NCBI GenBank assembly: GCA_028700185.1
Contig: JAQVTF010000005.1
Location: 1-54,401, forward strand
Direction: 5' to 3'
Source: Desulfobacteraceae bacterium
GTDB lineage: Bacteria; Desulfobacterota; Desulfobacteria; Desulfobacterales; UBA2174
Length of the DNA stretch: 54,401 bases
Shown here one piece after another: positions 1 through 54,401 of this stretch. Below the pieces are notes generated by a model that saw nothing but the letters and a program-made list of their open reading frames with translations, was not told where the DNA came from and ran no database searches. A program made the position numbers and the translations under genes. How positions within the stretch are numbered: the stretch's first letter is position 1; the number at the start of each line of letters is the position of its first letter.

Positions 1-674
1 TTTCCACCTTCTACAAGGACCGAGCCGAGAGTGTGAATCAGGTGGCCGAGGCCATCGTTGCCGTGGTGGCGGCCCGGCCAGGCAACTACCTGGCCTTTTT
101 CCCCTCCTATGTCTACCTGGAACTGGTGCACGAGGTCCTGGGCCGCAACTGGCCGCAGATTGCCACCCGGTGCCAGGCCCCGGCCATGACCGATGCCGAG
201 CGGGACGCTTTTTTGCGGTGGCTGCCGGCGGCGCCGGAAGCTGCGCGGCTGGGATTCGCCGTGATGGGCGGCGTGTTCGGGGAAGGCATCGACCTGGTGG
301 GAGACCGGTTGACCGGGGCCATCGTGGTGGGGGTGGGATTGCCGGCCATCGGCCCCGAACGCGAGCAGATTCGCCGCTATTACGAAGGGGAACAGGGGCG
401 CGGATTCGATTTCGCCTATCGCTATCCGGGGATCAACCGGGTACTCCAGGCCGCCGGAAGGGTGATCCGCTCGGCTGCGGACCGCGGAGTGGTGGCCCTG
501 GTGGATGCGCGGTTTGCCCGCGCCGACTACCGCCGTTTGCTGCCCGCTTACTGGACGGTGGATTCTGTGGACGATGCAGGCCAGCTATTTGATGATTTGA
601 AAAAGTTCTGGGCGCAGATGGATGACGGGAGATCTCGGGAAGGCACAAACGCGGCGCCCGCCGCGGTGGCGTGA
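1..674 (+). CDS. Rad3/XPD-family (DinG/YoaA-like) DNA helicase, C-terminal part, 5' truncated by window edge
   Basis: The frame is open from the first bases of the window, reading STFYKDRAES before the GTG listed in the ORF track, so this is the 3' part of a longer gene. What remains is the second RecA-like domain of a superfamily 2 helicase. GGVFGEGIDL matches motif V, and QAAGRVIRS matches the arginine-finger motif VI of the Rad3/XPD/DinG group. These are ATP-dependent 5'-3' helicases, usually with an Fe-S cluster in the N-terminal half, which lies outside the window. The role is inferred to be DNA repair or processing of damaged structures. The stop overlaps the next gene by 4 bases (GTGA), so the two are probably co-translated. 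Confidence 0.85.
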   Translation, partial: STFYKDRAESVNQVAEAIVAVVAARPGNYLAFFPSYVYLELVHEVLGRNWPQIATRCQAPAMTDAERDAFLRWLPAAPEAARLGFAVMGGVFGEGIDLVGDRLTGAIVVGVGLPAIGPEREQIRRYYEGEQGRGFDFAYRYPGINRVLQAAGRVIRSAADRGVVALVDARFARADYRRLLPAYWTVDSVDDAGQLFDDLKKFWAQMDDGRSREGTNAAPAAVA

Positions 675-1051
675 AAACGATGAACGAGAGGAATAATTCA
701 GAAATCGAAGCGCTGCGGCGACGCCACCGTGCGGCCCTGGAACTCTCCGCTGCCGCCGCCACCCGGTTTCCGGAGGCGGTGCGTCAGTTGCGTCGTCTGG
801 CGGCCGCGGTGACGTGCCAATCCCTTGATATCGGCGCCTACCATCACACCGCCGCCGAAATGGTCCGGCTTCTGGAAATTCTCTGTGGGGTCGGGGCTGG
901 GACCGTTTTCGTCTATTTTCGTCGCAGCCTGGATCCCGGCTGCGAAGGGCACGTGCGCACCTTTCGCCCCATGTGCCACGACCTGCTGGCCGTGCTGGCG
1001 GAGCTGGACCGCTGGCGCGCCGATCATCCGCCGGTGCGGCGGGTCAAGTAG
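671..1051 (+). CDS. Hypothetical protein, 126 aa
   Basis: I do not recognise this family. The GTG start overlaps the helicase stop in a GTGA arrangement, which suggests translational coupling; an ATG nine bases further in is an alternative. The protein is soluble, rich in Ala and Arg and apparently all-helical, with no signal peptide, membrane segment or cysteine-pair motif. Its only clear clue is the overlap with the upstream helicase, so it may be an accessory or simply a passenger gene. The next gene is on the opposite strand and converges on it. Confidence 0.6.
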   Translation: MKTMNERNNSEIEALRRRHRAALELSAAAATRFPEAVRQLRRLAAAVTCQSLDIGAYHHTAAEMVRLLEILCGVGAGTVFVYFRRSLDPGCEGHVRTFRPMCHDLLAVLAELDRWRADHPPVRRVK

Positions 1052-1081
1052 TCCTGGCCCGCCGCATCCGTTAATTTACGG

Positions 1082-1267
1082 TCAGGATTTCTTCTTGGCG
1101 GCGTAGCCGTCGGCGTACCATCCTCCGCCTTTGAGGGAAAAGGTGCAGTTGGAGAGAATCTTGTGCGCCTTGCGGCCGCATTTCGGGCACTTGATGGTTT
1201 CGGTGCCCATGCGTACAAGCTCTTCGGTCACCTCGCCGCATTCGCATTTGAATTCATACATCGGCAT
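1082..1267 (-). CDS. FmdB-type zinc ribbon protein (first of two)
   Basis: This 61-residue protein begins MPMYEFKCECGEV, the standard start of the FmdB/CxxC_CXXC_SSSS regulatory family. It carries a CxC pair and a CPKC pair spaced to bind one zinc ion, followed by the usual LSNCTFSLKGGGWY tail. The molecular function of the family is poorly known; the name comes from a putative regulator of formamidase/amidase genes. A good ribosome binding site (AGAGGAAA) precedes the ATG. It lies 71 bases downstream of a related gene on the same strand, so the two probably share a transcript. Confidence 0.85.
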   Translation of the reverse strand: MPMYEFKCECGEVTEELVRMGTETIKCPKCGRKAHKILSNCTFSLKGGGWYADGYAAKKKS

Positions 1268-1338
1268 GGCGTGTTTCCTCTGTCTCTAAAATCGTTTGTT
1301 CAGTTGCTGGTTTTGCCGAAACCGCGGCCCGACGCTTT

Positions 1339-1557
1339 TCACCCCTGTTTGGCCTGGGCGGCCTTGGCGCATTTGGGCAGTTTCCAGCCCCCCCCACCAG
1401 TGGGAATTCCGTGGGGACGAATCGCGCCGGCGGACATCAGCTTCTCGACATCCCTACCGCCGCAATGGGGGCAAACCGGTCCTTCGTTTTCTCCGGGCAT
1501 CACCAGGCTTTCAAAAGTTCCCTGGCAGGTTCGGCAAACGTATTCAAAAATCGGCAT
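1339..1557 (-). CDS. FmdB-type zinc ribbon protein (second of two)
   Basis: A 72-residue FmdB-family zinc ribbon. It starts MPIFEYVCRTC and has CxxC and CPHCGG knuckles about 20 residues apart, then an LMSAGAIRPHG-type tail and a glycine-rich stretch. A GAGGTGATCC ribosome binding site precedes the ATG. The tail differs clearly from that of its downstream neighbour, so the pair is an old duplication rather than a recent copy. Role unknown beyond probable zinc binding. Confidence 0.85.
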   Translation of the reverse strand: MPIFEYVCRTCQGTFESLVMPGENEGPVCPHCGGRDVEKLMSAGAIRPHGIPTGGGGWKLPKCAKAAQAKQG

Positions 1558-1584
1558 GGATCACCTCGGAATTCAGTCGGGCAA

Positions 1585-1613
1585 ACCCTAATTCTCTTTT
1601 TCGGTCAAGTCAA
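1585..1613 (-). promoter_or_regulatory. Possible sigma70 promoter for the FmdB pair
   Basis: On the minus strand, TTGACT and TAGGGT are separated by 17 bases, about 30 bases upstream of the second FmdB gene. The -35 is good but the -10 matches only 3 of 6, so this is tentative. Confidence 0.3.
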
Positions 1614-1656
1614 GTATCCGGCTTTTCGGGTGCCGATTCCTCTGGGCAAAGCGGCC

Positions 1657-2598
1657 TCACGCCGCTGACGGTCGGCCGTAGCAGACCTCGAAGCGCCGCC
1701 AGAATTGCTCAGGTGTAAAACGGTGATCCTGGGTGCCGTGACGGCTCACCGCGAAGCTGGCGCAGACCGATCCCATACGGGCGCAGGTGGTGAGTTCACG
1801 GCCCTCGGCCATGCCCATCAACACCCCGGCACGGTAGGCGTCGCCGGCCCCGGTGGGATCCACCACGCCGTCGTTGTCGGCGGCGTCGACGTGGACGTCG
1901 CCGTCGGTGGCATGGAGAATCGACCCGTTCTCCCCGAGGGTGGTGATCACCGCCTGGCACCGCTGGAGGATTTGGGGCAGGTCCAGGCCCGTGGCGCGCT
2001 TGATCATTTCCATCTCGTAGTCGTTGGAGATCAGCAGGGTAGCCCCCGTGGTCATTTCCACCAGGTCATCGGCGCTGAGGGCGGGGATGGACTGGCCGGG
2101 ATCGAAGATGTAGCGCAGTCCCATTTCCTTGAAGCGGCGGCTGTAGGTGCGCATGTCCTCGAGGTTTCCCGGGGCGATGATGCCCAGGGCGTCGGCGGGG
2201 TCGAGGCCGTTGACATCGTAGCGTGCGCTGCGGTTCATGGCGCCGGGGTTGAACCCGGTGATCTGGTTGTTGGCCTGGTCGGTGGTGATGTAGGCGCCGG
2301 CGGTGAATTCATCGTCCACCTGACGGATGCCGGCCAGGGACATGTTGTGGTCGAGAAGCCATTGGCGGTAGCGGCCGAAGTCCTTGCCGGCGGCGGCCAC
2401 GATGAGCGGAGAGGCACCGAGGAGGGCCAGGTTGTAAGCGATGTTGCCGGCAGTGCCGCCGAATTTTTCCTGAAGACCGTTGACCATGAAGCAGACGTTG
2501 ATGTTGTGGATTTTCTCGGGCAGAATGTGATCGGCGAAAAGGCCGGGAAAATCCATGATGCGGTCATAGGCCAACGAGCCCGAAACAATGATGTTCAT
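1657..2598 (-). CDS. PfkB-family carbohydrate kinase, probably adenosine kinase
   Basis: A 313-residue ribokinase/PfkB-fold kinase. The start is set at the ATG preceded by AAGGAGGAT; the longer ORF adds 19 residues with no ribosome binding site. The N-terminus (GSLAYDRIMDFPG) and GGTAGNIAYNLALLG form the substrate side. DPTGAGDAYRAG near the C-terminus is the PfkB signature containing the catalytic aspartate and anion hole. Overall it resembles mycobacterial adenosine kinase (Rv2202c type) more than ribokinase, so phosphorylation of adenosine to AMP using ATP is the best guess. Sugar or other nucleoside substrates remain possible. It is divergent from the aldolase gene. Confidence 0.8.
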   Translation of the reverse strand: MNIIVSGSLAYDRIMDFPGLFADHILPEKIHNINVCFMVNGLQEKFGGTAGNIAYNLALLGASPLIVAAAGKDFGRYRQWLLDHNMSLAGIRQVDDEFTAGAYITTDQANNQITGFNPGAMNRSARYDVNGLDPADALGIIAPGNLEDMRTYSRRFKEMGLRYIFDPGQSIPALSADDLVEMTTGATLLISNDYEMEMIKRATGLDLPQILQRCQAVITTLGENGSILHATDGDVHVDAADNDGVVDPTGAGDAYRAGVLMGMAEGRELTTCARMGSVCASFAVSRHGTQDHRFTPEQFWRRFEVCYGRPSAA

Positions 2599-2900
2599 CC
2601 GTATCCTCCTTTTGGCTGGGCCGGGATTCCGGCCGACAATATAACCACTTATCATGAAGCAACAGGCATGCGGATGTCAAATCACCCTTCGTGGACGGCG
2701 GCGTCCCGTCTATGTTCCGTGGTGCTTCATCCCGAAGAGAGGAATCCGTAGTTGAAAAAATCAGGGGAAAATAGTGACAATCAGAATGATTCCTGGTTAG
2801 AACACGGCACCCTTGGCTTGGGTGGGATCCCGGCTCCAATAAGCCATCGTTCGGCTCACATCGGTTCGAGAGCCACAACCCCTTGACGAAAGAATCGAAA
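2599..2900. other. Divergent intergenic region
   Basis: About 300 bases between two divergent start codons. It must hold promoters for both sides. I see one tentative minus-strand promoter (listed separately) but no convincing repeat, operator or RNA. Confidence 0.6.
2651..2680 (-). promoter_or_regulatory. Possible sigma70 promoter of the PfkB kinase
   Basis: A perfect TTGACA is followed after 18 bases by CATGAT (4 of 6 to TATAAT), leaving a leader of about 45 bases. This is tentative. Confidence 0.35.
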
Positions 2901-3551
2901 ATGATGCTGAAAACCAAACGCAGTGCCGTGGCACGCCTGGGAAAGCGGATGCTGGCCGCCGGGCTGACCACCGGCACCGGGGGCAACCTGAGCTGGTGCG
3001 ACCGGCGCCGGGGACTGGTCGCCGTGTCTCCTTCCGGAGTGGCCTATGATCGGCTGACGGCCGGTGATGTGGTGGTGGTGGATCTGGACGGCAACCGGGT
3101 GGACGGGACCCTGTCGCCTTCCAGCGAGCTGCCCTTTCACCTGGCGCTTTATCGCCACCGGCCGGATGTGGCCGCCGTGGTGCACACCCACTCGGTCTAT
3201 GCCACCACTTTGGCCTGCCTCCACTGGGAGATTCCCGCAGTGCACTACCTGGTGGGGTTCGCCGGCCCCAAGGTGCCTCTGGCACCTTACGCCACCTACG
3301 GCACCGAAGCCCTGGCCCGGGGCGTGGTGGATGCCATCGGTGCGGCCAACGCCGTGTTGCTGGCCAACCACGGGATGATCGCCGTGGGCACCGACCTGGA
3401 AAAGGCCTTTGCCGTGGCCGAAGAGATCGAGCTGGTGGCACGGATCTACTACCAGGCCAAGGCCGTGGGTACTCCCCAGATCCTGCCCGATGACGAGATG
3501 CAGCGGGTGATGGAGCGGTTCAAGTCCTACGGCAAGCCGCCCGAGGATTGA
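2901..3551 (+). CDS. Class II aldolase/adducin family protein (L-fuculose-phosphate aldolase-like)
   Basis: A 216-residue class II aldolase. TGTGGNLSW near the N-terminus is the phosphate-binding GNxS segment. HTHSVYATT gives the two zinc histidines of the HxH motif, and LANHGMIAVG gives the third. These zinc enzymes cleave sugar phosphates such as L-fuculose-1-phosphate to dihydroxyacetone phosphate and an aldehyde; in some bacteria they act in methionine or 5'-deoxyadenosine salvage. The exact substrate cannot be read from sequence. I prefer the tandem ATG at 2901 to the TTG 18 bases upstream; neither has a strong ribosome binding site. The gene ends one base before the convergent ThrRS-editing gene. 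Confidence 0.8.
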   Translation: MMLKTKRSAVARLGKRMLAAGLTTGTGGNLSWCDRRRGLVAVSPSGVAYDRLTAGDVVVVDLDGNRVDGTLSPSSELPFHLALYRHRPDVAAVVHTHSVYATTLACLHWEIPAVHYLVGFAGPKVPLAPYATYGTEALARGVVDAIGAANAVLLANHGMIAVGTDLEKAFAVAEEIELVARIYYQAKAVGTPQILPDDEMQRVMERFKSYGKPPED

Positions 3552-3552
3552 T

Positions 3553-3957
3553 TCAGAACTCCTTGAAGATACGTGCCAGGGGGTGTCCCGGCGCCTGAAG
3601 CGTCAGGTCGTTGAAATAGCCGTAGGGGGTCTGAACGGCACGGTAGGCGGCATTTTCCAGCCGTTGGTGGACCCGGTCGATCAGTGCCTTAGCCTGGAGC
3701 GCGTCGGCCTTGTCTTCGCCCAGGTGGGTGAACGAGTGTAAAATGACAAGTGAAGTTTCCCATTTTCGCGCCAGCCACTTGGCGTTCTTGGCCAGCTTGG
3801 TTTCCACCGATGCGTCCTCGATGTCCTTGGGCTCCACGTGGATGAAGGCCACCACGGCCTTTTCGTGGGAACTGGGTTCGGCGTCGGGCGCGTCGTCCAG
3901 GGTCTTGACGGCCGGATTCCAGGCGAAGGTGTCGCAGTACCAGAACAAAACACGCAT
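3553..3957 (-). CDS. Stand-alone threonyl-tRNA synthetase editing domain protein (archaeal type)
   Basis: The real protein probably starts at MRVLFWYCDTFAWNP (134 residues, GGAAAAG upstream). The extra 52 residues in the ORF track are out of character. MRVLFWYCDTFAW, the central VVAFIHVEP, LVILHSFTHLGEDKA and TPYGYFNDL near the end match the tRNA-Thr_ED family. That is the D-aminoacyl-tRNA deacylase-like editing domain fused to archaeal ThrRS, where it removes serine mischarged on tRNA-Thr. Here it is free-standing with no synthetase part. A trans-editing role is inferred, not shown. It is convergent with the aldolase, with one base between the stops. Confidence 0.75.
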   Translation of the reverse strand: MRVLFWYCDTFAWNPAVKTLDDAPDAEPSSHEKAVVAFIHVEPKDIEDASVETKLAKNAKWLARKWETSLVILHSFTHLGEDKADALQAKALIDRVHQRLENAAYRAVQTPYGYFNDLTLQAPGHPLARIFKEF

Positions 3958-4140
3958 AGTCTTTTCCGATTTTGCCGGCACGGCGCCTTCCGGACGACGA
4001 CGCCCGGCCGCAACAGGAGAAAAACAGAAAGTGGAGCGCGTGGCTGAAAATTTCAGCGCCGCTGCCCGCAGGGACCTTGGGCGCCGGCTGTCCCTGAAGG
4101 CCACCGCCTCCAATTTAGACCTGGAAGGGCGGGTGGGTCA

Positions 4141-5964
4141 ATGACGGCTTTGCCTGACGCCGCCTTGCCGCCGTTGGTGAAGGCCGGTCGCTGCTCGAAG
4201 CGGCGGTTTTTGTGTTGGCCATTGCTGTTGGCCGTTGTTTTACTGGTTGTTGTGGCGGCGGCGCCCGGAGGGGCCGCCGAGGCCGAGACAACGCCGGCCC
4301 AACTGCGGATCGAAGGTTTGGACGCCCATCCGGCCCTGGCGGCCAACGTCCGGGCCATGGTGCCGCCCCCGGGCTTCGGCTGCGATGCGCCGCACGTGCG
4401 CTGGCGCGCCTACCTGCGCCAGGCGCGCCAAAAGGCCGAAACGGCTTTGCGGGCCCTGGGGCACTTCAATGCCGTCATGGACACGGCCATCGCGCAGGAC
4501 GGCGACTGTCGTGTGCCGGTGCTCGCCATCGACCCCGGCCCGGTGGTGCGCGTCGAGGCGGTGGACATCGTCATCGAAGGCCCTTTCCAACAGGATGACG
4601 CCGCCCGACGATGGCGGGAGAACTGGCCCCTCGAGGTCGGCGCCGCCCTCAACCAGGGAAGCTACGATGCCGCCCGCGACCGGCTGATCAACCGGGCGCG
4701 GGCCCGTGGCTACCTCGATGTCCGTTACACCCGTCGCAACCTGCGGGTGGACCCGAAGGCCAACACGGCCCGTATCGAATTGACCCTGGAATCCGGGCCG
4801 CGCTACCGCTTCGCCGCCATTCGTGCCGAGCAGAATATATTGGACGACGCGTTTTTGAGGCGGCTGATCCCCGTCCAGCCGGGCGACCCCTACTCCAGCG
4901 ATCGATTGGCCGCCATCGGCGGCAGCCTCAGCGCCAGCGGCTACTTTGCCGACGTCAGGGTGAGGCCGGACCTGGAAGCCCGGGATAACGGCGCCGTGCC
5001 GGTGGACATTCAACTGATCGAACGGCCGCGCACCGGCTACGAGTTCCGGGTGGGCTACGGCACCGATACCGGCCCGCGCACCCGGGCCGAGGTGGCGCGT
5101 CGCTGGGTCAACCGCAACGGCCACAAGTGGAAGGCCGGGTTCGGCTTGGCCCAGCGTGAGCAGGCCCTGGATGCCGTGTATTCGATTCCCATGCAGCACC
5201 CCCTCACCGACCGCCTGGAATTTTACGCCCGCATCGACCGGGAGGACAACAACGATATCGTCACCCAATCCGGCACCCTGGGGGCGCAGTACGCCCGGGA
5301 ACGGGGCGGCTGGACCCAGGCGGTGTTCACCGAATACCTCTATGAGCGCACGCGCTACGGCGACGCGCCGGCCCAGGGCGACGGCTTTCTGCTCGGCGGG
5401 CTCAAGCTCGGGCTGCGCAGGCTGGATGATCCGCTCTTTCCCGTGCGGGGCCACTCGCTGGACCTGATTTTGCGGGGGGCGGCCGAGCCGCTTTTCAGCG
5501 CGACATCGCTGGTGCAGGGACGGGCACGCGGAGTGGTGTCCCGCCCCTGGCGCCGCTTCATCTTTCAAGGACGGGCCGAGTTGGGGGCGACCCGGGCCGA
5601 CGACTTCGGCTGCGTGCCCAAGTCGCTGCGTTTCTTTGCCGGCGGGGACAACTCGGTGCGCGGTTACGGCTATGAAAGTCTCGGGCCCACCAACGACGAG
5701 GGGCAGGTGGTGGGCGGCAGGTACCTCTGCGCCCTGAGCGCCGAAGCCATGTATCCGGTCTACGGCGACGACTGGTTCGCGGCGGTGTTCGTGGACAGCG
5801 GTCAGGCTTTTGACGATCTGGCCGATCTTGCATTCAAGACCGGTGCCGGGCTCGGGATCCGCTGGCGTTCGCCCATCGGCCTGGTGCGCCTGGACCTGGC
5901 CCATCCCTTCGACGCAGCATCCTCCTCGGTGCGGCTGCACATCGGCATTGGAGCGGATTTCTGA
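4141..5964 (+). CDS. tamA: Translocation and assembly module TamA (BamA/Omp85 family outer membrane protein)
   Basis: This 607-residue protein has an N-terminal export signal (basic SKRRF, then a long Leu/Val/Ala run ending near GGAAEAE). POTRA-like repeats follow in the first half, then an Omp85 beta-barrel. RGYGYESLGP at about residue 507 is the conserved lid-loop RGxGxxxxGP motif of BamA/TamA. The barrel ends in GIGADF with a C-terminal phenylalanine, as expected for BamA-dependent insertion. TamA works with TamB in outer membrane protein assembly or phospholipid transfer across the periplasm. The stop overlaps the tamB start (TGATG), so they form a coupled pair. Confidence 0.9.
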   Translation: MTALPDAALPPLVKAGRCSKRRFLCWPLLLAVVLLVVVAAAPGGAAEAETTPAQLRIEGLDAHPALAANVRAMVPPPGFGCDAPHVRWRAYLRQARQKAETALRALGHFNAVMDTAIAQDGDCRVPVLAIDPGPVVRVEAVDIVIEGPFQQDDAARRWRENWPLEVGAALNQGSYDAARDRLINRARARGYLDVRYTRRNLRVDPKANTARIELTLESGPRYRFAAIRAEQNILDDAFLRRLIPVQPGDPYSSDRLAAIGGSLSASGYFADVRVRPDLEARDNGAVPVDIQLIERPRTGYEFRVGYGTDTGPRTRAEVARRWVNRNGHKWKAGFGLAQREQALDAVYSIPMQHPLTDRLEFYARIDREDNNDIVTQSGTLGAQYARERGGWTQAVFTEYLYERTRYGDAPAQGDGFLLGGLKLGLRRLDDPLFPVRGHSLDLILRGAAEPLFSATSLVQGRARGVVSRPWRRFIFQGRAELGATRADDFGCVPKSLRFFAGGDNSVRGYGYESLGPTNDEGQVVGGRYLCALSAEAMYPVYGDDWFAAVFVDSGQAFDDLADLAFKTGAGLGIRWRSPIGLVRLDLAHPFDAASSSVRLHIGIGADF

Positions 5965-8900
5965 TGACTGCCGTGCGAGTTTTCCCCGGTCGTATCCTGC
6001 GCTGGACCCTGGGGGCCGCCGTGCTGCTGCTGGTTGCTCTTGCCGCGCTGCTGCTGGTGGTTTTTACCACCGAGAACGGCACCCGCTATGCCCTTGGCAA
6101 GGCGTTGGCCGCCGTCCCGGGGGCGGCGGTGGCGCAGGTGGAGGGCAGCCTCTGGCGGGGCATCACCCTGGAAGACTTTCGCTATGCGGACGGCGCGGGC
6201 ACCACCGTCAGGCTGCAGCGGCTCGAGTTGGTTTTTTCCTGGCCGGCCCTGCTGAAGATGCGGTTGCACCTGCCCCTAATCGAGGTTTCGGGGGTGGAAT
6301 TGCAGCTTCCTGAAAGCCAGCCGGCCGATGCGCCCGGCGGGGCGCTGGATATCGAAGCCATCGGCGCGAAACTGCCGCTGGCCGTTCAGATCGACGTCCT
6401 GCGCCTGAGCGATGTCACCGTGCAACCCGGGCCGGAGGCGGCCGTCGTCCGGCTGACATCCCTGGAAACCGCCTTGGCGGTGGACCGACAGCGCGCCGTG
6501 GTCTCCCATCTCAAGCTGGCCCTGGCAGCCCCGGCGCAGCTGCACCTGGAAGCCGAGGCCGGCCTGGACTGGAAAACGCCCCACCCGGCGCGCCTGCGCC
6601 TCGACGGCGACCTGACACTGGACGCCGGGTATCTCGACTGGTCCCTTGCCGGCGACGGCAACCTGGAAAAGCTGCGCACCACCGGCCACATCGGCTGGCA
6701 GGGAAAGGATTCGCCGGATGCCACCGTCCATCTGGTTGTGGAAAACGGTTTCGCCGCGGCGCGGATCGAAGCCCTCACCGCCGAGCTTCTCGACGGATCG
6801 TTGACCCTCAGCGGTGAGGTGGGGTGGGCGGAGGGCCTGGACTGGCAGGCGACGCTCTGCGCCAAAGACTTGCAGCCGGGGCCCTGGCTCGAGGCGGCCA
6901 CCGGTCCGGTCTCCTTTGAGCTGACCAGTTCCGGCCACATGGACCCGCAAGGCCAATTGATCCACGACAGCCGCCTGGTGGACGGCCGGGCCGAGATGGG
7001 CGGCATCGCCTTGACAGACCTGCGGCTGCATGCGGCGGGAGACCTGGAAAGCATCCGCATCCGCGATTTGGACGGCCGCATCCTCGGGGCCCGGGTGGCC
7101 GGGGAGGCCGATCTGCAACTGGCCCCGGAAGAGATCGCCTGGACGGCCCGGCTGTCGCTGGACGAGATGGATCTGTCCAAGCTGGAGACCCTGGAAATCG
7201 ACAGCGGTGGTGTCAATGGCCGGATCGGCCTGGATCTTTCCTCCCGGGGCCGGTGGCGTGGGGGGCAGCCATTTCTGACCGCCGAACTTGAAAACTTGCG
7301 CGGCGAGGTGGCGGGCCAACCCTTGTCGGGGCGGATCGCGCTTTCGGTGGAAGGCGATACGGTCCGCCTTCAGCCAGCGGATCTGACCCTGGGAGAAAAC
7401 CGGTTGGAGGTCGCCGGCACCGTCACGCCGCCCTTCGATCTGAAGTATCGACTCAACCTGCCGGACCTGGCCCGCTTGCCGCTGGCTCCGGCCCTGGGTG
7501 CCCCGCTGGCCGGCCGGCTGGAGGGCGAGGGCCGCCTGGCCGGCACCTTGGCCGCCCCTGAGGTGGCCGCCACCCTTTCCGGCCGTGGGCTGGCTTACGG
7601 CGGCGACCTGCGCTTGGCCGCCATCGATTTGCGCGCCACCGCCGACGGTGACCAATGGTTGCTGGAGGCCGATATGAAACGGCTGGTGGCGGCCGACCAG
7701 CAGGTGGAGGCGGTCACCGCGAAACTAACCGGAAGCCTTGACCAACACGCGCTGGTCTTGTCGGCCCGCAGCGATGACGGTCGCCTGGCACTGGCGCTGC
7801 AAGGCGGCCTGCACGAGCGCCGTTGGCAGGGTCGTCTGACCCGTCTGGCGTTGCGGGGAACCCGGGCCGGCGACTGGGGGCTGGCCCGGCCGGCGGCCCT
7901 GGTGCTGTCCGAAAAGGAACTGTTGCTGGAGGAGGCCTGTCTGGCGCCCGAGCCGTCCAGGACAAGAGTCTCCGACGGGGCGCCCAAGCAGCCCGCACCG
8001 GTGTCCGGCCAGGTCTGCCTGTCGGCCTCGCGCCGGGAAGACCAGGATCTCCTCGTCGCCTTGCAGGCCCGTTTGCCGTTGGCCCTGGCCGGGCCCGTGC
8101 TTCCGGAGGCCCTGCGCCTGCCGGGTGAGATGATCCTTGCCGCCGAGGCGCGCATCGGCGAAACAATGGCCGGGGAAGTCGAGGTGACGCTGCCGGACAA
8201 CCGGATCATTGTCCGTGGATTGACCGAGGCGCCGCTGGCCGTCGACTACCGCGAGACACGCATTCAGGCAACCCTGCGCGATCAGCGGCTTCAGGCGCAG
8301 ATCGGCGCGCGACTGTCCGGCGATGCGGTTTTGGATGGCGAGATTTCCGCCCAACTGGACGGCGGGCAGCCGCTTTCCGGTGGAATTAACTTGCAAATCC
8401 CCGATCTTGCCTGGCTCAACGCGTTCATCCCCGCCGTGTCCGAGCTTTCCGGGAAAGCCGAGGTCCGTCTCACCCTGGCCGGCGCCCTGACACAGCCGGC
8501 GCCCCAGGGCCGCGTCACGCTGGACAACCTGTCCCTCAACCTACCGGATACCGGGGTCGCTTACCAGAAAGGACGCCTGCGGTTGGATATCGACGAAAAC
8601 CAACAGCTCAACATCGCGGGCGAACTGGCCGGGGTCGATGGGGGCCGGCTGCAAATCACCGGGCAGGGATCACTGGCCCGACTGCCCGAGTGGCGCCTCG
8701 AACTGGCCCTCGACGGCGAAGCGCTGCCGGTGCTGCGCACCGCCGAGCTGGTGGTGGATGCCAGTCCGGCCCTGACCGTCAAGGCGGATCAGGAGGCGGC
8801 CGAGGTCCGGGGACGGGTTGGGTTGCCCCGGGTGGAAGCGCAGGTTCACACCCTGCCGGAGGGGGTGGTACGCGAATCGCCGGACCTGGTGTTGGCCCGC

Positions 8901-9635
8901 CAGGAGGAAAAGACGGCCGCCGGCTACCGGGTGCGTACCGATGTCGAGGTCGTGCTCGGCGAGCGGGTGCATCTGGAAGGCATGGGGTTTTCCGCCGGCC
9001 TGGCCGGTCGCATCCGCCTGCGCGGCAGCGGCAACGACCCCATCGCCGCCTTTGGCGAAGTGGACATCAAGGAGGGCCGTTATGAAGCCTACGGGCAGGA
9101 TCTGCGCATCACCCGGGGCCGGCTCACCTTCAACGGCCCCCTGGACGACCCGGGCCTGGATGTGCGCGCCTCGCGTACCGCGGGCGCTTACCAGGCCGGA
9201 CTGGAACTCACGGGCACCCTGAGGGATCCCCGCAGCCGGGTGTTCTCCGTGCCGGATCTGTCCGAGAGCGACGCGTTGAGCCTTCTGCTCACCGGAAAAC
9301 GGTTGTCGGAAGGGGGCGCCGGCGCCGACGCCACGATGCTGCTCAATGCCCTGGCCGGCCTGGGCGTCGCCCGGGCGGACGACATCGCCCGGGATATCGG
9401 GCAGACCGTCGGCTTCGACGAACTGGGGCTGGACACCGACGACGGGCTCTACGGCACCCAGCTCACCGTGGGCAAGCGCATCAACTCCCGCCTCCTGGTG
9501 CGCTACGCCGTGGGGCTGTTCGACGGCGTGGGCAAGGTCATCACCGTTTACAACATCAACCGCTACTTGGACCTGGAGATCTCCCACGGCCCCGAAGCCC
9601 AGGGGGGCGACCTGATTTTCCGCATCGAACGCTGA
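5964..9635 (+). CDS. tamB: Translocation and assembly module protein TamB (DUF490, AsmA-like)
   Basis: A 1223-residue protein with one N-terminal membrane anchor (AAVLLLVALAALLLVVF, residues about 18-34) and a very long repetitive beta-rich periplasmic body. It ends in the conserved TamB/DUF490 domain. That domain is seen in VDIKEGRYEAYGQDLRITRG, LDVRASRT, SLLLTGKRLSEG and GLDTDDGLYGTQLTVGKRI. TamB spans the periplasm as a hydrophobic groove and partners with TamA or other Omp85 proteins; recent work also implicates it in lipid transport. Length is normal for the family. Translation is coupled to tamA by a one-base overlap. It converges with the MBL gene, and I see no terminator in the 20-base gap. 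Confidence 0.9.
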   Translation: MTAVRVFPGRILRWTLGAAVLLLVALAALLLVVFTTENGTRYALGKALAAVPGAAVAQVEGSLWRGITLEDFRYADGAGTTVRLQRLELVFSWPALLKMRLHLPLIEVSGVELQLPESQPADAPGGALDIEAIGAKLPLAVQIDVLRLSDVTVQPGPEAAVVRLTSLETALAVDRQRAVVSHLKLALAAPAQLHLEAEAGLDWKTPHPARLRLDGDLTLDAGYLDWSLAGDGNLEKLRTTGHIGWQGKDSPDATVHLVVENGFAAARIEALTAELLDGSLTLSGEVGWAEGLDWQATLCAKDLQPGPWLEAATGPVSFELTSSGHMDPQGQLIHDSRLVDGRAEMGGIALTDLRLHAAGDLESIRIRDLDGRILGARVAGEADLQLAPEEIAWTARLSLDEMDLSKLETLEIDSGGVNGRIGLDLSSRGRWRGGQPFLTAELENLRGEVAGQPLSGRIALSVEGDTVRLQPADLTLGENRLEVAGTVTPPFDLKYRLNLPDLARLPLAPALGAPLAGRLEGEGRLAGTLAAPEVAATLSGRGLAYGGDLRLAAIDLRATADGDQWLLEADMKRLVAADQQVEAVTAKLTGSLDQHALVLSARSDDGRLALALQGGLHERRWQGRLTRLALRGTRAGDWGLARPAALVLSEKELLLEEACLAPEPSRTRVSDGAPKQPAPVSGQVCLSASRREDQDLLVALQARLPLALAGPVLPEALRLPGEMILAAEARIGETMAGEVEVTLPDNRIIVRGLTEAPLAVDYRETRIQATLRDQRLQAQIGARLSGDAVLDGEISAQLDGGQPLSGGINLQIPDLAWLNAFIPAVSELSGKAEVRLTLAGALTQPAPQGRVTLDNLSLNLPDTGVAYQKGRLRLDIDENQQLNIAGELAGVDGGRLQITGQGSLARLPEWRLELALDGEALPVLRTAELVVDASPALTVKADQEAAEVRGRVGLPRVEAQVHTLPEGVVRESPDLVLARQEEKTAAGYRVRTDVEVVLGERVHLEGMGFSAGLAGRIRLRGSGNDPIAAFGEVDIKEGRYEAYGQDLRITRGRLTFNGPLDDPGLDVRASRTAGAYQAGLELTGTLRDPRSRVFSVPDLSESDALSLLLTGKRLSEGGAGADATMLLNALAGLGVARADDIARDIGQTVGFDELGLDTDDGLYGTQLTVGKRINSRLLVRYAVGLFDGVGKVITVYNINRYLDLEISHGPEAQGGDLIFRIER

Positions 9636-9655
9636 AACGGCGTTGAAAAACTTGA

Positions 9656-10462
9656 TCAGGATAAAATCGTAATCAGCTCCGTCGGCTGGTCCTGGGTGGC
9701 CACCGTCAGCTTGGCCCGGCAGGGGCCGAGGCCTTCGGCCACCACGTTCAGGGCGCATTCCGGGGTGTTGTTGACTTCGCTGAGGTGGGCCAGCACCACG
9801 TGGCGCAGTGCGTCGTGGCGCACCCGACCGAGCAGGTCCCGGCTATCGGCGTTGCTCAGGTGCCCGGTGCGCCCGGCAATGCGCTGCTTCAGGGGCCAGG
9901 GGTAGGGGCCTTCCACCAACATGTGCGGATCGTGGTTAGCCTCCAGCACCAGGGCCTGGCAGTCGGCCAGATGGGCTTGGACCATTGCCGGGGCGATCCC
10001 CAGGTCGGTGGCGATGCCGAGCTTGACGCCCCGGCTGGCAACGGTGAATCCGGACGGATCGGCGGCATCGTGGGGCAGGGCGAAGGGATGAAAGGCGAGG
10101 GTCTGGATGCAAAAGGAATGACCGGGCTGGAAATGGAAGACATCCGTGATGCGGCCCAAAAGGCCGCTGCCGTTTTGTCCGGTTCCCGGCGTCAGGTAGA
10201 CGGGAACCTGATAACGGCGGGCCATGACCCCCACGCCACGGATGTGGTCGGTATGCTCGTGGCTGACCACGATGGCGTTGATGCGCTCCGGCGAAAGATT
10301 GCGGCGGCGCATCCGCTTTTCCAGCTCTTTTCCGGAGAGTCCCGCATCGATGAGTACCGTGGTTTCACCGTCGGACACGTAGACCGCGTTGCCCTTGCTG
10401 CCGCTGGCCAGCACGCAGAAGTGGATGCCGTGGCCGGGCGATGGCGAAAGGTTGTCAGGCAC
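9656..10462 (-). CDS. MBL-fold metallo-hydrolase, YycJ/WalJ-like
   Basis: A 268-residue metallo-beta-lactamase fold protein. [12 protein letters not shown] is the HxHxDH metal motif. The opening [16 protein letters not shown] and the [10 protein letters not shown] segment are typical of the WalJ/YycJ/VicX branch. Family members have been described as 5'-3' exonucleases involved in mismatch repair or as modulators of WalRK; the activity here is inferred. The GTG start overlaps the end of dut by 8 bases, so it is the last gene of the rimP-pnp cluster. Confidence 0.8.
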
Positions 10463-10913
10463 CGGTATGTCCGAAGCCGCCGTCGCTGCGGGCGGTGGCG
10501 GGAAGGGTCTCCACCAAAAAGGGCAGGGCCTGGCGCACCGGGGCGATGATCATCTGGGCGATGCGGTCGCCACGCTGGATGGTGTAGGCAACGGGGCCGA
10601 GGTTGATCAGCCCCACCCGGATTTCTCCCCGGTAGTCGCTGTCGATGGTGCCCGGGGCGTTGACCACGGTGACCCCGTGGCGGACGGCAAGACCACTGCG
10701 AGGCCGGATCTGGGCCTCGAAGCCGTCGGGCAGGGCCATGGCAAAACCGGTGGAAATCAATTCGATCTGTCCCGGCGCCAGGGAAAGAGGTGCCGTCAGC
10801 GCCGCGGCAAGGTCCATGCCGGCGGCCCGGGGTGTCATATAGCGCGGCAGGGGGATGTCGCCATCGAGATCCGGTCGCAGTCGTAAAAAAGCGATGCGCA
10901 GCACGTCGTTCAT
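10455..10913 (-). CDS. dut: Deoxyuridine 5'-triphosphate nucleotidohydrolase (dUTPase)
   Basis: A 152-residue trimeric-type dUTPase with all five motifs: AAGMDLAA (1), [10 protein letters not shown] (2), [14 protein letters not shown] (3), RIAQMII (4) and [11 protein letters not shown] (5, the mobile arm over the nucleotide). It hydrolyses dUTP to dUMP and pyrophosphate, keeping uracil out of DNA and feeding thymidylate synthesis. The start chosen is the ATG that overlaps the upstream peptidase stop as ATGA; the ORF-track start is 8 residues longer. It is followed by the MBL gene with an 8-base overlap. Confidence 0.95.
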
Positions 10914-12193
10914 CGACCAGAGCGATCCGGCCGCCACCCGGCCGCCTCCACCGCTCCGGACGGCACCGGTCCCACGGCGGTGAGGGACAGGCGGTGGGGA
11001 TCGAGCAGAACGCCGGCCAGATCCTGGATTTCCGAGGCACTGACGGCGTCGATGCGTTCGGTGACTTCGGCCATGGGAATGAACCGACCCAGATAAATTT
11101 CGTTTTGCGCCAGGCGCATCATCTGGTTTTCGTTGCTTTCGGCCGCCAGCAGCAGGCTACCCTTGGTGAACGCCTTGGCATCGTCCAGCCGCTGGGCGCC
11201 CACGGGGGTATCGGCCAGGCGTCGAAGCTCGGTGACGATGCGCACCAGGGTCTCCCGGGTGTTTTCAGGCGCCACGGCGGCATAAACGCCGATCATTCCC
11301 GAATCGGTGAAGGTGGAAACGAACGAGTAGACCGAGTAGGCCAGCCCCTGCTGTTCCCGGATGGCCTGAAAGAGACGGGAACTCATGTTGCCCCCCAGAA
11401 TCGAGTTGAGGAGGCTGTAGGCGTAGCGGCGTTCGTCGGTGACGCTCAGGCCGGGGCCCGCCAGCAGGAGATGGACCTGTTCCAGGGGCCGCTCCACCAC
11501 CCGGATCGGCGCCTGGGCCACGGGCGGCTGACGCGGCGAAACGGACGTTTCGCCGGGGGGCAAGGCGCCGAAGGTCGGCGCGAGGAGTTCTCGGATTCGG
11601 TCGTGGGAGAGGTTTCCGGCCGCGGCGATGACGATGCGTTCGGGCCGGTAGTTGCGGTGGACGAAGGCCTGGATGCGCTGTTGATCCAAGGCGACGAGGT
11701 TTTCCGGGGGACCCAGGATCGAGCGGCCGAGGGGATGATCGCCCCAGAGATGGGGGCCGGCCAAGGTGTGGACCAACTCTTCGGGGCTGTCTTCCACCAT
11801 CCGGATTTCCTGAAGGATGACGGTGCGTTCCCGCTCGATTTCCTCCGGGGAAAACGTCGAGTGGAGGAAGATGTCCCCCAGCAGGTCCACCATGGCTTCC
11901 TGGTGGGTGTCGACGACCTTGGCGTGGTAGCAGGTGGTCTCCAGGGAGGTAAAGGCATTGGTGTGGCCACCGATGGCGTCGAAGGCCTTGGCGATCTGGT
12001 AGGCGCTGCGGCGTTCGGTTCCCTTGAAGATCATGTGCTCGATCATGTGGGAGAGCCCGCTGTCGGCCGCGGCCTCGTCGCGGGCCCCCACATCGACCCA
12101 GACCCCCATGGCGATGCTGTGCACATGGGGCATACGTCGGGTGGTGATCCGGATCCCGTTGGGGAGCCGGATACACTCAACGTCGCCGGTCAT
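10910..12193 (-). CDS. M16-family zinc metallopeptidase (processing-peptidase-like)
   Basis: A 427-residue M16B peptidase. [11 protein letters not shown] contains the inverted zinc motif HxxEH with the downstream glutamate expected around [21 protein letters not shown] and [14 protein letters not shown] mark the second, non-catalytic half, whose RLFQ-IRE segment binds substrate. Such proteins follow pnp in many bacteria (YmxG/PepR-like), but their substrates are not settled. The start chosen is [13 protein letters not shown]; it overlaps the 3' end of pnp by 17 bases. The 34 extra residues in the ORF track are pnp shadow sequence. Confidence 0.88.
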
Positions 12194-14276
12194 GGCCTTC
12201 TTCTTCCAGCAGCACCTTGTGGCTGAGGCGGATCTTGCCATCCCGGGTGATCTCGAGCACCTTGACCCGCAAGGTATCGCCTTCCTTGACCACATCGGTG
12301 ACCTTGGTCACCCGCTGGTTGGACAACTGGCTGATGTGCACCAGCCCGTCGGTGCCGGGCAGAATCTGCACGAAGGCGCCGAAATCCATCACCTTGACGA
12401 CCTTGCCCTCGTAGATCTGACCGACCTCCGGCTCCATGGTGAGGGCGCGGATGCGTTCGATGGCCGCCTCGCCGTCTTCTTTTGAAACGGCCGCGATCTT
12501 GATGGTCCCCGAGTCGTCGATGTCGATCTTGGTGTTGGTCTCGCTCTGCAGGGCGCGGATCACCTTGCCCCCCGGTCCGATGATGTCGCGGATCTTGTCC
12601 GGGTTGATATCGATGGTGGTGATGCACGGGGCGTAGGGAGAGATTTTGCCCCGGGGCGCCTTGAGAGCGGTGAGCATCGTTTTCAGGATGTGAAGCCGCC
12701 CCTCGCGGGCCTGGGCCAGGGCTTGCTGCAGGATCTCCCGGGACAGTTCGTGGATCTTGATGTCCATCTGCAGAGCAGTGATGCCCTCGTCGGTGCCGGC
12801 TACCTTGAAGTCCATGTCCCCGGTATGATCCTCGTCGCCGAGGATGTCGGTGAGCACCACCACTTGGTCGTCGCTTTTGACCAAGCCCATGGCGATACCG
12901 GCCACCGGCGCCTTGATCGGCACGCCACCGTCCATCAGCGCCAGGGTGCCGGCGCAGACGGTGCCCATGGACGAAGAGCCGTTGGATTCGAGCACTTCCG
13001 AGACCAGACGAATCGTGTAGTCGAAGTTCTCCTTGTCGGGCAGCACCCTTTCCAGGGCGCGGGTGGACAGGCCGCCATGGCCGATGTCACGACGGCTCGG
13101 GCCGCCCAGGCGCTTGACCTCGCCGACGGAAAAAGGCGGGAAGTTGTAGTGGAGCATGAAGGGGCGGAACTCTTCCCCGCTCAAGGTCTCCACCCGTTGT
13201 TCATCCTGCCCCGAGCCCAGGGTCAGCACCCCCAGTACCTGGGTTTCCCCCCGGGTGAACAGGGCGCTGCCGTGGGGCCTGGGCAGGATTCCCACCTCGC
13301 AGGTGATGGGCCGCACCTCGTCGAAACGGCGGCCGTCCATGCGCTGCCCTTCTTTGAGGATGAGGTCGCGGCTGATTTTCTTCTGCAAATCGTCGAGAAT
13401 TTCCGCGATTTCGTTCTTGCGCTCGGCCAGTTCCGGCTCCAGGGCCGCCACGATCTCGGCCTTGGCGGTTCGCACGGCCTCATGGCGCGCCATTTTTTCC
13501 GGCACGGTCAAGGCGTTGCGCAACCGATCACCGTTGAGTTCCGCCAGCCGCTCAGCCAGAGCGGCTTCCGGCGTCGGAACGATATAGGGGCGCTTGGCGC
13601 GGCCGCAGCTTTGGCACAGCTCCTCCTGCATGGCGATGATGGGCTGCATCTGGGCATGGGCGAAAAAGATCGCCTCGAGCATGTCCTCCTCGCTGGCGAT
13701 ATCGGCACCGCCCTCCACCATCACCACACCGGTGGCCGATCCGGCCACGATGATATTGATGTCCGAGCCCTCCAGGTCCGGCAGCGACGGATTGGCCACC
13801 AGTTCACCATCGATGCGACCGACGCGCACCGCGGCGATGGGACCGGCAAAGGGGATGTCGGAAAGCTCCAGAGCGGCCGAGGCGCCGATCAGGGCCAGCA
13901 TGTCCGGATCGTTTTCCCGGTCCATGGAAAGGACCGTGGCAATGACCTGGGTTTCGTAGCGCCATCCCTTGGGGAACAAAGGACGGATGGGGCGATCGAT
14001 GAGGCGGGCCGTGAGGGTTTCCTTCTCGGAGGGACGGCCGATCTCGCGCCGGAAATAGTTGCCGGGAATCCGGCCGGCGGCGTAAATTTTTTCCTGGTAT
14101 TCAACGGTCAATGGTAAAAAACCCGCGTCGCGGGTTTCATGGGCCGCCACCACCGTGACCAGCACGATGGTATCACCGTATTGCACTACGGCGGCACCGG
14201 AAGCCTGTTTGGCCACTTTGCCGGTCTGAATGCTCAGCGTGCGGCCGCCGATTTGACAACTGACTGATTTTTCCAT
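12177..14276 (-). CDS. pnp: Polyribonucleotide nucleotidyltransferase (PNPase)
   Basis: A 699-residue PNPase, starting at [11 protein letters not shown] behind an AGGAG site; the ORF-track extension of 26 residues lacks support. Domains in order are RNase PH-like 1, an alpha-helical linker, catalytic RNase PH-like 2 ([20 protein letters not shown] and [18 protein letters not shown]), KH ([13 protein letters not shown]) and S1 ([14 protein letters not shown]). It degrades RNA 3'-5' by phosphorolysis and can add tails in reverse, usually in a degradosome. It sits downstream of rpsO as in E. coli. The 186-base rpsO-pnp gap contains a stem-loop (separate entry) where an RNase III autoregulatory site lies in other species. 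Confidence 0.97.
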
Positions 14277-14380
14277 GTGTTCTCCTGCTGCCCCGCCCTG
14301 CAAATCCGGCTTCAACCCCATCCTTGGGTCGAGGCGATACCGATTCCGGCCCAAGCGGACTGCCTGACCGGTACAACTTT

Positions 14381-14406
14381 GGATCTTGCCGTTTCGACGT
14401 TGATCC
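14381..14406 (-). promoter_or_regulatory. Stem-loop in rpsO-pnp intergenic leader
   Basis: On the minus strand, GGATC pairs with GATCC, enclosing a small inner CGT/ACG helix with a CGAA loop. It has no U-tract, so it is not a simple terminator. In E. coli this gap holds the RNase III site used for pnp autoregulation. Equivalence here is only positional. Confidence 0.3.
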
Positions 14407-14462
14407 TACGGCGGTCGACCCCTGGACGATCCCCGGGGGCGGCCATCGGCTGAAAACGGACG

Positions 14463-14732
14463 TTACCGCCGAAGGCCAAGGGTGTCGATGATGGTGCGGT
14501 AGCGATTGACGTCCTTGCCCTTGACGTAGTTGAGCAACCGCCGCCGTCGGCCGACGAGCATCAACAATCCGCGTCGGCTGTGGTGGTCCTTTTTGTGAAC
14601 CTTGAGATGTTCGGTGAGATAGGTGATGCGCTGGGTCAACAGCCCCACCTGAACCTCGGGCGAACCGGTGTCCGATTCGTGAAGCTTGTACTGGTCTATG
14701 AGTTTTTTCTTGTCATCCGTCGACAGCACCAC
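14463..14732 (-). CDS. rpsO: 30S ribosomal protein S15
   Basis: An 89-residue S15 with the typical sequence: [34 protein letters not shown] and [12 protein letters not shown]. It binds the three-way junction of helices 20-22 in 16S rRNA and nucleates the platform of the small subunit. Length is exactly normal. It lies between truB and pnp, the conserved order, with 24 bases to truB. Confidence 0.98.
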
Positions 14733-14756
14733 TTGCTTTTTCCTCCTCGTCTCACG

Positions 14757-15680
14757 TTACGGTTGGTGTGGCATGACACAAATATAACGATAGCGTTGGG
14801 TTTCCGGATCAAGGGTGATCACCGCCAGCAGTCGCTGCCGGCTGTCCACCACCTTCAACGTTTCCTGGCCGACCGGCGGCGGAATATCCGCCGCGGTGAG
14901 GCGGCCGCCATTGGCAATACGCCGGGCCAATGCCGGGGTTGCCGTGACATCGGTCATCTGGCGCAGAGCGGTATTCATGTCGATGACCCGTTCGGCGCTG
15001 CGCCCCTGCCCGGCCAGTTCCTCCAGGGTTGTCAGGGAAACGGCGTCCTCGAGTGTAAAACCGGCACAGCCCGTTCGCCGCAAGGCGGTCATGTGTCCGC
15101 CGCATCCCAGCGCTTCGCCCAGGTCGGCGCAGAGGGTACGGACGTAGGTGCCCGCCGAACAGTCCATTTCCAGCACCACTTCCGGCAGATTCACCGCCAG
15201 CACCGCCAACCGGTAAACCGTTACCGGCCGTGGCGGTTTGATCACCGCCTTGCCCGCGCGGGCCAGACGGTACAGCGGCACGCCCCGGTGCTTGAGGGCC
15301 GAGAAAACCGGCGGGACCTGGGTGATGGTTCCCTGGAATCGCGCCGCTGCGGCCCGCACCCGGTCTTCATCCACCGTCACCGGGCGCGTGGCGGTCACCT
15401 GTCCCTCGGCGTCCTGGGTGTCGGTGTCCACTCCCAGGCGGCAGGTGGCCCGATACGTTTTGGGGGCGGCGAGAAAAAACCGCGACAGGCGCGTCGCCGC
15501 TCCCACCGTGCAGACCAACACCCCGGTGGCTGCCGGATCCAGGGTGCCGGTGTGACCGACCTTGGCCCCCTTCAGGATCCGTTTCACCGTCGCCACCACC
15601 CGGGCCGAGGTGACACCGGCGGGCTTGTCGATGACCATCACCCCGTTCAGCGAAACGCCCCCGATGGGTTCAGCCCTCAA
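14757..15680 (-). CDS. truB: tRNA pseudouridine(55) synthase TruB
   Basis: A 307-residue pseudouridine synthase. LNGVMVIDKPAGVTS opens the fold, and GHTGTLDPAATGVL contains the catalytic aspartate. YRATCRLGVDTDTQDAEG and CSAGTYVRTLCADLGEALG are further TruB motifs. It makes pseudouridine 55 in the T loop of tRNAs. The start proposed is the TTG whose bases overlap the nrnA stop (TTGA); an internal GTG 24 bases later is the main alternative. The C-terminal segment after VIDMNTALRQM looks like a small PUA-type extension. Confidence 0.95.
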   Translation of the reverse strand: MRAEPIGGVSLNGVMVIDKPAGVTSARVVATVKRILKGAKVGHTGTLDPAATGVLVCTVGAATRLSRFFLAAPKTYRATCRLGVDTDTQDAEGQVTATRPVTVDEDRVRAAAARFQGTITQVPPVFSALKHRGVPLYRLARAGKAVIKPPRPVTVYRLAVLAVNLPEVVLEMDCSAGTYVRTLCADLGEALGCGGHMTALRRTGCAGFTLEDAVSLTTLEELAGQGRSAERVIDMNTALRQMTDVTATPALARRIANGGRLTAADIPPPVGQETLKVVDSRQRLLAVITLDPETQRYRYICVMPHQP

Positions 15681-16633
15681 AGTTGCTCCGCCAAACGCAG
15701 CAGGTCCGCCTTCACATCGGCCAGGGGCGCCGTGACACTGAAGCCGGCGGCCGAGGCATGGCCACCGCCACCGCGGGCCTGAGCGATGCGGGCCACGTCG
15801 ACGCTGCCGTCGCTGCGCAGGCTGACGTGGTACTGGCCCGGCGAATTCCCGTTGAGCTCCTGGATCAGGGCGGCCACCCGGACGTCCTCGATGCGGCGCG
15901 CGTAGTTGATCAACCCGTCGCCGTCCTCCGGTTGGGTGCGCGTCTCGCGAAACATTTCCAGGGACAGGGTCATGATGGTCATCTTGCCGTTGGCCGTCAG
16001 CTCGATGGAATCCAGGGCCATATTCAACAGCTTGATCCGTCCCAGGGAATAGGTGCCATAAACATGTTTGGCCACCTGGTAGGGATCCACGCCCAGAGCC
16101 ACCATTTCTTGGCAGATGGTGAACGCCTCCAAATTGGTGTTGGAAAAGCGAAACGAACCGGTGTCGGTAAAAATTCCTGTATATATCGCTGTCGCCACGA
16201 TTTTGTCAATCGGGACGCTCATTTCCCGGATGAGCCGGTAGATGATTTCGGCGGTGGCGCAAGCATCGGCATCCACCAGGCGAAAATCACCGAAAGCCTC
16301 GTTGGTCACGTGGTGGTCGATGTTGACCACCACCGGCATCAGCGCCACTGCCCGGGCCACGGCGCCCACCCGTTGGAGCGAACCGCAGTCCAACACCACG
16401 GCGATGTCGAAATCGACACCGGAAGGCACCCGACGGGTGATCCGATCCACTTTCGGCAGGAAACGATAGATGGCCGGAATCGGATCGTCGTCCACCATGG
16501 CAATGGTTTTTCCCATGCGTTCGAGGCTTAATCCCAGCGCCAGCAGGCTGCCGATGGCGTCCCCGTCCGGGTGGGTGTGGGTGGTGAGCAGCACCCGTTT
16601 ATTCCGGGTCAACTGGTGAATGATCGACTGCAT
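15677..16633 (-). CDS. nrnA: Bifunctional oligoribonuclease/PAP phosphatase NrnA (DHH/DHHA1)
   Basis: A 318-residue DHH-family phosphoesterase. THPDGDAIGS (motif I), LDCGSLQRVG (motif II), NIDHHVTNEAFGDF (DHH motif III) and TDTGSFRFSNT (motif IV) make up the metal site. GGGGHASAAGF is the DHHA1 substrate-binding motif. NrnA degrades 2-5 nt RNA from mRNA decay and dephosphorylates 3'-phosphoadenosine 5'-phosphate. Position between rbfA and truB is common in Gram-positives and deltaproteobacteria. It overlaps the end of rbfA by 35 bases. Confidence 0.93.
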   Translation of the reverse strand: MQSIIHQLTRNKRVLLTTHTHPDGDAIGSLLALGLSLERMGKTIAMVDDDPIPAIYRFLPKVDRITRRVPSGVDFDIAVVLDCGSLQRVGAVARAVALMPVVVNIDHHVTNEAFGDFRLVDADACATAEIIYRLIREMSVPIDKIVATAIYTGIFTDTGSFRFSNTNLEAFTICQEMVALGVDPYQVAKHVYGTYSLGRIKLLNMALDSIELTANGKMTIMTLSLEMFRETRTQPEDGDGLINYARRIEDVRVAALIQELNGNSPGQYHVSLRSDGSVDVARIAQARGGGGHASAAGFSVTAPLADVKADLLRLAEQL

Positions 16634-16979
16634 CGTTCTGTTGCAGGGCCTTGAGAATCTGGTTGATGCGAGCCGCCTGGTCGAAGGTCTCGTCGTAGAA
16701 GAACTCCAGTTCCGGCATGTAGCGCAAGGTCAGCTCCGGTGCCAGACGCCGCTTGAGGAAGGTTTTGGCGTTGCGGAACCCCTCCACAACCGCCTGCCGG
16801 TCGTTGGTCTCGGGGTGGACGGTGAAATAGACCCGGGCCAGGCGCAGGTCGGCGGTGACGTGCACACGGGTGATGGTGGCCGTCGCGATGCGCGGATCGC
16901 CGGTTTCCTTGATCAGGATGGTCGACAGCACCCGTTGAATGTGACCGGCGACGCGCTCGGCGCGGGAAAACGGCTTCAT
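16599..16979 (-). CDS. rbfA: 30S ribosome-binding factor RbfA
   Basis: A 126-residue KH-like cold-shock assembly factor. SRAERVAGHIQRVLSTILIKE, DPRIATATITRVHVTADL, ARVYFTV and LRYMPELEFFYDETFDQAARI are all family hallmarks. It matures the 5' end of 16S rRNA and frees late 30S intermediates. Its ATG overlaps the stop of the upstream DUF503 gene (ATGA), and its own end runs 35 bases into nrnA, so translation of the three is coupled. Confidence 0.95.
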   Translation of the reverse strand: MKPFSRAERVAGHIQRVLSTILIKETGDPRIATATITRVHVTADLRLARVYFTVHPETNDRQAVVEGFRNAKTFLKRRLAPELTLRYMPELEFFYDETFDQAARINQILKALQQNDAVDHSPVDPE

Positions 16980-17263
16980 AGGTGAATAATCTCCATTTCG
17001 CTGCCCACCATTTCGGCCAGGCCCATCTCTTCGACATGGTCCAGAATCTTTTCGATCCGGGCGTCCACCTCGCCGGCGGCGTTGGAGACGACTGCCAAGC
17101 CGATGACGGCCCGCTGGTAGACGTCGTTGTCTTCGATTTCAGCCACCGAAACGTTGAAGCGGTTGCGGATCCGGGCGATGACGGCCTTTACCACCCGACG
17201 CTTGGCCTTGAGCGAACGGCAGTCGTGGATTCTCAGAACGATGCGGCCGCAGCCGACCACCAT
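16976..17263 (-). CDS. DUF503 family protein (YlxP-like)
   Basis: A 95-residue protein with the family pattern: RIHDCRSLKAKRRVVKAVIARIRNRFNVSVAE, then GLAVVSN and a C-terminal EIIHL. DUF503/YlxP proteins almost always lie between infB and rbfA, suggesting a role in ribosome assembly or translation, but no biochemical function is established. It starts 27 bases after the infB stop and ends in an ATGA overlap with rbfA. Confidence 0.9.
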   Translation of the reverse strand: MVVGCGRIVLRIHDCRSLKAKRRVVKAVIARIRNRFNVSVAEIEDNDVYQRAVIGLAVVSNAAGEVDARIEKILDHVEEMGLAEMVGSEMEIIHL

Positions 17264-17290
17264 CCTGTCCGCCTTCCAGCGCTGCGCCGG

Positions 17291-20098
17291 CTAGGACTGG
17301 GCCGGCGAGGCGACTTTCGGTCGGATCTCCTCCATGAAAAAGACCTCGATGGTATCCCCGACCTTGATGTCGTTGTAGTTTTCGATGCCGATGCCGCATT
17401 CGTATCCGGCCAGCACTTCCTTGGCGTCGTCCTTGAAGCGGCGCAAGGAACCGATCTTGCCCTCGTACTGGACCACCCCGTCGCGCAGCAGTCGCGCCCG
17501 TTCGCCGCGGACCACCTTGCCCTCGGTGATGTAACTGCCGGCGATGGCGCCAATTTTGGGTACATGAAACACCTGGCGCACCTCGGCCCGGCCCAGCAGC
17601 TTTTCCTCGAAACGCGATTCCATCAGCCCCACGATGGCGTCCTGCACCTCCTTGATGACGGTGTAGATGACGTTGTAGAAGCGGATATCGACGTTTTCCT
17701 CCGTGGCCATGGCCTGCACCTTGGCATTGGGCCGGACATTGAAGCCGATGATGATGGCATCGGACACCGTGGCCAGGGACACATCCGATTCGGTGATGGT
17801 TCCGGTGGCCGCGTGGATGATGTTGATCTTGACCTCTTCGTTGCTCAGTTTGACCAAAGAGTCGCTCAGCGCCTCGATGGAACCGTGCACGTCGGCCTTG
17901 ATGATGAGGTTCAGCTCCTTGACCTCGCGTTCCTTCATCTGTTCGAAGAGGGTCTCCAGGCTGAGGCGGCTGGACTTGGCCAGCTCCTTGGAGCGCTGCT
18001 TCTGCTGGCGGTGGGAACTGACCTGGCGGGCATCCTTCTCGTCGGCCAGGGCGATCATCTCGTCGCCGGCGGCCGGGACTCCCGAGAGTCCGAGAATTTC
18101 CACCGGAATGGCCGGTCCGGCCGATTCCACCGGGTTGCCCAGGTCGTCGATGAGCGCCCTGACCTTGCCGTAGTGAACCCCGCAAACCACCGGGTCTCCG
18201 GTGCGCAAGGTGCCCTCCTGAACCAGGATGGTGGCCACGGCGCCGCGCCCGGCGTCCAGCTTGGCTTCCACCACGTGCCCCTTGGCCAGTTTTTCCGGGT
18301 TGGCCTGAAGGTCCATCATTTCGGCTTGCAGCAAGATCATCTCCAGCAACTCCGAGATGCCGGTACGCTGCTTGGCCGAGACGCGCACGAAGATGGTTTC
18401 GCCGCCCCACTGCTCCGGCGCCAGGCCGGACTCCGCCAGCTGTCGCATGACCCTTTCCGGATCGGCACCGGGCTTGTCCATCTTGTTCACCGCCACGATG
18501 ATGGGCACTTCAGCGGCTTTGGCGTGGTTGATGGCTTCCACGGTCTGGGGCATGACGCCGTCGTCGGCGGCCACCACCAACACCACGATGTCGGTGAGAC
18601 GAGCGCCTCTGGAGCGCATGGCCGTGAAGGCTTCGTGGCCCGGGGTGTCCAAAAAGACGATCTGCCCTTTTTCGGTGGCCACATGGTAAGCGCCGATGTG
18701 CTGGGTGATCCCCCCGGCCTCTCCCTCGGTGACGTGGGTCTGGCGGATCACGTCCAGCAGAGACGTCTTGCCGTGGTCCACATGGCCCATGATGGTGACC
18801 ACCGGGGGCCGGGGCAGCAGATGGCCGGGCTCGTCGGTCTGGGGCTTGAGCAGGGTTTCTTCTTCGAAAGCCGCCTTTTCCACCTCGTAGCCGAATTCGT
18901 TGGCCACCAACGTCGCGGTTTCAAAATCGATGGTCTGATTGACGGTGGTCATCACCCCCATGCTCATCAGTTTGCCGATCAGCTCGTTGGCCTTGAGGCC
19001 CATACGTTTTCCCAGTTCACTGAGCACGATGGTTTCATCGACCTTGATCCGGCGCTTGATGGCCTTGGCCACCGTGATCTGGGGCTTCTGGGCCGGGGGG
19101 GGCTTGGCCTTGCCGCCCTTGCGTCCCTTGCGTCCCCTGGCCTCGGCGGAATAGAGGTCTTCCCCCTCCACCACCGCCTTTTTGCGGAAAGAGATCTTCT
19201 TCTTGAAAAAGCGTTTGTCGGTTTCTTCCTCGGCCCGTTTTTTCTTCTTTTTGCGCTGGGCCTCTTCGCTGGTTTCTTCCTCTTTGCGGGGTTCCCCCGC
19301 CCCCGGCAGCGGTTTGGCCTTGGGTTCGGGCTTCACCGGACGGTCGGGCAGCTTGATGATCTTGGCAGGGGTGTCCTTCTTGGCCTTGGCCTTGGAAGGC
19401 GCCTTGGGGGCCGGGCGCGCCGGTTCGGAAGCCGGTTTGGTCGGAGAGACCGGTGCCGCCGCCGGCGGTTCCGGTGCTTCAACAGGCGTTGCTTCGGGTG
19501 AGGTTTCCGCTGTTTCGACGGGTGAGGTCGCCGCTGCCGTTTCAGGCTCCGGCGCCGTAGCGGCCTCCGCTGACACCGGCTCGGGTTCTGGTTCCGCAGC
19601 AGGCTCTGGCGTAGGCTCTGGCTCGGGCTCTGGCTCGGGTTCTGGTTCGGGCTGCGGTTCCGGCGCCGATTCGGGCTCCGGTTCAGGTTCCGGTTCAGAT
19701 TCCGGTTCCGGTGGAATTTCGGCCTCGACCGCTGCCGGAGGCGCTTCGGGGACCGGCGCCTCCTCGGCGGAAGGCGCCGGGACTTCGGCCGTTGCCTCGA
19801 TGGGTTCCGCCTCGATTTCCTCAGTGGCGGGTGTTTCGGCAACCGGGGCTTCCTCCACCGGCTCAGCGGCCGTCTTGGGACGTCGCCGGATCACCGTGGG
19901 CTTGACCCGGGTGTCTCGGGCAACCTTTTCCTTTTCCTTGCGGCCGAAGAGGTTCTGCTTGATCTGCGCGACGACCTCGTCCTCGAGGGAGCTCATGTGG
20001 CTGGCCACTTCGATTTGCATCTCCTGGAGCTTTTCGAGAAGCTGCTTGTTCTTCAGGTTCAACTCCCTGGCAAGCTCATAGACTCTGATCTTTGCCAT
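17291..20098 (-). CDS. infB: Translation initiation factor IF-2
   Basis: A 935-residue IF-2. The N-terminal IF2_N domain ([22 protein letters not shown]) is followed by a long Pro/Glu/Ala-rich disordered linker from about residue 65 to 260, then a Lys-rich stretch and a second IF2_N. The G domain begins near residue 435 with [11 protein letters not shown] (G1), DTPGHEAF (G3) and NKMDKPGA (G4). Domains C1 and C2 end the protein ([15 protein letters not shown] region, then [18 protein letters not shown]). It binds fMet-tRNA and GTP and drives subunit joining. The (PE)n tract is encoded by near-perfect hexanucleotide repeats, so length variation is likely. Confidence 0.97.
19570..19720 (-). repeat. 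Hexanucleotide-type low-complexity tract inside infB
   Basis: Repeated GGCTCGGGCTCT/GGTTCG-like hexamers on the plus strand encode a Pro-Glu dipeptide tract on the minus strand. Codon choice varies slightly between copies, so this is an aged microsatellite maintained as a disordered linker. Confidence 0.8.
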
Positions 20099-20220
20099 CC
20101 ATTCCCCCTCAATCCGGCTTGGAAAAAACGTCCGACCGTCGGATCCGGTCGCCTGGGCTCAGCGGTTGTCTCGTTTCGGGCCGGCATGGTCATGCCGCAC
20201 GAGGCGCGCCGGCGAAAATG

Positions 20221-21675
20221 TCAATCGGTTGCCAGCGGTTCCGTTCCCGCTTCCGGTGCTTCCGGTGCTTCGGCCGCCGGAGCGGTGTCCGCCGCCGACT
20301 CTACGGTCGGGGCCGGCCCCGGGGCGTCCTGTGATTCCGTCTCTCCCGCTACTTCAGCGTTCTCTATGGCGTCGGGGGGGAGCCGAGAATCGGCCGGGGC
20401 ATCACCGACGGCCGGGGTCTCAGGTGGCGTACGGACGGTCACAGCGGCCACGGTGCCGGCGTTGTGAATCAATTCGGCGGCTTTTTCCGGATCCAGCTCG
20501 CGGATCTGGGCCAAGTCTTCGATGCTGGCATGGCTCAGTTCCTCGGCCGAGAAAAATCCCATTTCATACAAGGTGTCGGCCAAGCTGATGCTGATGCCGG
20601 GCACGGCCACCAGGGAATCGTATCCGTCGCGCATCGCCTGGCTGTACTTGCTTTCACTGATCACGTCCAGGTGCCATTTGGTCAACTTGGACGCCAGGCG
20701 CACGTTTTGGCCTCGCTTGCCGATGGCGATGGACAGGTGCTCGTCGGGGACGATCACCTCCATGGAGCGGTTTTCCTCGTCGATGATGACCCGCGAGATT
20801 TCCGCCGGTGCCAGGGCATTGCAGACGAACTTGGCCGGATCCACATGCCAGGGGATGATGTCGATCTTTTCTCCCCGCAGCTCCTGGACCACGCTCTGCA
20901 CCCGGCTGCCCTTCATGCCCACGCAGGCCCCCACCGGGTCGATGTCCGAATCGTTGGACGAGACGGCGATCTTGGTACGCACCCCCGCTTCCCGGGCCAC
21001 GGCCATGATGGTGACGATGCCTTCAGAGATTTCCGGTACCTCGGTTTTGAAGAGCTGAACCAGAAAATTGGGGTGGGTGCGAGACATGACGATCTGGGGG
21101 CCGCGGGTCTCGTAGAGGATATCCATGATGTAGGCCCGGATTCGATCTCCACGGCGGTAGCTTTCCCGTGACACCTGTTCCCGCGAGGGGACGATACCTT
21201 CGGTGGTGCCGAGGTTGACGATGATGTCACCACGGTCGACGCGTTGGACGATACCGTTGATCAGTTCCCCCTTGCGGTCGATGAAGGCGGCATAAACGGC
21301 GTCGCGTTCGGCATCCTTCATCTTCTGGATGATTACCTGTTTGGCGCTCTGGGCGGCGATGCGGCCGAAACTGGTGGTGTCCATCTTCGTGCCCAGGCTA
21401 TCGCCCAGCTCGCAGTCGGGGTCCAGTTGACGCCCCTGGGCGAGACTGATCTGCACCTCGGGTTCGGTGACGGTTTCCACCACTTCCTTGAACTGGAACA
21501 CCTCGATTTCGCCGATTTCCTCGTTGTACTGGACCTCGATGTCGGCCTTGCTGCCGAAACGCTTGCGAGCGGCCGACCGCAGCGCCTCCTCCAGCGCCTT
21601 GATGAGCACCTCGCGGTCGATGCCGCGGTCCCGGCTCACCTGATCAACGACGCGTTTGATATCCGAGATTAACAT
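20221..21675 (-). CDS. nusA: Transcription termination/antitermination factor NusA
   Basis: A 484-residue NusA. The true start is MLISDIKRVVDQVSRDRG; 105 upstream residues in the ORF track are shadow of rimP. Domains in order are an N-terminal RNAP-binding domain, S1 (NGIVQRVDRGDIIVNLG), KH1 and KH2 (CVGMKGSRVQSVVQELRGEK and IAIGKRGQNVRLASKL). A single helix-hairpin-helix repeat (DLAQIRELDPEKAAELI) and an acidic, Pro/Ala-rich tail close it. NusA controls pausing, termination and antitermination. It follows rimP by 40 bases, and may feed back on the attenuator-like terminator upstream of rimP (inference). Confidence 0.97.
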   Translation of the reverse strand: MLISDIKRVVDQVSRDRGIDREVLIKALEEALRSAARKRFGSKADIEVQYNEEIGEIEVFQFKEVVETVTEPEVQISLAQGRQLDPDCELGDSLGTKMDTTSFGRIAAQSAKQVIIQKMKDAERDAVYAAFIDRKGELINGIVQRVDRGDIIVNLGTTEGIVPSREQVSRESYRRGDRIRAYIMDILYETRGPQIVMSRTHPNFLVQLFKTEVPEISEGIVTIMAVAREAGVRTKIAVSSNDSDIDPVGACVGMKGSRVQSVVQELRGEKIDIIPWHVDPAKFVCNALAPAEISRVIIDEENRSMEVIVPDEHLSIAIGKRGQNVRLASKLTKWHLDVISESKYSQAMRDGYDSLVAVPGISISLADTLYEMGFFSAEELSHASIEDLAQIRELDPEKAAELIHNAGTVAAVTVRTPPETPAVGDAPADSRLPPDAIENAEVAGETESQDAPGPAPTVESAADTAPAAEAPEAPEAGTEPLATD

Positions 21676-21715
21676 CCGCTGTCTCCATTCTGTCAGGCCG
21701 GTCGCCAGAAGGCCG

Positions 21716-22225
21716 TCAATCGGCCACCAACCGGGCCCGCACGATGTTCTCGAGGGCCAGAGTAACCGTCGTGTCTCCCTGTTCCAGGGCGACTTGGCCG
21801 TCCACCAGTCCGGCCAACCGACCGGTGAAATGCTTGCGCCCGCCGATGGCGGTGGCCACCTTGATGCGCACCGGGTAGCCGGTGAAACGCTCGAAATCCG
21901 CCGGACGGCTGATGGGGCGATCCGTTCCCGGGGACGAAACTTCAAGGTTGTAAGGGCCGAGCCCCTCGTCGAGGACGGCGTCCAGCACATCGCTGACCTG
22001 GCGGCTGATCTCCACGCAGTCCTCCAGGCTCACACCGCCGGGCTTGTCGATGTACAGGCGCAACGTCGTACCGCCCGGTTCCCGCTGAAACTCGCAGTGC
22101 ACCAGGTCATAGCCGGCATCGGTGCACAGCGGTTCGGCATGGCGGCGGACCGCCTCCACCACCACCGCCGGTGCCACCGGTGACGAAAGCGAGGCGTCAG
22201 CAATGTTTTTCTTCTTTTGTTTCAA
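21716..22225 (-). CDS. rimP: Ribosome maturation factor RimP
   Basis: About 169 residues with RimP features: GYDLVHCEFQREPGGTTLRLYIDKPGGVSLEDC, the EVSSPGTDRPI motif (T in place of the usual L) and a C-terminal SH3-like domain. It acts in 30S maturation. The ORF track starts at a TTG inside the terminator hairpin flank. A second TTG 27 bases later is preceded by AAGGAT at good spacing and gives MKQKKKNIADA, so I prefer it; no ATG is available. A UUG start and an adjacent terminator suggest expression is kept low. Confidence 0.92.
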   Translation of the reverse strand: MKQKKKNIADASLSSPVAPAVVVEAVRRHAEPLCTDAGYDLVHCEFQREPGGTTLRLYIDKPGGVSLEDCVEISRQVSDVLDAVLDEGLGPYNLEVSSPGTDRPISRPADFERFTGYPVRIKVATAIGGRKHFTGRLAGLVDGQVALEQGDTTVTLALENIVRARLVAD

Positions 22226-22250
22226 ATAGATATCCTTGTTCCAGAAAAAC

Positions 22251-22275
22251 AAAAAACGGGCATTTGCCCGTTTTT
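22251..22275 (-). terminator. Rho-independent terminator/attenuator between tRNA-Gly and rimP
   Basis: AAAAACGGGCA and TGCCCGTTTTTT form a perfect GC-core hairpin flanked by A and U runs, functional on either strand. It lies downstream of tRNA-Gly and ends 25 bases before the rimP start, too close for a separate rimP promoter after it. Confidence 0.85.
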
Positions 22276-22435
22276 CCCGTGAGGTAGATTTCGATGGTTA
22301 CGGCCGCAACTCAAACCTTGAGGGGGTTACCTTTTCATCGGAACCTTGCTCCTGACGATGCGCTCGAAAATCTACCGCAACAGAAAAACCCTTCACTGAG
22401 GATAACCGTCCTCCATGAAAGGCGGGACTTCGTTT

Positions 22436-22511
22436 TGGAGCGGGCAACGAGATTCGAACTCGCGACTCCAAGCTTGGGAAGCTTGTACTCTACCAGCTGA
22501 GTTATGCCCGC
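22436..22511 (-). tRNA. tRNA-Gly (anticodon CCC), CCA encoded
   Basis: The reverse complement folds as a cloverleaf. The acceptor GCGGGCA pairs with TGCCCGC, and the D arm is ACTC-AGCTGGTA-GAGT. The anticodon arm CAAGC-TTCCCAA-GCTTG gives anticodon CCC, and the T arm is GCGAG-TTCGAAT-CTCGT. The discriminator is T and CCA is encoded in the DNA. It reads GGG codons. It occupies the position that metY holds in front of rimP-nusA in E. coli. Confidence 0.95.
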
Positions 22512-22525
22512 ATACCAAGTTAGCT

Positions 22526-22554
22526 TTTTTAAGCCAGACGGAGGCGCTTGTCAA
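22526..22554 (-). promoter_or_regulatory. Sigma70 promoter of tRNA-Gly (and rimP-nusA cluster)
   Basis: TTGACA is separated by 17 bases from TAAAAA, with the expected start about 8 bases before the tRNA. It is squeezed between the merR stop and the tRNA. No other convincing promoter is seen before rimP, so this may drive the whole cluster by read-through. Confidence 0.7.
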
Positions 22555-22561
22555 TACATTT

Positions 22562-22918
22562 TCAGGAGGGATCGTCCAGCAGGCCCCGGAGCTGTTTCAA
22601 CTCGTGGTAGACGCGGGTCAGCATCTCCTGCTCGGAACGCTCGCCGGTGGCGGCTGGGGCGATCTGCAAATGCTGACGTGCACCGGCGATGGTGAAATGC
22701 TCATCGTAGAGCAGACGCTTGATGGCGAGGATCAGGTCGAGGTCTGCCTTGCGGTAGAGCCGGTGGCCCGAGGCGGTGCGCTTCGGCTTGAGGGTTTGAA
22801 ACTGGCTCTCCCAGAAGCGCAGCACGTAACCGGGCACCCCGGTGATCGCGCTGGCTTCGCGAACCCGGTAGTAGCGCTTGGATGCATCGCGATGGAGATG
22901 GGCCGATAAATCGTTCAT
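22562..22918 (-). CDS. MerR-family transcriptional regulator
   Basis: A 118-residue protein with a MerR winged helix: YYRVREASAITGVPGYVLRFWESQF, then PKRTASGHRLYRKADLDLILAIKRLLYDEHFTIAGARQHL. A short C-terminal helix follows. There is no effector-binding domain and no metal-binding cysteines, as in the small MerR proteins that follow pheT or ihfA in many proteobacteria. Targets are unknown. It starts 44 bases after the pheT stop and probably ends the infC-pheT transcript. Confidence 0.88.
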   Translation of the reverse strand: MNDLSAHLHRDASKRYYRVREASAITGVPGYVLRFWESQFQTLKPKRTASGHRLYRKADLDLILAIKRLLYDEHFTIAGARQHLQIAPAATGERSEQEMLTRVYHELKQLRGLLDDPS

Positions 22919-22962
22919 ACCGCCGACACGGGCTCCTGCCGTGAGACACGGCCATGGTCTGG

Positions 22963-25395
22963 TCAGGTCGGTAAGGCGGCACCGAAGCGGGCCAGCAGCC
23001 GCTCGGTGATCTTCTGGTGCAACGGGTTGATCTGCTCGTCCACCAACGTGCCTTGGTCGCTGCGATAGGTAATCCGAAACGAAACGCTCTTGCGGCCTTG
23101 GGGAATCGGGTCGCCGATGTACTGATCGAAGAGCGTCACGCTTTCCACCAAAGGCTCGTCGGTTGCGGTGATGGCCTCGGCCAGTCGGGCGCTTTCCACG
23201 GTGGCCTCCACGATGAGGGTCATGTCCCGGGCGATGGCCGGAAACCGCGGAATCGGTTGGCTTTGACGTCCCGCGGGGATCTCCCCGGTCAGCAGCGGTA
23301 GGTTCAGCTCGAAGACCAAGGCCGGCTGCTTGAGGTCCAGGGCGACCCGGGTGTCCGGGTGGACTTCCCCGATGAAGCCGATGCGCCGGTCTTCGACGGC
23401 AACCCAGGCGCTGAGTCCCGGCCGGGTACAGTCACAGTGTTCCGGGGCCATGGCGCCGAAGCGCGCGCCGGCGATCCCGAGCTGTTCCAGCAGGGCCTCC
23501 AACACCCCTTTGAGGTCGAAAAAATCGCAGGGCGCCTGGCGTTTCTCCCGATCCTGGGCCCAATGTTCATCCTGACGCTGCCCGGTCCACAGGGCGGCGA
23601 GCATCTGGGTTTCTTCGGGCAGACGGTCGTCGCTGTCTTTGGCCGCGACGAAGACCTTGCCGACTTCAAAGAGCTTCAGATGACGGTTGCCCATGGCGAT
23701 GTTGCGCGAGGCGGTCTCCAGCAAACCGGGCACCAGCGAGGTGCGCATGACGGCCTGGTCTTCGCTCAATGGATTGCGGATCACCACTTCGCGTCGCCGG
23801 GGATCGTCGTCGGCCAAACGCAGCCGATCGCCGCTGTCGCGATGAACGAAACTGTAGGTGATCACCTCGGCAAAGCCGAGGCCGGCCATCCGTTCCCGCA
23901 GGCGTTGTCTCATGGCCCAGTCACCGGCGGGCCGTCTGCCCGTGGCCGGCAGGACGGGGTGGGTGGTGGCGATCTTTTCATAGCCATGGCGCCGGGCGAT
24001 TTCTTCGGTGAGATCTTCGCTGCGTGAGACATCCACCCGAAACGAGGGAACGCGCACTTCGAGGTGGTCGAGGCGCTTGTTGGAGACGCCGAATCCGATT
24101 TGCTCCAGCAGTGTTTTCATGCGGCCGCCGTCCAGGTCGGTGCCCAGGCGCTGGTTGGCCCGGTGGACATCGAGCTGGATGACAGTCCGGGGTGCCGGCC
24201 GGGGATGAACATCGATGTGCCCCGATACCGGGCGACCGCCGGCCACTTCCCGGATCAGGGCCGCGGCGCGGTTCAAGGCGACGATGGTGCCGTGGGGGTC
24301 AACGCCGCGCTCGAAGCGGTAGGCGGCGTCGGTGGACAAGTGGAAACGTTTGGCGGTTTTGCGGATCGAAACGGGATCGAAGCAGGCGCTTTCCAGCAGC
24401 ACCCGGGTGGTGGAAGCCTGAATTTCCGAGTCGAGGCCCCCCATGACCCCGCCGATGGCCACCGGCCCCTCGGCATCGCAGATCATCAGGGTGTCGGCGG
24501 TGAGGTGGCGCTCCTTTTGATCCAGGGTGACGAAGGGCGTGCCCTCGGCGGCGGTGCGCACCACGATACGTCCGCCCCGGAGGCGGTCGAAGTCGAAGGC
24601 GTGCAGTGGCTGCCCGAGTTCCATCATCACGAAGTTGGTCACATCCACCACGTTGTTGATCGGTTTCAGGTCCACCGACCGCAAACGGTCCTGAAGCCAA
24701 TCCGGCGAAGGACCGATGGCCACCTCGGAGAGGAGGCGGGCCGCGTAGCGGGGGCAGTGATCCGGAGCGAGGATTTGCACCGAGGTCTCGTGGTGGATCT
24801 CGTCGCCTTCGGGCAGGGACGGCAGCGATGGGAATGTCAGCGGCTTGCCACAGATGGCCGCCACTTCGCGCGCGATGCCAAGGATACTCAAACAATCCGG
24901 TCGATTGGGCGTCAGCTCGATCTCCAGCACCGGGTCGCTCAGGTTCAGGGCACGGTTGAGGGGCGCACCGACGGTCAGATGATCGTCCAAAAGCATCAGG
25001 CCGTCGGCATCGGCACCCAGACCCAGCTCTGAGGCGCTGCAAAGCATGCCTTCGGAAGTCACGCCGCGCATCGCTTCCGCCCTCAGCACCCGGCCTCCGG
25101 GCATTTCCGTGCCCGGCAGGGCGCAGGGCGCCAGACGGCCCGCCGCCGCGTTGGGGGCGCCGCAAACGATGGTCCGGACCCCCTCGCCGATGTCCACCCG
25201 GCAGCACTTGAGCCGGTCCGCCCGGGGATGGGGGAACACCTCGATGATCCGGCCCACCCGCACCGTTTCCAGAAACCCGTAGCGATCGGTGACGGCGGCG
25301 ACCTCCAGGCCGACCATGGTCAACGCCTCGGCCACCCGGGCCGGCGGGAGATCAACTTCGACGTACTGGGTCAACCAACTCCAACTGACCTTCAT
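22963..25395 (-). CDS. pheT: Phenylalanyl-tRNA synthetase beta subunit
   Basis: An 810-residue PheT of normal length. It has MKVSWSWLTQYVEVDLPPARVAEALTMVGLEV, the tRNA-binding EMAP-like domain with a VGRIIEVFPHPRADRLKCCRVDIGEG segment, the B3/B4 editing domain and B5 (DVSRSEDLTEEIARRHGYEKI). The pseudo-catalytic core and a C-terminal anticodon-binding FDX-ACB domain (PRFPAIARDMTLIVEATV to LVDEQINPLHQKITERL) follow. It forms the alpha2beta2 enzyme with PheS and removes mischarged tyrosine. One base separates it from pheS. Confidence 0.97.
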   Translation of the reverse strand: MKVSWSWLTQYVEVDLPPARVAEALTMVGLEVAAVTDRYGFLETVRVGRIIEVFPHPRADRLKCCRVDIGEGVRTIVCGAPNAAAGRLAPCALPGTEMPGGRVLRAEAMRGVTSEGMLCSASELGLGADADGLMLLDDHLTVGAPLNRALNLSDPVLEIELTPNRPDCLSILGIAREVAAICGKPLTFPSLPSLPEGDEIHHETSVQILAPDHCPRYAARLLSEVAIGPSPDWLQDRLRSVDLKPINNVVDVTNFVMMELGQPLHAFDFDRLRGGRIVVRTAAEGTPFVTLDQKERHLTADTLMICDAEGPVAIGGVMGGLDSEIQASTTRVLLESACFDPVSIRKTAKRFHLSTDAAYRFERGVDPHGTIVALNRAAALIREVAGGRPVSGHIDVHPRPAPRTVIQLDVHRANQRLGTDLDGGRMKTLLEQIGFGVSNKRLDHLEVRVPSFRVDVSRSEDLTEEIARRHGYEKIATTHPVLPATGRRPAGDWAMRQRLRERMAGLGFAEVITYSFVHRDSGDRLRLADDDPRRREVVIRNPLSEDQAVMRTSLVPGLLETASRNIAMGNRHLKLFEVGKVFVAAKDSDDRLPEETQMLAALWTGQRQDEHWAQDREKRQAPCDFFDLKGVLEALLEQLGIAGARFGAMAPEHCDCTRPGLSAWVAVEDRRIGFIGEVHPDTRVALDLKQPALVFELNLPLLTGEIPAGRQSQPIPRFPAIARDMTLIVEATVESARLAEAITATDEPLVESVTLFDQYIGDPIPQGRKSVSFRITYRSDQGTLVDEQINPLHQKITERLLARFGAALPT

Positions 25396-25396
25396 C

Positions 25397-26437
25397 TTAA
25401 AATTGCCTCAAAAACCGCAGATCATTTTCGAAAAAACGGCGCAGGTCGTCGATGCCATACTTGAGCATGGCAATGCGTTCGATTCCCATGCCGAAGGCAA
25501 AACCCGAATAGCGGTCCGTGTCGTAGCCCACTTTTTCAAACACGGCCGGATGCACCATCCCCGAGCCAAGAATCTCCAGCCAGCCGGTGTGGGAACAAAC
25601 CCGGCAACCGGCTCCGCCGCAGATGGTGCAGCCGATGTCCACCTCGGCGCTTGGTTCGGTGAAAGGGAAGAAGGACGGGCGAAATCGCACCGGCGTCCGC
25701 GGGCCGAAGATCTGGCGAACGAATTCCGTCAGAACGCCCTTCAAGTCCCCGAACGTCACGCGGGTATCCACCAGCAATCCCTCCACCTGGTGAAACATCG
25801 GGGTGTGGGTCAGGTCGGAATCGCAGCGGTAGACTTTTCCCGGGGCGATGATGCGCACCGGGGGCTCCTGTTGCTCCATCACCCGGGGTTGGGTGGGGGA
25901 GGTCTGGGTCCGCAGCACGATGTTGTCCGATACGTAGAAGGTGTCCTGCATGTCCCGGGCCGGATGGTCCTTGGGGACATTGAGGGCCTCGAAGTTGTAG
26001 TAGTCGGTTTCCACCTCGGGGCCCTCGGCGATGTCGAAGCCCATGCGCTCGAAGATCTCGCAGATTTCAACGCTGGTTTGGGTCAACGGATGCAGCGAAC
26101 CCACCGGGACCGGTCGTCCCGGCAACGTGACGTCGATGCGATCCGCATCGGCCTGCTGCCGAGCCTCCAGGGCCACCAGGCGTTGGGACAGGGCTTCCTC
26201 CAGCTCGGTTTTGAGGCGGTTGGCCGCCTGACCGGCGGCGGGGCGATCCTGGGGCGGGAGAGTGGAAATCTGTCTTAGAAACTGGGTCAGGGCGCCCTTG
26301 CGGCCGAGAAACTGGACGTTCAGTGCTTGAACGGCCTCCCGGTCCTCAGCGGCCTGCAACCGCTTCAGAGCGTCGGTGCGAATCTGTTCAAGGGTCTGTT
26401 GCACGGTAGGGGCCTGATCATCGTTGGGAGTGGACAC
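25397..26437 (-). CDS. pheS: Phenylalanyl-tRNA synthetase alpha subunit
   Basis: A class II synthetase with motif 2 ([23 protein letters not shown]) and motif 3 ([17 protein letters not shown]). The N-terminal coiled-coil ([33 protein letters not shown]) binds tRNA. The GTG chosen gives 346 residues, close to the family norm, but it lacks a clear ribosome binding site. Alternatives are GTG at 26404 and an in-frame ATG at 26503 that overlaps the rplT stop (TGATG). A strong inverted repeat lies in the rplT-pheS gap, so pheS translation may depend on RNA structure or coupling. Confidence 0.93.
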
Positions 26438-26460
26438 CGGACCGGCAAACCGATCGGTGC

Positions 26461-26493
26461 GGCAGGGCGGTGCCGGAAAAGGACCGCCCTGCC
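26461..26493 (-). promoter_or_regulatory. Strong stem-loop in rplT-pheS gap
   Basis: GGCAGGGCGGT and ACCGCCCTGCC form an 11-bp perfect stem with an 11-base loop, between the rplT stop and the likely pheS start. It has no U-tract. It may be a processing or translational control element. In E. coli, pheST is attenuated in this same gap, but through a terminator and leader peptide. Confidence 0.5.
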
Positions 26494-26502
26494 GGGAAGG
26501 CA

Positions 26503-26853
26503 TCAGACTTGTTCGGCGGACAGGCGTGCCAGCTTGGCGAAGCCGGCCGGATCCGATACGGCCATTTCCGCCAGGACCTTGCGATCCAGGCTCACATTGG
26601 CCTGTTTGAGTCCGTGCATGAACCGGCTGTAGCTCATATCGTTGAGCCGCGCAGCGGCATTGATGCGGGCGATCCACAGGCGCCGAAATTCGCGTTTGCG
26701 GACCCGGCGGTCCCGGTAGGCGAAGGCTAAGGCACGATCCACGGTGTCGGCGGCGGTGCGAAACAGTTTGCTATGGCCGCCCCGAAACCCCTTGGCTTGA
26801 GCCAATACTTTGTTGCGACGGTGTCTTGCTTTGAATCCGCGTTTAACGCGCAT
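26503..26853 (-). CDS. rplT: 50S ribosomal protein L20
   Basis: A 116-residue L20 with [47 protein letters not shown] and the conserved [21 protein letters not shown]. It binds 23S rRNA early in 50S assembly and, in several bacteria, represses its own operon by binding the leader of rpmI or infC. Part of infC-rpmI-rplT. Confidence 0.97.
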
Positions 26854-26949
26854 GACGATCTCCTTGAAGCGTGGCGCCGGCGGCGCACCGTATGGCCGAC
26901 GGCGACCGGATTGAAGATTGGCCGCGCCTTGACGGCGCAGCCAGTGATT

Positions 26950-27147
26950 TTAGCCGTTGGGCAGAAGGCGCCGCACGGCTTTCATGTTGGTGCCATCCAC
27001 GATCTGACCCTTGCGCAGACGGCGCTTGCGCTTGGCGGACTTGGTGGTCAGAATATGACTATGGTAGCTCTTGTTGTAAGCATACAGGCCTGTTCCGGTG
27101 CGCTTGAAGCGTTTCGCCGCGGCGCGGTTGGTCTTGATTTTCGGCAT
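26950..27147 (-). CDS. rpmI: 50S ribosomal protein L35
   Basis: A 65-residue L35 starting at MPKIKTNRAAAKRFKRTGTG behind AAGGAGTT; the ORF track adds 14 residues of leader. It is basic and of normal length, and lies between infC and rplT. The preceding gap holds overlapping inverted repeats that could be the L20-responsive operator. Confidence 0.96.
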   Translation of the reverse strand: MPKIKTNRAAAKRFKRTGTGLYAYNKSYHSHILTTKSAKRKRRLRKGQIVDGTNMKAVRRLLPNG

Positions 27148-27203
27148 GATGGGCAACTCCTTGTCGTGGGTAGCGACAATCGTCGTCAAAGTAGAAAATG
27201 AAG

Positions 27204-27251
27204 ATGGCGTGAGCGCCGCGGTGGGCGTATCACGCCATGGTTAAAACCATG
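27204..27251 (-). promoter_or_regulatory. Overlapping inverted repeats in the infC-rpmI gap (candidate L20 operator)
   Basis: ATGGCGTGA (27204-27212) pairs perfectly with TCACGCCAT (27230-27238). The right arm overlaps CATGGTT (27236-27242), which pairs with AACCATG (27245-27251). The two stems cannot form fully at once. This is where L20 acts on the E. coli operon. No U-tract follows, so translational rather than terminator-type control is suggested. Confidence 0.5.
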
Positions 27252-27285
27252 TATTGGCCGTCCGGTCGCCTCCCTCCGGCGGATC

Positions 27286-27828
27286 TCAATGCGGCCGTGG
27301 TGCGAGGATCATCATCATGGTTCGCCCCTCGAATTTCGGCATCTGTTCCACCACTGCCTCCTCACCGATGGTCTCGGTGATCCGCTTCAGTAGCTCTCGT
27401 CCCTGGTTGGCCATGGTGATTTCCCGACCGCGAAACATCACCGTCACCTTGACCTTGTCCTTCTTGGCCAGAAATTTTCGGATATGGCCAATCTTGGTTT
27501 CGAGATCGTGATCGCCGGTTTTTGGACGAACCTTGATTTCCTTGACCTGGACAGTGCTTTGCTTCTTCTTGGCTTCCTGCTTTTTCTTGGTCTGTTCGTA
27601 CTTGAACCGACCATAGTCCATGATCTTGCAAACCGGCGGATTGGCGTTGGGCGAAATCTCCACCAGGTCCAAGCCATGTTCGGCAGCCGTTGCCAGGGCC
27701 CTGGCAAGTGATACAACACCGATCTGCCCTCCTTCGGCGTCGATGAGACGAACTTCCTTGGCCCTGATGTTTCGATTGATCCGGGTCTGGTCCGCACGCG
27801 TTGGAATGACGTGTCTCAAAAGAGCTAT
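27286..27828 (-). CDS. infC: Translation initiation factor IF-3, with probable AUA start codon
   Basis: IF-3 sequence is clear: TRINRNIRAKEVRLIDAEGGQIGVV, DLVEISPNANPPVCKIMDYGRFKYEQTKK, VKEIKVRPKTGDHDLETKIGHIRKFL and a C-terminal PKFEGRTMMMILAPR. It keeps subunits apart and proofreads the start codon. There is no suitable ATG or GTG near the expected N-terminus. A strong CAGGAGGTG sits 5-7 bases before an in-frame ATA, giving exactly 180 residues, the family length. infC genes are known to use poor starts (AUU in E. coli, AUC in Myxococcus) so that IF-3 represses itself; AUA fits that logic. A TTG 9 bases later is the main alternative. Confidence 0.9.
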   Translation of the reverse strand: MALLRHVIPTRADQTRINRNIRAKEVRLIDAEGGQIGVVSLARALATAAEHGLDLVEISPNANPPVCKIMDYGRFKYEQTKKKQEAKKKQSTVQVKEIKVRPKTGDHDLETKIGHIRKFLAKKDKVKVTVMFRGREITMANQGRELLKRITETIGEEAVVEQMPKFEGRTMMMILAPRPH

Positions 27829-27865
27829 ACCGGCACCTCCTGGTGTTGAAACGATTAGCTTTGAC

Positions 27866-27884
27866 GGTTGCCGGTGCGGCAACC
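27866..27884 (-). promoter_or_regulatory. Perfect 8-bp stem-loop in infC leader
   Basis: GGTTGCCG and CGGCAACC form a perfect stem with a three-base loop about 37 bases upstream of the proposed infC start, without a U-tract. AT-rich sequence (TATATT) lies just upstream in the transcript direction and may belong to the promoter, but no well-spaced -35 is present. Confidence 0.45.
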
Positions 27885-28032
27885 CTATAAATGCCCAGTC
27901 CAATATACGATCGGATCGGCAAATGCAACCAAAAAAAGTGTTTTGGGCCGGCGATGCCCCCAATGGATTGCCCGTGCCCCGGACGACGCATCACACCGCC
28001 ACGGCTCGACGAAGAACCCGGGATAACCGATT

Positions 28033-28557
28033 TCAGGCCTGTTGGCCTTCCCGGGGCCTTCGGGTCAGGGTGTAGCGGGCCAGCAGGCTGTCCTGCCAGT
28101 AGGTTGCGGCGGGGTTGGCGAAAAACGTCTGAAACAACGCCAGGGCCTCCTCCCGACGCACCCCGGCCTTGATCCGTGGGCGGCGGGTGGCGTACAGCGG
28201 TCCGAGTCGTTCCAGCAGGCAGCCGGTCCCTCCGCCCATGGCGTCCTCGTAGGCATAGACGATGCTTCCGATCCCGGCGAGCAGAATTGCCCCGTAGCAC
28301 ATGAGGCAGGGTTCCAGGGTGACGGCCAGGGTCAGATGTTTCCCCTCGGGGGGCGGCGAGATCTCCTCCAGCCGCTGCAGGGCGTTCATCTCGGCATGGG
28401 CCAGTTCGCTGGGTCGGGGGCCGACGCTGTTACGGCGACCGGCGCGGACCAGGATTCCAGATTGGTCGGCAATGACGCAGCCGACGGGAAATTCGCCACG
28501 GGCCAGAGCGCTGCGGGCCTCGTCGAGGGCCGCTTGCATCAGTTCATCATCGGTCAT
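28033..28557 (-). CDS. Nucleoside/cytidine-type deaminase, TadA-like
   Basis: A 174-residue zinc deaminase. HAEMNALQ supplies the first zinc ligand and catalytic glutamate, and TLEPCLMCYGAI supplies the two cysteines (PCxxC). The fold resembles TadA, which converts adenosine 34 of tRNA-Arg to inosine. However, the C-terminal half (GCLLERLGPLYATRRPRIKAGV) departs from typical TadA, so a guanine- or other nucleobase deaminase role is possible. Its ATG overlaps the stop of the upstream HsdR_N gene (ATGA). Confidence 0.75.
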   Translation of the reverse strand: MTDDELMQAALDEARSALARGEFPVGCVIADQSGILVRAGRRNSVGPRPSELAHAEMNALQRLEEISPPPEGKHLTLAVTLEPCLMCYGAILLAGIGSIVYAYEDAMGGGTGCLLERLGPLYATRRPRIKAGVRREEALALFQTFFANPAATYWQDSLLARYTLTRRPREGQQA

Positions 28558-29120
28558 TTTTTAGCTGCCGTCGAGATCGTGTCAAGATGAGCGTCCAGGG
28601 CGCAACTGCCGTCGATTTCAAAGGCGTACACGATCCGTGCGGCCATCTCGGCCTGGCGGGGGTTCACCACCGCCATCGGCGTGGCCGCCAGGCGGCCTTC
28701 GAGGGCTTCACGGGTCAAGATGGCCTCCAGCCCGCTGCCGATGAGTTGTCCCCGGCTGCTCTCCAGCACATCGGCCTCCCGGCCGTTGGTCACCACCACC
28801 ACCGGTACAATGCGGGGGCCCAGGAGGCGGGCCAGCGCCAGCGCCGGGCGATGACGGGTGACGATGGAACCGGGACCGTAGCGGATCATCATCGCCGGCA
28901 CCCCTTCGAGGGAAACCAAAAAATCCAACGGCACCTCGGCGTGTTTTTCTCCGGCGGCGATCGGTACCTGCAGGCGGCATCGGATCTGCTGCCGGGAAAA
29001 ACCGCATTCCGTGAGCAGGCGCCGGGCGATCTGCTGGCGCAGGCGCTCGTCCTCGGTATCGGCCAGCGATTCGCCGGAAATCAGATCGGTCAACTGGCCA
29101 TAGACAACGGGTTGAGCCAT
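28554..29120 (-). CDS. HsdR_N (type I restriction enzyme R N-terminal) domain protein
   Basis: A 188-residue protein, starting at MAQPVVYGQLTDL behind GGGGGAAA. DERLRQQIARRLLTECGFSRQQIRCRLQVPI, VPLDFLVSLEGVPAMMIRYGPGS and VVVVTNGREADVLESSRG match the PD-(D/E)xK-like HsdR_N domain that occurs alone in many deltaproteobacteria. No HsdM, HsdS or helicase part is nearby, so this is not a restriction system. Function is unknown. It is coupled to the TadA-like gene by a 4-base overlap. Confidence 0.7.
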   Translation of the reverse strand: MAQPVVYGQLTDLISGESLADTEDERLRQQIARRLLTECGFSRQQIRCRLQVPIAAGEKHAEVPLDFLVSLEGVPAMMIRYGPGSIVTRHRPALALARLLGPRIVPVVVVTNGREADVLESSRGQLIGSGLEAILTREALEGRLAATPMAVVNPRQAEMAARIVYAFEIDGSCALDAHLDTISTAAKK

Positions 29121-29170
29121 GGCGTTTTCCCCCGGTTTCCTCCCCTGTGCCCAGGAGAGCATTTTGGTTC

Positions 29171-29199
29171 ATTCTGGCGCATCGATGGCCGGATGTAAA
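29171..29199 (-). promoter_or_regulatory. Candidate promoter of the HsdR_N/deaminase pair
   Basis: TTTACA, 17 bases, CAGAAT on the minus strand, about 50 bases upstream of the ATG. Matches are 5 of 6 and 4 of 6. Confidence 0.45.
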
Positions 29200-29290
29200 G
29201 CCTGCCGAATGGCACCGTTTTGCGCCGATCTTCCCAACCGCGGATGGCTCACCGACGTTGGGCATGAGACGGGAAAATTCAAGTGTCAAG

Positions 29291-29320
29291 TGAGCTAAAG
29301 TGAGCTAAGGTGAGCTAAAG
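29291..29320. repeat. Tandem 10-bp repeat, three copies
   Basis: TGAGCTAAAG, TGAGCTAAGG, TGAGCTAAAG in tandem, flanked by partial units. The region between the two divergent genes (29121-29643) holds no other gene. Confidence 0.9.
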
Positions 29321-29330
29321 TGAAGGAATC

Positions 29331-29352
29331 CCGGCAGTTTTATAAAAGCCGG
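29331..29352. repeat. Interrupted palindrome between two repeat blocks
   Basis: CCGGC and GCCGG flank the self-complementary TTTTATAAAA, giving a 22-bp near-palindrome centred between the tandem repeats on either side. Confidence 0.7.
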
Positions 29353-29370
29353 AGCAAAGCGACGCCACCA

Positions 29371-29418
29371 CTTTAGTCACTTTAGTCACTCGTAATTTTA
29401 GTCACTCCGTTAGTCACT
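29371..29418. repeat. Second repeat block, four copies of TTAGTCACT
   Basis: Copies of TTAGTCAC(T) at 29373, 29382, 29398 and 29410. The unit is nearly the reverse complement of the left block (AGTGACTAAAG versus AGTGAGCTAAAG), so the two blocks could pair as a bulged cruciform or RNA stem. Confidence 0.85.
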
Positions 29419-29546
29419 CAGAAAAGCGTCAGCGACGAGGGATCTGCAGTTGAGAACACAGACGGGAGCATGGTCTAAACCGGAAAAAACCCTCCAAGGG
29501 ATCATCGCCAAACTTTGACGGGACCCTGGGGGCCCGGTGTCAAGGC

Positions 29547-29576
29547 TTGACAATCAAAAGCCCGATCTCCTATGAA
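29547..29576 (+). promoter_or_regulatory. Sigma70 promoter of the acyl-CoA dehydrogenase
   Basis: TTGACA, 18 bases, TATGAA, giving a start about 60 bases upstream of the ATG at 29644. Confidence 0.6.
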
Positions 29577-29643
29577 GCGGGGCGACCCTTTTCAGAATGC
29601 GCCCTAAAGCGCCCACCGTTGTCCACAAGCGAAGGAGACCATC

Positions 29644-31494
29644 ATGGCCCAGCTGATTGCCGACCGCCGGGATATCGATTTCGTCCTCTACGAGCAGTTT
29701 GACGTCGAGTCCCTCCTTGATTGCGACCGTTACCGGGATCTGAACCGGAAAGCCTGCGACATGGTCATCGACGCGGCCCGGGACTTCGGCATCAAGGAGA
29801 TCCTGCCCACCTATGCCGCCGGCGACCGGGAAGGGGTCCGCTTCGAGGCCGGCCAGGTGACGGTGCCCGAATGCTTCCGGCGTCCCCACCGGCTTTTCGT
29901 GGAAAACGAGTGGATTGCCATGACCGAGGACCCGGAGCTCGGCGGGCAGGGGCTTCCCCACGTCATCGCCAAGGCGGCCAACGAGTACCTCGTGGGGGCC
30001 AATTTCGCCTTTACCGCCTATGCCACCCTCGGCCACGGTGCCGGCAAGATGGTCGAACGCTTCGGCACCGCCGAGCAAAAGGCCCTGTTTCTCAAGAAAC
30101 TGTACACCGGCCAATGGGGCGGTTCGATGCTGCTCACCGAACCGGAGGCGGGTAGCGATGTGGGGGCCCTGACCACCACGGCCCGACCCAACCCCGACGG
30201 CACCTACAGCATCAGCGGCAACAAAATTTTCATCACCAACGGTGAACAGAACCTGACGGAGAACATTATTCACCCGGTTCTGGCGCGCATTGAAGGGGCG
30301 CCGGCGGGCACCCGGGGGATTTCCATTTTCCTAGTGCCCAAGTACTGGGTGGAGCCCGATGGCCGCATGACCGACTTCAACGATGTGGTGTGCACCGGCA
30401 TCGAGGAAAAGATGGGGCTCCACGGCAGCCCCACGTGCAGCCTCACCCTGGGCGGCAGTGGAAAATGCCGGGGCTGGCTCCTGGGAGAGCCCAACCAGGG
30501 GATGCGCATCATGTTCCACATGATGAACGAGGCGCGCCTCGATGTGGGGTTCCAGGGGTTTTCCCACGCGACGGCGGCCTATCTCTACGCCCTGGATTAT
30601 GCCCGCCAGCGGCGCCAGGGCCGCGACCTCACCGCCGGAAAGGATGCCACCGCCCCCAGCGTGCCCATCATCGTCCACCCGGACGTGCGCCGGTTGCTGA
30701 TGTGGATGAAGGCCCACGTGGACGGTATGCGCAGCTTCCTCTACTACGTGGCCCTGGCCTTCGACCGTAAGGAGACGGCCGCCGATGCCGCCCAGGCCAC
30801 CTACTGGCAGGATCTCATCGACCTGTTGATTCCGGTGATCAAGAGCTACTGTTCCGACCGGGGGTTCGAGGTCTGTACCCAGGCGATGCAGGTCTACGGC
30901 GGCTACGGCTACACCCGCGAATACCCGGTGGAGCAGCTCGCCCGGGACTGCAAAATCACCAGCATCTATGAGGGCACCAACGGCATCCAGGCCATGGATC
31001 TGCTCGGTCGCAAGCTGGCGCTGCGAAAGGGTGGGGTTTTCATGGATTTTCTGGCCGCAGTGCGGCAGACCGTGGGCGAGGCCGAAGCCGTTGCGGCGTT
31101 GGCCGATCTGTGCCCGGGGGTTTTGGCGACCGCCGACCAACTGGAAAAGGCCGCCTTGGCCCTGGCCCGGGAAGCCGGAGGGGCGCGGGTCAAGGTGGCC
31201 TTTGCCCATGCCATGCCCTTTCTGGATGCCATGGGTGACCTGATCATGGCGTGGATGCTCCTGTGGCGTGCCAAGGTGGCCGCACCGCGCCTGGATGCCC
31301 TCTGCGCCAAGGCTTCCCATGGCGCCGAATTCATCGCCGGCAACCGTCAGGCGGCCTTTTACGACGGCCAGATCCAGACGGCCCGTTTCTACATTCGTTC
31401 CCTGTTGCCGTTGACCCGGGGCCGGATCGAGGCCATCGTCAACGGCGAGGGCGCCGCGGTGGAGATCAACGAAAAGGGGTTCGGCGGACTGTGA
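29644..31494 (+). CDS. Acyl-CoA dehydrogenase, long (FadE/DmdC-like) type
   Basis: A 616-residue acyl-CoA dehydrogenase with an AAGGAG ribosome binding site. The N-terminal helical domain is followed by the FAD/substrate core: SMLLTEPEAGSDVGALTTTA (flavin-binding signature), GNKIFITNGEQN and EKMGLHGSPTCSLTLGG. The C-terminal GGYGYTREYPVEQLARDCKITSIYEGTNGIQAMDLLGRK matches the second family signature, where the catalytic Glu lies. An extra C-terminal helical domain (about 150 residues) places it with the 600-residue class that includes DmdC and broad-range acyl-CoA dehydrogenases. It oxidises acyl-CoA to enoyl-CoA; chain length cannot be told. A thiolase follows in the same direction, making a beta-oxidation pair. 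Confidence 0.93.
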   Translation: MAQLIADRRDIDFVLYEQFDVESLLDCDRYRDLNRKACDMVIDAARDFGIKEILPTYAAGDREGVRFEAGQVTVPECFRRPHRLFVENEWIAMTEDPELGGQGLPHVIAKAANEYLVGANFAFTAYATLGHGAGKMVERFGTAEQKALFLKKLYTGQWGGSMLLTEPEAGSDVGALTTTARPNPDGTYSISGNKIFITNGEQNLTENIIHPVLARIEGAPAGTRGISIFLVPKYWVEPDGRMTDFNDVVCTGIEEKMGLHGSPTCSLTLGGSGKCRGWLLGEPNQGMRIMFHMMNEARLDVGFQGFSHATAAYLYALDYARQRRQGRDLTAGKDATAPSVPIIVHPDVRRLLMWMKAHVDGMRSFLYYVALAFDRKETAADAAQATYWQDLIDLLIPVIKSYCSDRGFEVCTQAMQVYGGYGYTREYPVEQLARDCKITSIYEGTNGIQAMDLLGRKLALRKGGVFMDFLAAVRQTVGEAEAVAALADLCPGVLATADQLEKAALALAREAGGARVKVAFAHAMPFLDAMGDLIMAWMLLWRAKVAAPRLDALCAKASHGAEFIAGNRQAAFYDGQIQTARFYIRSLLPLTRGRIEAIVNGEGAAVEINEKGFGGL

Positions 31495-31607
31495 GACAAG
31501 TGGGGCCAATGGATCAATGCCAGCCCGTGGCCCGACGGACCGCCGGTGACCGGCATCTGATTTTGATCTCGATTTTTTAACCTGAAACTGGAAAGGATAT
31601 TTTTCTC

Positions 31608-32858
31608 ATGCGAGACGTTGTGATTGTTTCGGCCTGCCGTACCGCCATCGGCGCTTTCGGCGGGACCCTGCGCGACAGCCACGCGGCCCGGATTGCCGCC
31701 GTGGTGATGAAAGCCGCCATCGAAAGAGCCGGCATCGAGGCCGCCCGCATCGACGATGTGCGATTCGGTCTCTGCCTGGAGCCATCGGACACCCTGAACA
31801 CGGCCCGGGTAGCGGCGCTGATGGCCGGTATCCCGGACTCGATCCCCGCGGTGACCATCAACCGGGTGTGCATTTCGGGCATGGAATCCGTGCTCAGCGG
31901 CATGGCGATGATCCAGGCCGGCATGGCCGACATCATCCTCGCCGGAGGGGTGGAGCACATGTCCGGGGTGGCCTACGAGGTGCCGGCGGCCCGCTGGGGA
32001 TGCCGGTTGCAGGACCAGACCTTCGTCGATGCCCTCATCCGGGGGCTGCACTGCGGGTCTTATCTGATCCCTCATCCGGAAGACGGGCCGGTGGATGCCA
32101 GCCAGCCGCCGCTGAGTTTTTTTGTCGGCAAACCTTACATCATGGGGCATACGGCCGAATTTATCGCTCAGCACATGGGCATCACCCGCCAGGAGATGGA
32201 CGAGGTCGCCCTGCGCAGTCACCACAACGTGGAGCGCGCCACCCGGGAAGGCGATTTCGCAGAGGAAATCGTGCCAGTGGAAGTGCCCCAGCGCAAAAAG
32301 CCGCCGGTTATTTTTGAACGGGACGAGCATTTTCGCCCCGGCCTGACGATGGCGCAGTTGGCCAAACTCCCCCCGGCCTTTGTTCCCAAAATCGGTACGG
32401 TGACCGCCGGGAACTCCAGCGGGATCAACGACGGGGCCGCCGCCATGGTGATCATGGGCGCCGATACGGCCCGGGAGATGGGCATTGCCCCTCTGGCGCG
32501 GATTCGGGCGGTGGGCCGTGGCGCCTGTCATCCCTCGGTGATGGGCCTGTCGCCGGTGCCGGCCGTTCAGGATTTGATCCGCCGCAGCGGTATGGCCATC
32601 GCCGACTTCGAACTGATGGAGGTCAACGAGGCCTTCGCCTCCCAGTACATCGGCTGCGAGCGGGAGCTGGGGCTCAATCGGGAGATCGTCAACGTCAACG
32701 GTTCGGGGATCGGCATCGGCCACCCGGTGGGCGCTACCGGGGCACGGATCATGGTGTCGTTGATCTACGCCATGCGCAAGCGGGGCAATACCCTCGGGCT
32801 GGCGACCCTCTGCGGAGGCGGGGGGGTGTCGATGGCCTGCGCCCTGGAATTGGCGTAA
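31608..32858 (+). CDS. Thiolase family protein (acetyl-CoA C-acyltransferase)
   Basis: A 416-residue thiolase. The nucleophilic cysteine is in INRVCISGMES. NEAFASQ, GHPVGATGARI and CGGGGVSMA are the remaining active-site blocks (oxyanion histidine and second cysteine). It cleaves 3-ketoacyl-CoA to acetyl-CoA and a shortened acyl-CoA, or condenses two acetyl-CoA. With the upstream acyl-CoA dehydrogenase it suggests fatty acid or related acid degradation. The gap to the dehydrogenase is 113 bases. A hairpin with a T-run follows the stop. Confidence 0.93.
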   Translation: MRDVVIVSACRTAIGAFGGTLRDSHAARIAAVVMKAAIERAGIEAARIDDVRFGLCLEPSDTLNTARVAALMAGIPDSIPAVTINRVCISGMESVLSGMAMIQAGMADIILAGGVEHMSGVAYEVPAARWGCRLQDQTFVDALIRGLHCGSYLIPHPEDGPVDASQPPLSFFVGKPYIMGHTAEFIAQHMGITRQEMDEVALRSHHNVERATREGDFAEEIVPVEVPQRKKPPVIFERDEHFRPGLTMAQLAKLPPAFVPKIGTVTAGNSSGINDGAAAMVIMGADTAREMGIAPLARIRAVGRGACHPSVMGLSPVPAVQDLIRRSGMAIADFELMEVNEAFASQYIGCERELGLNREIVNVNGSGIGIGHPVGATGARIMVSLIYAMRKRGNTLGLATLCGGGGVSMACALELA

Positions 32859-32887
32859 AGCCGTTTTAACAACGGAGGCGATTTTGG

Positions 32888-32920
32888 ACCGGCGTCGGTG
32901 GTTTTTTTGCCGGCGCCGGT
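32888..32920 (+). terminator. Terminator-like hairpin after thiolase
   Basis: ACCGGCGTCGG pairs with CCGGCGCCGGT (11 bp, one G-U). The loop contains a run of seven T. A smaller alternative stem, ACCG-GCGT-CGGT, is followed directly by GG and seven T, which would be a short intrinsic terminator. Confidence 0.5.
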
Positions 32921-32947
32921 TCCGTTATGTTCGCCGGCAGGCTTTTC

Positions 32948-32976
32948 TTGACCTGTGCTCCGGATTTATTTATAGA
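32948..32976 (+). promoter_or_regulatory. Sigma70 promoter of the CGGC/M23 pair
   Basis: TTGACC, 17 bases, TATAGA. This is a good match in an otherwise AT-rich stretch, with a leader of about 115 bases. Confidence 0.65.
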
Positions 32977-33099
32977 ACACGGGCAGTTATTTGTCACCGA
33001 GACGGATAGAAGCCGTGATACAAGGAAATTGTGCGTCCGCAAGGCGCAGCCGCCAAGCGGCCGGAGTCCCCTAACACGCCCGAATCGAAAGGATCCACC

Positions 33100-33546
33100 A
33101 TGACCGCCAAGACCAAGATCGGGATCATCATCTGCGACCGGTACCGGCGTTGCGCCGGGGGCAAGTGCCTGCGCTCAATGCGCAACAAGGAAGGCGCTTT
33201 CAGCATTTACACCGATACTGAGCCGGAGCTGGTGGGGTATACCACCTGTGACGGCTGCCCGGGGGGCAACATCGAGTACGCCGGGCAGGAAATGGTCAAG
33301 AACGGTGCCCAGGTCATCCACCTGGCCACCGGCCTGGTGGTGGGATATCCGCCCTGCCCGTACATCGAAACCTTCAAGGCCTTCCTGGAAAAACGCTTCG
33401 GGGTCAAAGTGGTGGTGGGGACCCATCCCATTCCGACCCATTATCTCGAGATGCACACCCACCTGGGAACCTGGGACGCGCCGCAGTGGAAGCCGCTGAT
33501 TGCGCCCACCATGGCCGATGAGGCCACCCGGGCCAGTTATGTCTGA
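33100..33546 (+). CDS. CGGC domain-containing protein
   Basis: A 148-residue protein starting at MTAKTKIGIIICDRY. Cysteine clusters CDRYRRCAGGKCLRS, TTCDGCPGGN and YPPCPYIETF are the hallmark of the CGGC domain family, found mostly in anaerobes and methanogens. Conserved His residues (GTHPIPTHYLEMHTH) could complete a metal site. Function is unknown; metal or Fe-S binding is inferred from the cysteines. The 3' end overlaps the next gene by 8 bases. Confidence 0.75.
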   Translation: MTAKTKIGIIICDRYRRCAGGKCLRSMRNKEGAFSIYTDTEPELVGYTTCDGCPGGNIEYAGQEMVKNGAQVIHLATGLVVGYPPCPYIETFKAFLEKRFGVKVVVGTHPIPTHYLEMHTHLGTWDAPQWKPLIAPTMADEATRASYV

Positions 33547-34966
33547 TCGGTATCGGAAACCGCTGGTCGGTCGCGGAAGCACGGGAAGGTTGCCCCGGAG
33601 AGGATACCGGCGCCGCTGGTTGCCGACACGCCGGTGGACCCTGCCGGTAGTGTTGCTCCTGGGGATGGCGATCTGTTTCCTCGGTGTCGGCATCGGTTCA
33701 AACCGTGATGGATCCCAAGAATCCGCCACGCCCTTGGCGGGGGTGGAAAAAAATCCACCCATGGCCGCCGTTGCCCCCGCCGCCGAACCGGTGGTCGAGG
33801 CGCCGCAAACGGTGGAGACACGTTACGGGATTTGTCTCCAAGGCCTTGAGGTCTGCGAGGGAGAGGTGCAAGAGGGGGCGACCCTGGCCGGCATTCTCGG
33901 TGATTACGGCCTTTGCGCCCAGCGGATCGCCGCTCTGGCTGAGGCGAGCAGAGGCGTTTTCGACCTGCGTCAGCTCCGGCCTGGCCAGTCTTACAGCCTG
34001 TTCCTGGATGACAAGGGCCAGCCGCGCCATTTTGTTTACGAGGCGACGGCCACCGATTACGTGGTTTTCGATCTCACGGCGCCGGTGAGCGTTCACGCGG
34101 CCCAAAAACCGGTGGAAACCAGGCTTTGCACCGCCGCCGCCACCGTTTCCTCCTCCCTGTGGGAGGCGCTGCAGGCCCAGGGGGTGGATCCCGGCCTCAT
34201 CGTTTCCCTCGACGAGGTGTTGGGGCAATCGGTGGATCTGTTTCATCTCCAGCCCGAAGACCGCATCGCGCTGGTCTTCGAGGAGCGCTTGGTGGAAGGG
34301 CGGAGGATCGGTTCCGGCAAGATCCGGGCGGCCCGCATGGTCCACGGCGGGACCTCCTACAACACCTTCTACTACGACGACGGCCGCGGCGGGGGGTACT
34401 ACGATGAAAACGGCCGTAGCGTCCAGGGTCGCTTTTTGCCGGCCCCGCTGAAGTACAACCGGATCAGCTCCGGCTTTTCCCACCGGCGGCTTCATCCCAT
34501 TCTCAATACGTATCGTCCCCACCTGGCCATCGATTATGCCGCCCCCACCGGTACGCCGGTGATGGCGGTGGGTGACGGGACGGTGATGCGTGCCGGCTAC
34601 GACAAAAACGCCGGGCGCTACATCCGCCTGCGGCATGGCAGCCGTTACGAGAGTCGCTACATCCACCTGTCGCGCATTGCCGATGGGATTCGCCCGGGAC
34701 ACCGGGTGCAGCGCGGAGAGGTCATCGGTTTCGTGGGCCAGACCGGACTGGCCACCGGGCCGCACCTGGACTTTGCCTTCTACCGGGACGGTACGCCGAT
34801 CAACTACCGGACCCTGGATTTTCCCCGTGAAGAGCCCATCCGGGACGATCAGCGGCTCTGGTTCGATCGGCGCGTGACCCACCTGAGCCAGTATCTGGAT
34901 GAAACCGAAACTGCACTGGCAATGACCGGTCCATCCGCAGAAGCCAAGGCCTCTGATGAAAGCTGA
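33539..34966 (+). CDS. M23/LytM-domain peptidase-like envelope protein with altered HxH motif
   Basis: A 475-residue protein with a cytoplasmic Arg-rich head, one transmembrane helix (VVLLLGMAICFLGVGIG) and OapA/LysM-like periplasmic regions. A C-terminal LytM domain follows: HPILNTYRPHLAIDYAAPTGTPV, then RYIHLSRI and ATGPHLDFAFY. The zinc motif HxxxD is present, but the usual HxH reads HLD, so the second histidine ligand is Asp. It may be a regulatory LytM factor rather than an active endopeptidase, or use Asp as a ligand. The start overlaps the CGGC stop (ATGTCTGA). It converges with a cytochrome gene 3 bases away. Confidence 0.85.
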   Translation: MSDRYRKPLVGRGSTGRLPRRGYRRRWLPTRRWTLPVVLLLGMAICFLGVGIGSNRDGSQESATPLAGVEKNPPMAAVAPAAEPVVEAPQTVETRYGICLQGLEVCEGEVQEGATLAGILGDYGLCAQRIAALAEASRGVFDLRQLRPGQSYSLFLDDKGQPRHFVYEATATDYVVFDLTAPVSVHAAQKPVETRLCTAAATVSSSLWEALQAQGVDPGLIVSLDEVLGQSVDLFHLQPEDRIALVFEERLVEGRRIGSGKIRAARMVHGGTSYNTFYYDDGRGGGYYDENGRSVQGRFLPAPLKYNRISSGFSHRRLHPILNTYRPHLAIDYAAPTGTPVMAVGDGTVMRAGYDKNAGRYIRLRHGSRYESRYIHLSRIADGIRPGHRVQRGEVIGFVGQTGLATGPHLDFAFYRDGTPINYRTLDFPREEPIRDDQRLWFDRRVTHLSQYLDETETALAMTGPSAEAKASDES

Positions 34967-34969
34967 GGC

Positions 34970-35227
34970 CTAAAAGCTGCCGCGATACGCGTTGTGGCAC
35001 GTCCCGCAGCTTTGCTGCAACGCCCCCATCGCCTCCATCACCCCGGCCTCGAATTTCTTGGCACCGTCTTCGAAGTTGAGGCGGACGGTGTGCATCAGGT
35101 ACTTGCGGGTCTTTACGATTTGTAGGGGCGAATCCATTCCCGTTTTCAGGACACCCTGGGACCAGAGCGTGCCGGTGAACGCCAGAACCAGAAACAGGCC
35201 GAGGCTGACGACGGACGGACGCTTCAT
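34970..35227 (-). CDS. Small exported monoheme cytochrome c
   Basis: An 85-residue protein with a signal peptide (MKRPSVVSLGLFLVLAFTGTLWSQG) and one CGTCH haem-binding motif at residues 74-78, close to the C-terminus. The helix-rich body with a C-terminal CxxCHxxYR resembles the last part of cytochrome c', but it is shorter than that family. It could be a periplasmic electron carrier or gas-binding cytochrome; this is inference. The gene stands alone, 170 bases downstream of the DUF1786 gene on the same strand. Confidence 0.75.
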   Translation of the reverse strand: MKRPSVVSLGLFLVLAFTGTLWSQGVLKTGMDSPLQIVKTRKYLMHTVRLNFEDGAKKFEAGVMEAMGALQQSCGTCHNAYRGSF

Positions 35228-35397
35228 TAACGAGAAAGTTTACCGTCCTTGATTGAACGGAAACCGGTTTGAGGGAAATCGACGGAATGCTCAATACCTA
35301 ATCAACAATAACGATTCTCGGCAAGAAAATTTTTAAACAACCTCGCAAGGGAACGCTGTCGGCTGGGTTTTGGCGACGGACCGCCGAGATGATCATT

Positions 35398-36468
35398 TTA
35401 AATATAATCGATGGGCGCCAGTGCCAGCCGCCGGCGAAGGGCTTCAAGGAGGCCGGTGGTGCCGGTCATCATGTTGTCGCCGAAGGGCGCGCCGTAGATG
35501 ATGGGCAGGGTGGTGTCTCGCACCAAGGCCCGGCGGGGACCGGTGGCCACGATGACACCGAGGCCGTTGAACCCGACCCGTCGGCGGGTATAGGCGCCGT
35601 GACCACCTCCGGCCAGGACTTCCGCATGGGTCAAACGGCCGTCGGCCAAGGCCGGCAGCAGTGTGTCCAGACGTTCCGCCGTCAGGTCACGGGTGTGGTA
35701 CTCCAGGTAGGCCGCCACTTCGCCACGACGAAGGGTCGCCGCCACCGTATGGGAAGTGGCGATGTCCAGGACCATGATATCCCGGTTGGCCACGGCCCAT
35801 GGATCCAGGCTGGCGCCCAGGATGGCCGCCATGCCGCTGTCCATCACGTAGACGGCCTTGGTGGGCAGGCGCGCCGCATCGGCGGCGATGGTGCGCAGGC
35901 GGTTGAACGTTTCGGGAACTTCGTCGCTCCGGTAGAGAAGGGCGGCCGGTGAGGGATCCGCATCCAAGGCGGCCGCATGACAGCGGTGGCGGTAATCGAG
36001 ATGGGACTCCCCTGCCGGCGGCATGCCGTGATCCTGGGCGCAGACCACCACGGCGTCGAAGGCGAAGGGGATATCCAGGGCGTCGGCGATCCGACGGATG
36101 TGGGGCAGATCGATGTCCGCTAGGGTGAGGGCGGAGACTCCGGCGGCGATGAGCCGGTCCGCCGTCGGCCGGTCCACGATCTCCAGCCCCAGGGCGGTCA
36201 CTTTTTGTGGGTCGTGGTTCAAGGTGTGGGCCGCCTCGGGGGTGATGGATACCCGGTGGTTTCGGGCGCGCGCCGCCAGCGCGCCGGTGACGGATCCACC
36301 GCCCATTTCTCCTCCGGTCACAACGAGATCGCCCGCCCCGGCGGCCTGCTCGGCCACCCACCACACCGGCGAGCGAACCACCGCTTTGAAATTGCGACCG
36401 GTTTCACTGTCGTACCAGAGGACATCCATCGTTCCGGCGCCGATATCGATCATCAAGAAATGAGCCAT
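35398..36468 (-). CDS. DUF1786 family protein (ASKHA-like ATPase fold)
   Basis: A 356-residue protein beginning MAHFLMIDIGAGTMDVLWYD. The opening matches a phosphate-1 loop of the actin/hexokinase superfamily (DIGAGTxD), and MVLDIATSHTVAATL resembles the second phosphate loop. Members of DUF1786 occur in methanogens and sulfate reducers and are sometimes labelled pyruvate formate-lyase activating-like, without evidence. VVCAQDHGMPP is a further conserved block. I use the ATG at 36468 over the GTG 12 bases upstream. It is divergent from the DVU0772-like gene, sharing a 178-base regulatory region. Confidence 0.75.
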   Translation of the reverse strand: MAHFLMIDIGAGTMDVLWYDSETGRNFKAVVRSPVWWVAEQAAGAGDLVVTGGEMGGGSVTGALAARARNHRVSITPEAAHTLNHDPQKVTALGLEIVDRPTADRLIAAGVSALTLADIDLPHIRRIADALDIPFAFDAVVVCAQDHGMPPAGESHLDYRHRCHAAALDADPSPAALLYRSDEVPETFNRLRTIAADAARLPTKAVYVMDSGMAAILGASLDPWAVANRDIMVLDIATSHTVAATLRRGEVAAYLEYHTRDLTAERLDTLLPALADGRLTHAEVLAGGGHGAYTRRRVGFNGLGVIVATGPRRALVRDTTLPIIYGAPFGDNMMTGTTGLLEALRRRLALAPIDYI

Positions 36469-36498
36469 GGGGGTTCCCACCTTTTCCGCGTCATCGAC

Positions 36499-36526
36499 TT
36501 GACTCTAAATTGATAACAATTATTAT
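36499..36526 (+). promoter_or_regulatory. Sigma70 promoter of the DVU0772-like gene
   Basis: TTGACT, 16 bases, TATTAT (4-5 of 6 in each box), with a leader of about 110 bases. A PerR-like palindrome overlaps the spacer and -10. Confidence 0.6.
36511..36525 (+). promoter_or_regulatory. PerR/Fur-like 7-1-7 operator
   Basis: TGATAAC-A-ATTATTA is an imperfect 7-1-7 inverted repeat (5 of 7 pairs), resembling PerR and Fur boxes. It sits across the spacer and -10 of the promoter, where binding would block RNA polymerase. Confidence 0.5.
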
Positions 36527-36646
36527 TAACTTTTATTGAAGAGGCCACCGAAAATCGGCCGGGGAAAAACCCGCCCGCTGGTCCATGTGGCATGTTCGGG
36601 TTCCGTTATCCCGGTTTCGTGAAGATGTATGTCAAGGAGGTATCCC

Positions 36647-37003
36647 ATGGCGACCTTAGAACGCATTGCCAAAGATCGTGATCTCGTCAACGCCATCGAT
36701 TGGGACATGACACCCGAGGAAGCCGTTCGCCTCTACCTGGAGTGGGGCAACAACTGGGCGCGGGGCAACTACGTCATCCGATCCAAGAACGATGTGACCC
36801 ACTACTTCGTCGTCAACACCTGGCGCAGGCCGGTGGTTTATCTGATCCGCCGCAATTCGGACGAGGCGGAGGAACTGGCCGAAATCAAGATGCCCGAGCC
36901 CATTGAGCGTCGTTTCCTGGAACGGGTCGGTCACCACAAAGGGGTTTGGGCGGCCGATGGTGAAGTCCGTGATTGGCTTCAGGGAAAGCTTGGGGTCGCC
37001 TGA
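36647..37003 (+). CDS. Conserved hypothetical protein, DVU0772-like
   Basis: A 118-residue soluble protein starting at MATLERIAKDRDLVNAIDWDMTPEEAV behind a strong AAGGAGG. The pattern IDWDMTPEEAVRLYLEWGNNWARGN...THYFVVNTW matches, from memory, a small family conserved in Desulfovibrio and relatives (DVU0772). That gene has been placed in the predicted PerR regulon. No catalytic residues or domains are recognised. The PerR-like box in its promoter and the convergent Fur-family gene 45 bases downstream support a peroxide- or metal-stress role, by inference. Confidence 0.75.
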   Translation: MATLERIAKDRDLVNAIDWDMTPEEAVRLYLEWGNNWARGNYVIRSKNDVTHYFVVNTWRRPVVYLIRRNSDEAEELAEIKMPEPIERRFLERVGHHKGVWAADGEVRDWLQGKLGVA

Positions 37004-37048
37004 GCGGCGGCGGTGCCCGGCGCTATGGGTCGGCAATGGGGGACGGCA

Positions 37049-37459
37049 TCAGTTCTCGGACTCGGCCTCGGCTTGGCACTTCGGGCAGATGCCCAGAAAT
37101 TCGATGCGATGACCGGTGATGATGAAATCGGTCTTTCCCTCCAGCAGTCGCTCGATGTCCGGCAGGACCGCCACCGGGGCGTCCACCACTTTCTGACAGC
37201 GCAGGCAGCGGATGTGATAATGGGGTTCGGGATTGCCGTCGAATCTCTTGAGGGACCCGCCCGTTTCAATCTTTTGGATTTCGCCACTGGCCGACAACAC
37301 TTCGAGGTTGCGGTAGATGGTCCCCAGACTGATGCGGGGAAGTCGTTTTCGCACCCGGGCGTACAGTTCGTCGGCTCCCGGGTGCGAGGGGGTTCGGCGC
37401 AATTCTTCCAGTATGACTTGCCGCTGGCGAGTCATCCGCAGGTTTGTTTCTGTTTCCAC
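37049..37459 (-). CDS. Fur-family transcriptional regulator, probably PerR-like
   Basis: A 136-residue Fur-family protein. The GTG start has GGGAAGGAA upstream; the ORF-track start runs into a terminator. The winged helix is MTRQRQVILEELRRTPSHPGADELYARVRKRLPRISLGTIYRNLEVLSASGEI. The dimerisation domain has HYHIRCLRC and a second CPKC near the end, the two CxxC pairs of the structural zinc site. The site-2 histidines are in EPHYH. PerR versus Fur cannot be settled by sequence, but the DVU0772-like neighbour with its own PerR-like box favours PerR. Confidence 0.85.
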   Translation of the reverse strand: METETNLRMTRQRQVILEELRRTPSHPGADELYARVRKRLPRISLGTIYRNLEVLSASGEIQKIETGGSLKRFDGNPEPHYHIRCLRCQKVVDAPVAVLPDIERLLEGKTDFIITGHRIEFLGICPKCQAEAESEN

Positions 37460-37484
37460 GATGTTCCTTCCCGGTTGATCAGGC

Positions 37485-37505
37485 AAAAAAAACGGCCCAA
37501 GGCCG
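37485..37505 (-). terminator. Rho-independent terminator upstream of the fur-like gene
   Basis: CGGCC-TTG-GGCCG followed by eight U on the minus strand. It lies downstream of citrate synthase and only 25 bases before the Fur-family start codon. Confidence 0.8.
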
Positions 37506-37590
37506 AAAACCTCCCCCAAAGGTTTGAAAAAACGTACCTAAATCATGACGGCCCCAATGTCAACGACAACCCGGTGCGCTGGACGTCGAT

Positions 37591-38769
37591 TCATCGCTTT
37601 TCCATTGGGACATACGTGCATTCCGCCGGCCCGCAGTAGTCCCCCACGTAATCGGAGCCGGGCCGGTAAAGGGCCGGTTTGGGTGCCGCTAGGGCAAAAC
37701 GCTCCTCGATGACATGGGCGCTCCAGCCGGAAACCCGTGAAACGGCGAATACGGGAGTGAACAGGTCCATGGGAATGCCCATGGCGTAAAACAACGAGGC
37801 ACTGTAAAAGTCGACGTTGACGAAGATCTCGACTCCCTTGCGGGCCTTGAAGGCCGCCTTGCCCTTGGACTCGAGCAGCTTGGACATTTCATACCACTGG
37901 GGTTGGCCAACCCGGCGGCCCATTTCTCGACTCATGGGGGCCAGGATGTGGGCCCGGGGGTCGTCGACCTTGTAGACGGCATGTCCCAGGCCCATGATCT
38001 TTTGCCCTTCGTCCAGGATGCGATGGACATAGGCCTCAACATTCTCCGGGGAACCGATGGCCTTGAGCATCTCCATCACTCGCACGTTGGCCCCGCCGTG
38101 GAGTTCACCGGACAGGGATCCCACCGCCGCCGAAACAGCGGCGTAGAGGTGAGCCCGGGTCGAGGCGACCTGGCGGGCGGTGAAGGTGGAGGCGTTGAAG
38201 GCGTGTTCGGCGTGCAACACCAGGGCCACGTCGAAAAAGCGGGCCACGTCCCTTTCCGGCCGTTGGCCGGAGAGCATGTAGAGAAAGTTGGCCGCATGGT
38301 CGAGATCCGGATCCGGCATCACGGGGGCCAGGTTCTGCCGAATGCGGTGCCAGGCGGCCACCAGCGTGGCCAGTTTGGCCACCAGACGCGTTGCCCGTAG
38401 CTGCTCGGCCGCGAGGCTCTGGTCGGTCAGTTCCGCGTCGTCGGCCGCCAACAGGCAGACGGCGGCCTGGAGCACGTCCATCGGCCGGCTGTCGGGCGGT
38501 AGGGATTTCAACGCGGCGATCAGCCCTTCGGGCAAGGGACGGGCCGCGGCGAGCTGTCGCCGGAAACCGTCAAGGGTTTCGGCGTCCGGTAAACCCTCAT
38601 AGATGAGCAGATGGGCCACTTCCTCGAAAGTGGCCGACTCGGCCAGATCCTTGGCGAGGAAGCCACGGTAGATGAGTTTTCCTGCCTTGCCGTCCACATG
38701 GCTGATGCGGGTGCTGGCGACGGTGACGCCGCGCAGACCGGTATTGACCGTCGATTTGTCGTTTTCCAT
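37591..38769 (-). CDS. Citrate synthase / 2-methylcitrate synthase
   Basis: A 392-residue type II citrate synthase. Catalytic residues are seen in SLSGELHGGANVRVMEML (first His), GLGHAVYKVDDPRA (second His) and FVNVDFYSASLFYAMGIP (Asp). It condenses oxaloacetate with acetyl-CoA or propionyl-CoA. The short form, the N-terminal GLRGVTVASTRISHVDGKAGKLIYRG and the context do not separate GltA from PrpC. Sulfate reducers that oxidise acetate through the TCA cycle need one, though several use ATP-citrate lyase instead. A terminator follows. Confidence 0.9.
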   Translation of the reverse strand: MENDKSTVNTGLRGVTVASTRISHVDGKAGKLIYRGFLAKDLAESATFEEVAHLLIYEGLPDAETLDGFRRQLAAARPLPEGLIAALKSLPPDSRPMDVLQAAVCLLAADDAELTDQSLAAEQLRATRLVAKLATLVAAWHRIRQNLAPVMPDPDLDHAANFLYMLSGQRPERDVARFFDVALVLHAEHAFNASTFTARQVASTRAHLYAAVSAAVGSLSGELHGGANVRVMEMLKAIGSPENVEAYVHRILDEGQKIMGLGHAVYKVDDPRAHILAPMSREMGRRVGQPQWYEMSKLLESKGKAAFKARKGVEIFVNVDFYSASLFYAMGIPMDLFTPVFAVSRVSGWSAHVIEERFALAAPKPALYRPGSDYVGDYCGPAECTYVPMEKR

Positions 38770-38829
38770 GTGCGTCCCCTGTTTTTCTCGAGGCGTTTGT
38801 CCGGTGGAAAAGCAGATTGCCGACGAGGA

Positions 38830-39030
38830 CTAAAGATCGATCCACATGTCCGCTTCGTTGCCGCAGTGGCTGCATGTGGCGTGCCCCAGAACACGACGCG
38901 GCGCACCGGCCGTGGTATCGGCTTCAGCCGCCGGCGCATCGGCATCGGGGAGGGTGCAGGTGACCACCATTTCAGCCTCGTTGCCGCAGTGTTCGCATTT
39001 GCAGACTTGCCTTCGGACGAGTTCACTCAT
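38830..39030 (-). CDS. Small protein with two CxxC zinc knuckles
   Basis: This 66-residue protein starts at MSELVRRQVCKCEHCGNEAEM behind AAGGAAGG; the ORF track carries 128 unsupported upstream residues. Two nearly identical blocks, CEHCGNEAEM and CSHCGNEADM, are joined by an Ala/Asp-rich linker, so the protein looks like an internal duplication forming one four-cysteine site. Family not recognised. It lies 60 bases upstream of citrate synthase on the same strand and may be co-transcribed. A possible promoter, TTGACT-17-CATTTT, lies about 90 bases upstream. Confidence 0.7.
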   Translation of the reverse strand: MSELVRRQVCKCEHCGNEAEMVVTCTLPDADAPAAEADTTAGAPRRVLGHATCSHCGNEADMWIDL

Positions 39031-39208
39031 GGTGTTTCCTTCCTTTCTGTCGAGTATCCTTCCAACATTTGATTGCCAAAGGAATCCGAAAGGGGTCAGA
39101 CGAGAATCTTTCTTAAAAATGGAAACGATAGCTGAAAAAGTCAAGCTGCATTTGATCCGGGGTTTCAGGGTAGCTCGCCGTTGATTGAAATCCGATGAGG
39201 ATGCCGGT

Positions 39209-40837
39209 ATGTTCGCCGATATGGAAGAAAAAAAGCCGATTTCACCGGTCCAGCGACCCACTGTACCGTTGGTTGCCGACATCCCGGAGCGCATTACCTT
39301 GCGGTTACCGCCTGACCAGGCGAACGATCCGGTCCAACTTGACCGGCGTCTGGCCGATAGGTTGAAGCTTCCGGCCGACGCCCTGCCATCGCACCGGATT
39401 TTACGTTCCAGCATCGACGCCCGGCGCGGCCGACCCTGCTACGAAATCACCGTGGCCCTCGGCCCGGCGGCGGCCGAGCCACCTGCTCCGCCCCCCCTGC
39501 CGCTCCTCCCCCGGGATGCCAAGCCGGTGATCGTGGTGGGGGCGGGTCCCGCCGGTTATTTCGCCGCTCTGGAACTCATCGCGCACGGGCTCAGGCCCGT
39601 CATCCTGGAGCGCGGTCCGGATGTCACCGCTCGCCGCTACGCCATTGCCGGGCTCTACCGGAGCGGCGTGGTGAATCCCGAGGCCAACTACTGCTTTGGG
39701 GAAGGGGGCGCGGGGGCCTACTCGGACGGCAAGCTCTACACCCGATCCACCAAACGCGGCGACGTGGGCAAGGTCTTGCAGCGGTTGGTGGATCACGGGG
39801 CCGATCCCCGGATCAGAGTGGAGGCCCATCCGCACATCGGCTCCAACCGACTGCCCCGAATCGTCGCCAGGCTGCGTCAGACGATTCTCGATGCTGGTGG
39901 GCAGGTACACTTCGACTGCCGTGTCACCGGCTTGCGCCAACGGGGCGGAGGGGTTGGCGGCGTGGTGTCCGCCGAGGGGGAGCAGTGGCCTGCCGAGGCG
40001 GTGATCCTGGCCACCGGGCATTCGGCCCGTGACGTCTATGGCGCGCTTTTGGCCCAGGGAGTGCAACTGGTGCCCAAGCCGCTGGCCATCGGGGTGCGCA
40101 TTGAACATCCCCAGGCCCTCATCGACCAGATCCAGTATCGATGTCCGGAGCGCCCCGCCGGCCTGCCGCCGGCCACCTACCGGGTCAAGACCCGGGTCGA
40201 CGGCCGGGGCGTCTACTCGTTTTGCATGTGCCCCGGCGGTCACGTCATTCCTGCTTCCACCGCCTCGGGAGAACTGGTGCTCAACGGCATGAGCATGGCC
40301 GGCCGCAGCGGCGCCCTAGCCAACGCCGGACTGGTGGTGGAAGTCGGCCTGGCGGACCTGTCCCCAGCGGCAGACCGGGACCCTCTCGCATTGCTCAAAT
40401 TCCAGCACGACATCGAACAGGCCGCCTTCGCCGCCGGTGGCCGGGAACTCAAGGCCCCGGCCCAGCGGATGACCGACTTTGTTGCCGGCCGGCCTTCGCC
40501 CACCCTGCCGGCCAGTTCCTATCGCCCCGGTCTGGTCTCCTGGCCGGTGAACCGCCTGCTGCCGCCCCCGGTGGCGCTGCGGCTTCAGGCCGCCATGGTC
40601 ACCTTGGGCCGCCAAATGAAGGGGTTTTTCACCGAGGCGGCATTGGTGCTGGCGGTGGAATCCCGCACCAGCGCCCCGGTGTGCATTTTGCGTGACCGTG
40701 AGACCCTCATGGCACCGGGATTCGACGGACTCTACCCCTGCGGCGAAGGGGCCGGCTATGCCGGCGGCATCGTTTCGGCGGCGGTGGACGGACAGAACGT
40801 GGCCCTGCGCATCGCTCGTCGTCTGGGAAAGGTTTGA
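39209..40837 (+). CDS. FAD-dependent oxidoreductase (COG2509-type)
   Basis: A 542-residue flavoprotein; the ATG at 39209 has GAGGAT upstream. A roughly 90-residue N-terminal RNA-binding-like domain (ITLRLPPDQANDPVQLDRRLADRLKLP) precedes the Rossmann motif VIVVGAGPAGYFAALEL. The family blocks NYCFGEGGAGAYSDGKLYTRSTKRG, GVRIEHPQALID, CMCPGGHVIPAST and the closing YPCGEGAGYAGGIVSAAVDG follow. These proteins are widespread and called uncharacterised FAD-dependent dehydrogenases; the substrate is unknown. The gene stands alone between divergent and co-directional neighbours. Confidence 0.85.
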   Translation: MFADMEEKKPISPVQRPTVPLVADIPERITLRLPPDQANDPVQLDRRLADRLKLPADALPSHRILRSSIDARRGRPCYEITVALGPAAAEPPAPPPLPLLPRDAKPVIVVGAGPAGYFAALELIAHGLRPVILERGPDVTARRYAIAGLYRSGVVNPEANYCFGEGGAGAYSDGKLYTRSTKRGDVGKVLQRLVDHGADPRIRVEAHPHIGSNRLPRIVARLRQTILDAGGQVHFDCRVTGLRQRGGGVGGVVSAEGEQWPAEAVILATGHSARDVYGALLAQGVQLVPKPLAIGVRIEHPQALIDQIQYRCPERPAGLPPATYRVKTRVDGRGVYSFCMCPGGHVIPASTASGELVLNGMSMAGRSGALANAGLVVEVGLADLSPAADRDPLALLKFQHDIEQAAFAAGGRELKAPAQRMTDFVAGRPSPTLPASSYRPGLVSWPVNRLLPPPVALRLQAAMVTLGRQMKGFFTEAALVLAVESRTSAPVCILRDRETLMAPGFDGLYPCGEGAGYAGGIVSAAVDGQNVALRIARRLGKV

Positions 40838-40862
40838 CGCGGATTTTAAAAACGATTATGTT
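40834..40862 (+). promoter_or_regulatory. Candidate sigma70 promoter of the tlpA-like/peroxiredoxin pair
   Basis: TTGACG, 17 bases, TATGTT, beginning inside the stop codon of the FAD oxidoreductase. A palindrome overlaps the -10. Confidence 0.5.
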
Positions 40863-40874
40863 TATCGAAACATA
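40857..40874 (+). promoter_or_regulatory. Perfect palindrome TATGTTT-ATCG-AAACATA over the -10 region
   Basis: Two 7-base arms with a 4-base spacer, overlapping the candidate -10 and start site. The position suits a repressor operator; as RNA it could also fold into a 5'-end hairpin. Confidence 0.55.
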
Positions 40875-40916
40875 GTTTTGTGCGGTTGTCCTTTTGCCCA
40901 AGAGCGAGGAGGTCCC

Positions 40917-41480
40917 ATGCGCAGTTGTTTGGTGGTGCTGATGGTTGTGGCGGTGTGCCTCGTTTCCCCGGCAGTCGGCGCGGAACCGGTGGGCGTCGGT
41001 GCCGCGTGGCCGGCCATATCCCTGCGGGGCCCAGAAATCGAGTCCCAACGAAGTTACCTCGGATTGGAAGCAGACGGCCCCTTCGTCTTGACGGACGTTT
41101 CCGCCGACATCGTCATCGTCGAAATTTTCAGCATGTACTGCCCCCACTGCCAGCGGGAAGCGCCCAAGGTCAACCAGTTGTACCAACTACTGCTGGATAC
41201 GCCCCAATGGCGAGAGCGGATCAAGCTCATCGGCATCGGGGTGGGCAATTCTCCCATGGAAGTTGATTTTTTCAAGGACACCTACGGCGTGCCCTTTCCG
41301 CTCTTTCCCGACGGCGATTTCGCCATCCACAAGGCCCTGGGCGAGCCCCGGACCCCCTACTTCATGGGCATCCGGCTCGGGCCAGGGGGCGAGCCCCGGA
41401 TCGTCTACGCCAAACTGGGGGAATTCGAGGATCCAGCCCGTTTCGTCGAGGAGATTATGGCCATGGCCGAGTTGAAGTGA
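40917..41480 (+). CDS. Exported TlpA-like thioredoxin-fold protein
   Basis: A 187-residue protein starting at MRSCLVVLMVVAVCLVSPAVGAEP behind GAGGAGG. The start is a Sec signal peptide, with likely cleavage after VGA. The mature part has a redoxin fold with the active site YCPHC (CPHC, as in DsbA) in VEIFSMYCPHCQREAPKVNQL. A cis-proline would be expected in GEPRTPYFMG. It probably acts in periplasmic thiol-disulfide exchange. It is followed after 92 bases by an exported peroxiredoxin, for which it could be the reductant (inference). Confidence 0.8.
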   Translation: MRSCLVVLMVVAVCLVSPAVGAEPVGVGAAWPAISLRGPEIESQRSYLGLEADGPFVLTDVSADIVIVEIFSMYCPHCQREAPKVNQLYQLLLDTPQWRERIKLIGIGVGNSPMEVDFFKDTYGVPFPLFPDGDFAIHKALGEPRTPYFMGIRLGPGGEPRIVYAKLGEFEDPARFVEEIMAMAELK

Positions 41481-41572
41481 AAGGGGGCGGCCCGGGATGG
41501 CTGGCTTCCCCCCATCGATCCGATCCGTCGGATTTGTCCGATCAGTTCGACTAAAATGGAGTCACATAACCG

Positions 41573-42175
41573 ATGAAAACCAATGGATACCTACTGATTG
41601 CCGTAATGTTGCTGGCCGCGGGGGCAGCGCCGGCCTTGGGCGAATCCCTCGCCTTCAAAGCGCAACTCTACGATGTCGGCCCCCTCAAGTCCACCGACAG
41701 CGTGCTCAAGGTGGCAGAGGGTGAGATGGCCCCGGATTTTACCCTGCCTTCGGTGGGAGGAGAGAAGATTACCCTGAGCCAGTTTCGGGGGAACAAGCAC
41801 GTGATGCTCTCCTTCGTGCCGGCGGCCTGGACCCCGGTATGCTCGGACCAGTGGCCCGGCTACACCATCGCCCGTTCCCTCTTTGACCAATACGACGCCG
41901 TGATTCTCGGGATCACGGTGGACAACCTGCCCACCCTTTTCGCCTGGACCCGGCAGATGGGCGACATCTGGTTCCCGGTTCTCTCCGATTTTTGGCCCCA
42001 CGGCAAGGTGGCCGAGCGCTACGGGGTCTTGCGCGGCGACGGTACCGCCGAGCGGGCCCTGATCTTCATCGACAAGAACGGCAGGATCCGCAAGACCCAC
42101 GTGGGGGACATCAACGAGCGTCCCAAGCTCGATCTCATCGTGGCCGCCCTCAAAGAGATGAACGCGGCGCCCTGA
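41573..42175 (+). CDS. Exported peroxiredoxin (AhpC/TSA family) with a single cysteine
   Basis: A 200-residue protein with a signal peptide (MKTNGYLLIAVMLLAAGAAPALG). GEMAPDFTLPSVGGEKITLSQFRG opens the redoxin fold. PAAWTPVCSDQ carries the peroxidatic cysteine in the PxxxTxxC motif. No second cysteine exists in the mature protein, so it should need an external thiol partner, such as the adjacent CPHC protein. Likely substrates are hydrogen peroxide or organic peroxides in the periplasm. It ends 18 bases from the convergent fdhE, near the oxygen-sensitive formate dehydrogenase. Confidence 0.85.
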   Translation: MKTNGYLLIAVMLLAAGAAPALGESLAFKAQLYDVGPLKSTDSVLKVAEGEMAPDFTLPSVGGEKITLSQFRGNKHVMLSFVPAAWTPVCSDQWPGYTIARSLFDQYDAVILGITVDNLPTLFAWTRQMGDIWFPVLSDFWPHGKVAERYGVLRGDGTAERALIFIDKNGRIRKTHVGDINERPKLDLIVAALKEMNAAP

Positions 42176-42193
42176 CCTTGAGAGCGATTCCGG

Positions 42194-43078
42194 TTAATCC
42201 CCCCAGTTGACCCCGGGCGCGGGGGCAAGGCCCTTTTCCGCGGCGACCAGGTCCAGGTGGACGGTGAGTACCTGCTCCAACGGTGGGTAGAAGGGGCGCG
42301 CCAGACGGCGGCGGTCCACCGTCTTGACGTAATGGCGGCAGACATCGCAGGCGTCGATGCGGTAGGCGGGCTCTTCCTCGCTGTAGATGTAGTAGAGTTT
42401 CTGGGCATCGGTCTGGCCGCAGGCGGCGCATCGTATGCGGTGCACCTGCCAGCGTTGGCGGCAGACACTGCAAATCAGGAAGCGCCGGCCGTCTTCTTCC
42501 AGTACGCCCAGGGCCGGGGCGCTGCCGCATACCGGGCAGTATCCGCTGCCACGCGCCGATTCCTCCTTCCATTGGGCGGCCAACCCCCGCCGGCCTTCCA
42601 CCAGGGACGGAGCGAGGCTTTCGTCGGCAAAAAAAGTCAGGATTTCCAAAGGAATATCCAGCTCGGTGGCCAGAGCGGCAAACCGGTCCGGGCTATGGCG
42701 GCGGGCCTTCAACAGTTCCTCGAGATCCAGACGGTGGTCGTTGGCGGCGGATTGAATCGCCGCCGCGGCCGCCGCCAGGGGCGCCGTGGCGCCGGAGACG
42801 GCCCGGCACAGGCGCAAAAGGAGCGCGGCGGCGTGGGTCAGGTCCACGGGCAGTTCCGCCGGCGAAATCAGAGGGAAGCCTTCCCTGCGAGCAACGTCGA
42901 TCCGTTTGGCATCCGGCGCATCTGCCGTCACCGCGATTGTTTCCATTTCGGCGGCCTGTTCCTGGAACACTCTTCCATAAAACGCCAGAATATCCCCATA
43001 GACGGGCATGGCCTGCCGGGCCGCCGCCACGGCGCGATCCAGATCTTTGGGGTTGGGACGGTCCCAGTTTTCAGACAT
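42194..43078 (-). CDS. fdhE: Formate dehydrogenase accessory protein FdhE
   Basis: A 294-residue FdhE-family protein. The C-terminal half has four paired-cysteine rubredoxin-like knuckles: YCPVCGSAPALGVLEEDGRRFLICSVCRQRWQVHRIRCAACGQ and IDACDVCRHYVKTVD. FdhE is a cytoplasmic iron-binding protein needed for maturation of periplasmic formate dehydrogenases before Tat export. The location directly downstream of fdhAB supports that. A strong hairpin lies in the 91-base fdhB-fdhE gap and may lower FdhE output relative to the enzyme. Confidence 0.93.
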   Translation of the reverse strand: MSENWDRPNPKDLDRAVAAARQAMPVYGDILAFYGRVFQEQAAEMETIAVTADAPDAKRIDVARREGFPLISPAELPVDLTHAAALLLRLCRAVSGATAPLAAAAAAIQSAANDHRLDLEELLKARRHSPDRFAALATELDIPLEILTFFADESLAPSLVEGRRGLAAQWKEESARGSGYCPVCGSAPALGVLEEDGRRFLICSVCRQRWQVHRIRCAACGQTDAQKLYYIYSEEEPAYRIDACDVCRHYVKTVDRRRLARPFYPPLEQVLTVHLDLVAAEKGLAPAPGVNWGD

Positions 43079-43111
43079 CGGTTCTCTCCTGGGGGCAGTT
43101 TCGCTGTGGAC

Positions 43112-43146
43112 AAAGGGGAGGCGGCACCACCGGCCACCTCCCCTTT
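43112..43146 (-). terminator. Intercistronic hairpin between fdhB and fdhE
   Basis: AAAGGGGAGG and CCTCCCCTTT form a perfect 10-bp stem; the 15-base interior can extend it with GGC/GCC. Only a short U-run follows on the minus strand, so it is probably a partial terminator or mRNA-stabilising element rather than a full stop. Confidence 0.45.
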
Positions 43147-43169
43147 TTCAGTTGACGACGGTTCGGGTA

Positions 43170-43889
43170 TCAGCCCAGCCGCGACAGGGCGGCGGCAAAG
43201 GGTCGCACCATCTTGCGCAGGGCCATGTGACGGGTAACACCCACCGGTGTCCGGCTCGCGATGGCGAACTCGTGGTAGTTTTCCGGCGGGAAGGCCGCCA
43301 GGTAGATTACGCTGACGTATTCGGGATCGAGCAGCATGGCCTGGGGATACTTGGCCTTGACCACGGCCAGCCGCTGGTTGGCCATCTCGAGCATGGCATC
43401 GCGCTCACCGAAGTTCATCGCTCCGGTGGGGCAGGCCTGCACGCAGGCGGGCAACAGACCGTTATGAACCCGATCATTGCACATGTCACACTTGTACACA
43501 CTGCCGTCCGCTCCCTTGCGCGGGATATTGTAAGGGCAGGACTCAATGATGGCATCGGCATCGTACTGCGCCGTCTGACGGGTATAGAGAATGGCGCCGG
43601 TGTCCGGATCCCGGTAAATGGCCGCCGGGTCACCCAGGGCCTCCAGGCAGGGGGCCTCGATGCAGTGGCGGCACTGCTCCGGGAAGAAGAGCCAGCGCAG
43701 CTGGCCGTCGATGACCCTTTCGTTCATCCGCACCAGCTTGTAGGTCTTGTCGGAGAGATCCGGAGGGTTCTGATGGGTCCCCAGATTCTGGGTCTCCTCG
43801 GCCGGCAAATCATGCCATTGCTTGCAGGCCACCTGGCAGGCCCGACAGGCCGTGCACAGGGTGGTATCGATAAAAAAGGCTTTGGCCAT
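43170..43889 (-). CDS. fdhB: Formate dehydrogenase iron-sulfur (beta) subunit
   Basis: A 239-residue ferredoxin-type subunit starting at MAKAFFIDTTLCTACRACQVACKQWHD behind AGGAGGTG. Four cysteine clusters for [4Fe-4S] centres are seen: CTACRACQVAC, CRHCIEAPC with SCPYNIPR, YKCDMCNDR, and CVQACPTGAM. It passes electrons from the alpha subunit to a periplasmic acceptor such as cytochrome c3. There is no C-terminal membrane helix, unlike E. coli FdnH, so this is the soluble FdhAB type of sulfate reducers. It has no signal of its own, so export with the Tat-carried alpha subunit is inferred. 16 bases after fdhA. Confidence 0.93.
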   Translation of the reverse strand: MAKAFFIDTTLCTACRACQVACKQWHDLPAEETQNLGTHQNPPDLSDKTYKLVRMNERVIDGQLRWLFFPEQCRHCIEAPCLEALGDPAAIYRDPDTGAILYTRQTAQYDADAIIESCPYNIPRKGADGSVYKCDMCNDRVHNGLLPACVQACPTGAMNFGERDAMLEMANQRLAVVKAKYPQAMLLDPEYVSVIYLAAFPPENYHEFAIASRTPVGVTRHMALRKMVRPFAAALSRLG

Positions 43890-43905
43890 CTGGATCACCT
43901 CCTCT

Positions 43906-46900
43906 CTATAGTTTGGTCACGTTGACCATAAAGGCCTTGGATTCCGGGATGCGGGTGTTGGGATCGCCGGTGGACGGGGTCAGCAGGTTGGCGCTCTCCT
44001 CCGCTCCGCTCTCGGGCCAGCGCCAGCCGAAGTGCCACGGGATACCTACCTCGTGGATCACGGCGCCGCCGATCTTGAACGGCTTGAAGCGCTTGGTGAC
44101 CATGGCGGTGCACTGGACCTCGCCGCGGGCCGAGGACACCAGGACCCGTTCGCCGTTTTTGATGCCCCGCATCTTCGCCAACTCCTCGCTCATCTCCACG
44201 AACATCTGGGGTTGCAGCTCCATCAGCCAGGGCTGGGGACGGGTCATCAACCCGGTCTGCCAGTGCTCGCTGACCCGGTAGGTGGTGCCGACATACGGAA
44301 AACGCGGGTCACAGGTCAGGTGGGCGTCGGCGTCACTGCCGTAGACCGGCGCCACCGGGTTCATCCGCTGGCCGTTGACCAGATTCTTTTCGATGGGGCA
44401 CTCCAGCGGTTCATAGTGCTCGGGGAAGGGGCCGTCCTTGAGGCCGGGGCCGTAGATCTGGCCGTGGCCCTCCTTGGTCATGATGAAGGCGTAGCGGCCG
44501 GCTTCGTTGGGACTGCCGTCCGGGTTCTGCAAAGGCGGCCATCCGCCGTCGGGCACATCGCCGGTCCACTTCTTGGCCGCCGCATCCCATTTGACCACCC
44601 AGCGGTCCGGGTTGTACGGCTGGCCCTTGGGATCGCAGGAAGCCCGGTTGTAGATGATGCGCCGGTTCACCGGCCAGCACCAGGCAAATTCGGGGTAAAG
44701 GCCGATGTTGTTGGGGGCGTCCTCCTGGCCCCGGCGGGCGGACATGTTCCCCTTTTCGGTGTAGCTGGCCGTGTAGAGCCAGTTGCCCGCCGAGGTGGAC
44801 CCGTCGGCCTGGAGCAGGGCGAAGCTGGGCACCAGGGTGCCGGCCTTGTAGGTGACGTCCCCGATGGTCTTGTCCTGGAGCCAGTAGCCGTTGATTTCCT
44901 TGGCCACCTTGTGGGGATCGTACCGGTGACCGCTCATGTAGTCCCACTTGAGGTTGAGAATGGCATCGGGGAAGGTGCCGCCCTCGGCGTAGAGTTCCTT
45001 GAGTTTGAGTCCCAGCTCCAAGATGATGTCGCCGTCCGGACGGCTGTTGCCCAGCGGCTTGGGGCCCTCGTAGCGCCACTGCATCCAGCGACCCGAGTTG
45101 GTGATGGAGCCTTCCTTTTCCACCGAGACGCAGGCCGGCAGCATGAAAACCTCGGTCTTGACGTCGGCGGGATTCATGCCGGGACCGCGCCAGAAGGATC
45201 CGGTCTCGTTGTCGAAGAGATTGACGTTGACCATCCAGTCCAGTTTGGCCATGGCCTGGCGGGTCTTGTTGGAGTTGGCCCCGGAGCAGGCCGGATTCTG
45301 GCCCCAGGCGAAAAAGCCCCGGATCTTGCCTGCGTACATGGCATCGAAAATGTCCAGCCAGGAGTAGGGCTTGCCGTCGTCGATCTTCGGCAGCCAACCG
45401 TAGCCGAAGTCGTTGTCGGCTGTGGCCTTGTCCCCGAAAAACGATTTGAGCAGGCTGACGGTGTACTTGGGCCGGTTCTGCCACCAGTTGGCCGAACGCG
45501 GGTCGTTGCTCTTGGGGGTAAACTTTTCGTTGTAGGCCGCCAGCGATCCGATGGATGCCGAGGGCATGGGCAGGTAGCCGGGGAGCAGGTGAAACAGCAG
45601 GGCCTGGTCCGTGGACCCCTGGACGTTGGACTCGCCGCGCAGGGCGTTGACCCCGCCGCCGGCCACGCCCATGTTGCCCAGCAACAACTGAATCATGCAC
45701 ATGGAACGGATGTTCTGGACGCCCACGGTGTGCTGGGTCCAGCCCATGGCGTACATGATGGTGGCGGCCTTGCCCGGCTTGCCGGTGGCGCCGTAAGTCT
45801 TGTAAATTTCGATGAGCTTGTCTTCCGGGGTGCCGGTTACGGTGGAAACCAGCTTTGGGGTGTAGCGCTCGTAGTGCGCCTTGAGCAGGTTGAACACGCA
45901 GCGGGGATTCTTGAGGGTCGAATCCTTCTTGGGCACGCCCTTGTCGTCGAGTTCGAAGGCCCATTTGGCGTTGTCGTAGCTGCGCTTCTTATCGTCGTAG
46001 CCGGTGAAGAGGCCGTCCTTGAAGCCGAAGCCCTGGCCCACGATGAAGGCCGCGTTGGTGTAGTTGAGCATGTACTCTTCGTGGTAGAGCTGGTTGTCCA
46101 GGATGTACTTGATCATCCCGCCCAGGAAGGCGATGTCCGTTCCCGAGCGCAGCGAGGTGTAGATGTCCGCCTTGCTGGAGGTGCGGGTGAAGCGCGGGTC
46201 CACATTGATCAGGGTGGCCCCGTTTTTCTGGGCCTCAGTGACCCACTTGAAGCTGATGGGATGGTTTTCCGCAGCGTTGCTTCCCATGATGAGGATCACG
46301 TCCGCGTTTTTCAGGTCGATCCAGTGATTGGTCATCGCACCGCGTCCGAACGACTCTGCCAGAGCCGCAACCGTGGCGCTGTGTCAGATCCTGGCCTGGT
46401 GTTCGACGTACACCAGCCCCATGGCACGCAACAGGGCCTGGTAGAGCCAGCATTCCTCATTGTCCATGGCCGCCGATCCCACCGAGGCGATGGCGGTGGT
46501 GCGGTTGACGGTTTGGCCCTTGTCGTTTTTCACCTCGAAGGCGGCGTCCCGGGTTTCCTTGACCCGTCGGGCGATCTGGTCGATGGCCCAATCCCAGGAG
46601 ACCTGCCGCCACTCGCTGGCGCCCGGGGCCCGATACATCGGTTCGGTGAGCCGGTTGGTGTTTTCGGTGAGCTGTTTGAGGGCCGATCCCTTGGAACAGA
46701 GGGCGCCGCGGTTGATGACGTGTTCAGGATCACCCTCGATGTTGATGACCCGGCCATCGCCACGGCGGCTGGTGTGCACGATGGCGCCGCAACCGACGCC
46801 GCAGTAGCAGCAGATGGTGGTGGTCTCTTTGGCGTACTGGGTCTTCAGCATCTGGGCGTGGGCCTTGACCGGCCGGAGGTCGAAGCCCAGATGGCTGACG

Positions 46901-46959
46901 GCCACTCCGGCGGCGGTGGCTCCGGAGATTTGAATGAATTTCCTGCGACTGACGTCCAT
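43906..46959 (-). CDS. fdhA: Formate dehydrogenase catalytic (alpha) subunit, selenocysteine-containing
   Basis: Two ORFs join through an in-frame TGA at 46386-46384. Before it is YVEHQARI; after it come HSATVAALAESFGRGAMTNHW, the FdnG-type context, so the TGA encodes selenocysteine (residue 192 of about 1017). The N-terminus MDVSRRKFIQISGA is a twin-arginine signal, with GGGAGGATC upstream. CCYCGVGCGAIV and LCSKG bind a [4Fe-4S] cluster. The rest is a molybdenum or tungsten bis-MGD enzyme. It oxidises formate to carbon dioxide in the periplasm. Downstream are fdhB and fdhE; upstream is the BTAD regulator. Gene callers without recoding will split it in two. Confidence 0.95.
46340..46386 (-). 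promoter_or_regulatory. Sec UGA codon and putative bacterial SECIS hairpin
   Basis: Bacterial SECIS elements lie immediately 3' of the UGA, as here. A small stem (CTCT-GGC-AGAG) starts about 23 bases after the UGA, close to the usual apical position, but I cannot fold the element reliably. Position and Sec context are the support. Confidence 0.5.
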
Positions 46960-47156
46960 ACCTCGATCCTCCCTTGGTCTTCGGGTTGATGTGGGGATGC
47001 GCCACCCGGGGTAGGCGGCGCGGGCCATCCGTATCCGACAACGGGCGCCTTCCCGTGCGGTGCGGGAGGCGAATGTTTTAGCAATGCCGCTAACCAACCG
47101 CGGGGAGACGAAAAACCAAACTATCGGTTTTTTTTAGCATATGGGAGGATACAGAA

Positions 47157-47175
47157 AGGTTACCAGGCAGGTTAC
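47157..47175 (-). promoter_or_regulatory. Direct heptamer repeats at the fdhA promoter (putative BTAD/SARP-type site)
   Basis: GTAACCT-N5-GTAACCT on the minus strand, 12 bases from repeat start to repeat start. The second heptamer sits where a -35 would be, 16 bases from TATGCT (47139-47134). OmpR-like SARP activators bind heptamer direct repeats with about one-helical-turn spacing that overlap the -35. The fdhA leader would be about 165 bases. Confidence 0.4.
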
Positions 47176-47191
47176 ATCAATAGAGGGCGGC

Positions 47192-50100
47192 TCATTCGGG
47201 CGCCCTGTCTTCGCCGGACTGGATGAGCCGGTACAGCTGGGTCGTGGCGTTGTCAGGGGTGGTATCTAGTTCGGTTAAAAGAAGATTTTTAAATTTTTCA
47301 TATGCCTGTAGTGCCAGGAGACGTTGTCCCCGTTTCTGGTAGAGCGTCATCAGGCGACGGAGCATATCCTCCCGGGCCGGTGCGGCCTCGATCATGGCGG
47401 CGAGCACTTCCATCACTTCCTCCCTGCGGCCCCGGATCTCCAACAGGTCGGCCATGCGACCGAGGACTTCCACGCGCAGATCCCGCAGCGCGTTGCGTTT
47501 GGCCTCGATCCACGGGAGGTACGGCTCTTCGGGGAGCAGATCGCCGCGGTACAGGCCGCAGGCCTGTCGGCACAAGGCCAGGGCCAGATCGTCGTTCTCG
47601 CCGGTCCGCAGAGACTGCAAGGTGGCGCAACATTGCTCGAATTGCTGAACATCGATGGTGCAGAGTTCCGAATCCAGGGAGACGAGGTGGTCCTTGAGCC
47701 GGACGTAGGCCCAGCGGAAGCGGCCGTCCATGCGGGATTCCAAGGCGCGTCGCAGGCGGTGGAGGGTCACTTTGAAACGCTGCAGGGCCGGCCCGGGTTC
47801 GGTGTCCGGCCACAGATCGTCGATGAGCACTTCCTTGGGTACATCCCGGGCGCCGTGAACGATGATGGCCTTGAGCAGCAGCTTGGGCAAGTGCCCGCTC
47901 CATTCCGGCTCGGCCACCCGGTGGCGTCCGTCCCGGTAAACGGCAAATTCTCCCAGGGTCACCATTTCCAGGCGCGGCAGACGGGCACGGCGGGCTGCCG
48001 CGCTGATCATCGGTGGCTTGGGGGGCGCTTCGGTGCCCCGGGTTTGACGGGAAGTGGTGCCCGCCACGGTTTCGGTGTCCAGTAGGTGCCGGCTGCTCTC
48101 GGCCAAAGGCCCCGGATTCAATGCCGGTGCCAATTGGCAGGCCCGGGCCACATCCGCGGGCCGCATCACCCAAAACAGGTGGTAGCCTTTCTCATTGGCG
48201 ATGCCGAAGGCCTGGGTGAGGTGGGCCTGCACCGCCGCGGGTTGATTCTCGGCTTCGGCCACCAGCGCCAGTGCCATGTGGCATTCGGCGGCACCGATGG
48301 GGCTGCCGAGGCGCAGAAAATGAGCGAGGCTTGTCTCGATGTGGTGGCGGGCCTGATCCAAGGCGCCGAGGTGCCAATGGACGATGCCGCAAAGGAGGCC
48401 GGCGCGCTGGCGGTCCAGGCCGTCGCACCCCATGGCATCGAGTTTTTCCACCACCTGGTCCGAAAGGCGGGCCGCGGCGGCGAAGTCGCCGCGATAATAG
48501 TGAATCAGGGCCTCCAGTCGCAGCGCCAGGGCCTCGATCCGGGCCGCGTCGGGCATCATCACGGCCAGATCCCGGCAGTGGCGCACCGTGGCTTCCGCCT
48601 CGGCGTGGGCGCCCTTTTGAATCCGCAGCATGCCCCAGATTTCCTGCAACAGGGGGTAGAGGAAGAGAAGGCCGAAGGCCTCGATCTCCTCGCGTAGTGT
48701 TTCCAGGAGTCCTTCAGCCTGTCTGAGATGCCCCGCCAGCAATGCCAACTGCAAATGGGCGAAGCGCGCTATGGCCCGGTACTCAGGGGCGATTTTTTCG
48801 TCTTGGGCGGCACGATCCTGGGCCAGGGCCGCTTCGGCTTCCACCACCTCACCCAGGCCGGCCAGGGCCGAGGCCATCAGGATGGTGGCACTGCGTTGGA
48901 GGTGGGGATCGCCGATGCGCCGGGCCAGGAGGTGTGCGTTGCGACAGGCGGAAAGCCCTTCGGCCGAGGGCCCGGCACTGAAGAGGTGCCCGAGACCGAT
49001 CTGGCGCCAGAGCAATGCCTTGGCATAGGTGAAATAAGGGCGCGTGCCAACGCGTTGCAGCAGTTCAACGGCACGGGTGAACCATTGGGCCAGGTCCGTG
49101 GGGGCCGCTCCCTGGAAAACGGCGGTTTCGATGAGATAAGCCACCGCGAAGCACTGGCCGCGGAGGTCCCCGGCGTTCCGGAAACGGGTCAGGGCGACTT
49201 GCAGCTCCTCTCCGGGCTTGACCCCGCCGGGACTCCGGTGCGCCACGGCGTGCCAGAAAACCAGCCAGGGGTCCGCCTGGTACTGCGTGTCGGGCAGGGC
49301 TTCCATCCAGCGGCCCAACTCCGCCAAACGGTCGTCGATGGTCAGATCAAGGGCGGCGCGCTTGATGGCCCGGGCCGCTTCGGCGGCATCGCCGGACTCG
49401 AGGAAGTACCCCACCGCCAGATCGGATCGTTTGCGTCGACCGTATTCGCCTCCGATGCGCTGTAGCAGACGACGGTACCGCTGTGGCGGGAGGTCGGTGC
49501 GGGCGCGTGTCCGCAAAAAGCTGCGAAACAACGGATGGTATCGATAGACGTCGCGGCCGGGGCTTTTGTACTGTACCCGGGTAAAGACGTTGCGGGCCAC
49601 CAGATCGGCAAGGATTTCCTCGGCTCTTCGAAGGCCGGTGAGATCCGCGGCCATCTCGGGGTCCACTTCTTCCAGCAGCGCCGTGGGCAGCAGAAAATCC
49701 TTCACCACGGCCGGCTGCCGAGAGAAGACCTCTTCGTCAAAGTATCCGTTGGCCTCGCTGCGGATCCGTTGGACGACAGGGTCTTCCGGCCCGGGTGAGG
49801 CCAAGTTTCTCTCCTTGAGGCGGGTCAAGGACTCGGCCAGCAGTACCAGGCCGCCGGCCCAGCCGTCAATCTCGCGCTGGATGTCGCGCAACTGAATGTC
49901 GCTGAGTCGGAGATGGTGGTGGACACAGAGAAACTCGCGGACTTCGTCTTCCTCGAAGGCCAGGTCGGCGTTGCCCAGCACCAGCACCTGACGGCTGACC
50001 CGCAGTCGCTGGAGTTTCAAGGTGGGCATGGCGCGGGAGATGAGAAACACCTGGATGCCTTCGGGGACATTCAGAATCAGGCGTTCGATGAAGGCGATGG

Positions 50101-50521
50101 CGGACGGATTGCCCTGGAGCGAATCGATTCCATCGAAGACCACCGCCGACGGCCGGGGCAGGCGTTCCAGCGCTTCGGCCAACCGCGCCGGATCCGGTTC
50201 CTTCTGTTGTCCCCCGGCGGTTACAGCCGCCCCCAGGGGCGTGGCGGGGGGAGGCGAAAGCGGCTCAAGGGCGCCTGCCAGCAGCCGCCAGATCCCGACC
50301 GCCGTGGCGGTGGCGGTGGGAAGCCGGCACCAGGCGGTGGGTATGGCCGCGGCCGACAGATAGGCGGCCACCAGGCAGGTCTTGCCCTGGGCCGGTTGGG
50401 CGGCCACCAGCACGAGTCGCCGGTGTCGGTTGGCGCGCAACTTTTCCATCAGACGCCGGCGTTTTACCAGCGCTGGGGGCAACAGGCCGGAAACCGGTGT
50501 CAGGTAGGCGACGGAGGCCAT
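47192..50521 (-). CDS. Large MalT/SARP-like transcriptional activator (NTPase, TPR-like repeats, BTAD)
   Basis: A 1109-residue signal-transduction ATPase regulator. VLVAAQPAQGKTCLVAAYL (residue about 38) is the Walker A region and SAVVFDGIDSLQGN is a Walker B-like strand of an AAA/STAND NTPase. LVLLAESL and YRYHPLFRSFLRTRAR are MalT-like. A long helical TPR-like sensor region follows. From about residue 870 an OmpR-type winged helix (MVTLGEFAVYRDG...PKLLLKAIIVHG) and a bacterial transcriptional activator domain (CTIDVQQFEQCCATL to LLALQAYEKFKNLLLTELDTTPDNATTQL) close the protein. The inducer is unknown. It lies upstream of fdhA in the same direction, so control of formate dehydrogenase is the simplest inference. 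Confidence 0.85.
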   Translation of the reverse strand: MASVAYLTPVSGLLPPALVKRRRLMEKLRANRHRRLVLVAAQPAQGKTCLVAAYLSAAAIPTAWCRLPTATATAVGIWRLLAGALEPLSPPPATPLGAAVTAGGQQKEPDPARLAEALERLPRPSAVVFDGIDSLQGNPSAIAFIERLILNVPEGIQVFLISRAMPTLKLQRLRVSRQVLVLGNADLAFEEDEVREFLCVHHHLRLSDIQLRDIQREIDGWAGGLVLLAESLTRLKERNLASPGPEDPVVQRIRSEANGYFDEEVFSRQPAVVKDFLLPTALLEEVDPEMAADLTGLRRAEEILADLVARNVFTRVQYKSPGRDVYRYHPLFRSFLRTRARTDLPPQRYRRLLQRIGGEYGRRKRSDLAVGYFLESGDAAEAARAIKRAALDLTIDDRLAELGRWMEALPDTQYQADPWLVFWHAVAHRSPGGVKPGEELQVALTRFRNAGDLRGQCFAVAYLIETAVFQGAAPTDLAQWFTRAVELLQRVGTRPYFTYAKALLWRQIGLGHLFSAGPSAEGLSACRNAHLLARRIGDPHLQRSATILMASALAGLGEVVEAEAALAQDRAAQDEKIAPEYRAIARFAHLQLALLAGHLRQAEGLLETLREEIEAFGLLFLYPLLQEIWGMLRIQKGAHAEAEATVRHCRDLAVMMPDAARIEALALRLEALIHYYRGDFAAAARLSDQVVEKLDAMGCDGLDRQRAGLLCGIVHWHLGALDQARHHIETSLAHFLRLGSPIGAAECHMALALVAEAENQPAAVQAHLTQAFGIANEKGYHLFWVMRPADVARACQLAPALNPGPLAESSRHLLDTETVAGTTSRQTRGTEAPPKPPMISAAARRARLPRLEMVTLGEFAVYRDGRHRVAEPEWSGHLPKLLLKAIIVHGARDVPKEVLIDDLWPDTEPGPALQRFKVTLHRLRRALESRMDGRFRWAYVRLKDHLVSLDSELCTIDVQQFEQCCATLQSLRTGENDDLALALCRQACGLYRGDLLPEEPYLPWIEAKRNALRDLRVEVLGRMADLLEIRGRREEVMEVLAAMIEAAPAREDMLRRLMTLYQKRGQRLLALQAYEKFKNLLLTELDTTPDNATTQLYRLIQSGEDRAPE

Positions 50522-50587
50522 TTCTCACCGCTGACAGCCGGCGCGTCCCTGGGGGTGGCGCCGAAGGACAGGGGACACGCCGGTGTT

Positions 50588-51424
50588 TCAAAACCGATAG
50601 ATCGCTCCGGCACAGGCCGGTTGCACCATCTCGCCCAGAGCGTTCTTGAGATAGGCGGTGGCCGCATCTCCGGTGCAATGACAGGGCATCACGCACCGGG
50701 GGGCGATGTTCCGTAGGGCCGCCACAGTCCGTGTGAGCCGCTCCTCGTCGGCGGCCACCAAGTGAAAGCCACCGATCACGGCCCGGATGGGGCGGCCCGG
50801 ATCCAGGCGCCGAATTTGGTCCAGCGTATTGATCAAACCGGCATGGCTGCACCCCACGCAAACCACCAGCCCCTCGTCGGTGCTCACCCAGAGGGCCAGA
50901 TCATCGACGATGGGGTCGGCGCGGACACCCTCGGGATCCAGGTAAAACGGACCCCCCGTGTCTTCATAGGGGGTGCGTCTCTCGATGGGACCGGTGAGAC
51001 CGACGTTGGGGGCGAGTCTCATGGGCTCCGGCACCCAGTGCAACCGCTCGCTGTCCATGTGGTCCAGGGCGGCCATGGCCTCGTGGGGCATGGAGATGAG
51101 CCGCGCCTGACCGTCGCGGATGCTGTAGCGGGGCTGCACTACCCCGGCGTGGGCGTAAACTTGGATATGGTCACTGGCATCAAGGACCAGGGGAAGTCCG
51201 CCGGTGTGGTCGTAATGACCGTGGCTGAGCACCAGCGTGTCGGCCCGGCTCAGGTCGATACCCAGCGCCGGTGCGTTGGCCGCCAGGGCCGGACCCTGGC
51301 CGGTGTCGAAGAGAATGTGCCGGGTGCCGGTGTCGATCCACAAGGACAGGCCGTGTTCTGCCGCCAGCCCGGCGCTGGCGTGATTGTCCACTACCACAGT
51401 AATCCGCAGTTCTTCAGCGCTCAT
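50588..51424 (-). CDS. MBL-fold metallo-hydrolase (RFA-P synthase-related family)
   Basis: A 278-residue metallo-beta-lactamase fold protein starting at MSAEELRITVVVDNHAS behind GGGAGAAAG. DTGQGPALAANA and SHGHYDHTGGLPLVL (HxHxDH), then VCVGCSHAGLINTLDQIR, IRAVIGGFHLV and MPCHCTGD are the metal and family motifs. They match the group annotated as 7,8-dihydropterin-6-methyl-aminobenzene-phosphate synthase-like. The name reflects a methanogen homologue; the reaction here is unknown. It is 66 bases upstream of the BTAD regulator on the same strand and could share its transcript. Confidence 0.8.
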   Translation of the reverse strand: MSAEELRITVVVDNHASAGLAAEHGLSLWIDTGTRHILFDTGQGPALAANAPALGIDLSRADTLVLSHGHYDHTGGLPLVLDASDHIQVYAHAGVVQPRYSIRDGQARLISMPHEAMAALDHMDSERLHWVPEPMRLAPNVGLTGPIERRTPYEDTGGPFYLDPEGVRADPIVDDLALWVSTDEGLVVCVGCSHAGLINTLDQIRRLDPGRPIRAVIGGFHLVAADEERLTRTVAALRNIAPRCVMPCHCTGDAATAYLKNALGEMVQPACAGAIYRF

Positions 51425-51915
51425 TTTGCTTTCTCCCACGGGGTGGCGCGGCGCTTGAGAATCTGCCAGAGAATCCAGGTCCAGTCCAAGCCATGGCACC
51501 GCTGGCCCCCGTCAAAGAAAAAACCTTGCCTCAATTTCTTTAAAATAGCAATCCGCAAGGCCACAAACGGTGAAAAGAGGAGGGAGACTGCCGCGGCGTG
51601 GCCTGGCTTGTGGAAAAACGTCGCGGCAGTCTCAGAGGAAGGAGGAGAGGAATTCGGACGCGTGGAAAATCCGTTGCTCCGAATTTCATTTAGGAATACA
51701 AGCAATTGATGTGCCAGGTTTCCCAAAAGCTCCCTGTTTTTTTGATTGAATTTCCTAATACCTTATTATTGAAGATAAAAAGTTTATCAAATTTTGTTTG
51801 ATGCCTTTTCCCCGATTTCCGAAGCTGTTTTACTCTATTCAAAAGTGTCTCATTTTTTGTCATCGGTACCGACATCTTTGTCAGGCGCCGGCGATATTGG
51901 CGAGACCCATGATTC
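51425..51915. other. Intergenic region with AT-rich half and long inverted repeat
   Basis: About 490 bases between the amidohydrolase stop and the MBL start. The part from about 51690 to 51860 is strikingly AT-rich compared with the flanks and contains poly-T and TTTATC-type runs. A 16-bp inverted repeat lies at 51584-51633. A possible 55-60-codon ORF exists on the minus strand (51690-51876), but it has no ribosome binding site or recognisable motif. No known RNA family is recognised by eye. Confidence 0.6.
51584..51633. repeat. 16-bp inverted repeat (one G-U pair), 18-base loop
   Basis: GAGACTGCCGCGGCGT pairs with ACGTCGCGGCAGTCTC. The outer 12 bp are perfect. It is flanked by purine-rich GGAGGAG-type sequence. 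It could be the terminator of the amidohydrolase transcript (a CTCTTTTC tract follows on the minus strand), a structured leader of the MBL gene, or a cruciform. Confidence 0.75.
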
Positions 51916-52773
51916 TCAGAACCACCCCGCCAGCAGTTCGGCGGCATTGGCCCCCAACACCCGGGCCCGTTGGTCCGCCGAAAGCCCCGAAGACTCGATT
52001 TCCTTGAGGTAACGCGGGGCGCGCAAAAGGGGAAAATCGGTGCCGAACAGGATCTTGTCCACCCCGATGGTGTCTCTGGCGGCGGTCCAGATCCGAGGAT
52101 CGTACAGGTACGGTGAGGCGGCGGTGTCGAACCAGACGTTCGCCAGGCGCTGGCGGACTTCCTTTTTGAGCAAGCTGTAGAAAAAAAGGCCTCCCCCCCA
52201 GTGGGCCAGGACGATCTTGTTGTCCGGAAAACGTCCCACCAGGTCGTAGATCTGGCTCAGGGTGTTGGGCGTTTTGCCGGGATAGAGGTGGCCCACCGGC
52301 TCGTTGGTGTGAATCAGGGCCAGCCCCCTGCGCTCCCGGCACAGGGCCATGGGCTCGGTCAGATGGTCGAGATCGGACGCCTCGATGCCCCCGGTGTAGA
52401 AGGCCAGTTCCCCGATACCCGCCAAACCACCGTTGAGACAGCGCTCCACCTCCACGGCGGCCCCCTCGGCGGCCGGGTCCAGGCAGCACAGTCCTGCCAG
52501 GCGCTTGGGGTAACGCGCCACGGCTTCCAGAATGTAGTCGTTGTTCATGCGGGCGGTTTCCAGGTGGCGCCAGGGAAACCCGAAGACCACCGAGCGGTCC
52601 ACCCCGTCTTCGTCCATGGCGGCGATGAGGTCGTCGATACCGGCCAGGCGGGATTTGGGGGACTCGTAGAGGAGCCGGAAGGCCGGTTCGCCGTCGAAAA
52701 AACGCTCCCGGGCGGTGCGGATCGATGCGGGGAACAGATGGGTGTGAAAATCGATGATGAGCGGCTGTGTCAT
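51916..52773 (-). CDS. Amidohydrolase family protein (TIM-barrel metal hydrolase)
   Basis: A 285-residue protein starting at MTQPLIIDFHTHLFPASIR behind AAGGAAAC; the ORF track adds 114 unsupported residues. FHTH supplies the HxH metal motif. ALIHTNEPVGH and IVLAHWGGG supply the later histidines, and ILFGTDFPLLR supplies the conserved aspartate. It belongs to the amidohydrolase_2 (ACMSD/gamma-resorcylate decarboxylase-like) group, which does hydrolysis or non-oxidative decarboxylation; the substrate is not apparent. It is divergent from the zinc-ribbon gene. Confidence 0.85.
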   Translation of the reverse strand: MTQPLIIDFHTHLFPASIRTARERFFDGEPAFRLLYESPKSRLAGIDDLIAAMDEDGVDRSVVFGFPWRHLETARMNNDYILEAVARYPKRLAGLCCLDPAAEGAAVEVERCLNGGLAGIGELAFYTGGIEASDLDHLTEPMALCRERRGLALIHTNEPVGHLYPGKTPNTLSQIYDLVGRFPDNKIVLAHWGGGLFFYSLLKKEVRQRLANVWFDTAASPYLYDPRIWTAARDTIGVDKILFGTDFPLLRAPRYLKEIESSGLSADQRARVLGANAAELLAGWF

Positions 52774-52938
52774 GGCGGTTTCCTTCTGAATGTCTCGTGT
52801 ACTTTGAAAGCGTTGACCCGATGGGCAATTGGTATAGTATGGGGGCGTTGAATTCAACCGGCAACCCCGCCGTTTTCTGGAGGCCCAAGGCGCCGCGGGG
52901 ATGCGCGGACCGCCTGACTGACGAGAAATACATTGCCC

Positions 52939-53250
52939 ATGTTCATCATTGCCGGCATCCAACCCAAGCGTACCCGGCTCGACAAGAGACCTGTCACCTG
53001 CCCGGGTTGCGGCCGGATGACGGCCCATCGGGAGCGTTTCGACCGGTATTTCAGCTTTTTTTTCATCCCCTTGTTCAGGGTCTCCAAAGGCGATGAGGTC
53101 CTCTGGTGCGAGCACTGCCGGAAGGGCTTCGTGCCGAGGCGGCCCGGGCCCACGGTTGAGGATCTGCGCCCAGCGCCGATCTGCCGGCGCTGCGGGAAGC
53201 CTCTGGCACCGGATTTCAACTACTGCCCGTACTGCGGCGCCCCCAGGTAG
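52939..53250 (+). CDS. Zinc-ribbon domain protein
   Basis: A 103-residue protein starting at the ATG of MFIIAGIQPKRTRL (the ORF-track TTG is two codons earlier). CPGCGRMTAHRERFDRYFSFFFIPLFRVSKGDEVLWCEHCRKGF is a zinc ribbon of the type common in small membrane-associated or DUF-type proteins. A second ribbon, CRRCGKPLAPDFNYCPYCGAPR, ends it. The two four-cysteine sites and the aromatic middle (FSFFFIPLF) fit the zinc-ribbon_15 pattern. Function unknown. It lies 8 bases before trmL and is probably co-transcribed. Confidence 0.8.
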   Translation: MFIIAGIQPKRTRLDKRPVTCPGCGRMTAHRERFDRYFSFFFIPLFRVSKGDEVLWCEHCRKGFVPRRPGPTVEDLRPAPICRRCGKPLAPDFNYCPYCGAPR

Positions 53251-53258
53251 CCGCGTCC

Positions 53259-53753
53259 ATGTCGCCCCCCCACGAGCAGGTTGAGGCGCCCGCCATTGGC
53301 GAACGCCACGTGGTGCTGGTACACCCGGAAGTCCATTGGAACACCGGCAATATCGGCCGCACCTGTCTCGGTGCCGGGGCGCGGCTGCATCTGATCGAGC
53401 CGCTGGGCTTTTCCCTGGACGACAAGCACCTGCGCCGGGCCGGCCTGGACTACTGGCCCCGGGTGGACCTCACCGTCTGGAAGAGCTTCGAGGCCTTCGA
53501 AGCCGCCCTGCACCCCGACGCCGAAGAGGTCGTGCTCCTCACCAGGCGCGGTGCCCGCCTTTTCTGGCAAATGCCGAGGATGAAGCGCCTTTTCCTCGTC
53601 TTTGGAAGCGAATCCCGGGGCCTGCCGGCCGCGGTGTTGGAGCGATACCCGTCGCGCACCTTTCGCATCCCCATCAGCGAACAAATCCGCAGCCTCAATC
53701 TTTCGACAGCGGCCGGGATCGCGCTGTACGAAAGCCTGCGTAAAGCCGGATAA
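53259..53753 (+). CDS. trmL: tRNA (cytidine(34)-2'-O)-methyltransferase TrmL (SPOUT)
   Basis: A 164-residue SpoU-type methyltransferase. VLVHPEVHWNTGNIGRTCLGAGARLHLIEPLGF opens the fold. The SPOUT knot motifs are LFLVFGSESRGLP and FRIPISEQIRSLNLSTAAGIALYE, which bind S-adenosylmethionine. TrmL methylates the 2'-OH of the wobble nucleotide in tRNA-Leu isoacceptors. Length is the family norm. It converges with the GGDEF gene, leaving 158 bases with no clear terminator. Confidence 0.93.
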   Translation: MSPPHEQVEAPAIGERHVVLVHPEVHWNTGNIGRTCLGAGARLHLIEPLGFSLDDKHLRRAGLDYWPRVDLTVWKSFEAFEAALHPDAEEVVLLTRRGARLFWQMPRMKRLFLVFGSESRGLPAAVLERYPSRTFRIPISEQIRSLNLSTAAGIALYESLRKAG

Positions 53754-53893
53754 AAGGCTTGTGCCTGAAGTCCGGGAGCACGTTTGCGCTAGTGGGCGAA
53801 AGCACTGCGGAAGCCTTGCGCGCCCGCGAGTCCGGTTGCGGCTGGCGGCGACCGACGGGGCACGGGGATAGGGGTCATCGCTGCCCGCCTCAC

Positions 53894-53928
53894 GCGAACC
53901 GCCGGGCCGGGTCAGGCCGCCGGTTCGC
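53894..53928. other. Stem-loop at the 3' end of the GGDEF gene
   Basis: GCGAACCG and CGGTTCGC form the base of a stem that continues for three more pairs after one mismatch. It spans the GGDEF stop codon and lacks a U-tract, so termination by it is uncertain. Confidence 0.35.
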
Positions 53929-54401
53929 GCTCCACGCGGTTTTTGCCCGAATTCTTGGCGCGGTAGAGGGCGGTGTCGGCGCGGCCGACAAAATCATCCA
54001 GGGATTCGCCGCTGACGTACCCGCTGGCGCCGATGCTCGCGGTGACGGTGCGATGCGGGGTGAGGGAGGCGGCGGCGATGGCCGAACAGAGCCGACTGCC
54101 CGCAGCCACGGCGCCGTCAAGGTCGGTGCCCGGCAGGAGCATGACGAATTCCTCTCCGCCCCACCGGGCCGGCTTGTCCATGGACCGGAGGTTGGACCTC
54201 AGCAGGGCCGCCGTGTTGCGCAGAACCCGATCGCCCTCGTTGTGCCCGAAGCTGTCGTTGATCGACTTGAAGTTGTCGATGTCCAGGATCAGCACCGAAA
54301 GCGGTGACCCGTAGCGCCGAGCGCGTTCCATCTCCACCGTCGCGCTTTCAATGAAACTGTTGCGGTTGGCAAGGCGGGTCAGTGTGTCCGTGCTTGACAG
54401 T
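53912..54401 (-). CDS. GGDEF-domain diguanylate cyclase, C-terminal part, truncated by window edge
   Basis: The frame stays open to the end of the window (DTLTRLANRNSFIE before the ORF-track start), so only the GGDEF domain is seen. ILDIDNFKSINDSFGHNEGD binds metal and GTP, and ARWGGEEFVMLLPGTD is the active GGEEF site. RSMD five residues before GGEEF is an intact RxxD inhibitory I-site, so the enzyme should make cyclic di-GMP and be product-inhibited. The sensor part lies beyond 54401. Confidence 0.9.
   Translation of the reverse strand, partial: LSSTDTLTRLANRNSFIESATVEMERARRYGSPLSVLILDIDNFKSINDSFGHNEGDRVLRNTAALLRSNLRSMDKPARWGGEEFVMLLPGTDLDGAVAAGSRLCSAIAAASLTPHRTVTASIGASGYVSGESLDDFVGRADTALYRAKNSGKNRVEREPAA

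What the first reader, a model, noticed from the sequence alone, without database searches (positions are those of the whole stretch)
27826..27843. infC appears to start at an AUA codon
No ATG or GTG exists near the expected IF-3 N-terminus. A strong CAGGAGGTG is placed correctly before an in-frame ATA, and starting there gives 180 residues, the family length. infC is the one gene known to use deliberately poor starts for autoregulation (AUU in E. coli, AUC in Myxococcus), so AUA would be a further variant.
Basis: partly seen in the sequence, partly recalled or inferred. Interest (0 to 1): 0.6.

Follow-up and report, generated by a model that had tools for sequence, protein, structure and literature searches.

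The report
IF3 gene starting at AUA codon
The gene for translation initiation factor IF3 in this sulfate-reducing bacterium really does appear to start at the rare codon AUA, as it does in almost all of its relatives, which extends a known self-regulation trick (a deliberately poor start codon) to a whole bacterial order; AUA at this gene had already been shown in Staphylococcus aureus.

Summary
On the minus strand, AGGAGGTG (27841-27834) stands 7 nt (counted from GGAGG) before an in-frame ATA (27828-27826). Starting there gives a 180-residue IF3, the E. coli length. In one genome this motif is no better than chance (7 matches, 7 in the reversed control), so the weight lies in the comparison. 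Of 141 readable, non-duplicate infC loci from the window's order (Desulfobacterales by the named relatives), 138 have ATA, 2 ATC, 1 ATT and none ATG, GTG or TTG. Elsewhere in the phylum about 33 of 59 assignable loci have ATA. In 81 ATA loci no ATG/GTG/TTG lies between the upstream in-frame stop and the conserved core, so a non-canonical start is forced. In GC-rich members ATA is 9% of Ile codons in the gene body but 50 of 51 starts. Neighbouring rpmI and rplT start at ATG. The rival downstream TTG is restricted to the genus. Most likely IF3 represses its own weak AUA start, as with AUU in E. coli; this is inferred. AUA at infC is already shown in S. aureus and annotated in Streptococcus suis and Azospirillum, so this is a new, lineage-wide member of a known kind.

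The parts
27834..27841 (-). Shine-Dalgarno sequence AGGAGGTG, 7 nt (from GGAGG) before the start codon
   Evidence: across 137 ATA loci of the order, G at 80-85% at -12, -11, -9 and -8, spacing 7 in 89 of 136
27826..27828 (-). AUA start codon of infC
   Evidence: ATA in 138 of 141 readable loci of the order
27286..27828 (-). infC, translation initiation factor IF3, 180 residues from the AUA
   Evidence: TIGR00168 E 1.2e-69, 233 bits against a cut-off of 60; alignment with E. coli IF3
27823..27825 (-). second codon GCT (Ala): synonymous site conserved next to the AUA
   Evidence: GCT in 89 of 105 Ala second codons in the order against 13-23% of Ala codons in the gene body
27817..27819 (-). in-frame TTG, the rival downstream start (judged not used)
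   Evidence: 16 nt from GGAGG; present only in the genus
26950..27147 (-). rpmI (L35), next gene, ordinary ATG start
   Evidence: TIGR00001; ATG in 135 of 138 loci
26503..26853 (-). rplT (L20), ordinary ATG start
   Evidence: TIGR01032
25397..26425 (-). pheS, downstream in the same row of genes (true start not determined)
   Evidence: TIGR00468
22963..25395 (-). pheT, end of the row of genes
   Evidence: TIGR00472

Best explanation
infC of this Desulfobacterales bacterium is initiated at AUA. The 30S subunit is held at the site by a long Shine-Dalgarno duplex. The ordinary initiator tRNA (anticodon CAU) pairs with A and U of AUA and mismatches at the third base. IF3 destabilises such initiation complexes, so when IF3 is plentiful its own mRNA is poorly initiated, and when it is scarce initiation rises: a negative feedback loop like that of the AUU start of E. 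coli infC. Shown here: the sequence, the lineage-wide conservation of AUA with its Shine-Dalgarno, the absence of any canonical start in many relatives, the ATG starts of the neighbouring genes, and a normal initiator tRNA. Inferred: actual initiation at AUA, and repression by IF3.
For: 138 of 141 readable loci of the order have ATA and none has ATG/GTG/TTG at that place (manual review of odd loci, tally). 64 loci of the order and 17 of other orders with ATA have no ATG/GTG/TTG between the upstream in-frame stop and the conserved core. In 51 loci with GC3 over 60%, ATA is 50 of 51 starts but 9.3% of Ile codons in the gene body (nominal binomial P about 1e-50, ignoring kinship). rpmI starts at ATG in 135 of 138 and rplT in 106 of 136 of the same loci, most of the rest looking like a one-residue register shift. 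Shine-Dalgarno positions are more strongly conserved at infC than at rpmI or rplT, as expected for a weak codon. Initiator tRNA-Met(CAU) with the GGG/CCC anticodon stem is present. Codon identity follows the tree: 19 changes against 27-30 in shuffles; canonical against non-canonical, 2 changes. Precedents: E. coli ATT, Streptomyces ATC and IF3 repression of GTC, S. aureus infC AUA by Ribo-Ret, Xanthomonas ATT shown by peptides.
Against: No protein or ribosome data exist here. The motif in this genome alone is not above chance. A few families of other orders seem to have moved to GTG, TTG or ATG (L035, L141, L046, L053, L170), so a non-canonical start is not strictly obligatory. Repression by IF3 was not tested.
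Confidence: 0.87

Rival explanations
1. Translation starts at the in-frame TTG three codons downstream (27819-27817), a normal if weak start codon, and the ATA is an accident of the leader.
For: TTG is a standard start and is conserved in the three genomes of the genus.
Against: It lies 16 nt from the Shine-Dalgarno, far outside the 5-9 nt seen in the order. It is absent outside the genus, while ATA is kept. Many relatives have no canonical codon at all.
Confidence: 0.04
2. Translation starts upstream at a TTG and runs through the ATA as an ordinary Ile codon, giving a longer IF3.
For: The window's frame is open for 79 codons before the core, with TTGs at -50 and -43.
Against: In the congeners L002 and L003 the frame is closed 45 and 34 codons before the core, with no canonical codon upstream of the ATA; in many relatives the stop lies just before the Shine-Dalgarno. 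Ile codons in the gene are mostly ATC/ATT, so an ordinary Ile would not be ATA in 50 of 51 GC-rich genomes.
Confidence: 0.02
3. AUA is the start, but it only sets a low constitutive level and is not used for IF3 feedback in this lineage.
For: Feedback has been shown only in other species; a poor codon lowers yield by itself (about 10% of AUG in S. aureus reporters).
Against: IF3 of the window is a full-length orthologue aligned to E. coli IF3 throughout, the tRNA is ordinary, and the review counts AUA among codons discriminated by IF3.
Confidence: 0.13
4. The AUA is converted to AUI by the TadA-like deaminase encoded just upstream, and so read as AUG; editing would set IF3 level.
For: A TadA-related deaminase directly precedes infC in 61 of 97 ATA loci of the order with enough flank; the genome has a separate true TadA; the AUA has conserved neighbours.
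Against: 36 ATA loci of the order and all 20 ATA loci of other orders with enough flank lack it upstream; the neighbouring bases do not depend on its presence (Fisher P 0.18 and 0.83); U-A-G-C does not fit the UACG target known for TadA (own knowledge); AUA occurs at infC in unrelated bacteria.
Confidence: 0.01

Closest known systems
E. coli infC with AUU start, repressed by IF3
   Same: Same gene, same operon neighbours (rpmI, rplT, pheS, pheT), 180 residues, Shine-Dalgarno plus AUN start with a third-base mismatch
   Different: AUA instead of AUU; longer Shine-Dalgarno; no thrS directly upstream here, a deaminase gene instead; feedback proven only in E. coli
Staphylococcus aureus infC with AUA start (Ribo-Ret, PMC13009471)
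   Same: Same gene and the same AUA codon; extended Shine-Dalgarno reported there too
   Different: Different phylum; experimental evidence exists there, only comparative evidence here
Streptomyces infC with ATC and sigR with GTC starts (PMC5472188)
   Same: IF3-discriminated start used as a regulatory device
   Different: Other codons; sigR is not IF3 feedback on itself
ATA infC starts in NCBI annotation (Streptococcus suis, Azospirillum plasmid p5)
   Same: ATA as annotated start of infC
   Different: Unrelated lineages; the Azospirillum copy is plasmid-borne next to rpsU

Membership tests
infC genes with an IF3-discriminated (non-NUG) start codon | Encodes IF3 | tested here: met
   TIGR00168, 233 bits against a cut-off of 60
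infC genes with an IF3-discriminated (non-NUG) start codon | Start codon not ATG/GTG/TTG, preceded by a Shine-Dalgarno at proper distance, conserved in relatives | tested here: met
infC genes with an IF3-discriminated (non-NUG) start codon | No usable canonical start nearby | tested here: met
   In the window only a TTG at 16 nt from GGAGG; in 81 ATA relatives none at all
infC genes with an IF3-discriminated (non-NUG) start codon | Protein N-terminus maps to that codon | not testable with these tools
   needs peptides or ribosome profiling
IF3 autoregulation (E. coli type) | Excess IF3 lowers, shortage raises, translation from that codon; change to AUG abolishes it | not testable with these tools
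   needs a reporter assay
IF3 autoregulation (E. coli type) | Ordinary initiator tRNA with anticodon CAU | tested here: met
   One tRNA-Met(CAU) with GGG/CCC anticodon stem found
IF3 autoregulation (E. coli type) | Gene order infC-rpmI-rplT | tested here: met
   E. coli
A-to-I edited start codon (considered) | Editing enzyme tied to all AUA loci and to their sequence context | tested here: not met

The most novel reading that the evidence does not exclude
In Desulfobacterales the AUA is not just any poor codon but a specifically selected one within an extended signal (purines at -3 and -2, mostly G at -2; GCU as second codon), so that AUA, rather than AUU or AUC, gives a distinct IF3 set-point or needs these neighbours for productive initiation.
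Probability: 0.25. Interest if true: 0.5.

Novelty: new member of a known kind. Interest (0 to 1): 0.35.

Why it matters
Gene finders that allow only ATG, GTG and TTG will place the IF3 start wrongly throughout this order. More usefully, the survey shows that a deliberately poor start at infC has been kept across a whole order with no switch to AUG in 141 loci, and that the exact codon (AUA) is conserved even in GC-rich genomes. That makes a testable question: why one lineage holds AUA where E. coli holds AUU and Streptomyces AUC.

Tried and rejected
Upstream and downstream TTG starts: rejected by spacing and by relatives. Known RNA leader (e.g. L20 leader): no Rfam match near infC; folding of the leader is not unusual (z -0.71); no promoter or terminator by simple consensus. 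Motif count in the single genome: not above control. Small hairpin with the AUA in its loop (AGC-AUA-GCU): 102-112 of 136 loci pair at each of the three positions, but when the downstream base departs the upstream one follows clearly only in the UCU codon group, so no good covariation, and three pairs are too few to be stable. Editing of AUA by the upstream deaminase: rejected. One paper on initiation from all 64 codons was not held. Paper searches for AUA starts of infC in Desulfobacterota found nothing; the library lacks most subscription journals, so this is not proof of absence.

Full report
What is there. The window is contig C15 of a 3.29 Mb draft genome. The two other genomes of its genus are named records of Desulfobacteraceae (UBA2174 and HyVt-13; same contigs as L003 and L002). 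infC lies on the minus strand at 27286-27828 in the row infC-rpmI-rplT-pheS-pheT. Reading the strand gives CAGGAGGTG CCGGT ATA GCT CTT TTG. ATA is at 27828-27826, seven bases after GGAGG. The frame gives 180 residues; E. coli IF3 from its ATT is also 180 residues and aligns throughout.

Is it more than chance? Within one genome, no: the bare motif occurs seven times, as often as its reversed control. The evidence is comparative. I collected infC loci from the genus, the order and the phylum and from named genomes. 205 remain after removing duplicates, including E. coli. An automatic rule (longest Shine-Dalgarno, in-frame start-like codon 4-10 nt away) plus manual review of the odd cases gave, for the order: ATA 138, ATC 2, ATT 1, one locus cut by a contig end; no ATG, GTG or TTG. 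For other orders of the phylum: ATA 33, ATC 14, ATT 5, CTG 2, GTG 2, TTG 2, ATG 1, three unassigned. Sampling caveat: loci were taken from the better-scoring matches, with many families represented but not evenly. Families in the order are code numbers; names come from the separate set, whose loci I counted with the order.

Three checks against artefact. First, 64 loci of the order and 17 of other orders with ATA have no ATG, GTG or TTG anywhere between the upstream in-frame stop and the conserved core, so some non-canonical start is unavoidable. This is the argument that was accepted, with peptides, for ATT in Xanthomonas (PMC5559785). Second, codon choice: in loci with GC3 above 60%, ATA makes up 9.3% of the Ile codons in the gene body but 50 of 51 starts. 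So ATA itself, not just any Ile codon, is kept. The nominal binomial P of about 1e-50 ignores kinship and should be read only as 'not chance'. Third, the same pipeline finds ATG at rpmI in 135 of 138 loci and at rplT in 106 of 136 (most of the remainder look like a one-residue register shift). On a tree of IF3 the codon changes 19 times, against 27-30 when labels are shuffled, and canonical against non-canonical changes twice.

How it most likely works. The Shine-Dalgarno is more strongly conserved than at rpmI and rplT, which fits a site that must compensate for a poor codon. The genome has an ordinary initiator tRNA with anticodon CAU, so AUA would be read with a third-base mismatch. Such codons are discriminated against by IF3 (review PMC4611024). 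Feedback of IF3 on infC is established for E. coli, and IF3 repression of a GTC start was shown for sigR in Streptomyces (PMC5472188). The simplest reading is the same feedback loop with AUA in place of AUU. Initiation at AUA is strongly inferred; feedback in this lineage is inferred by homology only.

What is known already. AUA at infC was seen by retapamulin profiling in Staphylococcus aureus, where autoregulation was also proposed (PMC13009471). In my outgroup sample NCBI's annotation uses ATA for infC in Streptococcus suis and an Azospirillum plasmid copy, and the Aeromonas sequence reads ATA too; E. coli, Vibrio, Legionella and Listeria have ATT. So the kind and the codon are known; the order-wide, near-exclusive use in Desulfobacterales was not found in the literature searched.

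An unexplained extra. Around the AUA, the order keeps purines at -3 and -2 (G at -2 in 106 of 135, T never), unlike rpmI and rplT (G at -2 in 5-7%) and unlike other orders. It also keeps GCT as second codon (89 of 105 Ala codons, against 13-23% in the body). A second-codon preference is common in highly expressed genes (own knowledge), so only the -2 base is hard to explain. A TadA-like deaminase gene precedes infC in 61 of 97 ATA loci of the order with enough flank. I considered A-to-I editing of the AUA and rejected it: many ATA loci lack the gene, and the context does not depend on it.

Noticed in passing
window 28033-28557 (-): A TadA-like deaminase (Pfam dCMP_cyt_deam_1; 66 bits against TadA's cut-off of 150) lies directly upstream of infC and does so in 61 of 97 ATA loci of the order with enough flank; a true TadA is elsewhere in the genome (C177). 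Its substrate is unknown.
   Followed up: partly
window 27829-27831 (-), and infC loci of the order among L002-L220: Order-specific conservation of purines at -3 and -2 (mostly G at -2) before the AUA, absent from rpmI and rplT starts and from other orders; no explanation.
   Followed up: partly
L158, L150 (and perhaps L145): infC of some families in other orders seems to start at CTG; in L158 no ATG, GTG or TTG lies between the upstream stop and the core.
   Followed up: partly
L035, L141, L046, L053, L170: A few families in other orders seem to have moved to GTG, TTG or ATG at infC; L046 and L053 keep an ATA or ATT three codons further on, as a possible relic.
   Followed up: partly
L225 (Azospirillum brasilense plasmid p5) and L239 (Paenibacillus plasmid): Plasmid-borne copies of infC, in Azospirillum beside rpsU and annotated with an ATA start.
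   Followed up: no
window 28554-29162 (-): Protein with a type I restriction HSDR_N-like domain (PF13588) whose gene overlaps the start of the deaminase gene by four bases; a similar gene lies next to the deaminase in the congener L061.
   Followed up: no
window 22439-22511 (-): tRNA gene after pheT (Rfam RF00005, 66.6 bits).
   Followed up: no
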